IMG/VR virus record: IMGVR_UViG_3300030419_000612
Span: 1-39,185 of that record
Strand: one strand, 5' to 3'
DNA from: a virus
DNA length: 39,185 nucleotides
The notes under the pieces: generated by a model
What the model saw: the letters and a program-made list of their open reading frames with translations, nothing else
Told to the model about the DNA's origin: nothing
Databases searched by the model: none
Shown here: one piece after another, positions 1-39,185 of the stretch
How the letters are laid out: every line of letters starts with the position of its first letter
Numbering within the stretch: position 1 is the first letter of the stretch
Made by a program: the position numbers and the translations under genes

Positions 1-1
1 T

Positions 2-334
2 GATCTTGCTGATGATTATAAGAGACGCATTAAGTTTCAAGCAGACATACAGGACTATGTAGATATGTCTATCTCTTCTACAATTAACCTACCTGAGTGG
101 GGCAGTAAACTTAATAACGACGACACAGTAGATGACTTCACCGAGACACTGGCTACCTATGCTGGTAGGCTCCGTGGCTTTACCGTGTATCCTGATGGGT
201 GCCGTGGTGGTCAACCACTTAGTAGTGTTCCATACTCTGAGGCTGTTGAGAAACTAGGTGAAGAGTTTGAAGAAGGATTAGAGACACATGATATTTGTTC
301 TATCACAGGACACGGTGGAACGTGCGGAGTATAA
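2..334 (+). CDS. nrdJ: Class II (adenosylcobalamin-dependent) ribonucleoside-triphosphate reductase, C-terminal fragment
   Basis: The 5' part lies outside the window; frame 2 is open from the first base and encodes the last 110 residues. The fragment carries the family's C-terminal landmarks: INLPEWGS, an LRGFTVYPDG segment, RGGQPL, and a terminal cysteine pair (CSITGHGGTC) that in monomeric class II enzymes re-reduces the active site. The enzyme makes deoxyribonucleotides from ribonucleotides with a B12-derived radical, supplying phage DNA synthesis in the cytoplasm. It is on the opposite strand to every late gene here, so it probably ends a rightward early/replication operon. An in-frame ATG at 65 exists but lies inside the conserved domain and is not the start. 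Confidence 0.9.
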   Translation, partial: DLADDYKRRIKFQADIQDYVDMSISSTINLPEWGSKLNNDDTVDDFTETLATYAGRLRGFTVYPDGCRGGQPLSSVPYSEAVEKLGEEFEEGLETHDICSITGHGGTCGV

Positions 335-343
335 CGATTACTT

Positions 344-421
344 GGTCTCGTAGCTCAGTTGGATTAGAGCAGCGGTCTTCTAAACCGCAGGTCGCAGGTT
401 CGAGTCCTGCCGAGATCGCCA
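344..421 (+). tRNA. tRNA-Arg (anticodon UCU), CCA encoded
   Basis: Folds as a full cloverleaf: acceptor arms 344-350 and 411-417 (one G-U pair), D-stem GCTC/GAGC (353-356, 367-370), anticodon stem GCGGT/ACCGC (372-376, 384-388) with loop CTTCTAA and anticodon TCT at 379-381, five-base variable region, and T-arm GCAGG-TTCGAGT-CCTGC (394-410). Discriminator base is G418 and CCA (419-421) is encoded. It reads AGA (and possibly AGG) arginine codons. It begins 10 bases after the reductase stop, so it could be cut out of the same transcript. Confidence 0.95.
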
Positions 422-432
422 AAAAAGGCGAT
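415..432. other. Perfect hairpin spanning the tRNA 3' end
   Basis: ATCGCC (415-420) and GGCGAT (427-432) form a perfect 6-bp stem around a loop of six A. The left arm is the tRNA 3' end including CC of CCA. A second small hairpin, GGCG/CGCC at 444-458, follows. Neither has a T-run on the + strand, so they are not textbook terminators, but both sit between convergent transcription units and may help processing or termination. The rest of 421-512 shows nothing codable. Confidence 0.45.
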
Positions 433-512
433 TTGCCACACACGGCGTTTTAAGCGCCATACAGAGGAATTAGGTCTTGTTGGGTATCTTGGGTTATTTA
501 CTGCTGTACTTG

Positions 513-1121
513 CTAATTCTGGCTTAAATACGGAGGCTTTTTTAGAGGCGGCGGCTTATTTTCTTTCATATATACGATAGCAGCTATCATTGCAACTACA
601 AAACTAAGTACAAAAATAACTTTACCAGTTTCTAGTAATATCTTTTCTATCAATCCTTTTTGATTCAGCGCCCTTCTAGCAGCTTCTTCATCTTTGCGCT
701 TCTTTTCTTCTTTTAGACGTTCAGCTTTTTCTTTTTTAGCTTGCTCTTGTGCATCTAATATTTCAGACCAAGTGTTTGCACCAAACCTTCTGTTAATCTC
801 TATAGCTAATCTTTTTATTTCTTCTTCTTGTTGTTTCTCAGCAAGTTTAGCTGCAGCTACGTTAGCTAGAGATGTTTCATCATCACTGTCATCTTTTAAT
901 CTAAATTTTAGAAACTTTGCCCATTTGTTATTTGGCAGCTTGTTCTTTTTAGCAGACTGTACTCGTTTGGCTGCTTCGCTGTGTGTCGTAAATAACTTGT
1001 CAATCTGGCCAGCAATAGCTCCCACATCGTCAGCAGTTTGCAATGCACTACGTACTCCCTGAACTGCCGTCTTGACAGCAGAAAAGCCCCCAGTAATTGC
1101 AGCTAACGTTAACGGGTCCAT
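513..1121 (-). CDS. Conserved small membrane-anchored coiled-coil protein, function unknown
   Basis: 202 aa. An Ala/Gly-rich N-terminus beginning MDPLTLAAITGGF is followed by a helical, highly charged coiled-coil stretch (about residues 95-155, many Glu/Lys/Ala), then one hydrophobic helix near residues 165-185 and a short proline/lysine-rich tail (PPPLKKPP). This plan (MDPxT start, charged middle, C-terminal membrane helix) recalls proteins found near lysis and tail genes of marine phages, but I do not know their function. It is the last gene of the leftward late block, two genes after the holin, so a lysis or envelope role is possible but unproven. The start follows the preceding gene's stop by one base. 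Confidence 0.75.
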   Translation of the reverse strand: MDPLTLAAITGGFSAVKTAVQGVRSALQTADDVGAIAGQIDKLFTTHSEAAKRVQSAKKNKLPNNKWAKFLKFRLKDDSDDETSLANVAAAKLAEKQQEEEIKRLAIEINRRFGANTWSEILDAQEQAKKEKAERLKEEKKRKDEEAARRALNQKGLIEKILLETGKVIFVLSFVVAMIAAIVYMKENKPPPLKKPPYLSQN

Positions 1122-1134
1122 ACTACTTCTTCTT
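1119..1134. repeat. 16-nt repeat at two stop-start junctions (copy 1; copy 2 at 1621-1636)
   Basis: The sequence CATACTACTTCTTCTT occurs identically at 1119-1134 and 1621-1636. On the - strand it reads AAGAAGAAGTAGTATG: lysine codons, a TAG stop, one base, then the next gene's ATG. Both upstream proteins end in a lysine run, so the purine-rich lysine codons may double as a weak ribosome binding site for the next gene. Confidence 0.7.
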
Positions 1135-1623
1135 TTTAGATTTTGATTTTACAGTGCCACCTTTGTTAAGTGGTATACGTAAGCCTACTCTTGCACCTAT
1201 TTTTCTTTTGCGTCCTGGTGATCTAGGGGATACGTTTCCTGTTAAGTCTAACATAGCAGGACCAACTGGAACAGACATACCTGCTCTAAAATTTCTTTGT
1301 GGTTTTGGTTTGTATTTAAAAGTACCGTCAGGATTTTTTTCTTGATATTTAAATCTTTCTTCTGATGCACCAACAGTTACATCTGCTGGACCTACTGGAA
1401 CTGTTAAGTCTAGTCCTTTCAGTATATTATATTCATTTATATCTACTGATTCTATCGGACGACCTTTATAAAAACTTCCACCTAATTGTAATTTTGCTTT
1501 AGCTCTTCCTCTCTCGGCAGTAAGTGTTGCGGAACCTCCTCCTCCTCCGCGTGTTCCACTACCGCTACCACGTAGTTCTACGTTAGAATAAGGTTTATTT
1601 TTACTTCTATATTTACCGCTCAT
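1123..1623 (-). CDS. Small basic glycine-rich protein, function unknown
   Basis: 166 aa, strongly basic. The N-terminal 45 residues are Ser/Gly/Arg-rich (five glycines in a row near residue 28). The middle and end have short alternating strands, including two related segments, LTVPVGPADVTVG and MSVPVGPAMLDLTG, which look like a tandem beta-strand repeat. The protein ends NKGGTVKSKSKKKK, one of several late proteins here with a Gly-Gly-x-Val motif near the C-terminus. No signal peptide and no recognised domain. It lies between the holin and the 202-aa membrane protein. Its function cannot be assigned. Confidence 0.7.
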   Translation of the reverse strand: MSGKYRSKNKPYSNVELRGSGSGTRGGGGGSATLTAERGRAKAKLQLGGSFYKGRPIESVDINEYNILKGLDLTVPVGPADVTVGASEERFKYQEKNPDGTFKYKPKPQRNFRAGMSVPVGPAMLDLTGNVSPRSPGRKRKIGARVGLRIPLNKGGTVKSKSKKKK

Positions 1624-1624
1624 A

Positions 1625-2032
1625 CTACTTCTTCTTCATGTTGTTACGTTGTACACCCTTCCACTTCTCCGCAGTACGCATACCACCAAGTCCTAAAAGA
1701 GCAAGCGTTAACGACATAAGACCTTCTGTTTCTATGTAGGGCAACACGATATCAGCACCGCTCATAGCAATGCCCCACACTGCTACGGGCTGCAGTACAA
1801 ACTGCCAAGCTAGGCCAAACGCACATATCCACATGATGGCTGGCCTAGCACCAGCAACAAAGATAGACGGTGACTTGGCTTGTTCTATATTCGCCTGTGC
1901 CTGTGCGAGGTCAAGCGATACCATCTGTTGTTTTAGTTCAGCTTCAAGCTTAGTCTTTAGGTCTTTGTCCTCAACAAACTTGTCAAGAACTTTACCTGCT
2001 ACACCTATAACTGAATCTGCTAGTCCTAGCAT
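1625..2032 (-). CDS. Holin, GTA three-transmembrane type
   Basis: 135 aa. An amphipathic N-terminal half (residues 1-50, charged helix) is followed by a segment SPSIFVAGARPAIMW and hydrophobic helices at about 55-75, 80-92 and 105-120, the last ending LLGLGGMRTAEKWKG. This order matches the family named 'holin of 3TMs, for gene-transfer release', known from alphaproteobacterial gene transfer agents and related phages. It would sit in the inner membrane and permit lysis. A Shine-Dalgarno-like AAAAGGT precedes the ATG. It lies right after the 1698-aa gene and far (about 25 kb) from the lysozyme gene. Confidence 0.8.
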   Translation of the reverse strand: MLGLADSVIGVAGKVLDKFVEDKDLKTKLEAELKQQMVSLDLAQAQANIEQAKSPSIFVAGARPAIMWICAFGLAWQFVLQPVAVWGIAMSGADIVLPYIETEGLMSLTLALLGLGGMRTAEKWKGVQRNNMKKK

Positions 2033-2045
2033 TAGTTTATACCTT

Positions 2046-5000
2046 TTAATCTATAGTAAATGTTTCTTCTTCTGGTCCTAAACGATTTAAACCTAAAGAT
2101 GGCTGCGTGCTTTCTGGAATATCAAAGGTTTCTTTTTCTACCTGTCTACGAACACCAATTGGAACTATAGACTGTAAAATTCCTTGTGGTTCCTCTATAG
2201 GAAAATATTCTAAATCACCTTGCGCTATATTTTTAGGAGGATAAAGTTTTTGTGTGAATCCTGTCATAGCTGTATCTATACCCATTACTTTTGCAAGTTC
2301 ATCTAAATATAAAGTGCTTGATAGCCAGTTATCACGTAAAGCATCAACTATTTCAGTTGGAGTAGGATCATAATTTGCTTGATCATCTGCATCTGCATCA
2401 TACACTACTGCTCTAGAGCCAGGAGTTTTCATAATTTCCATGAACTCATCTACAAATTTCTTTTCATTTATAGGTTTGTTGTCCATTATTAATTTTAATT
2501 TTTTAAGAAATTCTGGATCAGAAAGTATTTTGTGAAACATCATGTGTTTGGATCTTTGATGTTCACGTACAATTTGTTCTGTAGCCAGATATCTCCAACT
2601 AACAACTCCTCTAAACCCTGAGTACAGACGAGACAAAGCAGCAGGATACGTTAATCCTTTAGGTATACTAGATAAATCTAAAGCTGAGAAGTCACTGGGA
2701 ACATCCCCTTTTACAGCGATCATTGCTTCTAGTAGCTCTGTAAATTCATTTGTAAACTCAGGATTTTCACCTATGTACCCATCTATTTTTTTAAGACTTG
2801 CTTCAACATCATCATACATGTTCATCATCTCAGCTATATTAAAGTCGCTGTTAAGTTGAAATGCACTTATAGCATGTTTCTTGTCTTTATTTAATGTATC
2901 AAATAGTGTTTGTTGTTGTGATAAATCTAACTGAGCTTTACGATCTGACGTTACATTAACAGACCTACGTATCATAGTGCTTACTATGCCATTACGAAGT
3001 TTTTTTAGTTTATCGATTGTGTCTGCATCTTTTGCATTGCTAGGGTCTAGTTTTTGACCTGGAACTATGCCAAGTCTTGTTCTAAGATATACATCAAATC
3101 TTGACCCTGTTTCAGAAGCAATATTACCGTAACTTATTTCTTGAAGATTTCTATCAATATCTTGTAAAGTCACAGGTGACTCACCTTCAGGAAGGTCTGC
3201 TCTTCTTTCATCTACTCTTCTTGCAGCAGTTCCTGCAACTTCTCTAAATTTATCTACAGCTTCTTTTGAACCAATTTCTTCTAGAATAGCCCCTGTTCTT
3301 GCGTAAGTTGATGACCCGTTCTGTGGAAAAAAGTAATCAAATAAAGAGTCTAAATCATTTATTTTTTCTAGATCAGCATGAGTAGAGTTTCTTAAAGCTT
3401 CTCTTTGATCATCATCTATATTTTTTATAAATTTATTTAAATCGTCTATTTGTGTGTCTAATGCTTTTGAAACATTATAATTACTTACAGGGTCTGTATA
3501 CTCAACGTACATCTTTAACTTTTCAGCAGCATCGTCTGATATTAAATCGTTATCTTTAAATGCAGCAATTCTTCTCATTTTTTCTTCATAATTATTACCT
3601 AGTTTTATTCTGCCAATATTAACACCATCTATCAGTATGGTTTCTAATTTTTTTTGTACGTTATCTTTAATTCCTTTAACACCGTGTATGTCACCAGAAG
3701 CATACTTAATATCTCTAAACAATTCATCAAATAATTTTTTGTTTTGAGGAATGTTTTCAATATTACCTTGAAAGAAAGAATACAGGTAATCACGAATACC
3801 TTTGTTTTGCGCTCTTACAGCCCCAAATCCTGGCAGTTGTTGACCAATTTCAGGATGGGCTTTTAGCTTCTCTCCTAAGAAAGATTCATGCCACACTCTT
3901 TTAAAAGCAGTGTAAGCAGCGTTAGCTTCTCTCAATTGAGGAATATTATGTTCATCAAAAATATTATCTAAAACTTTTGTCTGATCGTATATGCTTTGTC
4001 CAGCAGGTCTATCTTTATTTCTCCAAGCCCACCTTGCAAAACTTTTACGTAGATTGTGTAAATCTATTGCACTAACAACAGGGTCAAATAGTTTTTTAAA
4101 TTTAAAATTATCTGCTGCATTACTTACATCTAGTTGAGCGTAAAGATGTTTTAAATATTCTTCTTTAGTTAAACCAGAGCTACTTGCAAATTCATCTAAA
4201 TTATCTAAAGTTCCTTGCAAATCAAACTTACCAGTTCCAGCATCCGTTTTTACTGCTAGTCTGCCGCCTCCTTCAAAAGTAACATTATAGTTTATAGCTC
4301 TTCCTATATCCATTAAATTATTTAAGTTTAAATCTTTTAAACCATTATAACGTGCTAGTCTTATAAATAGATCAATGTTGTTAGCGTAACTTATTTGTTT
4401 ACCTTCTGTTAGGTTTTTTGTCATGTTACCAAAGGCCATGTAAGCTGACTTATTTTTTATTAAAGGAAGAATTTCTCCAAATTGTTCTAGGTTTTGATTT
4501 TTTAAACTTTCTAAACTTTCTATAAAATCGTCTACATCTAAATCTCTATCTTGTAACGCATCATCTAAAGCGTTCCATTTAGCATCAACAGCTTTTTCTG
4601 CTTCGTTATAAACAGTCTGAAAGTTATTATCTATGTCACCATAAAAACTATTTTCTCTTGCAGAAATTTCATTTAAATCTTTTAAACCTCTTCCAAGAAG
4701 TGCCGTTAAATTAAAACCAACTTCAGAGTTTAAAAGTTCTTCAAGTTCAATATGAGTAGATTTATGCGTTATACCATATTGTTGTTTTAAACTGTCTGTG
4801 GTGTTTTTTAACTCGCCGATATTTCTTTGCATTGAGGCTATGATCGTATCTGCACCTCTTTTTAATTCTATAAAATCATCACCACTTTTATCTAAACCAC
4901 CCATCAAATCTTTCAACGCTTGCTGAATGTATCCTACTTGATCTTGTAGTTCTTGATGCTGTGTTCTAAAAATAGTAAGAATATTTTTTACATTTCCAGA

Positions 5001-7142
5001 AGCTTGTTTAAGGTCTGGATCAGTAAGCAATTTACCCAAAACAGCGGTAAATCCGTTCATGCGAACACCCGCAGCTAGTTGTTCTAAAGTAAGATAAAAT
5101 TCTGCAGTTTTATCTCCATACTCAGAATTTCTAATTTTCTCTACAAGTTCATTTCCTTGCTTTACAGCAATAGCATAGCTATCTAAATACTTCTTAGGAA
5201 GATATGCCATAACTTCTCCAGCAAATTTTTCTAAATGTTTAAACTCTTTTTGAGTAAACATAGTAGCAGCTTCTAATGCTGTTAAACCATCTGCTTCATT
5301 TATTGCTTTTTTGTTATCTAGAAGAAAAGCTTTGTAAAATGGAAGACCCATTGCCATCGCACCTACACGACGAGCAAAATCTGTTTCATTATAATTTTCT
5401 ATCTCTCCACTTTTTAATTTTTGACGATTTACAAATTTACCAATACCATACAATAAAGATGGAAGGTTTAAAGGAACGTCAACCATTCTTCCTGTTTCAG
5501 ATGATTCAGGTCTTTTTATAGTTACAAAAGGAATACCTACTTGTTGTAATCCGTATTTACCTCCAAAACTCCAATCAAAAAATTTCTCTACTACTTTCAT
5601 AGTAGCTGTAGGAGATGCAAATGCACCTGCTAGTCCCATAACATACGATAAATCTTTATACTCAGTCCCTTCAAAAGCATAATCCCAAGCACCAGCAATA
5701 GCTCCCGCACCCACTACAGTCTGTCCTCGCATTACTTTATCATAAGTAATTTTTGCAAGTTTTTCTTCTAGTGTTAATTCACGCTGAAAAAAATATTGTG
5801 GCTGTAATTCTCCTGCTTTTTCACCTTTCTCACCTCTAGGATAATCTGCAACTCTTGCTTCTTTTCTGTAACCTTGAGGACCATACTTTATTCTGTCTCT
5901 CATTCTTTCTAAAATAGGTCTTTTTCCATAAGTTACATCAAGATCATCCATAGCCTTATTAACAAGCTCTGCTCTTCTTTGTAATATTTCCTTGCCTTTT
6001 TCAGAGTATTTCGCAAAGGCTCGTAAAGATTGAGTCATCCAAGGATTTTTACGACGAGCTTCTTTAAAAGCTTCTAATAATTCTTTTTCCTCTCCAATAC
6101 CTACAGGACTTGGTTTTACTGGAGTTACCCTTAACAATTCAGTTACATCATCTGGGTCAGGTCTATAAACTGGTAGCCCTCTAGTAATACGGTATACATC
6201 TGATGCTACTTCACCCGTTAAAGCCATAACTTTAGCTGCTTTACCAGGAAGATTTAAAGGAACAGCAAAATCTGTTGTATACATAAGTATTCTATTAGAG
6301 TATCCAAATTCTTTAACACCCATAGCTTCGTCTACAGTTTTAACAAACTTCTCTCCTTGGTCTGAATAAACTTTAGCTGCAGTGTTAGCAGCATCTAGTT
6401 CATCAAAATCTACTTGTCCACTACCATACAACTCTGACTTTCTTAAAAGATATTCAATGCTTCCTACACCATACTTGTATGCGAGTTGATTTAGTTGTGG
6501 TAAAACGACAGCACCACGAACTAATCCTGCAGTCGCTGCTCTTGCACTTTCTCCTAAAACATTACTAGTCTTTCGTACAATACGTTCAGCAGGAGAAATA
6601 TCTGCTCTATCTAATCCAGCATCCCTACCTATCAAGAATGTTTCTAGAAAAGGTATGTCAGGTTCTGCATCATACAAATCTTTTTCTTTTTCAATTTGTA
6701 AAAGCCTAGACTTAGCTTTAAGAGGAGAGTTTAACTGTTTTAACTTTTCTTGAACCACAGTATCTGAACTACTTGTAGCTAAAGTACCATCAGGTAGAGT
6801 GTACACATTTGTAATGTCTGCTCCTAAAACTTTTGCATCTTCTAACTGTTGTCCTGATTTTTCTTTTTGCGGCTTATCAAAATAACTATCAAAAGTTTTA
6901 ACTAAACCAGTAACGTCTTTTACTCTAAGAGGCATCCCTGGTACTCTAAGTTCTTTTAAATAATCTGAAATCTCAGGTTTTATTTTTTGTTCATCTTCCT
7001 CTGCTCTTTTTTTCTTTTCTTCTTCACTAGAACCCATTAAATTTTTAAATTTTTCACGCAAAGCTGCAGGGTCAAAAGGATTTGTATCCAGACCAAAAGC
7101 TTCTGCTAAAGATTTATCAAAAGGTGTGAGATACTTAGACAT
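2046..7142 (-). CDS. Very large internal virion / DNA-ejection-type protein (1698 aa)
   Basis: The largest gene in the window. The product is mostly soluble, charged and helical, with no signal peptide and only modest hydrophobic patches (for example near residues 480-520, where Gly/Ala-rich helices occur). I recognise no catalytic domain; in particular I see no clear lysozyme or transglycosylase motif such as T7 gp16 has. The assignment rests on position and size: in short-tailed phages the genes after the tail proteins encode three internal proteins of rising size (T7 gp14, gp15, gp16), and here 143/184, 1089 and 1698 aa follow that order. It starts two bases after the 1089-aa gene. The gene is visibly AT-rich. 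Confidence 0.65.
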   Translation of the reverse strand: MSKYLTPFDKSLAEAFGLDTNPFDPAALREKFKNLMGSSEEEKKKRAEEDEQKIKPEISDYLKELRVPGMPLRVKDVTGLVKTFDSYFDKPQKEKSGQQLEDAKVLGADITNVYTLPDGTLATSSSDTVVQEKLKQLNSPLKAKSRLLQIEKEKDLYDAEPDIPFLETFLIGRDAGLDRADISPAERIVRKTSNVLGESARAATAGLVRGAVVLPQLNQLAYKYGVGSIEYLLRKSELYGSGQVDFDELDAANTAAKVYSDQGEKFVKTVDEAMGVKEFGYSNRILMYTTDFAVPLNLPGKAAKVMALTGEVASDVYRITRGLPVYRPDPDDVTELLRVTPVKPSPVGIGEEKELLEAFKEARRKNPWMTQSLRAFAKYSEKGKEILQRRAELVNKAMDDLDVTYGKRPILERMRDRIKYGPQGYRKEARVADYPRGEKGEKAGELQPQYFFQRELTLEEKLAKITYDKVMRGQTVVGAGAIAGAWDYAFEGTEYKDLSYVMGLAGAFASPTATMKVVEKFFDWSFGGKYGLQQVGIPFVTIKRPESSETGRMVDVPLNLPSLLYGIGKFVNRQKLKSGEIENYNETDFARRVGAMAMGLPFYKAFLLDNKKAINEADGLTALEAATMFTQKEFKHLEKFAGEVMAYLPKKYLDSYAIAVKQGNELVEKIRNSEYGDKTAEFYLTLEQLAAGVRMNGFTAVLGKLLTDPDLKQASGNVKNILTIFRTQHQELQDQVGYIQQALKDLMGGLDKSGDDFIELKRGADTIIASMQRNIGELKNTTDSLKQQYGITHKSTHIELEELLNSEVGFNLTALLGRGLKDLNEISARENSFYGDIDNNFQTVYNEAEKAVDAKWNALDDALQDRDLDVDDFIESLESLKNQNLEQFGEILPLIKNKSAYMAFGNMTKNLTEGKQISYANNIDLFIRLARYNGLKDLNLNNLMDIGRAINYNVTFEGGGRLAVKTDAGTGKFDLQGTLDNLDEFASSSGLTKEEYLKHLYAQLDVSNAADNFKFKKLFDPVVSAIDLHNLRKSFARWAWRNKDRPAGQSIYDQTKVLDNIFDEHNIPQLREANAAYTAFKRVWHESFLGEKLKAHPEIGQQLPGFGAVRAQNKGIRDYLYSFFQGNIENIPQNKKLFDELFRDIKYASGDIHGVKGIKDNVQKKLETILIDGVNIGRIKLGNNYEEKMRRIAAFKDNDLISDDAAEKLKMYVEYTDPVSNYNVSKALDTQIDDLNKFIKNIDDDQREALRNSTHADLEKINDLDSLFDYFFPQNGSSTYARTGAILEEIGSKEAVDKFREVAGTAARRVDERRADLPEGESPVTLQDIDRNLQEISYGNIASETGSRFDVYLRTRLGIVPGQKLDPSNAKDADTIDKLKKLRNGIVSTMIRRSVNVTSDRKAQLDLSQQQTLFDTLNKDKKHAISAFQLNSDFNIAEMMNMYDDVEASLKKIDGYIGENPEFTNEFTELLEAMIAVKGDVPSDFSALDLSSIPKGLTYPAALSRLYSGFRGVVSWRYLATEQIVREHQRSKHMMFHKILSDPEFLKKLKLIMDNKPINEKKFVDEFMEIMKTPGSRAVVYDADADDQANYDPTPTEIVDALRDNWLSSTLYLDELAKVMGIDTAMTGFTQKLYPPKNIAQGDLEYFPIEEPQGILQSIVPIGVRRQVEKETFDIPESTQPSLGLNRLGPEEETFTID

Positions 7143-7144
7143 GA

Positions 7145-10100
7145 TTATTTAGCTCTCTTAGGAGGTTGATTATTATATAAATCTTTAATTAAACTGTTTA
7201 TAAAATTTTGTTGATCTGTAGTATAATTGTGATTTTTTATTCCTTTACGGAATTTGTACATACTAGATATAGCATCTCCTAATCTTATATTTGAAGTTCC
7301 ATATTTATTTAAATTATTAAATGGCTCTTCATAAAACGTTCCATTTTCGTAGATCAATTTTACTAAAGCTTGTTTACCTGCATTTAATACTGCAGATTTT
7401 TCGCTGGTTTTTAAACGGTTATAATTTATAGGCCTTACTAATTTATTAGTTTTTCCTCTAAGAGATTTTTTTGCAGGAAGAGCGTTAAATACATCCTTTG
7501 CAACATCTCTAAAAAATCTTACTTTTATTTTATGTTGATTTTGAACATTAAGTTGATTTCTATAATCTGAAAGATTGTCACCATCTTTAATTTTAGTTAG
7601 TACGTTTGCAGGATAATACGCTCTATCTATAGCATCATTAACATTAGCACTTTGTTGTGGTTGTCCTGCTAGAAAACGGCGTAAACTAAATGACTCAGCT
7701 TCTTTTACAGCAGAACCAGACAGAGGTGATTGTCTACGCAATATTCTGTTAAGTGTCTGCATCCTGTTAGCTATATTTTGACCATTTTTAAATTCAGCGT
7801 ATTTTATACCGTTTTCATTTCTCTCTTTAAGATATGCAATTGTTTCTTCTAATCTATTAAAAGAACCTAAAGCTTTATCACCACCTGCTGTTCCCCAAAT
7901 AGCTTTAAAAAGAATTGCAAAGTCTTCGTTTGATATAGCTCGACCACCTGATTCTCCTTGAACCATTCCAGCATAGTTATAAGTTAATGTAACTTTTGTC
8001 ATTAAATTTTTAGCAAGAAGATAGTTTCTAAAAGCGCCCATTTTTAACCTTATGCTTTCTTCTGTTGTAGAAGCTCCTTGCGCTTGTTCTATCAGTTCGT
8101 TTGCTTTGTCTTCATATTGCTTTGCTTCTTTTGGTATGAGGTCTTCAACATCTCTTAAACGTGAAGCAGTTACACTATTATTAGCATAATCATAACCTCT
8201 TTTTGCTAATTTATTTGCTCTCAGTGTTTTAGAGCTAACCCCCATAAAAGGTAATCCATCAGGTCTACTTGCAAAACCTGTAGCATCTCTAAATACAGTA
8301 CCGAAAGCAACTCCATAATCTCTAATTTTTTGAATAGCGGAGGTAATAAATTGGGTAGCATCAGTTCCTACCCTCATACCTTGTCTTAAAGCATTATTTG
8401 CCTCGTTATTACCAAATAGTCCAGGCATGTCGAGAAGACCTTGCATTAGTATTTTCGCTCCTTCTCCTTCCATATCTAACTCGCCTTTTTCAAACAATTC
8501 AATATAACCAATTAAGTCTGAAGTTTGTCTAAATGATAAAACATCACTTTCAGTTTTTTTCAATTTATCGTTAGCAGATATAAGGTCTTTTTTGTAAGGT
8601 ATGTATATTTTTTCATTTTCAGCAGTGTTTCTTATTTTTTTTATAGATAGACTACCATCAGGATTAGTTGTAACTTCAGATGAAAAACCTCCCGTTTCTT
8701 CTTTTTTTACCTGACGCTCTACTATTTTCTCCATAGCATAATCTAAATTTTTAGGATCAACTACACCTGTGTCTGGATCAGTTAAATTAAAAGCAGAAGC
8801 TACTGCATTTCTAAAATCATTAAAAGTTTTCTTGCTAGTAGGGTTATCAAAAAAAGCATCCCTTGCTTTAAACACAGGTTTTAACATTGCATACTGATTA
8901 GTAAGACCCTCTTGTGCTAAATATTGTTCTTTTAAATTTCCTAACCCCTCTAGTGACATAATTCTATTAAATGATTTTTCGTATCTTTTAAAAGAATTAG
9001 GTGTAAAGGTTCCTACATGTACAACTTCTGATCCATTAGGATATTGAATAATGTCTCTTAATGTCTCTTCAATCATCATTGGCTCTGAAGACATTGAAGC
9101 GTCATCGTCAGTGACTGTTATTCTAACAGAGTCAGAGTTATCTTGACCAGGAACAACTAAATTTTCTTTTGAAGCTCCTGGTTGATTATCAATAACTAAG
9201 CCATCAATTGACGCAGGAACATTTTCAACGTTAATTTTACCAGATACTTGTAAATTATTAACATATGTTGCATCTTTATTTATAGTTTTAGCAACACGTT
9301 TGTTTACTTCATTCATTGTTAATGGTTTTGTTTCATTAACAGAAGAAGGTACATTATCTTTAGCTCCCATAATTTGTTTAAGAATAGGATATGCTTTATG
9401 GGGATTTATCTCTTGTATTATTGTTTTTTGTGCATTAGGACGAAATGAGACTTCATTATGTCCCTGATTTTTAGCAATACTTGCGGCTGTTAAAAAATCA
9501 CCTCTAAATCTTTGACGTACTTCTTTAGCGTGTGCCTTAAAAGCATCACTTTCCATTCCATCTGGGTTATTTTTTAGTATTACTCTAAGATGTTTTTCAA
9601 GTATTCCAAGCCTACCGTGTCGAAACGCATTGTCATTCCTAGGGTCTCTGGCTAACTGATCTTTTGTGGTAGCAGTTAAATTTTGTAAAAAAGGTAAATT
9701 TTGCTGATCAAAATTATTTGTGTCGGGCAACCTATCGTATACAAGTATATGTTTATTTGTTTTACTTGGATATGTAATTTCACCTCCAGCAGTTCCTGTT
9801 GATTCTCTATATTCTCTAAGACCTACAAGATTTACGTTGTTATAATATTTTTTTGTAATACTGTCCTGAACTCTTCGCACTTCTAATGGATTTTTAATTT
9901 GCTTTTCTGAAAAATTTCCTGATCGACGCATAAACATTCTTACAGCACCTTCAGGAATTTCATCAGCATCCATTCCTTTTATTAATCCAGGTTGCAACTT
10001 TTCATAGGCTGCTTGCGCTTTTGCTTCTTGAGCTTGATTATAACGTGTAGGCGAAGTATAGTATCCATCTTTATCTACACTTAGACCAAAATATTTTTGA

Positions 10101-10414
10101 ACAGCAGCGTTTATTGTTGGAGAATAATTAGCAGCAAGCGCACCACGAGGATTAGCTGATATTGTTTTTAAAATTTCTTGATAAGCAGGTGTAGCTAACT
10201 GTATATCTCTTCTATCGTTTGCAGATTTTTGCTGATTTAAAAGAGTTTGCCGCTGCATCTCAATTTGTTTATCAGCTATATCAAGACGTAACTGACGATC
10301 TTTCTGTGCTTCTAAACGGTCAAGACGGTCTTTCTCTGCTTGTGCTGCAGCATCTTCTGATCTTATTTTAGCTTGCAAAAAACCCTGTGCAACACCACCT
10401 AAAAATGCAGACAT
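7145..10414 (-). CDS. Large internal virion / ejection-type protein (1089 aa)
   Basis: Starts MSAFLGGVAQGFLQAKI, then a strong charged coiled coil (about residues 18-70, Asp/Arg/Lys/Gln-rich). The rest is a long soluble sequence without a domain I can name. A strong ribosome site, GGAGGT, sits 8-9 bases before the ATG. By position (after tail proteins, before the 1698-aa gene) and size it resembles the middle internal core protein of podoviruses (T7 gp15-like role: forming a channel for DNA entry). This is inference from order, not homology that I can show. The composition is AT-rich like its downstream neighbour, suggesting the two genes travel together. Confidence 0.65.
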   Translation of the reverse strand: MSAFLGGVAQGFLQAKIRSEDAAAQAEKDRLDRLEAQKDRQLRLDIADKQIEMQRQTLLNQQKSANDRRDIQLATPAYQEILKTISANPRGALAANYSPTINAAVQKYFGLSVDKDGYYTSPTRYNQAQEAKAQAAYEKLQPGLIKGMDADEIPEGAVRMFMRRSGNFSEKQIKNPLEVRRVQDSITKKYYNNVNLVGLREYRESTGTAGGEITYPSKTNKHILVYDRLPDTNNFDQQNLPFLQNLTATTKDQLARDPRNDNAFRHGRLGILEKHLRVILKNNPDGMESDAFKAHAKEVRQRFRGDFLTAASIAKNQGHNEVSFRPNAQKTIIQEINPHKAYPILKQIMGAKDNVPSSVNETKPLTMNEVNKRVAKTINKDATYVNNLQVSGKINVENVPASIDGLVIDNQPGASKENLVVPGQDNSDSVRITVTDDDASMSSEPMMIEETLRDIIQYPNGSEVVHVGTFTPNSFKRYEKSFNRIMSLEGLGNLKEQYLAQEGLTNQYAMLKPVFKARDAFFDNPTSKKTFNDFRNAVASAFNLTDPDTGVVDPKNLDYAMEKIVERQVKKEETGGFSSEVTTNPDGSLSIKKIRNTAENEKIYIPYKKDLISANDKLKKTESDVLSFRQTSDLIGYIELFEKGELDMEGEGAKILMQGLLDMPGLFGNNEANNALRQGMRVGTDATQFITSAIQKIRDYGVAFGTVFRDATGFASRPDGLPFMGVSSKTLRANKLAKRGYDYANNSVTASRLRDVEDLIPKEAKQYEDKANELIEQAQGASTTEESIRLKMGAFRNYLLAKNLMTKVTLTYNYAGMVQGESGGRAISNEDFAILFKAIWGTAGGDKALGSFNRLEETIAYLKERNENGIKYAEFKNGQNIANRMQTLNRILRRQSPLSGSAVKEAESFSLRRFLAGQPQQSANVNDAIDRAYYPANVLTKIKDGDNLSDYRNQLNVQNQHKIKVRFFRDVAKDVFNALPAKKSLRGKTNKLVRPINYNRLKTSEKSAVLNAGKQALVKLIYENGTFYEEPFNNLNKYGTSNIRLGDAISSMYKFRKGIKNHNYTTDQQNFINSLIKDLYNNQPPKRAK

Positions 10415-10415
10415 A

Positions 10416-10970
10416 TTATTTTACCTCCATCTCTAAAAAGCTTTCTTTTGGAGCTTGCATAGGTTCTTCTGGTATCTCCATATTTAAAAGCATTTCATCA
10501 AATTCTTCTTCTTGGAAAGCCTCTTGTGCTTCACGATCTAATTTTTTCGGATTAATCTTTTCTAACAGTTGAATACGTTCTGCAGAACTCATACCCTGTT
10601 GCGGTAACTCATTTACTACATTTATATCTTGTATACCTGCATCAACACCAAGTTCTGTTATGTGTGCAACTAGCGGGGGTTTTATCATCTCTGCTATATC
10701 TGGTGTAAATACACCCTCTGAAAACATTTTTAGTGATATAGATGAAGCTAATGTTTCTGCAGATATGCCTACATCTAACAAATTAATAATATCCTCGTAT
10801 GCAGCAGGTTCTTGAAGAGAAGCCTTTACCCTGTCAAAAGCTTGTTTAGGAGAAACAATTTTTGGCGGTTTTTCAAAAGGCCACTGCCCAGGTGTATCAG
10901 TTAGAGACTGACCTGGAATAGCCTTTGCAAGTGGGTCTATCGCTTGTGGATCAAATGTAGCTTGAGACAT
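10416..10970 (-). CDS. Small virion-associated protein, function unknown
   Basis: 184 aa, acidic. The N-terminus contains a proline-rich signature, AIPGQSLTDTPGQWPFEKPP, followed by a helical region with LLDVGISAETLAS and a FTPDIAEMIKPPL segment. I have the impression that such 'PGQSLT..P...PWE.PP' proteins recur in marine phage structural clusters, but no function comes with them. The last 45 residues are Glu/Met-rich. It overlaps nothing and ends one base before the 1089-aa gene, whose strong ribosome site lies in its last codons. A role in assembling the ejection apparatus is possible from context only. Confidence 0.7.
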   Translation of the reverse strand: MSQATFDPQAIDPLAKAIPGQSLTDTPGQWPFEKPPKIVSPKQAFDRVKASLQEPAAYEDIINLLDVGISAETLASSISLKMFSEGVFTPDIAEMIKPPLVAHITELGVDAGIQDINVVNELPQQGMSSAERIQLLEKINPKKLDREAQEAFQEEEFDEMLLNMEIPEEPMQAPKESFLEMEVK

Positions 10971-10986
10971 TGTTTAACCTATAGTT

Positions 10987-11418
10987 TTAAGATGTTAGTG
11001 TTGCAGTCTTAGGTAATTTTAATGGTGCTGTTCTGGTATCAGTATCGCGTTTTAATGGGTCTGAAAGATTATACCGTGCTGCTTGAATGGCTGAACTAAT
11101 GTTACCTTGTCTTTCTGCTTGTGCAATTATAGCTTGACGAACTTTAGGATTTGTTTGTGCATCGCGGTACATAGCCATTACTTCTTCCTTCATAGCAACA
11201 TCTTTAGCTCTGCCTTCTTGTTTAGCAGTCATTCTACGACCTGGATCAGAAAGCCTCGCTGCATTTTGTGCTGCTTGCATTGCGTATGTACGCTCTGCAG
11301 CAAAACCAACTCGCGGGTCAATTGCTGGTTGTTGTCTGGAACTACCACCTTTTTTGCTACCACCGATAAGTTTAGAACCAACACTTAACAACGGACCTAT
11401 AACTGAACTAAACGCCAT
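10987..11418 (-). CDS. Small virion protein, possibly T7 gp14-like internal protein
   Basis: 143 aa. Begins with an amphipathic/hydrophobic segment (MAFSSVIGPLLSVGSKLIGG) and a Gly/Ser/Lys linker, then a long alanine-, glutamine- and arginine-rich helical body. The ATG is preceded by AGGAGA, a strong ribosome site. A small protein with a membrane-active N-terminus just upstream of two giant internal proteins fits the smallest ejected core protein of short-tailed phages. I see no sequence motif that proves it. The lysine/glycine pair KKGGSS near residue 22 does not match the Gly-Gly-x-Val motif seen elsewhere. Confidence 0.65.
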   Translation of the reverse strand: MAFSSVIGPLLSVGSKLIGGSKKGGSSRQQPAIDPRVGFAAERTYAMQAAQNAARLSDPGRRMTAKQEGRAKDVAMKEEVMAMYRDAQTNPKVRQAIIAQAERQGNISSAIQAARYNLSDPLKRDTDTRTAPLKLPKTATLTS

Positions 11419-11427
11419 TTTTATCTC

Positions 11428-13065
11428 CTATACAAAATCTTCAACCGTAAATGGATCATAAGCTGTAGTATCATCATCGCCAAAAATACTAGCATCATCA
11501 TCACTACTAAAAAGACCAGTTTCATTTATAACACTACTAAACACAGTTTGCAGCATGTTACCTACTAGTGCGCCCATAGACTTTTGAGCATCTGCATCTA
11601 CTTGTGCGTCAAACATTTCCATTGCAAACTGATTAGCAATAGCTGTTAATGCTAATTGTTGATTTCTTGACAGGGTATTTTCAGAAGCAGTAAATGCAAA
11701 AGAAGCTTCATCTCTATATTCTTGCCATATTGCATCTAAAGCAGAGGTAGTTATTCCTAGTGATGCTGCAGCGTTAACTCTGTTTGCTGCATTTTGCTCT
11801 GCCGTATTAGCTGTATTAATTGAACGTCTCCACAAAGCGTTAGATTGCTCTATTGCGGATATCATTGTAGCGTTAAATTGTTCTCTTGCATCTTGTATTT
11901 TAGCATTATACTTATTTATAGAGTTAGCTTGGTCTTCATTAAATTGATCCATAGCTGCAGCGAGATTAGCATTGTTTGTAGCTACAGTTGTTCCAAGAGT
12001 ATCGTAAAATTTTTCTACCTCAAGCTCTGTTTTAGCATTTAAATTAAGTCTAGCATTTTCAGCAGCCGCATCTGTAAACAAAGCTTCTTTCTTACTTGCG
12101 TAGGTTAATAAGTTAGCTTCTTGCTCTAAACTTGCATTTTTAACGTCTATTGCTAAAAGCGTGTCAGCGTTCTTAACCGCAGCTTTCATTTTATTGTCAA
12201 GATTCTGTCTATCCATAGCAGCAATAGTAGCAGCATTAGCTAGTGCAGTTTTTTGTTCGTTGTTTAAATTTTGTAGTTGTATTGTAGCATATTTATTAGC
12301 ATCTTCTATTGCAATAGGTAACGCACTTTCTGCAATAGCAGTTACCATTGCTGCAGATGCAACACTAGATGAACCAAGACCTCTAGCCATCATAATGTCA
12401 TTTACCTTTTTGACATTTTTGGATGCCCAAGCAGGAAGTGGTTTGCCCTCTTCAAGTGATTCGTACAATGAACCTATCTGATACTGAACGGTAGCCTCTG
12501 CAGCAAGAGCTTGTGTTTTTGCTTCTGCTAAAGAGCCACGCTCTATCATTTCTGTTTTATCGCGCTCATCTACTACATCTGCAGAATCAATAATTGCTCC
12601 TGGCGATAACTCAACTTCTGCACCCACAACATCTGTAGGCAGGTTAGAGTAAGTACGTTCTATAGAGTCTATCTGTCCGATACCTGCATCTGCAGTAGGA
12701 GCAGTTACAGTTGGAGCCGTAAGAGCATTAGCTGCTGGTACTGCTGCTCCAGTTGCATCTAGAGTAACACCTGCAGTTTCTGTGCTTAATAGTTCATTAT
12801 CTTGAACTTCTTGTGTTTCTGGTTTGTATTCAGCATCGCCAAGATCAACAACACCCGCCGCTTGTTCACCAACAATATCACGAACAGGCTTAAAAGCCTC
12901 TTCAGTAGTAAGCTCTCGTTCAGGCTCTGGCTCTGCTACTTCTTCCTCTGGTACAGGGTCTGTTTCAGGCTCTGGCTCTGTTGGAGGTCGAGGATCAATG
13001 AAGTCATCCTTTGTAACTGCGTCCTGTATTCTATTCCCTACCTCAGAGTTTGTTTCTGTAGCCAT
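11428..13065 (-). CDS. Alanine-rich helical virion protein (545 aa)
   Basis: Three parts are visible: a very acidic, proline-rich N-terminus (residues about 25-55, repeated Pro-Glu pairs), a low-complexity Thr/Ala/Val-rich linker to about residue 150, and a long Ala/Asn/Gln-rich helical region (about 190-500) including RGLGSSSVASAAMV and LQNLNNEQKTALANA. The C-terminus is Asp-rich. No enzyme motif and no membrane segment. Long Ala/Asn-rich helices suit a tail-needle or internal tube protein. It sits between the spanin-like pair and the ejection-type genes, so it is probably part of the tail or core. The start is supported by AAGG upstream. Confidence 0.65.
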   Translation of the reverse strand: MATETNSEVGNRIQDAVTKDDFIDPRPPTEPEPETDPVPEEEVAEPEPERELTTEEAFKPVRDIVGEQAAGVVDLGDAEYKPETQEVQDNELLSTETAGVTLDATGAAVPAANALTAPTVTAPTADAGIGQIDSIERTYSNLPTDVVGAEVELSPGAIIDSADVVDERDKTEMIERGSLAEAKTQALAAEATVQYQIGSLYESLEEGKPLPAWASKNVKKVNDIMMARGLGSSSVASAAMVTAIAESALPIAIEDANKYATIQLQNLNNEQKTALANAATIAAMDRQNLDNKMKAAVKNADTLLAIDVKNASLEQEANLLTYASKKEALFTDAAAENARLNLNAKTELEVEKFYDTLGTTVATNNANLAAAMDQFNEDQANSINKYNAKIQDAREQFNATMISAIEQSNALWRRSINTANTAEQNAANRVNAAASLGITTSALDAIWQEYRDEASFAFTASENTLSRNQQLALTAIANQFAMEMFDAQVDADAQKSMGALVGNMLQTVFSSVINETGLFSSDDDASIFGDDDTTAYDPFTVEDFV

Positions 13066-13069
13066 ATTA

Positions 13070-13492
13070 CTATACCTTAGTTCCTAAAGATTTGTTAGGT
13101 TCTTTGTCCTTTCCTTTATCAATAGCTGTCCAGAAGTATTTAATTTCTTCGCCTTCATCTGGATTTTGGTCAAGAATAATCTTCCAAACTTCTACTTTTA
13201 CACTGTCTAAAAAAGAACCTTTAAATTCTAATTTTATTAATTTAGCTAATACAGGTTGAGGAAAGAAAATACATTCTTCTTCAAATATTTTTAGAAAGTA
13301 CGTTTGTGTCCCTTCTTCAGAACTTTCTTTGTATGCTTCATATATATCTGTATGCGCTTGCAGTGTCGTACATAGGTGTTGTATCAATACTACTTTATAT
13401 TTCTTATCTTCAGAAAAATGGTCTTCAGGTATTGTACACCCTAGTAGTGCAAAAGTCAAGATAAAACTTGCAATGATGCTTAATTTCTTCAT
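13070..13492 (-). CDS. Lipoprotein, possible outer-membrane spanin subunit
   Basis: 140 aa with a clear lipoprotein signal: Met-Lys-Lys, a hydrophobic core, and lipobox LLGC with the acylated cysteine at residue 19. The mature part is acidic, helical and soluble, with no domain I recognise. Its ATG overlaps the stop of the upstream membrane coiled-coil gene (TAATG), so the two are likely translated together. An inner-membrane coiled-coil protein followed by a lipoprotein is the usual order of two-component spanins, which fuse inner and outer membranes at lysis. At 140 aa it is longer than typical Rz1 proteins, and a superinfection-exclusion lipoprotein is an alternative. Confidence 0.7.
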   Translation of the reverse strand: MKKLSIIASFILTFALLGCTIPEDHFSEDKKYKVVLIQHLCTTLQAHTDIYEAYKESSEEGTQTYFLKIFEEECIFFPQPVLAKLIKLEFKGSFLDSVKVEVWKIILDQNPDEGEEIKYFWTAIDKGKDKEPNKSLGTKV

Positions 13493-13845
13493 TACTCGCT
13501 ATCTTTAACAGGAGGATGAGAACCATTGTGCATTTTATGAACGTTGTCTAATTCTCTTTCAATAGAAACTAGACGTTGTTCTATTCTACCATCCCGTTCA
13601 CTTCGTTCTTTTAGTATTTGTGGAGATAAAATATCTTTTGACATAGTTTCTATTGAACTTGTAGAAACAGCTTGCACCGCTTCTACTTTATCTAACCTTG
13701 TATTTAAATTTGCTAGCTCGTCTTTCACTTCTGATAGCTGCTCTGTAATTGTTTTAATTGTAGATTTAATAACGCCGTATGTTGCAGCAAGACCTGCTAA
13801 TACCGTACCTAGAGTAATTAACTCTTTTGTTCCAAGCTCCAGCAT
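13492..13845 (-). CDS. Membrane-anchored coiled-coil protein, possible inner-membrane spanin
   Basis: 117 aa. One hydrophobic helix near residues 8-27 (Leu/Gly/Ala-rich) is followed by a coiled coil at about 30-60 (heptad Leu/Val/Ile with Glu, Lys, Asp) and a second helical stretch at 80-105. The C-terminal tail HNGSHPPVKDSE is polar. This matches the plan of an Rz-like inner-membrane spanin, with its partner being the lipoprotein that follows with a TAATG overlap. It could instead be a tail-associated coiled-coil protein, since it follows the adhesin gene directly. Start choice: TAATG overlap with the adhesin stop. Confidence 0.65.
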   Translation of the reverse strand: MLELGTKELITLGTVLAGLAATYGVIKSTIKTITEQLSEVKDELANLNTRLDKVEAVQAVSTSSIETMSKDILSPQILKERSERDGRIEQRLVSIERELDNVHKMHNGSHPPVKDSE

Positions 13846-16751
13846 TATCGTGCCGTGGCAGGTGTCGTTCCTGCAAAGGGGTGTTCTGCAAAGGCTGCGT
13901 AAATGTAAATTTCATCATTGGTGTTAAAAGCACCGCCCGTGCGTCTAATTTTAAACCCGTTGCTCAAAGCATCGTATGGTGGGTTCCCGCTCCAGCCAAC
14001 TTCGTCATCGATGTTGTCATCTGCTGCCAACATTGGCCGATTACCTTCATTGTAGCCATTTCTTGCATTATCCCCTATCCACCAACTTTCTGACGCCGCC
14101 TTTGCTTTGATCAGGACAAATGCAGGTTTAAACCCTAGATAGACAGTTTGTCCGTCGTTACTGTTATTTCCCGTGTAGGTGCCAAATGCCGAATAACCAG
14201 CGATAGCTCTGAATGCATAGAATGTGAAGGTAACATTATTACCATTTACGTCTGAGTTTGTCCCGATTGAAAACGTGTCGGAAGCATTACCAGGTGTTAC
14301 GGCGTTCCAAAGAGAATTTGTTTCAGTACCCCCTCCAGTTGCGGCGTCTGTCGCATTTAATCTTAGGTATTCGTTGCCAAGTGCGTTGTGCCATACGGCC
14401 CAGTGACCTGAAGCCTGATTCTTCAGAAGGAGCATATCCAGATTCGATCCAAGCCCATGCCCAACAGTTCTAACCGCTGCCGTTGCTGATGGAGTGGTAT
14501 ACTCGCCAACCACAAATCCTGCTGTCGTGTTAACATTGACTTTGCTGTCTATATTACCGTCGTCATTGGTACTGCCGCTAGTATTGTTACCGTACCATTG
14601 CCATGCAACATAACTTTCGTTATTGGTGTTTACCTCAACATTATTTCCAACAGTGAAGCCATCACCATCAAAGGTTGATAGACCTTCGGTGTCCGTCGCT
14701 TCAGCAGCACTGTCATTGCTGTGCAGGTCGTTCGTTGCTCCTCGAACAGCATCATACAGCATGTGATTGTCATCAGCATCTCGGTTTTTGATCCAGACAA
14801 AATCAGGTTTGAAAGTACTGTTTCCTGATTGATCTACAACTTTACCAGTGCTAGTACCACTAATTGCTGTCCCGTTACCTTCATACGCTGTAGCTTGGAA
14901 ATGCTTCGTGCCATCTTTAATGGTTGGTGTAACTTGTTCTTTCAACAATGCTGCTGATATACCAGTAAAGCCCGTACTTGGTGTCTTGCTAAAAGTGCTT
15001 GCACCAAAGTTGACGACATAAGTTGCGTTATCATTGCAGTGGATGCATGGGAGATACAAACCACCATTGGTTGTCGCTTGAGTAAAACTATAAGTTCCTA
15101 ACGATGATCCTGCATTGTTGAACCACTCAAGTTGATCATTGTCTAAATCAATTTCGCATGAAAACGTTTGCCCATCTGTCCCGCTGCCGCTTGTAATTGT
15201 AGCAACATTGCTGCCGTTGTTATACACCTTCCCGTCATTTGTGCCGCTAACCATTGCACCAATCCCGTTGTTCCAGAATTGGTTGGTGTTATTATCAGTT
15301 ACATTTCCAACAGGGATAATTCCTAAACCAAACTGATCGACGGTATCAGTAAGCGTTACCTCATAGTGCCATTTGCCTGATGAAAACCCTATCGAACCAA
15401 ACATATTAAGATTACCACCGCCGCTCTGTACTGCTTTGAGATTGCCTTCTGACAAAGTAACAGTGCCGTTACCAACTTCTAATGGGGATATCACGGCGAA
15501 ATTCTTGGTTGGTGAGTCGTTGGACTGCGTGGGTGAATTTTTGGCTTCAAAATTATTTCCTACCTGATAGATTTCGTGACCAAACGACTCACTCGTGGTA
15601 TATCCACCGTTACCCCTCATATTTAAAAGACCCATTGTTTGATCGGTGCCACCAGCAGAGGCATAATCGTGTGACACGCCCCAATTTCCAGTGTTTGCTA
15701 ACACCAGCCAGTATGATGTACCAACTGTCAGTTGTGGTCCGCCATTCGGAAATGTAATTGTTTTCCATCCCGACCCTGAACTGGTAAACCCCGTTACCTC
15801 TCCATCTGAATGCACAAGTGTCCCGCTTGGTGCTGTGCTACTCCCAGTCTCTATTCGTATTGTGGCTGAAGAAAATCCTGTCGATGTAGCGTGAATTTTT
15901 ACGACTGGTAGAGCGGTTGAACTGAGAGCAACAAACTTGGTCCCCAATGTAACACCAGCAGTCGTCATGTCTCCCTTGTTGATTTCGTTAGCCCCAGATT
16001 CAGTGTTTTGGTTAATTAAACCTTGTGTGGTTACGCCGCTGTAATCGTAACCCAAACTGCTGGAAGGGGTGAACTTTAGGTAACATCCGTTAGTGCCAAA
16101 AGTTAATCCGCTGACATCTTTGGGTCGCCAAACACCGTTGCTGTCTTTCTCTCCATAATCAGTAATTGCTGAAAAAGATTGCCCATCTTGGTAAACAAAC
16201 TCTGCAATATACCCATCAAAGAAATTATCGTCGCCCCTGTCTCCAATGGTGAAATTGAACTTATTGTCTCCGTTTACGTTATTCCCCCACTCGAACTCCG
16301 TATTCTGAGACGGATAAGTTGGTGAGCCAGAAAGTGCTGCCACTTCTCCATTGACAAAGATTTTTATATCGCTTGAGCCAGGAGTAGATGGAGTTGTGTC
16401 GTAGACAAATACGAGGTGGTACCAAGCGTGTGGGTCTCTAAACACCGCTGACGTTGTAAGAGCTAAAACAGTAGAAGACGCATTTTGAGCCTGTACGACG
16501 ATTTGATCGGATGAAAAACTCAGCCCGAGAAAGTTGTTGCCACCGCTAGTTCTGAAAGCACCCCAGACCGAACCGTCTGAAAGATTGGCTCGTTTGACCC
16601 AGCAGGAAATAATTCCTTTTTTAAGGTTACTATCTGATGCTGGAGTTCTTCCAAGAAATTCGCTATCATCATTATTAAATAAAGCACCGTTATCTACCTG
16701 ATGGCCACCAGAAGAAAAAGATAGAATACCTAGAGGAATAGAGTGAAGCAT
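13845..16751 (-). CDS. Multi-domain lectin-like tail fibre / adhesin (968 aa)
   Basis: Predicted receptor-binding protein. Residues about 20-230 look like a LamG/concanavalin-type jelly roll (ISCWVKR, WYHLVFVYD, IKIFVNGEV, a Gly-Asp-rich strand, DGYIAEFVYQDG). Residues about 265-400 form a second beta-sandwich-like region. Residues about 420-590 resemble a SPRY domain (GKWHYEVTL, FGLGI, FSCEIDLDNDQLEWF). The remainder, to 968, is a Gly/Asn/Trp-rich beta region with paired segments (FKPDFVWIKN and FKPAFVLIKA, both beta-strand repeats). It begins directly after the stop of the fibre stalk gene, so it is likely the distal tip. Its base composition is visibly less AT-rich than that of the ejection genes, consistent with exchange of host-range genes. 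Confidence 0.8.
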   Translation of the reverse strand: MLHSIPLGILSFSSGGHQVDNGALFNNDDSEFLGRTPASDSNLKKGIISCWVKRANLSDGSVWGAFRTSGGNNFLGLSFSSDQIVVQAQNASSTVLALTTSAVFRDPHAWYHLVFVYDTTPSTPGSSDIKIFVNGEVAALSGSPTYPSQNTEFEWGNNVNGDNKFNFTIGDRGDDNFFDGYIAEFVYQDGQSFSAITDYGEKDSNGVWRPKDVSGLTFGTNGCYLKFTPSSSLGYDYSGVTTQGLINQNTESGANEINKGDMTTAGVTLGTKFVALSSTALPVVKIHATSTGFSSATIRIETGSSTAPSGTLVHSDGEVTGFTSSGSGWKTITFPNGGPQLTVGTSYWLVLANTGNWGVSHDYASAGGTDQTMGLLNMRGNGGYTTSESFGHEIYQVGNNFEAKNSPTQSNDSPTKNFAVISPLEVGNGTVTLSEGNLKAVQSGGGNLNMFGSIGFSSGKWHYEVTLTDTVDQFGLGIIPVGNVTDNNTNQFWNNGIGAMVSGTNDGKVYNNGSNVATITSGSGTDGQTFSCEIDLDNDQLEWFNNAGSSLGTYSFTQATTNGGLYLPCIHCNDNATYVVNFGASTFSKTPSTGFTGISAALLKEQVTPTIKDGTKHFQATAYEGNGTAISGTSTGKVVDQSGNSTFKPDFVWIKNRDADDNHMLYDAVRGATNDLHSNDSAAEATDTEGLSTFDGDGFTVGNNVEVNTNNESYVAWQWYGNNTSGSTNDDGNIDSKVNVNTTAGFVVGEYTTPSATAAVRTVGHGLGSNLDMLLLKNQASGHWAVWHNALGNEYLRLNATDAATGGGTETNSLWNAVTPGNASDTFSIGTNSDVNGNNVTFTFYAFRAIAGYSAFGTYTGNNSNDGQTVYLGFKPAFVLIKAKAASESWWIGDNARNGYNEGNRPMLAADDNIDDEVGWSGNPPYDALSNGFKIRRTGGAFNTNDEIYIYAAFAEHPFAGTTPATAR

Positions 16752-19142
16752 TTAACTCACGCCACCATGATTACCTATAAGAAGCCACGTATTAGTTGCT
16801 ATTTTTAAACAAGACGCTGAAGCGTACTGTGCAGCTATCGCGCCTGAACCCGTGCTTACACCGTTCACAGTTACACCGCTACCACCTGTAATGGTAGTCG
16901 TTCCAGAACCTAACATGACTACATCAATACGGTCGCCTACTGCAAAAGCTACGCTAGAGTTAGGCGGGATGGTAAGAGTATTAGAACTGGCGTTACTCAT
17001 TGTTACCGTTTTAAAGGCATCACCAATAACCAGTGTATACGTTGTTCCTGTTTGTGCGTTAACAGCACCAGCTATCTTAGCAGGAGTTACAGCGTTATCT
17101 TGAATATCTGCTGTTTCAATTGTATTAGCAGGAAGTACAGGAACTTGACTAAATGTAACTACACCATCAGATGCGATAGAAATTGCATCTGTGTCACTTG
17201 TGTGGCCAATGTTCGTGTCGTTAATAATAATGCTGTCTACAGTAAGAGTAGTAAGAGTACCTACAGAAGTAATGTTACTCTGAGCAGCACCTGTAACTGT
17301 AGCTGCTGAACCACTAACGTTACCAGTTACGTCACCAGTTAAGTCTCCTTCAAAGACTGCATTAATTGTTCCTATAGAACCGCTAACGACTTCACTAGAT
17401 ATACTTGCGTCAGGTATAAATTTAAGTTTATAAGAGTCGTTATCGTCAATACCAAGAAATGCAGTTTTTGCTGCACTGCCTGTATGATATTGCATTGCAA
17501 TACCTACGTCTTTGTTGGTGTCTGATCCTAGCGCACCACCATCAGATGCTGTTTGTAGATGAATAATAGGATCAACAACAGCCAGTGTCGTTGTGTCAAG
17601 CGTCGTAGTTGTTCCGTTAACAGTAAGATTACCCGTTACTGTAAGATTTTGTGACATGGATACATTGCCGCTAGAATCAATAGCCATAGAATCTGTATCA
17701 CTAGCAGAACCAATGTTACCATCATCAGGTACAACAAGACCCCCTGCACTTAGTGTAAGAACACCCGCGCCAGACAATTGCATCTTAGAGGCAGGAGCAT
17801 CAGTGTTGGCAGCTTTGGTTTTAAAGTCAATTAAAGATGTGCCAGTTCCGTCACCACCTCCTGAAGACAGTGTGAGATTACCGCCGTTTACGTTATTAGC
17901 GCCTGTAGCACTAGAACCAGCAGCAACTGTTAGATTTTTACCTGCAGTAGTTCCCGTAGTGGAATCAACGCCAACTTCCCAGTTTGCTCCGTTGGTAAAC
18001 GTTACACCGCCGTCATCTATTTGTACAATATCTGTGCCGTCTACATCAAAAAGTATCTTGCCAGCATCTCCACCACCATCAGCGGTTGCTGTAGATATTT
18101 CTAGGTAATTAAGTGTCTGTGCGCTGGAATCAAATACAGCTTGTATCATTCCTTTCTCAGCGTCTGCACCGCCTATAGATATGGACGGGTTTCCATCATT
18201 TACATCTTCTAGAAGTTTAAGATCAGAGCCATCAAAGGTAAGGTGATCTTCACCTGCTAGAGCGTTAGCACCAGTAACTGTAGCTATTGTATTGTTAGTG
18301 CTTCCAGTAAGAGAAACGTTGTTAAGTGTGCTTACGCCGTCTAACAGATTCAACTCTGTAGCTGTAGCCGTAACAAGAGTGCCGCCTAGTTTAAGACCAC
18401 CCGCTGTGCCATCATGTGTGCTGATATCTACTGTAATATCGGTATCAGAACTTGCACCTAATATTGAAAGACCTTTAGTAAGAGTGCCGTCATTCTCTGC
18501 AACAAAAAAGTCTATGCCACCTTGCTCACCGCCAGCCGTAACATCTACGATGGTAGACTGTATGCGTCCGTATGTTGTAGCAGCGTTTCCTGCGTCCTCA
18601 CTCAAAAAGTCTATGTTGCCAATTACATCGTCTGTTGCTGGGCTGCTTCCGTCTTTTTTAAATTTAAGGGTAGCACTATTAGCGTCTGCATTGCTGTTAA
18701 ACAGCGTCAGTACGGGTTTGGCAGAAGTTGCACTTTCAATAGAGATATCTGATCCTGTCAATACAAGATCATCATCGCCATCCTCATCGTACTCTATTGT
18801 CCAGTCTGAGCCAGTTCCAAAAATAAGTTTCTCATCATCTGCGATCATAACATCGTCAGAGTATTTAAACATATCCTCGTCTTCTAACCATGTCAGAACA
18901 CCATCATTAGTTTCTCCGTCAAACGTTACGGTAATATCTGTTCCTGCAGTTGCTGCGCCTATTGTGATAGAATTGCTACCTGCTAACTTTGATAATCCAC
19001 CACCATTACCTGCTGTTCCATCGTGTGTATGCCCACTCGTACCAAAAGCTGTTACAATTGCATCGAACTCATTATTAGAGTCAGACGCATTAATTGTATC
19101 GCCAGTTGTATACGTGCTTTGTCGTGATGAGTATCCTGCCAT
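16752..19142 (-). CDS. Tail fibre stalk protein (796 aa)
   Basis: Begins MAGYSSRQSTYTTGDTINAS, then SNNEFDAIVTAFG, an N-terminal pattern typical of fibre proteins of marine phages that attach to the tail. The body consists of short Gly/Asp/Thr-rich beta repeats (for example TATELNLLDGV, NLTVTGNLTVNGTTTTL, GDVTGNVSGSAATV), as in triple beta-helix fibres. Near the end are ETADIQDNAVTPAKIAG and a C-terminal strand block finishing with WLLIGNHGG. No enzymatic chaperone or esterase domain was seen. It overlaps the nozzle stop (TAATG) and is followed without a gap by the adhesin, suggesting one fibre made of stalk plus tip. Confidence 0.85.
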   Translation of the reverse strand: MAGYSSRQSTYTTGDTINASDSNNEFDAIVTAFGTSGHTHDGTAGNGGGLSKLAGSNSITIGAATAGTDITVTFDGETNDGVLTWLEDEDMFKYSDDVMIADDEKLIFGTGSDWTIEYDEDGDDDLVLTGSDISIESATSAKPVLTLFNSNADANSATLKFKKDGSSPATDDVIGNIDFLSEDAGNAATTYGRIQSTIVDVTAGGEQGGIDFFVAENDGTLTKGLSILGASSDTDITVDISTHDGTAGGLKLGGTLVTATATELNLLDGVSTLNNVSLTGSTNNTIATVTGANALAGEDHLTFDGSDLKLLEDVNDGNPSISIGGADAEKGMIQAVFDSSAQTLNYLEISTATADGGGDAGKILFDVDGTDIVQIDDGGVTFTNGANWEVGVDSTTGTTAGKNLTVAAGSSATGANNVNGGNLTLSSGGGDGTGTSLIDFKTKAANTDAPASKMQLSGAGVLTLSAGGLVVPDDGNIGSASDTDSMAIDSSGNVSMSQNLTVTGNLTVNGTTTTLDTTTLAVVDPIIHLQTASDGGALGSDTNKDVGIAMQYHTGSAAKTAFLGIDDNDSYKLKFIPDASISSEVVSGSIGTINAVFEGDLTGDVTGNVSGSAATVTGAAQSNITSVGTLTTLTVDSIIINDTNIGHTSDTDAISIASDGVVTFSQVPVLPANTIETADIQDNAVTPAKIAGAVNAQTGTTYTLVIGDAFKTVTMSNASSNTLTIPPNSSVAFAVGDRIDVVMLGSGTTTITGGSGVTVNGVSTGSGAIAAQYASASCLKIATNTWLLIGNHGGVS

Positions 19143-20653
19143 TACATTCTAGCCCCTGGAGTAAATTCTAGTTCAAATCCTTTTAGTGTTATAGGAGGAT
19201 TACCTGATTCGTCCTCAACTCTTATAACTACTGTGAACCCACTGCCTTCTACGCTTTGTCGAACAATAGGTATCCCTGTTGCACCGTATACTGACGTATC
19301 GTAGGTTCCTGTTCCGTATACAGCGGCTGTACTTTGTGTTGTTAAACTATAAGCTGCAGGTTGCGGAGAACTTGCATCTTCAAAGTCATACTTTACAAAT
19401 AGAGATGCGTTAACGCTTCCCTCTGTATCAAAGTTAAGATTGATACGTTGCATGTTTTTACGTATACCCGCATCTCCCATAGTGAGGTCAGGAGAACGGT
19501 ATATCGCTTTTATGTTCGTGCCGTCAAAATCGTTACCCAGTTCTTGTTTAAGAACATACCCATCAAAACTGCCATGCACTACAGTTTCATTATTTCCTAT
19601 AAAGTCAGAGTCAGCAGAAGCTGCTTTAATGCCTTTTAAATCTGAATACTCCCAACCTATCTGGCCTTGCGGGTTTGATTTAATAACACCAATAATACCT
19701 TGTGAGGCAGCCTCTGAGCCACCTGTGGTTGGATAGAACAGTCGGTACTGGCTTTTTGTTCTGATAACGGTAGAGCATATATTATCAAAACCAATCTCAT
19801 TAATACGTTGCTGTATTTGTTTTGATACAGTTCCAAGTTCTACGTCACCAATTCTAGCAGTACCAGCAATGGTGCGTAGGCCGTCTGGTGCTAGAAAGAT
19901 TAAGTCACCGCCTATTTCCTGTACACTGTTGCCATCGCTACAACCAATGTTACGAGATACTGGCGCAATTGCAAAGTCAGAACTAGAACTACCTGTTAGC
20001 TTAAATATTCTGTCTTTACCAAAGATGATAAGCGACTCACGAAACGATTTAAGAGCGACAACCTCTGTATCTACTTTTACATTGCCAGAACCAGTTCCTG
20101 TATAATCGGCTTCATCAAACGGTACTGTAAACTGAACTTGTTGTTTTGCAGCAGATGCACCAGCATAAAAGATATGATTTTTAAAGGCTGCTACTGATGT
20201 CGCGTTGGCTGGTGCGCCTGTAGCAGTTAAAGCAGTTAGTGTGCCACTAGTAGTGTATCTTGCTGGCGTGTTAGCACCATCAACCCAGATAATAGAGTCC
20301 GTGCCATTAAAGTTATACTTTTCAAAGCGTGGCCTACTAGGTGTGTTAGATTGAGTGCCAACAGAAGACCAAGAACTTCCTGTTCCAAACTTAACCGCTG
20401 TGCCAGCAATTGCTATAACGCCACTGTTAAATACAGCTACGCCCGTAACCTTGTTACTTCCGTTAACTTGACTAGATGAAAACTTAGTTGTTCCGTCTAT
20501 ACGTCTGTATCCACCCTTTACGGATGGCTCGTAGTTTTGCAGTATACTAGCAGCACCCACAGGCATTGTGTACACATCACGGTCTAAAACAAGACCTCCT
20601 GACGTTGTAACAACGTAGGGTGATATATACTCAGGTGCGGTTATTTGTGCCAT
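19142..20653 (-). CDS. Tail nozzle / hub protein, P22 gp10-like or T7 gp12-like role
   Basis: 503 aa, beta-rich. Repeating blades are suggested by recurring patterns: an N-terminal LQNYEPSVKGGYRRIDG segment, then AVFNSGVIAIAG, IIWVDGANTPARY, KNHIFYAG, ESLIIFGKDRIFKL and LIFLAPDGLRTIAG. This beta-propeller-like order, with the 'GGYRRIDG' start, is typical of nozzle proteins that close the short tail beneath the adaptor. It follows the adaptor gene (with one small gene between) and precedes the fibre, the usual order. The C-terminal 110 residues look like a separate beta domain. It would act in the virion as DNA gate and fibre attachment site. Confidence 0.75.
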   Translation of the reverse strand: MAQITAPEYISPYVVTTSGGLVLDRDVYTMPVGAASILQNYEPSVKGGYRRIDGTTKFSSSQVNGSNKVTGVAVFNSGVIAIAGTAVKFGTGSSWSSVGTQSNTPSRPRFEKYNFNGTDSIIWVDGANTPARYTTSGTLTALTATGAPANATSVAAFKNHIFYAGASAAKQQVQFTVPFDEADYTGTGSGNVKVDTEVVALKSFRESLIIFGKDRIFKLTGSSSSDFAIAPVSRNIGCSDGNSVQEIGGDLIFLAPDGLRTIAGTARIGDVELGTVSKQIQQRINEIGFDNICSTVIRTKSQYRLFYPTTGGSEAASQGIIGVIKSNPQGQIGWEYSDLKGIKAASADSDFIGNNETVVHGSFDGYVLKQELGNDFDGTNIKAIYRSPDLTMGDAGIRKNMQRINLNFDTEGSVNASLFVKYDFEDASSPQPAAYSLTTQSTAAVYGTGTYDTSVYGATGIPIVRQSVEGSGFTVVIRVEDESGNPPITLKGFELEFTPGARM

Positions 20654-20768
20654 TTAGTTTCTTCAGTCTTTCTTGCCTAGCCATCCAAATCTTAACAAGC
20701 TCTGGATCACGCTCTTGTTTTGTTGCACTGTGAGAGTATTTACCTCTCTTGTTCTGAACTTTAGCCAT
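20631..20768 (-). CDS. Small basic protein (45 aa) between adaptor and nozzle genes
   Basis: A short gene reading Met-Ala-Lys-Val-Gln-Asn-Lys-Arg-Gly, then a charged helix (KQERDPELVKIWMARQERL), ending Asn-Arg-Thr. Its ATG overlaps the adaptor stop (TAATG at 20766-20770), and its 3' end overlaps the start of the nozzle gene by 23 bases in another frame. Tight coupling on both sides and a sensible Lys/Arg/Glu-rich helix argue that it is real. It has no recognised domain; an assembly or head-tail joining role is only suggested by context. Confidence 0.65.
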   Translation of the reverse strand: MAKVQNKRGKYSHSATKQERDPELVKIWMARQERLKKLNGTNNRT

Positions 20769-21859
20769 TACGTGTTTACCTTAATAAGTTTACCAGCGGA
20801 ACGTAGGCCCCGTGCGTACATATAGTTCTTTCTGTTTAGAAGCTCTACGCGCATACGTTTGATACCTTCAAAGTAATCTTTCTCTGCTGCTTCTTTACCA
20901 GCAACGTTGGCTCTCATCATGTAGGCGTAGTACTTTGCTCTGTTAACGATGATGTCGTGAAATCTAACTGGCAGTGTAGGAATATCTGTGTATGCAGATA
21001 AATCGGTGTGTGTTTGATAGTACTGATACGACACACTCAATACACGGTCAGGAATAGGAGACAAACCATACTTATCATCGTTTGTTTTATAAACGTAATG
21101 CGGCAAAGAAAACTGGTTGGTAGATGTTTGGTCTAGGTCTGTTTCTGAAAAAGTCTCAAACCACTCATCGTGTGAGATGTAACGCAGTTTGTGTGGCTGC
21201 TCGTTCTCGACAACCTCTATCGTGTCTACTTCTGATGCATTACCGCTTGACTCAGCAAGACCAATATACGTTGTCGTAGCTGTAGCCGTAAATCTGTTAA
21301 CTAGCCACTCACCATCTCCAGCATCTGTAACGCTCAGTGTAGCACTAAGATTCTGTGTTCCTCCAGAGGATGTGCCTACCTTTAGTGCTACATCATTAGA
21401 GAACGTACGTGTTCTAACCACATACTCTTTGTTAATAATAGTCTGAATAGTTTGTGTTACCTCTGCACTTGATAGCCGTAAAGCTCCAGCCACAGAGGCA
21501 CCTGAGTTTGTAGTTTCAACTTTTATTGGTGATCCTGATACTACGGTCCAATTGAGGATGTTAGTGTTAAACGTTCCGTTAGTAATTAAATTCTTGGGAC
21601 GTAACATAAATGTGTCCCAATCAATCTTACGAAAATCAGAAGGCAGTGAGTATTCCTGTGTACCCGCAATCAGGTCGTCAGTTCTATTTGCAATCAAATA
21701 AGGCCACTCAATCTCTGCATTGTAAATATCGTTGATGGCCTTATTTACAACATTCTTTACTGTCGTTTGTACGCCTCTTGACGAACCAAATGTTGTAGCC
21801 GTAAGCTCTATTTCATTTAGCTCATTGAGAACATTATTTACAATAGTAAGATAATTCAT
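20768..21859 (-). CDS. Tail adaptor / tail tubular protein A-like head-tail connector
   Basis: 363 aa. The N-terminus is a helical bundle (LNELNEIELTATTF, TTVKNVVNKAINDIYNAE) followed by WPYLIANRTDDLIAGTQEYSLPSDFRKIDW, the signature of the ring protein that sits under the portal in short-tailed phages. An inserted beta domain (about residues 95-215, Thr/Ser/Val-rich) resembles a carbohydrate-binding jelly roll. The C-terminus returns to helices with FHDIIVNRAKYYAYMMRAN. It binds the portal on one side and the nozzle on the other. The start overlaps the stop of the upstream cysteine-rich gene (TAATG). Confidence 0.8.
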   Translation of the reverse strand: MNYLTIVNNVLNELNEIELTATTFGSSRGVQTTVKNVVNKAINDIYNAEIEWPYLIANRTDDLIAGTQEYSLPSDFRKIDWDTFMLRPKNLITNGTFNTNILNWTVVSGSPIKVETTNSGASVAGALRLSSAEVTQTIQTIINKEYVVRTRTFSNDVALKVGTSSGGTQNLSATLSVTDAGDGEWLVNRFTATATTTYIGLAESSGNASEVDTIEVVENEQPHKLRYISHDEWFETFSETDLDQTSTNQFSLPHYVYKTNDDKYGLSPIPDRVLSVSYQYYQTHTDLSAYTDIPTLPVRFHDIIVNRAKYYAYMMRANVAGKEAAEKDYFEGIKRMRVELLNRKNYMYARGLRSAGKLIKVNT

Positions 21860-22017
21860 TATTCCTCACAATCATCGCAACGACAATTTTTACAAACTTC
21901 TATTGGCTGGCTTCCAGTGTCACTACTATGATTTCTAAAAGATCGTACTGTCTCCAAAGTTTTAGTAAGTCTATTGCCACAATGAGAGTCATATCCACAA
22001 TTTCTACATTTAGCCAT
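21859..22017 (-). CDS. Cysteine-rich zinc-ribbon-like protein (52 aa)
   Basis: Encodes 52 aa with seven cysteines: C4-x2-C7 and C13 near the N-terminus, and C42-x2-C45-x1-C47-x2-C50 near the C-terminus, separated by a polar linker. Two CxxC knuckles suggest zinc binding. Start and stop overlap both neighbours (TGATG at 22015-22019, TAATG at 21857-21861), the coupling expected of a real gene. It sits in a run of small proteins between the capsid and tail genes. Role unknown: a structural zinc protein of the virion or a regulatory protein are both possible. Confidence 0.7.
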   Translation of the reverse strand: MAKCRNCGYDSHCGNRLTKTLETVRSFRNHSSDTGSQPIEVCKNCRCDDCEE

Positions 22018-22316
22018 CAGCACTTCCACCTTCTTCTAGCTTGCCTGATGCGCGAGTTAGGATTATTTCTAGTTTTAGCAGAGCTACGTTTCAGTTGTCC
22101 TAACGACCTAGCGCAATAGCTCTTTCTACGCTTGGCTGCTTTGCTTCCTGGTTTAACCTTACCAGTAACAGCACCTTTTAACTTAGACTTTGGATTAGCT
22201 CTACGGTATGCAGCAATACCCTTCTTTGTCATACCAGCACCTTTTTTAGTAGGGCGATAGTTTGCTCCTTTACCCTTGGTAGTTTTAGGTATTGCCTTTT
22301 GACGTTTACGAGCCAT
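22017..22316 (-). CDS. Highly basic small protein, DUF6321-like
   Basis: 99 aa, rich in Lys and Arg throughout. Key segments are MARKRQKAIPKTTKGKG, a tail-like YRPTKKGAGMTKKGIAAYRR, and a C-terminal NSRIRQARRRWKC. I recognise the overall pattern from a family of small basic proteins in marine phage structural clusters (named DUF6321 as I recall; not checked). With this charge it probably binds DNA or the negatively charged capsid interior, but no function is established. It overlaps both neighbours: TAATG at its start and TGATG at its end. Confidence 0.75.
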   Translation of the reverse strand: MARKRQKAIPKTTKGKGANYRPTKKGAGMTKKGIAAYRRANPKSKLKGAVTGKVKPGSKAAKRRKSYCARSLGQLKRSSAKTRNNPNSRIRQARRRWKC

Positions 22317-22525
22317 TAATCTTTACCGTATTTGGATACCTTGCCTCCGTAGGCATATTTACGTCCACGGTACATCATGCCACCACCCATCATCTTTTTG
22401 GGTTTGATCATGCCGCCGCCCATCATCTTCTTAGGTTTCTTTTTCATCTGCGCGGCTGCAGTTTTCATTGATTCTGTTTTGTTACCGTCATTGTCAATGT
22501 CAATATAATCTGGTTTCATAGCCAT
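22316..22525 (-). CDS. Small Lys/Met/Gly-rich protein with internal repeat and Gly-Gly-x-Val tail
   Basis: 69 aa. Begins MAMKPDYIDIDNDGNKTESMK, an Asp-rich segment, then contains the repeat KPKKMMGGGM twice (about residues 30-51) and ends with KYAYGGKVSKYGKD. The C-terminal YAYGGKV resembles the KKYAHGGGV ending of the 108-aa protein near the terminase genes, so the two may share a targeting or assembly signal. A good ribosome site (AAAGGAA) lies upstream. Function unknown. Confidence 0.7.
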   Translation of the reverse strand: MAMKPDYIDIDNDGNKTESMKTAAAQMKKKPKKMMGGGMIKPKKMMGGGMMYRGRKYAYGGKVSKYGKD

Positions 22526-22537
22526 TGTTAGATTCCT

Positions 22538-23029
22538 TTATGTTGCAGCAAACACACGCACGTTAGCGGTGCTGCCTGAAGCGTTATAACATTCGATACG
22601 ATCAATAGTGTCTGCAGTCCAGTTTGTTTCCCAGGTATCGTTTTCTGCAAGATAGTTTGCTTCACTAAATGATCCAGCAACGTCACCTCTGTTACGGCTA
22701 AGATCGTCTGCAAGACAGAACGGAATACCTGCTTGCAGTTTAACAACCCATGCGTTTTCTAGGTTACTGCCAGCAACGGTGCCGCCCTCATTACACATAA
22801 GCTGTATCTCTACAACCTGATCTGACTCAACCCACAAGAAATCAAAGTCATCCAACATCGTGTCATTCCATACTTCTACTAGCGTACCGTTAGTAACAGA
22901 ATATCGTTTGTCAAAATAGTGTGTTATTGTAATTGAATCTGTAGCTGTAGTACTTCCACCAGTAATAGTGTGCGAGTCATCATCTGGTATATCTACAGTA
23001 AAATGTGTTGTTAGGCTTAGAGTAGCCAT
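22538..23029 (-). CDS. Small beta-rich virion protein, possible capsid decoration
   Basis: 163 aa, acidic, Thr/Asp-rich, no membrane segment or signal. The sequence alternates short strands (TLSLTTHFTVDIP, DSITITHYFDKRYSV, VVEIQLMC, NVRVFAAT), fitting a single beta-sandwich domain. A very strong ribosome site (GGAGGAAT) precedes the ATG, suggesting high expression as for a structural protein. It and the 158-aa protein at 24393 sit either side of the two oxygenases. Decoration or minor capsid protein is the best guess from composition and place. Confidence 0.6.
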   Translation of the reverse strand: MATLSLTTHFTVDIPDDDSHTITGGSTTATDSITITHYFDKRYSVTNGTLVEVWNDTMLDDFDFLWVESDQVVEIQLMCNEGGTVAGSNLENAWVVKLQAGIPFCLADDLSRNRGDVAGSFSEANYLAENDTWETNWTADTIDRIECYNASGSTANVRVFAAT

Positions 23030-23031
23030 TA

Positions 23032-23670
23032 TTATTCCTCCAGTTTTACCCCTACGTTCATACTAAAAGAACGTCTTTCTCCTTCTGACTGAAACGGATA
23101 CACTGTGTGCATGAGATATTTAGGAAACAGATAAAAATCTCCGACTTCAGGGCGTATTGTTAAAGTGTGGCTGTTAAATTCTTGCGGCACTCCGTACACA
23201 AACTCAATGTGTCCTCGTGACGGTTTTCGTGTTTTAGACTCTTCTTCAAATTCTTTTTCTACATTTTCAGGTAGTGATAAGTACCCTACAGATGAAAGAG
23301 AACAGTATGTATGTATATGAAGCGGATTAAACTCTCCTGCGAACTGGCGCACATACCACGCTGTTTGTAACTTAAATGGAACGCTTCTCTCTGTCTCTCT
23401 TACTGCCTTAATGTAAGAATCCACTAATGCTTCAAAGTATCCATCATATTTTTTACGTAAGTTTTCAGGAACTCTTAGTTCTTGAGTTACTTTACCAACA
23501 AGATTATGTGACCAATCGTAGTCTTTTACTTTCTTTTCATCTTTTATCATCTTCTCAAGTTCTTCGTTGTAATCGTCAACGAGTTCTTGAGGTAGAGTAG
23601 ACTTAACAATGTAAGGTCCAAAAGGACGCACCAACATAAAAGGTATTGCTTTTTGTTCTTGTTCAGACAT
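23032..23670 (-). CDS. 2OG-Fe(II) oxygenase, family 5 type
   Basis: 212 aa. The core has NPLHIHTYCSLSSVGYLSLP (histidines 118 and 120), then GHIEF, TIRPEVGDFYLFPKYLMHTV (histidine 188) and ERRSFSMNV (arginine 199/200). This order fits the 'putative 2OG-Fe(II) oxygenase' family common in marine phages: iron ligands near the HxH and the distal His, and an Arg for 2-oxoglutarate. The enzyme would hydroxylate an unknown substrate in the cytoplasm, using 2-oxoglutarate and O2. It ends directly before the decoration-like gene and follows another oxygenase by one base. Confidence 0.8.
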   Translation of the reverse strand: MSEQEQKAIPFMLVRPFGPYIVKSTLPQELVDDYNEELEKMIKDEKKVKDYDWSHNLVGKVTQELRVPENLRKKYDGYFEALVDSYIKAVRETERSVPFKLQTAWYVRQFAGEFNPLHIHTYCSLSSVGYLSLPENVEKEFEEESKTRKPSRGHIEFVYGVPQEFNSHTLTIRPEVGDFYLFPKYLMHTVYPFQSEGERRSFSMNVGVKLEE

Positions 23671-23671
23671 T

Positions 23672-24310
23672 TTACTTACCCCATTCTTTTTTTAGATAAT
23701 TCTGTATAAGAACGGATTTAGTAAAAACAGATGCTGCCTCTTTGTCCTTTGCTAAAAATTGATTTACTTCATATAGGTTTTTTAATATAAAATATTCTTG
23801 ATACGAAATGTTAGAAGACATCCAACCTAGTATGTTTGTTCTAACTCCAGCGGTTATCTGTGTAACACCGTGGGGATACGTGATAGGAAAGATAGCTGCT
23901 TGCCCCATTTCCAGTTTTCTAGAAATAACGCCCAACTCTGTTTCAAAAAATAGCTCTCCACCCTCATAGTCGTCATCCAGATTAATAGTAAAACCATAGT
24001 CAAAGAAGATATTATTGGACTTTGGACTTGCTTTAAAATTGTCAACATGGAGATTATAAAAGTCTCCCTTTTCGTATCTGTTATAATAATTTACTGAAAC
24101 TCTGTTGGGACAATACACTGTATCAATATAGTGTGTGTCGTACATCTTAGAGATAATCAGTTTGCGTACTTCATCTGGTACGCCCTGTGATTCTTTGTTC
24201 TTCTTGATATCCGATATTGGTTGTGTTTCGTTACCGTCACCGAAAGTATCGTTGTTAATTGCATTGTAGCAGAAATCTGCTTCTTCTTTATTAAGTAGCT
24301 GTACAAACAT
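23672..24310 (-). CDS. 2OG-Fe(II) oxygenase, prolyl-4-hydroxylase / PKHD-like
   Basis: 212 aa. Iron ligands are clear: H88-x-D90 in NLHVD and H147 in YPHGV, with R157 in GVRTNILGW for 2-oxoglutarate. The jelly-roll strands GFTINLDDDYEGGELFF and MGQAAIFP fit prolyl-4-hydroxylase-type and YbiX/PiuC-like enzymes. It would hydroxylate a protein side chain or small molecule. The ATG follows a good ribosome site (AAAGGGG) just after a terminator-like hairpin. Its neighbours are capsid-type genes, so a virion protein might be the substrate, which is inference. All metal ligands are present, so it is probably active. Confidence 0.88.
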   Translation of the reverse strand: MFVQLLNKEEADFCYNAINNDTFGDGNETQPISDIKKNKESQGVPDEVRKLIISKMYDTHYIDTVYCPNRVSVNYYNRYEKGDFYNLHVDNFKASPKSNNIFFDYGFTINLDDDYEGGELFFETELGVISRKLEMGQAAIFPITYPHGVTQITAGVRTNILGWMSSNISYQEYFILKNLYEVNQFLAKDKEAASVFTKSVLIQNYLKKEWGK

Positions 24311-24352
24311 GATATGCCCCTTTCACAAATAGTTGAACACAGCAAGAAAGGT

Positions 24353-24375
24353 GTGGGGTTTTTACAGAACCCCAC
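24353..24375 (-). terminator. Hairpin after the capsid genes, probable attenuating terminator
   Basis: GTGGGGTT (24353-24360) pairs with AACCCCAC (24368-24375), a perfect 8-bp GC-rich stem. On the - strand it is followed by ACCTTTCTTGC, only moderately T-rich. It lies in the gap (24311-24392) downstream of the decoration-like gene and before the oxygenase pair. Such a partial terminator would give more capsid transcript than downstream transcript. Confidence 0.65.
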
Positions 24376-24392
24376 GAAACTGTTAGCTGTGA

Positions 24393-24869
24393 TTACGTGC
24401 CAGAAGACACCGTAGCTGATTCTACAGGGTTTCTGGAAACGTCTGCCAATACTACGTGTATACGGAAACGTAGTGCGGATTCACCAGTTGAACCACCATC
24501 AAGGATGAGGGCATCAATAGTGTCAGCACTCGTTAGCATACGAGCATTAGAACCAGAGGCTCCAACAGCAGCTTCTAGGAATGGCGTAAAACCAGCAGCG
24601 CAAGCAGAACCGTCAACAAAACAGTCTACGTCACCACCAGTGAAACCAACATCCAAAGTAATCTGGCCGTTACCTCTAGCTTCCAAGACTTCTAGAACAC
24701 CCGATACAATCATGGTATCTGCAGGAACGTCAACTAATTGTACAACGTCCCCACCTGTACCACCGTCTGCGGTGTCCCATACAGGAGAAGTAATCACGTA
24801 AGGCACTGAAGCGTTAGCAGGATGCCCTGCCGTTCCACCACCAGTGGCCGTTCTATTATAAGTAGCCAT
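24393..24869 (-). CDS. Capsid decoration-like protein
   Basis: 158 aa, rich in Gly, Ala, Thr and Val, with few Lys. Starts MATYNRTATGGGTAG, then alternating strands (YVITSPVWDTA, VVQLVDVPADTMIVSGVLEVLE, QITLDVGFTGGDVDCF, ALRFRIHVVLADV). The compact beta pattern, position 14 bases downstream of the major capsid gene and a strong ribosome site (AAGGGGGG) fit a head decoration or capsid-stabilising protein made in large amounts. No family can be named with certainty. Confidence 0.65.
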   Translation of the reverse strand: MATYNRTATGGGTAGHPANASVPYVITSPVWDTADGGTGGDVVQLVDVPADTMIVSGVLEVLEARGNGQITLDVGFTGGDVDCFVDGSACAAGFTPFLEAAVGASGSNARMLTSADTIDALILDGGSTGESALRFRIHVVLADVSRNPVESATVSSGT

Positions 24870-24883
24870 GATTCATACCCCCC

Positions 24884-25855
24884 TTACGAGCCAAGATCGA
24901 CAACACCAGAAAACACACCCTTGTAGCCTGTGCCGCTGCCTCGTAGAACTTTACGTCCGAAGACATGAAGACCACGAACAATATCAGCAAAGCTGTCAGG
25001 GTCACGGATGACTTCCGTTTTGGCAATGTGAGAAGCCGTAGCAACAGCACTCATATGTCCGAACAGGAAGATGTGTTCACCAGCATTGGTCGATGAGAAT
25101 GTATGACTTGCCGCTGCACCATCACCACCGTTAACGATAGCGTTAGTCTGATACAGTTTAAAGCCGTGAATGATTCGGTCCGTTACCATACCATTCATTA
25201 GCGCAGAACCTGCTTCTCCAGTAACACTGGAATCCATCAGTTTCGCATCGGCTTGACGCAGAACTTCATAGAACTCAGGGTCGGCAACCAACCAACGGTT
25301 TTCATAAGGGACATCGTTTTCGTCCATAACCTTTGCGGCAGCACTAACTGCATTGGCAAGTTCGTTGCCCGTGCAAGCAGAACCCGTACCAGTGCCAGTA
25401 ATAGGGGACGCATCCGTACCCGTATCACTCGCGCTAGTAGCAGCACTGTCGTAAATTTCTTTAAGGACGTTGTAGTCAAACGCTTTCTTCAGCGTGTAAG
25501 CACCAGAAGAAGTCGCCAGTGACTCAAAGTTAAGGTGGGAATGACGCTCTTCAATGTCATCTACCTTAAAAGCAAAGTAATTGCCTTGATCCACAACAAG
25601 CTGGATTTGGTCATCTGCCAAATCTTGCGTGTTAACCGTGGAACCGCGAGTATACGAAGAAACCGAAATGGTCGGCTCTTTAATGATATTCACGGTGTCA
25701 CCGAAGTTCTCAATCTCTCCAGAGTAATCGGTGTTGGTAATAGCTTCCGCTACCGAAGACCTACGAAAGTATTTGAGTACCTTTTGACTGTAAATAACAG
25801 GTACGAAATTACCTGACGGTAAGTTAGCGTATCCTGCAGCAGTTGCATAAGCCAT
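24884..25855 (-). CDS. Major capsid protein
   Basis: 323 aa. Begins MAYATAAGYANLPSGNFVPVIYSQKVLKYFRRSSVAEAITN; contains FGDTVNIIKEPTISVSSYTRG, ADDQIQLVVDQGNYFAFKVDDIEE (spine helix and P-domain type strands), ENRWLVADPEFYEVLRQ, and the end VRGLHVFGRKVLRGSGTG. This pattern is typical of HK97-fold capsid proteins of short-tailed phages. It forms the icosahedral shell. The gene follows an acidic, Lys/Glu-rich scaffold and has a perfect AAGGAG ribosome site. The residues suit a shell protein without a maturation-protease region. Confidence 0.9.
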   Translation of the reverse strand: MAYATAAGYANLPSGNFVPVIYSQKVLKYFRRSSVAEAITNTDYSGEIENFGDTVNIIKEPTISVSSYTRGSTVNTQDLADDQIQLVVDQGNYFAFKVDDIEERHSHLNFESLATSSGAYTLKKAFDYNVLKEIYDSAATSASDTGTDASPITGTGTGSACTGNELANAVSAAAKVMDENDVPYENRWLVADPEFYEVLRQADAKLMDSSVTGEAGSALMNGMVTDRIIHGFKLYQTNAIVNGGDGAAASHTFSSTNAGEHIFLFGHMSAVATASHIAKTEVIRDPDSFADIVRGLHVFGRKVLRGSGTGYKGVFSGVVDLGS

Positions 25856-25889
25856 AACTTATACTCCTTTTACAAAAGGTTTCAGTTTA

Positions 25890-26795
25890 TTATAGAGAAT
25901 CTACTACTCGACCCTCTTTAGCTGCTTTATCTATATCCTTTTCTAGAGCAGCATACTCGTGAGGCTTTAACTTAGAAATCTCTTCGACAGTCCAAACCTT
26001 AGTGTCGTCTTGCAGGTCTTCAATATAACGCCGTTGTTGCGTTTTTGTGACAGCTTCTGCAGCACTACGTTTTTGTGTCTTAGCTTTCCCTTGTGTAGTA
26101 GACCTCTTTTTTGACCTCGTTTTAGAGGATATACCTTTATCCGCTTTATACAAATCAATAACTCTTGCGGCCCATTTAGCATCAGTATTGTTCTTATAGA
26201 TACCGTCTGAGATCGTAGAGGGCTGTTCATCAAGCCAGTTAAGAAAATCGTCACTCTCTTTCAAATCACCAAAATCAGAGTGCATACTTAGAAGTTCTTG
26301 TTCTGCAGTTTGCACAACAGCTTCTTGCTCTTTAATTTTAAGGTCTTCAAGACGTGACTCAATGTCTTTGACTCTATCACTTGCCTTCAACGCTGAGATG
26401 GTTTCTACAACATCGTAAACGTCTGGATACTTTTCACGGAACTCTGTCAACTCTTCCTCTGTCTTGGGCAGCACTGGGAGTTCACTAGATTTTTCTGCCA
26501 TCGAAAGTTGGGCTTCAAGAAGTTCCTGTTGTTGCTTCCATTCATTTAGTTTGTTGTCGTAATGCTTCTTTAAATCACCATAACGCTTTTTATAGTCATG
26601 CTCATTTGAAGCATTATCTTGCCTATTAACCAGACCTTGTTTTTTAGGTTTCGGAGTAGCCATGTCTACAGGGTCTTCCACCTCATCATCGTCTGGTTCG
26701 TCTAAGCTTAACCTATACTGATTCTCGTACGGGGTAGGCTCAAGTTCTTCTTTGTACTCCTCTTCTAAAGCTATATCGTCATTACGTACAGTCAT
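25890..26795 (-). CDS. Capsid scaffolding protein
   Basis: 301 aa. The N-terminal third is strongly acidic (Glu/Asp-rich), the centre is a charged coiled coil (about residues 68-185, Lys/Glu/Gln), and the C-terminal third is basic (KTRSKKRSTTQGKAKTQKRS) with short helices at the end. This acidic-helical-basic plan and the position immediately before the major capsid gene are diagnostic of podovirus scaffolds, which template procapsid assembly and are then lost; the basic C-terminus would contact the shell. Start supported by GAGAGGT. Confidence 0.88.
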   Translation of the reverse strand: MTVRNDDIALEEEYKEELEPTPYENQYRLSLDEPDDDEVEDPVDMATPKPKKQGLVNRQDNASNEHDYKKRYGDLKKHYDNKLNEWKQQQELLEAQLSMAEKSSELPVLPKTEEELTEFREKYPDVYDVVETISALKASDRVKDIESRLEDLKIKEQEAVVQTAEQELLSMHSDFGDLKESDDFLNWLDEQPSTISDGIYKNNTDAKWAARVIDLYKADKGISSKTRSKKRSTTQGKAKTQKRSAAEAVTKTQQRRYIEDLQDDTKVWTVEEISKLKPHEYAALEKDIDKAAKEGRVVDSL

Positions 26796-26934
26796 CTTTA
26801 CCTCTCTTTCGTGGGGCCGTATTGAACCAGGACAAGTTAAAAAAAGTCATCCAAAAAGTTACTAGCATACGGGTAGCCTACGGTAGGTTAGCAATGGGGC
26901 CAAACAACACCTTGTTACTTGGGTAGCCATTGGG
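26796..26934. other. Intergenic gap before scaffold gene
   Basis: 139 bp with no gene. It contains an imperfect 7-bp stem with a 3-base loop (TAGCCTA CGG TAGGTTA), a CAATGG/CCATTG pair, and the 8-mer GGGTAGCC twice (about 26871 and 26921). On the - strand the hairpin is followed, after some 15 bases, by two T-runs (T5, then T7), so a weak terminator for the lysozyme mRNA is possible. I could not identify a convincing -10/-35 pair. Confidence 0.4.
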
Positions 26935-27417
26935 TTAAAGGAACATCTTATAAAATTCAAAATTACGATGCTCCAATTCTTTTACTTCGCCAGAACCATT
27001 GCGATAGTATCTCTTGTATTCCTTGTGCATTGTTTCCGTATCATTATCTATAACTGCAGATACAAACTTAGGAAACTTACGCAGTCCGTTTGCACCAAGG
27101 TTGAAAACAAAATCAGTAAACATTTCTTTACAATCCTGCGGAAGGCTGTCAAAGTCATCGCTGGCAAACTCAGAGATAACACGACTAGCACCATCGCAAG
27201 CATTTAGTATATCGTGTATTAGCAGCTTTTCTATTTCGTCGTCACTAACACCCTCTTGCATCCACTCTTCACTGTCTAGTAGTTTGTGTCCGTAACCAAT
27301 AGTATCGTTACCGCCTTCTGGTGATTTGTGAGGGTACCACACGCCATCTTGAAAACCAGCTTTACCGCCGTTCTCGACACGCTTAATGTATTCTATGAAC
27401 TGTCCGCGTATTTCCAT
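26935..27417 (-). CDS. Lysozyme-like endolysin (GH24-type)
   Basis: 160 aa. Residues 10-45 hold the lysozyme signature: YIKRVENGGKAGF with E15 as probable catalytic acid, and DTIGYGHKL (threonine 39 to histidine 44), as in T4-type muramidases. The rest is helical with DFVFNLGANGLRKFPKFV, typical of the C-terminal lobe. It cleaves the glycan chain of peptidoglycan at lysis. No signal peptide or membrane anchor is seen, so it presumably reaches the wall through the holin. The spacing between E15 and the TIGYGH block is longer than in T4 lysozyme. It overlaps the preceding gene's stop (TAATG). Confidence 0.85.
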   Translation of the reverse strand: MEIRGQFIEYIKRVENGGKAGFQDGVWYPHKSPEGGNDTIGYGHKLLDSEEWMQEGVSDDEIEKLLIHDILNACDGASRVISEFASDDFDSLPQDCKEMFTDFVFNLGANGLRKFPKFVSAVIDNDTETMHKEYKRYYRNGSGEVKELEHRNFEFYKMFL

Positions 27418-30200
27418 TATGCTGCCTCGTCAAGAACCTTATCTACAAAGCCACCATCTTTTTTATTTATAGCGAAAAATAAATGACTTTTTACTTTGTA
27501 TGTTTGTCGCATATTTTTTGCCCAAACTGGTGGTTCCTTCAGTGCGCTAGGATTGTAGTAATGTGTAGCACCATTGGTAACGTCTTCGTCTTCACCTTGA
27601 ATTATTCGTATCGCTAATTCTTTTGCTTGTTTGTAAAGATTGTCGTTAGATTTCGTATTCATCATACTCATAAAGTTTTCGTACTGTGGACCTTGGTATG
27701 CTTCGGGATCATTTAAATCTGGAAGAATTGCTGAAAATTGTTTCTTTGCCAGAATAACTTCAGGCACAGTTTTACCAAATCTTTTGCCGTACTTAGTTCG
27801 ATTGTTTATAACGTGCATTACGGCTCTCATACCTTCTATGCCGTCTCCTCTTGCCTCACCCACAGCAACGAGAGCCATCATTTGAACAGGATGCAATTTA
27901 CTAAATTTAGACATAATTGTTTTAGCTTCTTGCATTTTTTGTGAGCTAGATGTTGCCTTTTCTTCAGGTGCAGCGGTTTTAGGTTCTGCTGGTTCATCAA
28001 TAACAGGTACCGTGTCACTGGTAAATCCTGATTCATCTACCTCTATTTCTCTCATAGGCTCTGTTCGTTTTTGCATAAAAGGGTCTGATCCTGAAAAAAT
28101 TGAAGGTTTCAGATTATCTTCAAACGTATCTAAACCTATTTTATCTCTTGATTCAGGAGAAGCTATTTGTTCTGTCATAGGTGTTTGCTTTTCTTCTTCA
28201 ATAGGTACACCTTTTACTTCATCTCCTTTTTCATATCCCTGTGGTGCAGCAAAACCTTGTTGTACAACACGGCCCATTGGATCAACCATCGGCGGTTGTT
28301 GTGCTTGCCTACGTGTGCGCTCAAGAGCTTGCATCTGATTGTAAGCAGAAGGCGCTTGCTGTGACGCATCAGCTTCTAGCACTGCAGCACTTGTTTGCAT
28401 CTGTTTCTTTTGCGGATCATCTACAAACCCGCCTTGTTGCATCATTGGTACCTGTGGTGCTGGAGCCGCCTGTGCTGGTGCTGGTGCAGGTTGTGCTTCA
28501 GCCATAGGCTGCTGCTCCTGCATGGATGGTTGCTTTTCTTCTTCAAGACGTTTACGCAAATCAAGACCTTCTTGCCTGATTTTATCAAGATACTTTTTGC
28601 CACCGCCAAAGAACGGTACCAGCATTTTAGGAATGTGGTATTCATAGTTACTTACTTTAATTGGTACATCATCAGTTGGGTCTAGGTCTGTGCCTTTAAG
28701 ATTAACACCGTTCTTCATTGCTAGGTCGATGGCTTCTCTAGCGTAACGGTTAAGGTCTTTTAGACCGACTAGCAATACTGTCTCGTAGGGTAGAATGTAG
28801 TCACCCTCATCAGCTTCGCGGGGTATGTCGTCCTTCACAGATACTGCACCGCCCTGTTGTGGTTGCGCTGCTTGTTCGTTGATCATGCCAAGATTGGACA
28901 TGTCGGCTTCTGCACCCTGTGCTACTTGACCGCCTTCTTGGTAGAAACTTCCCCAGTCTCCAGCACCCATGTCTGAACCAAAGTCACCACCTGCAGAATC
29001 ATCAGTTCCTCCAACGCCGCCGTCACCGCCGCCAACTCCAATATCTTCTTCACCTGGAGCATCTGGATCACCTGCTTGGGGACCGCCTATGTCTATTCCA
29101 CCGCTGCCTGAGTCTCCACTCGACCCTCCACCGTAATCAAAACTATCTTTCTGACCATAGTTTTGATCTAAAACTTGATTTACATAATCTCTATTTTCTT
29201 GTGATATTCCAAACCACCCATCTCCTCTTGCATCTATAACATCTAACGCAGCAAATGGATCAACATCTGCTAAAGCTTGAAAGGATGCTGTCGTACCCAT
29301 TGCACTAACTTGACCACTCGGACTCATCCATGTACCGTCTTTTTGGTAGCCTGGAGTAAAAGCCCCTCTAGAATACGCATCTCCCGTCCCCAAAAGGTTT
29401 AGTACAGGTTTAATCCAAGGTTTTTTACTGCCGAATACAGGATGGTTTTCAAATCTGTCTTTTGCCTTTTGATGATAAACATCTATATCTATTACTTTAC
29501 CTGTATCTGGGTCCACAGGCTGTCCAAGACTATTCATGTGAGTAATGCCTTGTTGATAAGCAGCAAGCTGGGCTTCATTTATTGCGCCCGTTGCAATCAT
29601 ATCATCAATTTGTGCTGCCGTGTAACCCTCTAAAGTGGTGTACACATTTTCAGACTGATGCATCGACATTAAAGTTGTTCCTGGTGAAACAAAAAATTTC
29701 GCAAATGTTGCAAGATTAATATCGGGATTAGCTATCGGTGAAGCATAGTTTGTATCTTCGTCTGCAAAGCTAAGACCTCCCTCATCAGCTTTACGTTGCG
29801 TCTGTATGACAGATTTTGGTGCGACAACTGGTGCTACTGAAAACTCAGGTTCAGAGGTATCTGGTTTTGTTCCTTGCACTACACCTATGCGACCCCTAAA
29901 GGAACCAAACGGAGAAGAAGTAAATGTAGAAAGACCACTGGGCAGCAAACCTGACTGTGCTGCAGTGCGATAGAATTTCTGTGCAGAAACACCTTCAGGC
30001 ACTTCAGGCAATAGTTCATTCTGACGAACACCTATGCCCTCAGTTATCTTTTCAACAATTTCAGGCCAGGAAAGCTTTTTCTTACCAGAAACAGAAGACG
30101 TAACACCTTGTGGCGTTATTGTTCCAGGTTTAATTGTTGTGCCTGTAGACTCTGTTAGAGCGTCTTCAAATTGTTGGGTGATTTCCTCTAGTGTTGCCAT
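27417..30200 (-). CDS. Large protein with C-terminal SleB-type cell wall hydrolase domain
   Basis: 927 aa. About residues 770-915 match the SleB/CwlJ hydrolase family: LVAVGEARGDGIEGMRAVMHVINNR, a QFSAILPDLNDP segment, and a block TNGATHYYNP. The N-terminal 380 residues are Pro/Gly-rich and mostly disordered; a Gly/Asp-rich linker (about 360-420) is followed by a conserved-looking READEGDYILPYETVLLVG region. Three Gly-Gly-x-Val motifs occur: EGGQV, QGGFV and DGGFV. Enzyme and linker suggest a virion-associated murein hydrolase used at entry, not lysis. It follows the portal region and precedes the lysozyme. Confidence 0.8.
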   Translation of the reverse strand: MATLEEITQQFEDALTESTGTTIKPGTITPQGVTSSVSGKKKLSWPEIVEKITEGIGVRQNELLPEVPEGVSAQKFYRTAAQSGLLPSGLSTFTSSPFGSFRGRIGVVQGTKPDTSEPEFSVAPVVAPKSVIQTQRKADEGGLSFADEDTNYASPIANPDINLATFAKFFVSPGTTLMSMHQSENVYTTLEGYTAAQIDDMIATGAINEAQLAAYQQGITHMNSLGQPVDPDTGKVIDIDVYHQKAKDRFENHPVFGSKKPWIKPVLNLLGTGDAYSRGAFTPGYQKDGTWMSPSGQVSAMGTTASFQALADVDPFAALDVIDARGDGWFGISQENRDYVNQVLDQNYGQKDSFDYGGGSSGDSGSGGIDIGGPQAGDPDAPGEEDIGVGGGDGGVGGTDDSAGGDFGSDMGAGDWGSFYQEGGQVAQGAEADMSNLGMINEQAAQPQQGGAVSVKDDIPREADEGDYILPYETVLLVGLKDLNRYAREAIDLAMKNGVNLKGTDLDPTDDVPIKVSNYEYHIPKMLVPFFGGGKKYLDKIRQEGLDLRKRLEEEKQPSMQEQQPMAEAQPAPAPAQAAPAPQVPMMQQGGFVDDPQKKQMQTSAAVLEADASQQAPSAYNQMQALERTRRQAQQPPMVDPMGRVVQQGFAAPQGYEKGDEVKGVPIEEEKQTPMTEQIASPESRDKIGLDTFEDNLKPSIFSGSDPFMQKRTEPMREIEVDESGFTSDTVPVIDEPAEPKTAAPEEKATSSSQKMQEAKTIMSKFSKLHPVQMMALVAVGEARGDGIEGMRAVMHVINNRTKYGKRFGKTVPEVILAKKQFSAILPDLNDPEAYQGPQYENFMSMMNTKSNDNLYKQAKELAIRIIQGEDEDVTNGATHYYNPSALKEPPVWAKNMRQTYKVKSHLFFAINKKDGGFVDKVLDEAA

Positions 30201-30426
30201 CTTTATGTGCCTTTATTGTAGCTTGTGTAGCATCTTTCAGATTAATTAAGGTTTCCAGTAAAGCCAGCTTGCCCTGCAGACGGCGCAGTTCCAATTCCGA
30301 TTCCACCACCACCAACTGCTGTCTCATCGTTTGGGCCAGTTCCTTGAGGTAGCTTTCCAGCCCCTGCCATTCCAGATTGCTGTTGGCCAGCGGCAGCAGC
30401 TTCTGGGCTTGCTCCTTGTTGATCAT
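30166..30426 (-). CDS. Small helical protein overprinted on the 3' end of the portal gene
   Basis: 86 aa, in another frame of the same strand. The product, starting MINKEQAQKLLPLANSNLEW, is a helical Leu/Gln/Glu-rich protein with LRRLQGKLALLETLINL, a pattern I associate with small phage head genes. An AAAAGGA ribosome site, 10 bases before the ATG, lies inside portal codons. It overlaps the portal by 185 bases and the hydrolase gene start by 35. The portal's last ~60 residues in the overlap are Gly/Ala/Gln-rich low complexity, as expected for overprinting. Confidence 0.72.
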   Translation of the reverse strand: MINKEQAQKLLPLANSNLEWQGLESYLKELAQTMRQQLVVVESELELRRLQGKLALLETLINLKDATQATIKAHKDGNTRGNHPTI

Positions 30427-32377
30427 TTGGCATAAGTCCTTTTAGTATTTCTGCAAAGATTGCTGCATCGTTAATATCGTTTACGAGTAGGTCTGGTTCG
30501 ATATCTTGACTGATTGCAAGCTCTCGAATCAGGTTCGGTATTTTAATAAACGGTGCCAGCATCGGATTCGCAACTGTCTGGAGCAAAGCTGTTAATCGTT
30601 GGGTGCGTACCTCTTTCTGTATTACTGCACTGGTTCCTTTTGGTTTAATTTCCAGATCACCAATCATCTCTGGTGTCTTGTCGTTAAACTGCATGTTCCA
30701 CTGAAAGAAAGCTTCTCCTAGTGGTTTAAGAAGAAAGTCATCAATGTTCTTGATAACAGTCTTTACGCTAAGTCCTGCACTGGACATTAACATGCTTAGT
30801 CCAGCAGCAGTTCGTCCTGTTCCTGTAACACCTGTTTGCCCGTGTACAATAGACGGTATGCCTGTCTGCTCGTCAGCAAGTTGCCTCGCCTTGTCAAACA
30901 TCTGCACGTTCTCTACTGCAGTGCTGGGAAACTTAATGCCGTTCACGGCTGTGCCTGTAACACCAGACTGCCGCCTAAATATCTTACCTGGGTATACGTC
31001 CATTGTTTGACCAGGAACAAGCTGTGTTTCGTCTATGTCAAACACAAGATTACCTGCCAATGCTAGGTTGTCGATAGCCATACGAATGTGGCCATTCATC
31101 AGCATCTGGCTATCTTCCATGTTCTCCGCTACGCCCACACCAAACAACTGGTAGGGATTGAGTTCATACGGAAAAGCCTGAAACGGTATACGTGCAGGAA
31201 TAAACGGATTGGCTACGAACCGTAGTATCTCGTTGCCAGATATCCATATGTTTACTTGAACGGCATCACCTTGCTGAATTTCTTTCGGAGCTTCGATACC
31301 AAGCTCTTCAGCGAACTTAGCGTCCATTGCACCCCAATACTCAAATACTTCAAAACGGCGTCCTTGATAGTTAGGATCATCGTCATTAGCATAGAGAGTG
31401 CTTTCATAATATTTTTCTTCATAGTTAGGCCCACCTTGTAAAACATTTTCTATTGCTTCTTCGTTAAAGAAAGGGCGATTACTCAGATCACGTATCTGTT
31501 CTCTATTCATGCGGTGGCGCTGAATAACGTAATCTGCATCTCCCAAACTTGTAGCACTTGGGTCGGGATAAAAGTCCCAACAACTTACTGCTTCAACACG
31601 AGGCACAACCTTGTTTGCGGGAGAGTATTCACCGTTCTCCCAATTGTGTACTGTTTTGTTGTAATTGAATGGACCTTTTATTATTCCTGTGCCAAGCAAC
31701 GCACACTCGAATATAGCGTGACGTAGTACAGTAACAGCGTTAGTGTCTAGTAGCTGGTCTTGTATGCACGTCTCCATGTTACGTGCCGTCTCTGAAGCAG
31801 GACTAATTTGTGGTTCTCCTGCACGAGAGGGACCAGAAGCTAGATCAGCACCTTCGTACTTGTCTTCAAGACCACTAAGCATTGCCGCTGTCGGTCCCTG
31901 TGGACCTTGCTCCATCTCTGTAGCTTGTGTGGCACCTGGAAGCAGTTCTCTACCATCACCTTCAAAACCAAAAAGATCAGTTTGTTCTGGCTGCTCTTCT
32001 TCCATTGGAACTTTAGACAGATGGGCAAACTTGTCGATACCCTCTGGTATGGGTGTTGATTCAACAGAAATAGGAAACTTGCTGTTAGCAAATAGTATGT
32101 CAATAATTTGCCCATACGCAGCAAGAACCTTCGTCTTTGTTATCTTTACAAAAACTTGGCTACGCTCGTTATCACGATACTGCGTAGTAGTGTCGTAGAT
32201 ACCACGATAGTTCTTGTAGGCTTTTAGCCACCGATCTTCGTCGTTTCTACGTCCTGTCTCTGCATCTGAAAACCGTGCCTTAACAGTACCAATAATACTG
32301 TTAAAGTCTTCACGGTTCTCACCTAGATCAATTAGCCCTTCTGTCTCTCCGTCGTCTAGAAAAGATTCGTCAGCCAT
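30242..32377 (-). CDS. Portal protein
   Basis: 711 aa. Conserved-looking portal segments are present: RWLKAYKNYRGIYD near residue 48, the VFVKITKTKVLAAYGQIIDILF helix, CWDFYPDPSATSLGDADYVIQRHR, and a C-terminal half with LADEQTGIPSIVHGQTG and GRTAAGLSMLMSSAGLSVKTV. The dodecameric ring forms the DNA channel at one capsid vertex, linking terminase, capsid and tail adaptor. An acidic, proline-rich insert (about residues 120-195) is not part of the core. The last ~60 residues are low complexity and overlap another gene. AGAGAG lies upstream of the ATG. Confidence 0.88.
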   Translation of the reverse strand: MADESFLDDGETEGLIDLGENREDFNSIIGTVKARFSDAETGRRNDEDRWLKAYKNYRGIYDTTTQYRDNERSQVFVKITKTKVLAAYGQIIDILFANSKFPISVESTPIPEGIDKFAHLSKVPMEEEQPEQTDLFGFEGDGRELLPGATQATEMEQGPQGPTAAMLSGLEDKYEGADLASGPSRAGEPQISPASETARNMETCIQDQLLDTNAVTVLRHAIFECALLGTGIIKGPFNYNKTVHNWENGEYSPANKVVPRVEAVSCWDFYPDPSATSLGDADYVIQRHRMNREQIRDLSNRPFFNEEAIENVLQGGPNYEEKYYESTLYANDDDPNYQGRRFEVFEYWGAMDAKFAEELGIEAPKEIQQGDAVQVNIWISGNEILRFVANPFIPARIPFQAFPYELNPYQLFGVGVAENMEDSQMLMNGHIRMAIDNLALAGNLVFDIDETQLVPGQTMDVYPGKIFRRQSGVTGTAVNGIKFPSTAVENVQMFDKARQLADEQTGIPSIVHGQTGVTGTGRTAAGLSMLMSSAGLSVKTVIKNIDDFLLKPLGEAFFQWNMQFNDKTPEMIGDLEIKPKGTSAVIQKEVRTQRLTALLQTVANPMLAPFIKIPNLIRELAISQDIEPDLLVNDINDAAIFAEILKGLMPNDQQGASPEAAAAGQQQSGMAGAGKLPQGTGPNDETAVGGGGIGIGTAPSAGQAGFTGNLN

Positions 32378-32391
32378 TGCAACTCTCTCTT

Positions 32392-32625
32392 TTAACTATA
32401 GATGCCTTGTTTGTCAGCAGCCATAATCATGGAGGCTTGACCCATGTGCTTGTTACCCGACTCTGCAGGTGCGTCTTCCGTGAGTTTGCCTACGTTAATT
32501 TTCGTATCAAACTCTAGCGGCTCACGATACAGCGATGCCTCGTTTGCGTCAGACATTTCGCCTTGTTTGCTCATCTGGCCCATGATGTAGCCAGCCTTGT
32601 ATGCTTTTGGATTACCGTACGGCAT
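32392..32625 (-). CDS. Small hypothetical protein before the portal gene
   Basis: 77 aa, beginning MPYGNPKAYKAGYIMGQMSKQG; Met/Ala/Lys-rich with a Glu/Asp-rich centre. No motif or membrane segment was found. Strong ribosome site (AAGGAG). Located between the recombinase-domain gene and the portal, so probably a head assembly or portal-associated protein, but this is position only. Confidence 0.65.
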   Translation of the reverse strand: MPYGNPKAYKAGYIMGQMSKQGEMSDANEASLYREPLEFDTKINVGKLTEDAPAESGNKHMGQASMIMAADKQGIYS

Positions 32626-32645
32626 TTTACTTTCTCCTTTTTAAT

Positions 32646-34778
32646 TTAAAAACCTTTTAAAAAACCTTCGTACTTTCGTTCTAAAGCAGACTTAGTTTGG
32701 ACTGCTTCTCTTTGCCTTGTTGTGATATCTGCAAAACCTTTTTTAGAATCTGTTATGGTTGCTTCAGCTTCTGCTGGAGATTGAAACGTTGGTGATAACA
32801 TAGCTCTTCGTTCTCTTGCTGCTTGTAATGCTGCCTCTCTAGAACGATATGCTTTATCTTGAGATATTCTACTTTCTACTTCTCTTTTAGTTTTTTTCTC
32901 TGGAATAACAAGTTGATCTGATAAATCTAAATCTTTACTTCTTCCTCCTGATTTAAGAAGTTCTAGCAATTGATCATCAGAAGCAGCCTTTAAAGCTGCC
33001 TCTGGACCTGCTGTTGGGCTGGGAGTAACCGTGTGAATACCAGCCTCTAAAAGCACTTCTCCTGCCTTTGATCTTCCTGGTCCTAGCAACATTGCTGTAA
33101 GACCTGCTACACCTAGTTTTCCTACTTTTCGTGCAGATGCTACCGCACCTGATCTAAGTTTTTGTTTTTTTATTGCTTTTAATTGATCTAAACCAGACAA
33201 TAAGCGACGTTCATATTCTTCAGGATCAGTATCTCGTATCTTCTGAATTTCATCTATTTCATCTTGTGTAAATACACCTGCTTTCAATTCTCTACTAAAA
33301 GAGTAAGGTGTTACAGGACGCTCTGGTTCGCCTAAAACTTCTTTTGCTTGTTCATCTACAGAGGGTCGCCCCTCTTGTCTCACCTGTTTTAATTCTTGTT
33401 GAAGTTCGTTTAGTTTACGCTGTTTCTCGATTTGTCTTTTAGTTGATTCTGTTTGTTTGTCTAAATCCTGTTCGTCTTGCTGTGTAACTGCTGTTTCCTG
33501 CTGTACCTTTACTTGTTCTTGTGCTGCAGTTTCAGGAATATCTACATCATCAAACACCAATGCAGAGTTTTCAGCCGCTTGAGGAAACCTGAAAGTAGTT
33601 AAGGCTGCTTTCGGTCCTGCTTTATTTGTTTGTTTAGAAAAGATACTAAAGAATCTATCGGCAGCTTGTGATTCACGACTTGGACCTTCATCTGCAAACT
33701 TTACCTGATAGTGTTCAATACCTGTTGATCCACCAACAGTATGTCCTAACAATCTATCAGCGGTTTCTGTATCAAATTCTTTTTGTACGACTGTAAAGAA
33801 ACCTTTTCTCAGCATTTTAAATTGAAAGGGAACTTCTTTACCTGACGCTTCCTCTGTTATTTTTAAACCTGCTTCTTCAAAAGCCTCTCTTATTTTTGGA
33901 ACAATATGTCTTGATTTTAAACCACTTAATTTTCTAGAAAAAAGTTTATCCCTAGTAACATCTTCTTTTAAAGCATCCTCTCTTAGTTCATTTAAAACCT
34001 GAAAAGCACTTTCTCCAAGCTGATAGCTTGTTACCTGCCCTTTGTTAAAAATTTGTACTGTTTTAGTTTCAGGATTTAATCTGTAAGATACAGTGTCTTT
34101 TGTTACTTCTTCTCTGCCTAAATCAATTCTTTGAAAATCTTCGTCTCGTATTCCTGTTAAAAGTTTTAATACGGCAAAACCCCGTGCTTCTTTATCCTCT
34201 ATTCTTGAGATACCTACTTCTATGGCCTTCGCAAAAGATTCAAATTTAGGATAAACTAATGTTGGTCCTGGCGCACGTATATACTTTTGAAAGTTAAAGG
34301 CATCTTGAGAACCTAAATTAATTTTCTCATATTCAGTAACAGCATTTGCAGTTCCAGGGCTTTTGCCTAGATTTATCATTGATTTTAAATATGTACCAAT
34401 AACTGCTCTTTTTCTAGGAGAAAACTTCTGCTCCTTCATTAGTTGAATTATTGGTCCTATTCTTGAATTACCATCCTCATCAATAAAGTTAATTGTACCA
34501 TCTACAGGTCTATCAAGAACCTCATCAGTAAATCCTATTTCTCGTAAAGCTTTTAAAGCTCCTACTAGACCAGCTTGTGCTTTTTTTATATCAGTCGCAG
34601 AGGTGTCTCCTCTCTCTATAGCTTTTTGTTTTATTCGTTCTAGATTAGCTTCGTATGCTTGTCTGATAGTTTTAGGTTCTTGAGATTCAGCACTATCATG
34701 CAACATCAACATTTCTACTGGAGTGTTGTCTTTTGTTGTTACTACTCTATTAGCAGCGGGTATGTTCTTATCAGCCAT
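32646..34778 (-). CDS. Tyrosine-recombinase-domain protein in the packaging cluster (710 aa)
   Basis: Residues about 35-165 look like a helical core-binding domain. Residues about 195-365 match a tyrosine recombinase catalytic domain: LKLLTGIR (R211), a beta-strand lysine near 246 (FNKGQ), KMLRKGF (K321, R324; the usual His of HxxR is Lys), LLGHT (H346) and EHYQV (Y357, nucleophile). All but the second-box His are present. The remaining ~340 residues form a Gln/Glu-rich coiled coil (about 415-475) and Ala/Arg-rich helices with a hydrophobic stretch near 550-565. Its place between large terminase and portal is unlike ordinary integrase genes. It may have a structural or ejected role. Confidence 0.75.
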   Translation of the reverse strand: MADKNIPAANRVVTTKDNTPVEMLMLHDSAESQEPKTIRQAYEANLERIKQKAIERGDTSATDIKKAQAGLVGALKALREIGFTDEVLDRPVDGTINFIDEDGNSRIGPIIQLMKEQKFSPRKRAVIGTYLKSMINLGKSPGTANAVTEYEKINLGSQDAFNFQKYIRAPGPTLVYPKFESFAKAIEVGISRIEDKEARGFAVLKLLTGIRDEDFQRIDLGREEVTKDTVSYRLNPETKTVQIFNKGQVTSYQLGESAFQVLNELREDALKEDVTRDKLFSRKLSGLKSRHIVPKIREAFEEAGLKITEEASGKEVPFQFKMLRKGFFTVVQKEFDTETADRLLGHTVGGSTGIEHYQVKFADEGPSRESQAADRFFSIFSKQTNKAGPKAALTTFRFPQAAENSALVFDDVDIPETAAQEQVKVQQETAVTQQDEQDLDKQTESTKRQIEKQRKLNELQQELKQVRQEGRPSVDEQAKEVLGEPERPVTPYSFSRELKAGVFTQDEIDEIQKIRDTDPEEYERRLLSGLDQLKAIKKQKLRSGAVASARKVGKLGVAGLTAMLLGPGRSKAGEVLLEAGIHTVTPSPTAGPEAALKAASDDQLLELLKSGGRSKDLDLSDQLVIPEKKTKREVESRISQDKAYRSREAALQAARERRAMLSPTFQSPAEAEATITDSKKGFADITTRQREAVQTKSALERKYEGFLKGF

Positions 34779-36421
34779 CAGTAACCAAATACACTATCTG
34801 CGGGTTGAAACGAATCTTTCTTAATCTGATTAAATATGCTGTTCTGTGGTAAGCCTGTGGGCCGTGTCATACACATATACCTCAGAGCATCGTAAGCGTG
34901 GTCATCTGCCTTCGTATCTACATCTTCACTGTTAGTCTTAGACAACGGTATAGTAGGTAGAGTTCGTATGAGGTTGGTACACGTTGAGAATATCTTTAGT
35001 TTTGGTTCGTCTGTTCTCTCGTCTACTGCTAACCGTCGATGTAGTTCTATCTTTCCTGGTATTCTATTCTTATCTGCTGGAATCCAGCGTGTTCCGTTAC
35101 GTATCATAGTCTCAGCTATGCTTGGCCCTGTGCCGTGCTTTGACCAACAAGCTCCATCTAACACGGAAATCTGCATGAGGGGATCATGTTCCTCTAATGC
35201 GTTGATTATTCGTGCCAGTGTCTCTCCTGTGTAGCCTTTGTCGTACAGTTCTCTGTAAACCCAGATGTTTCCATCCCAATCTACAGCACCCCACAGTACG
35301 CAACTAGGACTACTATAGCCGTAATCGGCTGCCCGTAGTCTAGGCCAGTTATACGGAACCTCAAACGGTTCAACAACGTGTTTTGACCTGTCAAACTCTG
35401 AAAAAGCAGCCCCGTCCGCAACATCCCAGTCTCCTTCTAGCAGTCTTCTACGCTCTACTTCAGGAAGAGACAGCAACATTGCCTCGTATTCGCCGCTCTC
35501 CATCAAAAACGGGTTATCTGTTAGTCTCGCAGGTATAAACCGTCTCTGATATAGTGGTTTATCTGCATGTGTCGGGTGATTTGGCCCGTAACGTAGAATA
35601 TTACCACTATCTATGTCTGTAGCCCAGAATGGGTCATTGGGGACCGATGGGTCTACGAACATTTTCTTTAACCACCACCCGCCTACACCTCCAGGGTTGG
35701 CAGAAGCTCTCATATACGTCTGTATCTCTGGGTCTGTGGTACGTAAACGAGAGCGAAGGTAGTTCCAAACGTATGGTGTAGGATATTGACCCAGTTCATC
35801 TACACCAATCCACGTAAAACTCTGTCCTTGGTAGCGTGTAACGTCATTATCCTTGTCAACATAACTAAAAAGAGCCGTAGCACCGCTAGGAAAGGACCAT
35901 GTATTCTTGGATTCTCTGAAAACTGCCCCTGGAAACGCCTTTGGATACAGTTTCCGTGATTGATCTATTAGCTCTGTTAGCTCTGACAGTGTACGTCTTA
36001 GTAATAACGCTCTGTGATTGCCGTTTGAGGCGTAACGTAAGAGGTCCACCAGCATTGCAAAGGACTTACCGCCACCTGCAGCCCCACCATATAGCACTTC
36101 TTTCTCTGGTGCGGCTAGAAAGTCAACTTGTGGCCCTTTGTTGGGCCTAAAAACAACCTCTGTGTTCTCCTGAATTGACTCTCGTATGTCTTTGGGCAGT
36201 GATTCTATAAATTCTTTTGTTGTTGCACCACCAGAACTAGCTATTTTCTGCCCATTTACCTGCTTAGTCTTGGTTTGTTGTAGTTTTGCTACCTTTTTCT
36301 CTAGGGCTTCTTGCTGTTTCTTGGCATCTCGTAGCTGACGCTGTGCTTCTTGCTTCTTTTTGCGTACACGGGATATGTTATAACGGCCCTTTTCTCCTGG
36401 CTTTAGCTTGGGTCTTGCCAT
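34778..36421 (-). CDS. terL: Terminase large subunit
   Basis: 547 aa. A basic coiled-coil N-terminus (residues 1-55) precedes the ATPase: Walker A YGGAAGGGKS (K119, S120), Walker B TWIGVDE (D208, E209) and a QTYMRASANPGG coupling motif. The nuclease has D366 (AADYGYS), D422 (VLDGACW) and the D506-D511 cluster (DDHAYDALRY). It cuts concatemeric DNA and pumps it into the procapsid through the portal. The long basic N-terminal extension is unusual. It ends in a TGATG overlap with the recombinase-domain gene. Confidence 0.93.
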   Translation of the reverse strand: MARPKLKPGEKGRYNISRVRKKKQEAQRQLRDAKKQQEALEKKVAKLQQTKTKQVNGQKIASSGGATTKEFIESLPKDIRESIQENTEVVFRPNKGPQVDFLAAPEKEVLYGGAAGGGKSFAMLVDLLRYASNGNHRALLLRRTLSELTELIDQSRKLYPKAFPGAVFRESKNTWSFPSGATALFSYVDKDNDVTRYQGQSFTWIGVDELGQYPTPYVWNYLRSRLRTTDPEIQTYMRASANPGGVGGWWLKKMFVDPSVPNDPFWATDIDSGNILRYGPNHPTHADKPLYQRRFIPARLTDNPFLMESGEYEAMLLSLPEVERRRLLEGDWDVADGAAFSEFDRSKHVVEPFEVPYNWPRLRAADYGYSSPSCVLWGAVDWDGNIWVYRELYDKGYTGETLARIINALEEHDPLMQISVLDGACWSKHGTGPSIAETMIRNGTRWIPADKNRIPGKIELHRRLAVDERTDEPKLKIFSTCTNLIRTLPTIPLSKTNSEDVDTKADDHAYDALRYMCMTRPTGLPQNSIFNQIKKDSFQPADSVFGY

Positions 36422-36427
36422 TATTTC

Positions 36428-36739
36428 TTATTTTAAGTTAGCCTTGGGCTTTCTTGGTGGGTTAGCATACGGTTTTGCATTGTAATTAGTGCCAAATCCT
36501 CTTGCCTTAGCAGCCCCTTTACCGTGTTTACGGATTAGACGCATATCACTATCATACTTTTTATCAAGTGGTTTCATCTCTTTTTCATAGGTTTTTTCAG
36601 CTTTTGTTTGTAAATAGTAAGTATCCTCGCCTTTATCTTCCGCAGCCACCTGACTTTTATATTTTTTAGAACGAGCTTTAACCAATCCTTCATGGTACTT
36701 TTTTCGTACCAGTTTGTCTAAGTAGTCTGAACTAGACAT
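36428..36739 (-). CDS. Small basic protein upstream of terL
   Basis: 103 aa, Lys-rich (about one quarter Lys). Contains YLDKLVRKKYHEGLVKARSKKY, ETYEKEMKPLDKKYDSD and the end KPYANPPRKPKANLK. Helical, charged, no motif I can name. It has an AAGGA ribosome site and lies between two small genes and terL. Nucleic-acid binding near the terminase is possible but unsupported beyond charge. Confidence 0.7.
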   Translation of the reverse strand: MSSSDYLDKLVRKKYHEGLVKARSKKYKSQVAAEDKGEDTYYLQTKAEKTYEKEMKPLDKKYDSDMRLIRKHGKGAAKARGFGTNYNAKPYANPPRKPKANLK

Positions 36740-36761
36740 TTCTATTTTCCTTTCTTACTCT

Positions 36762-37088
36762 CTAGTCATCCATAAACTTTGCTTTACGTACACCACCGCC
36801 ATGAGCATATTTCTTGACATGTCCGCCACTATAATTGTCAATATACATGTCATCGCCTTCTCCGACTAATTCATCTTCCATCCTACGCTGGTTACGAAAA
36901 CGCCCTTCTTCTAGTTTTTGTTCTAGCTCTCCAACAGTAAGTTTATTAGCATTGTTAGGCACAGGAATATTTTCTTTTTCCATTGCATCAAGAATTGCTG
37001 CTTTCTGACTAACGGGGTCTTCAGGTCTTGGTTCTGTCCTGTCAGCTTCTAGTAATTTTGCTTCATCATCAATAACACGTTTTGCCAT
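36762..37088 (-). CDS. Small acidic/basic protein with Gly-Gly-x-Val tail
   Basis: 108 aa. N-terminal two-thirds are Glu/Asp/Lys-rich helices (MAKRVIDDEAKLLEADRTEP, LDAMEKENIPVPN). The C-terminus is YSGGHVKKYAHGGGVRKAKFMDD-like, split here as SGGHVKKYAHGGGV then RKAKFMDD. Both Gly-Gly-x-Val motifs lie in the last 25 residues. The ATG overlaps the stop of the small terminase gene (TAATG), so it is probably made in step with it. Confidence 0.72.
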   Translation of the reverse strand: MAKRVIDDEAKLLEADRTEPRPEDPVSQKAAILDAMEKENIPVPNNANKLTVGELEQKLEEGRFRNQRRMEDELVGEGDDMYIDNYSGGHVKKYAHGGGVRKAKFMDD

Positions 37089-37507
37089 TACTCTGCTTCC
37101 TGTTCGATTATAATCTCTTTGGGTTTGTCCTTAGAAGGCAGCATGACAATACCATGCATGATTTGTCCTTCTACTTCTACTTGTTGTTTCTTGCCAAGGC
37201 CAACTCTGTCTAGAACGGACTCTGCAGTTTTAAGGCGCATGTCCATCTGGTTTAACGGAACAGTTCCGTCTGCGTCTAGTCCCTCTATAATACGACTAGC
37301 AGCCTTGACAGAGTTTGTTGCAAGCATACTACGGGTACGCTCTATGATCTCGTCACGCAGTGATCTTGTTAACCAAGACCTGGATTGTTCTTTGTATCCA
37401 GCAGCAGCAACGGCGTTCTTGACATGACCACCATTAGAAAGTAGCTCGTCAAGAAACTTTTCTTGCTTTTCTGTTAACTTTCGTTTTGTTGTGGCTGGCA
37501 AGCTCAT
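37088..37507 (-). CDS. terS: Terminase small subunit
   Basis: 139 aa. LTEKQEKFLDELLSNGGH begins a helix-turn-helix-like DNA-binding head, with VKNAVAAAGYKEQSRSWL, then a central helical domain (ERTRSMLATNSVKAASRII) and LDRVGLGKKQQVEVEGQ near residue 105. The order and the LDRxGLxK motif fit small terminase subunits that recognise phage DNA and feed it to the large subunit. First gene of the late block, three genes before terL. I find no clear ribosome site; the start is chosen on the first strong domain residues. Confidence 0.75.
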   Translation of the reverse strand: MSLPATTKRKLTEKQEKFLDELLSNGGHVKNAVAAAGYKEQSRSWLTRSLRDEIIERTRSMLATNSVKAASRIIEGLDADGTVPLNQMDMRLKTAESVLDRVGLGKKQQVEVEGQIMHGIVMLPSKDKPKEIIIEQEAE

Positions 37508-37880
37508 GTCTAATTTTTTTTATCTTTTCTTGTTGTTTTATGTCGTGTTTAAATTTAGGAGTGTGAATGTCTTTTGTTATAGAGTATAGTGCTTGCTCTA
37601 TTTTTTGCCACAAACAGAAACGAAATCTCCCTGTTTGTTTTATAAGGTAACACCTATATATAATTAAAGTATAGAATTTGCGCGAACAGCAGTGTACGTC
37701 TTTGTATGTCACTGGAGTTTCGTCTTACGAACTGCGATCTCGACAATAACAAAATAAAGAAAAACTACACCGCCGTCCGCGCAAAACACTAAAATGTTAG
37801 TGAAAATATTATCCAGTATCTAGCATAATAATATACATGATTATACTTGGTTAGATATGAACTTTTCCACTATACATTAC
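37508..37880 (-). other. Leader between late promoter and terS
   Basis: About 370 bp, AT-rich, without a convincing gene (an 87-aa frame at 37449-37712 starts with GTG, lacks a ribosome site and overlaps terS). It holds a perfect 6-bp hairpin CACTAA-AATG-TTAGTG (37787-37802, read on +) and one copy of the repeated 10-mer GGTAACACCT (37646-37655). It is probably a 5' untranslated leader of the late transcript. Confidence 0.45.
37646..37655. repeat. Repeated 10-mer GGTAACACCT (copy 1; copy 2 at 37951-37960)
   Basis: The same 10-mer occurs at 37646-37655 and 37951-37960, both in the same orientation. A degenerate inverted half, GGTGTAATA, lies at 37967-37975, so copy 2 forms an imperfect inverted repeat (ACACC...GGTGT) at the predicted start of the rightward transcript. 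Candidate repressor operator sites, on sequence only. Confidence 0.45.
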
Positions 37881-37908
37881 ATTATAGCGTCATATACGGG
37901 TTTGTCAA
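37881..37908 (-). promoter_or_regulatory. Consensus sigma70 promoter reading leftward (late block)
   Basis: On the - strand: TTGACA (37903-37908), 16-bp spacer, TATAAT (37881-37886); both hexamers match consensus exactly. The expected start is near 37874. It faces the terminase-to-holin block, with no gene in between. It would be read by the host RNA polymerase. The 16-bp spacer is one base shorter than the commonest length. Confidence 0.85.
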
Positions 37909-37919
37909 GAAAAAAATGC

Positions 37920-37947
37920 TTGACAGATTGCTGTGGAGCGTTATAAT
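37920..37947 (+). promoter_or_regulatory. Consensus sigma70 promoter reading rightward
   Basis: TTGACA (37920-37925), 16-bp spacer, TATAAT (37942-37947), also exact. Its -35 is 11 bp from the leftward -35, so the two promoters are back to back. The expected start is near 37954, inside the GGTAACACCT operator-like repeat. No + strand gene is evident downstream in the window; the genes at 38.4-39.2 kb are on the other strand. Confidence 0.8.
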
Positions 37948-38368
37948 GGTGGTAACACCTGTGGGCGGTGTAATACTATGTATGTAGTACTATATTGTTA
38001 TTGTCAACAAATAGGTTAACAAAGGTTAATATCGCTAAAAAAAATAAAAAATATAGCGGCAGTGTATATACATATACGGGGGGGAGTAGTGGCCCATGTG
38101 CGCCCGCATACCAAAAATACCGCGCATCTTCTCGCAGATGACATTACATTCTGCATAGCTGTGTAAGGAGCGACTAAGAACACTCAAGAGGGTGTAGTCT
38201 AGTAGTTCGCCCGTCACGCCCGCGCATTATGATCTTAAACCGACAAAATGATTTCAGAATAGACCTGTCGAGGGCAGGGGGGCGGTCCATTTGCAACTGC
38301 ACGAATAACCATACTCCCCTGTCCATTCAATCATTTAGCTGGTTATTGCTACCAGTTCACGCACATCC
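37948..38368 (+). other. Non-coding region downstream of the rightward promoter
   Basis: About 420 bp without a convincing gene. It has AT-rich tracts to about 38080 (including a near-palindrome GTATATACATATAC), a third TTGACA-like hexamer on the - strand at 38002-38007 without a good -10, then a more GC-rich half. A small untranslated RNA from the rightward promoter, possibly ending at the hairpin at 38378-38399, is the simplest idea, unproven. Small + frames (13, 20 and 53 aa) look non-coding. Confidence 0.4.
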
Positions 38369-38400
38369 AAAAAAGAACCCCACAGCGTGAACCGTGGGGT
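38369..38400 (-). terminator. Rho-independent terminator
   Basis: CCCCAC (38378-38383) pairs with GTGGGG (38394-38399) around a 10-base loop; on the - strand the stem is followed by TTC and a run of six T (38369-38374). It closes the small leftward cluster at the right end. The stem resembles that of the hairpin at 24353-24375, which also has GTGGGGTTC. Confidence 0.85.
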
Positions 38401-38427
38401 CAAGTTTCAGGGAGGTATTCGGTGGAG

Positions 38428-38526
38428 TTAGATCGTCAGGATTACGTTATTAATTGAAAAGAGGATGATAATGACCACCCCTGCCAGACAGAGCGTGATC
38501 AGTGAATAAAACAGTTTATTCTGCAT
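38428..38526 (-). CDS. Small membrane peptide (32 aa)
   Basis: ATG at 38524-38526 lies inside the 3' end of the 137-aa gene in another frame; the peptide starts MQNKLFYSLITLCLAG, and one hydrophobic helix fills residues 5-26. No ribosome site stands out, so translation is probably coupled to the upstream gene. A second small membrane peptide lies 0.5 kb away, in the same cluster. Role unknown; membrane effects on the host are one possibility. Confidence 0.55.
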   Translation of the reverse strand: MQNKLFYSLITLCLAGVVIIILFSINNVILTI

Positions 38527-38929
38527 CGAAGGCGATTTCATTAAATAGTTGTTTAGCTTCTTTCGCATCCTCAATGGCTTGCCGTTTCTTCTCAGCCTTG
38601 GCCATCAATGCACGGGTTGCGGCAAGCTCCAGAGCGTTGGCGTCCTGCTGATCCAGCGTGCCTTGGAGGGATTCCTTCAGGTCATCCAGAACGTGGTCGG
38701 TTTTAACGTCTATGACCTGTTCCTCCAGATAGCGCACTCCGATCACGGTCAGCGTGATCCGATCATTCACTAGGCAATCGGGATCGAGGTCTGGCGCTGC
38801 CTTGTACAGAAAATTGTGCCACTCTTCCATTGAGGAAAAGTCGGCACTGGTTACGGTCAAGAAACGGCCAACTTGTTTATCGGTATCTTCAACCATTTCA
38901 TTCACGCCATGAAAATCTATTTTAGCCAT
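38516..38929 (-). CDS. Unknown 137-aa protein in the right-end cluster
   Basis: The frame is open from an upstream ATG at 38944, but the second ATG (38927-38929) has a good ribosome site, GAGGT, at 38938-38942, so I prefer 137 aa beginning MAKIDFHGVNEMVEDTD. The N-terminal half mixes strands and helices (FLTVTSADFSSMEEWHNFL, ITLTVIGVRYLEE); the C-terminal half is a charged Ala/Glu/Lys helix ending FDAE. No family is recognised. Base composition is richer in G+C than the late genes. Confidence 0.75.
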   Translation of the reverse strand: MAKIDFHGVNEMVEDTDKQVGRFLTVTSADFSSMEEWHNFLYKAAPDLDPDCLVNDRITLTVIGVRYLEEQVIDVKTDHVLDDLKESLQGTLDQQDANALELAATRALMAKAEKKRQAIEDAKEAKQLFNEIAFDAE

Positions 38930-38950
38930 AATAATATACCTCATATTGTT

Positions 38951-38982
38951 AAAAGTTAGGGGCGGGTTTTTGCGCCCGCCCC
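38951..38982 (-). terminator. GC-rich hairpin, probable terminator
   Basis: GGGGCGGG (38959-38966) pairs with CCCGCCCC (38975-38982), eight G-C pairs around a loop of T5 and GCG. On the - strand it is followed by TAACTTTT. It lies between the 27-aa peptide and the 137-aa gene and could partly end transcription there. Confidence 0.65.
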
Positions 38983-38988
38983 GATTGT

Positions 38989-39072
38989 TTACGCGAAGAA
39001 TACGAACAATGCAACCAATATAACGGCTACAATGCCAAGCTTGTAAATGCCAAGCACCAGTTCATAGATCAC
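38989..39072 (-). CDS. Small membrane peptide (27 aa)
   Basis: GTG start (39070-39072) overlapping the preceding gene's stop by 4 bases (GTGA). Peptide begins MIYELVLGIYKLGIV and is hydrophobic to the end (VALFVFFA), one membrane helix. Overlap coupling and composition support it being real, although so short a gene cannot be sure. It is followed by a GC-rich hairpin. Confidence 0.55.
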   Translation of the reverse strand: MIYELVLGIYKLGIVAVILVALFVFFA

Positions 39073-39185
39073 GCTGCTACCAGTTCCTTGGCTTTCTCCA
39101 GAGCGATGGTTTTAGTATCTTTACCCATGCCACCATAAAAAGCTTTTTCAAGCCGATGGTCTGCACCATGATCACGGACTGGCTT
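39069..39185 (-). CDS. C-terminal end of an unknown protein (start beyond the window)
   Basis: The last 38 codons and stop are in the window. The sequence includes DHGADHRLEKAFYGGMGKDTK and ends ELVAA. No family is recognised. Its stop overlaps the GTG of the membrane peptide, so they form one leftward unit. Confidence 0.6.
   Translation of the reverse strand, partial: KPVRDHGADHRLEKAFYGGMGKDTKTIALEKAKELVAA

Follow-up and report, generated by a model that had tools for sequence, protein, structure and literature searches.

Overlapping genes are usually regarded as long-lived, and it can rarely be decided which of the two frames came first. This question is raised by a frame of 86 codons at the end of the portal gene in a virus record of 39,185 bases (the window). 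From the letters alone, a preliminary description had proposed that this frame is a gene overlapping the portal gene by 185 bases and the next gene by 35, and these coordinates were confirmed. The small gene is labelled S below and the conserved end of the portal T. The features of the locus are as follows.

30166..30426, minus strand: S gene, 86 aa, ATG start (open reading frame, homologues, omega, AlphaFold)
30437..30443, minus strand: Shine-Dalgarno-like AAAAGGA, 10 nt 5' of the S ATG
30242..32377, minus strand: portal gene, 711 aa (PF23899 SU10_portal, 7.6e-30; phrog_332, 8.7e-75)
30242..30426, minus strand: S/portal overlap, 185 nt, portal codons 651-711, S in frame +1
30251..30328, minus strand: portal tail motif DETAVGGGGIGIGTAPSAGQAGFTGN, sharing its bases with the C-terminal half of S
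30271..30276, minus strand: codons of the invariant Gln-Gly of S, residues 51-52
27417..30200, minus strand: next gene, 927 aa, C-terminal cell wall hydrolase (PF07486, 2.6e-17), overlapped over 35 nt by the 3' end of S

HMO-2011-type phages are an abundant group of ocean phages. The portal of the window is 47-54% identical to those of HMO-2011-type isolates, and its head protein matches phrog_267 (4.7e-61). As judged by the portal match and the closest isolates, the window phage belongs with the HMO-2011-type podophages: like HTVC033P, HMO-2011 and the CRP phages, it has a related portal and major head protein in the same gene order (PMC9038755), and in the phages of this type that were examined S either follows or overlaps the portal.

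In a first set of 80 IMG/VR relatives, found by their portals, every relative with a complete portal end contains an out-of-frame S-family ORF, which starts about 180-215 nt before the portal stop. Further scans led to 201 distinct overlapping loci. The S frame is open in all 201, so that the stops which the preliminary description had named as a possible refutation do not occur in these relatives. All 201 also have an ATG preceded by a Shine-Dalgarno-like motif, in line with the proposal that S has its own ribosome site, whereas the motif precedes only 10% of the +1-frame ATGs in the portal body, taken as control. In 94% of synonymous codon shuffles of the overlapping portals the 75-codon +1 frame acquired a stop, and the S homology signal disappeared on shuffling. 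Selection was measured on disjoint pairs of close relatives from three clades, with rates expressed relative to the upstream synonymous rate. For changes that are silent in the portal and alter S, omega was 0.21, 0.31 and 0.31 in the three clades, indicating purifying selection (against that rate, p between 1e-35 and 1e-103). For changes that are silent in S and alter the portal tail, it was 0.45, 0.70 and 1.00, the tail of the HTVC103P clade being without measurable constraint. S is therefore the more constrained partner, and the frame-specific bias suggested earlier as a check was found. The frame is thus open beyond chance and under purifying selection of its own. That it might be a spurious frame held open by portal codon bias is already refuted by the synonymous shuffles, by frame-specific selection, by conservation of the Shine-Dalgarno motif and by the separately encoded S homologues described below; we give this reading practically no credence. 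On the sequence evidence, HMO-2011-type podophages have in S a genuine conserved small gene, which belongs to their head/packaging region and has its own start inside the portal gene.

It had also been anticipated that annotation pipelines may drop such a gene. In GenBank, none of the four cultured SAR11 members (HTVC033P, HTVC103P, HTVC104P and HTVC115P) has S annotated. CRP-1, CRP-345 and Aeromonas phage 1233 lack the annotation as well, and the HMO-2011 and Manatee Spring podophage records contain a truncated S. The gap in the SAR11 annotations distorts core-gene and proteomic work.

The conserved core of S comprises residues about 1-76, followed by a variable C-terminus, and the Gln-Gly at residues 51-52 is invariant across 84 aligned homologues. 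The AlphaFold model based on these 84 homologues is a four-helix hairpin (pLDDT 91), which agrees with the helical product predicted at the outset. The portal model, whose alignment left out the added genome and late-scan rows, is poor overall (mean pLDDT 59). In it the last helix ends at residue 648, the overlap starts at residue 651, and almost all of residues 640-711 have a pLDDT below 50; the S overlap is thus predicted to fall on a portal tail without modelled structure.

Clear homologues of both S and T occur, separately encoded, in HMO-2011-, Roseobacter- and Rhizobium-phages, and in HMO-2011, CRP, Rhizobium and gammaproteobacterial phages an S homologue follows the portal with little or no overlap. 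A profile of overlapping S and one of separate S could be aligned in register across 73 columns (hhalign E 1e-17), and when a consensus of the separate form was used in an open phage search, it matched S within the annotated 'portal' of HTVC033P (E 3e-5). The portal C-terminus had been described as low-complexity. It is indeed Gly/Ala/Pro/Gln-rich, but it is not featureless, since it carries a conserved motif, D.TG.GGG.IG.G..P.PGE.GFTGN, that is common to phages with nothing overlapping the tail. The window's version, DETAVGGGGIGIGTAPSAGQAGFTGN, is homologous to the tails of non-overlapping relatives (hhalign E 6.5e-14), and between overlapping and separate forms the motif spans 34 residues at 44% identity; tail homology is weak in the gammaproteobacterial phages. 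Synonymous recoding of the portal lowered the S score from 33.6 to 1.3 bits, and synonymous recoding of S lowered the tail score from 22 to -2 bits. Each frame thus holds information of its own, since the homology of either product is lost when the other frame is recoded. Both proteins are under selection in the separate phages (N/S rate ratio 0.18 for T and 0.38 for S), and there the tail is more constrained than S, the reverse of the overlapping phages. As far as these comparisons go, the portal tail is conserved and, in most lineages, subject to selection. A search for S vestiges under separate tails, and for tail vestiges under separate S, gave no clear signal beyond partial overlaps. Apparent losses of S are mostly due to S having moved 1-1.8 kb downstream or to a contig end. 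At L382, L206, L212, L265, L380 and other loci, inserted sequence displaces S by 1-1.8 kb from the portal, and retention of S therefore does not require that it adjoin the portal.

Relatives with and without the overlap, separate homologues and frame-specific selection together polarise the history of S and T. S models match beside tail-less portals in L603, a Marinomonas genome (48.6 bits), in L600 (23.8 bits) and in Pseudomonas phage Rollin (23.4 bits), and tail models found nothing at the portals of these three. S thus has a wider range than T, and T is under weaker selection in the overlapping phages, as is expected of an overprinted sequence. Because S stands beside tail-less portals where the T models are silent, the order seems largely decided: S would be the older and the portal tail would have been overprinted on it. 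The preliminary description had left the order open, and its option that the small gene is older and the tail was extended over it is thereby upheld, whereas the title given there, of a gene overprinted on the portal's 3' end, runs in the wrong direction. Read literally, that title would have S born de novo on the portal tail, as might be suggested by the shortness of the protein and by the frequent de novo origin of overlapping genes. However, S is recognisable beside portals that do not have the tail motif, it is more constrained than the tail, and the low-complexity partner is the portal tail; we consider a de novo origin of S very improbable. In L603, L600 and Rollin, about 70 nt of S already lie within the portal gene, likewise in frame +1, so that loss of a single portal stop could give rise to the long overlap.

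In 352 of 352 overlapping loci the Gln-Gly of S lies at -2 nt from the portal GExxF-type motif, whereas in the separate loci S is placed about 150 nt farther downstream and may be in any frame. It can be argued, though this is no measurement, that the tail-bearing portals descend from an overlapping ancestor, because convergence at one fixed register is implausible, and because shared bases can be copied and then specialise, while unrelated sequences hardly come to share bases. A register test on the separate phages, in which the compatibility of S and T with one DNA was best at the true register (rank 1 of 84), lends this modest support.

Portal trees were tested with L603 and L600 as outgroup. 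Placing all overlapping portals in one clade was rejected by the AU test (p 4e-60), as was placing all separate portals in one clade (p 7e-42). In another test, joining the HMO-2011 and gammaproteobacterial clades was not rejected (p 0.34). When the tree was rooted with Rollin, PunY3 and Pmp11, the outgroup branches were long and the deep order was without resolution. Since neither arrangement has a single origin and the register is fixed, repeated decoupling is indicated. The trees point to about three or more such events: one or two for the HMO-2011 and gammaproteobacterial phages, one in L474 and one in L542/L447. The latter two separate loci group (100/100) with the overlapping L508 inside a mainly overlapping clade; up to the tail, their portal ends share about 95% identity with that of L508. 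L542 has kept T and has a stop in the old S frame. The tail of L447 has drifted, after separation, towards a CRP-212-type form (GGGGGAN), which may reflect recombination.

The opposite order of events would be one in which separate genes were ancestral and a deletion fused the portal into S, the new alternative-frame tail then converging on the old motif. The separate arrangement does occur in two clades that flank the overlapping ones, gammaproteobacterial and HMO-2011, and the unusual ability of S and the tail, even in separate phages, to share DNA at the true register would ease convergence. Yet a motif of 34 residues would have had to re-evolve at 44% identity, under double constraint and at one fixed register, and, as a single origin of the overlap is rejected, it would have had to do so more than once unless there were reversals. 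This order of events appears improbable to us.

We favour instead a history in which S lay downstream of the portal before the portal gained its present tail. Loss of the portal stop codon would then have let translation of the portal run on through S in the alternative frame, and the disordered, Gly-rich T would have arisen in this way, overprinted on S. Many lineages, including those of the window and of the SAR11 phages, would have retained the overlap, while in probably three or more others S may have been copied or replaced just downstream of the portal and the S frame under T would have decayed, both proteins persisting thereafter as separate genes. We assign this history as a whole a probability of about 0.75. 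Within it, the separate S genes could have come in by horizontal transfer, S of other phages replacing the overlapped S, instead of arising as its duplicates. The S proteins of L542/L447 are only 25-32% identical to that of L508, a high divergence in view of the near-identity of the portal ends, and no relic of a tandem duplication was detected in the DNA of the separated phages (rank 7 of 121 lags, not significant). In most cases the separate S immediately follows the portal, the position expected of a tandem copy, and we lean slightly away from replacement. None of the loci carries both an overlapping and a separate S.

The favoured history would provide a natural escape series, in which two proteins that once shared their bases parted on several independent occasions within one phage clade, both surviving; this we think probable, with some reserve. 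If true, close relatives such as L508 and L542/L447 offer a comparison of the overlapping with the separate state, and the separated lineages serve as natural controls for the cost of the overlap to each protein. In simulations, 3' extension of the upstream gene was the commoner route to terminal overlaps on the same strand (Fonseca et al. 2013, PMC3887535). The present overlap resembles these in that an upstream gene on the same strand is extended over the 5' part of a downstream gene; it differs in being long (about 170-220 nt), in that the tail became a conserved element, and in the proposed later separation of the pair in several lineages. As in the viral overprinting cases covered in the passages found of Pavesi 2021 (PMC8227390), one frame would be ancestral, the other de novo, and selection is asymmetric. 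Unlike in those cases, the de novo part would here be a tail on an old protein and not a new protein, and these passages describe no overlap that was resolved with both products surviving.

As regards function, S had no convincing match to a curated family in Pfam or PHROGs when all 84 members were used, the best PHROG matches being about 1e-4 and to families without function; PDB matches were all at E 0.5 or worse, and Foldseek likewise gave no significant match from which a function could be read. A type III secretion co-chaperone fold of the EscE/PscE type was considered and rejected, its PDB matches being at this same level. No relevant paper was found in which virion proteomics names S. 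Because S keeps its place next to the portal even in highly diverged phages, and because in gammaproteobacterial phages it lies between the portal and head genes, we tentatively suggest that S could be a portal-associated helical factor of assembly or of the virion, made beside the portal, although we would put this at somewhat below even chances. A bolder extension would be that T, born from an alternative frame of S, binds or regulates S.

Some other features of the window were noted. The 927-aa protein encoded directly after S (27417-30200, minus strand) has a Gly/Pro/Gln-rich middle, and the gene after S varies greatly in length among relatives. Between the large terminase and the portal lies a 710-aa ORF (32646-34778, minus strand) with no convincing family (best PHROG match 2.9e-4); at this site the cultured relatives examined have small genes only, or nothing. 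An adjacent pair of 2OG-Fe(II) oxygenase genes (23032-24310, minus strand) is located near the major head gene, and a tRNA-Arg (tct) gene (344-421, plus strand) lies near one end of the record.
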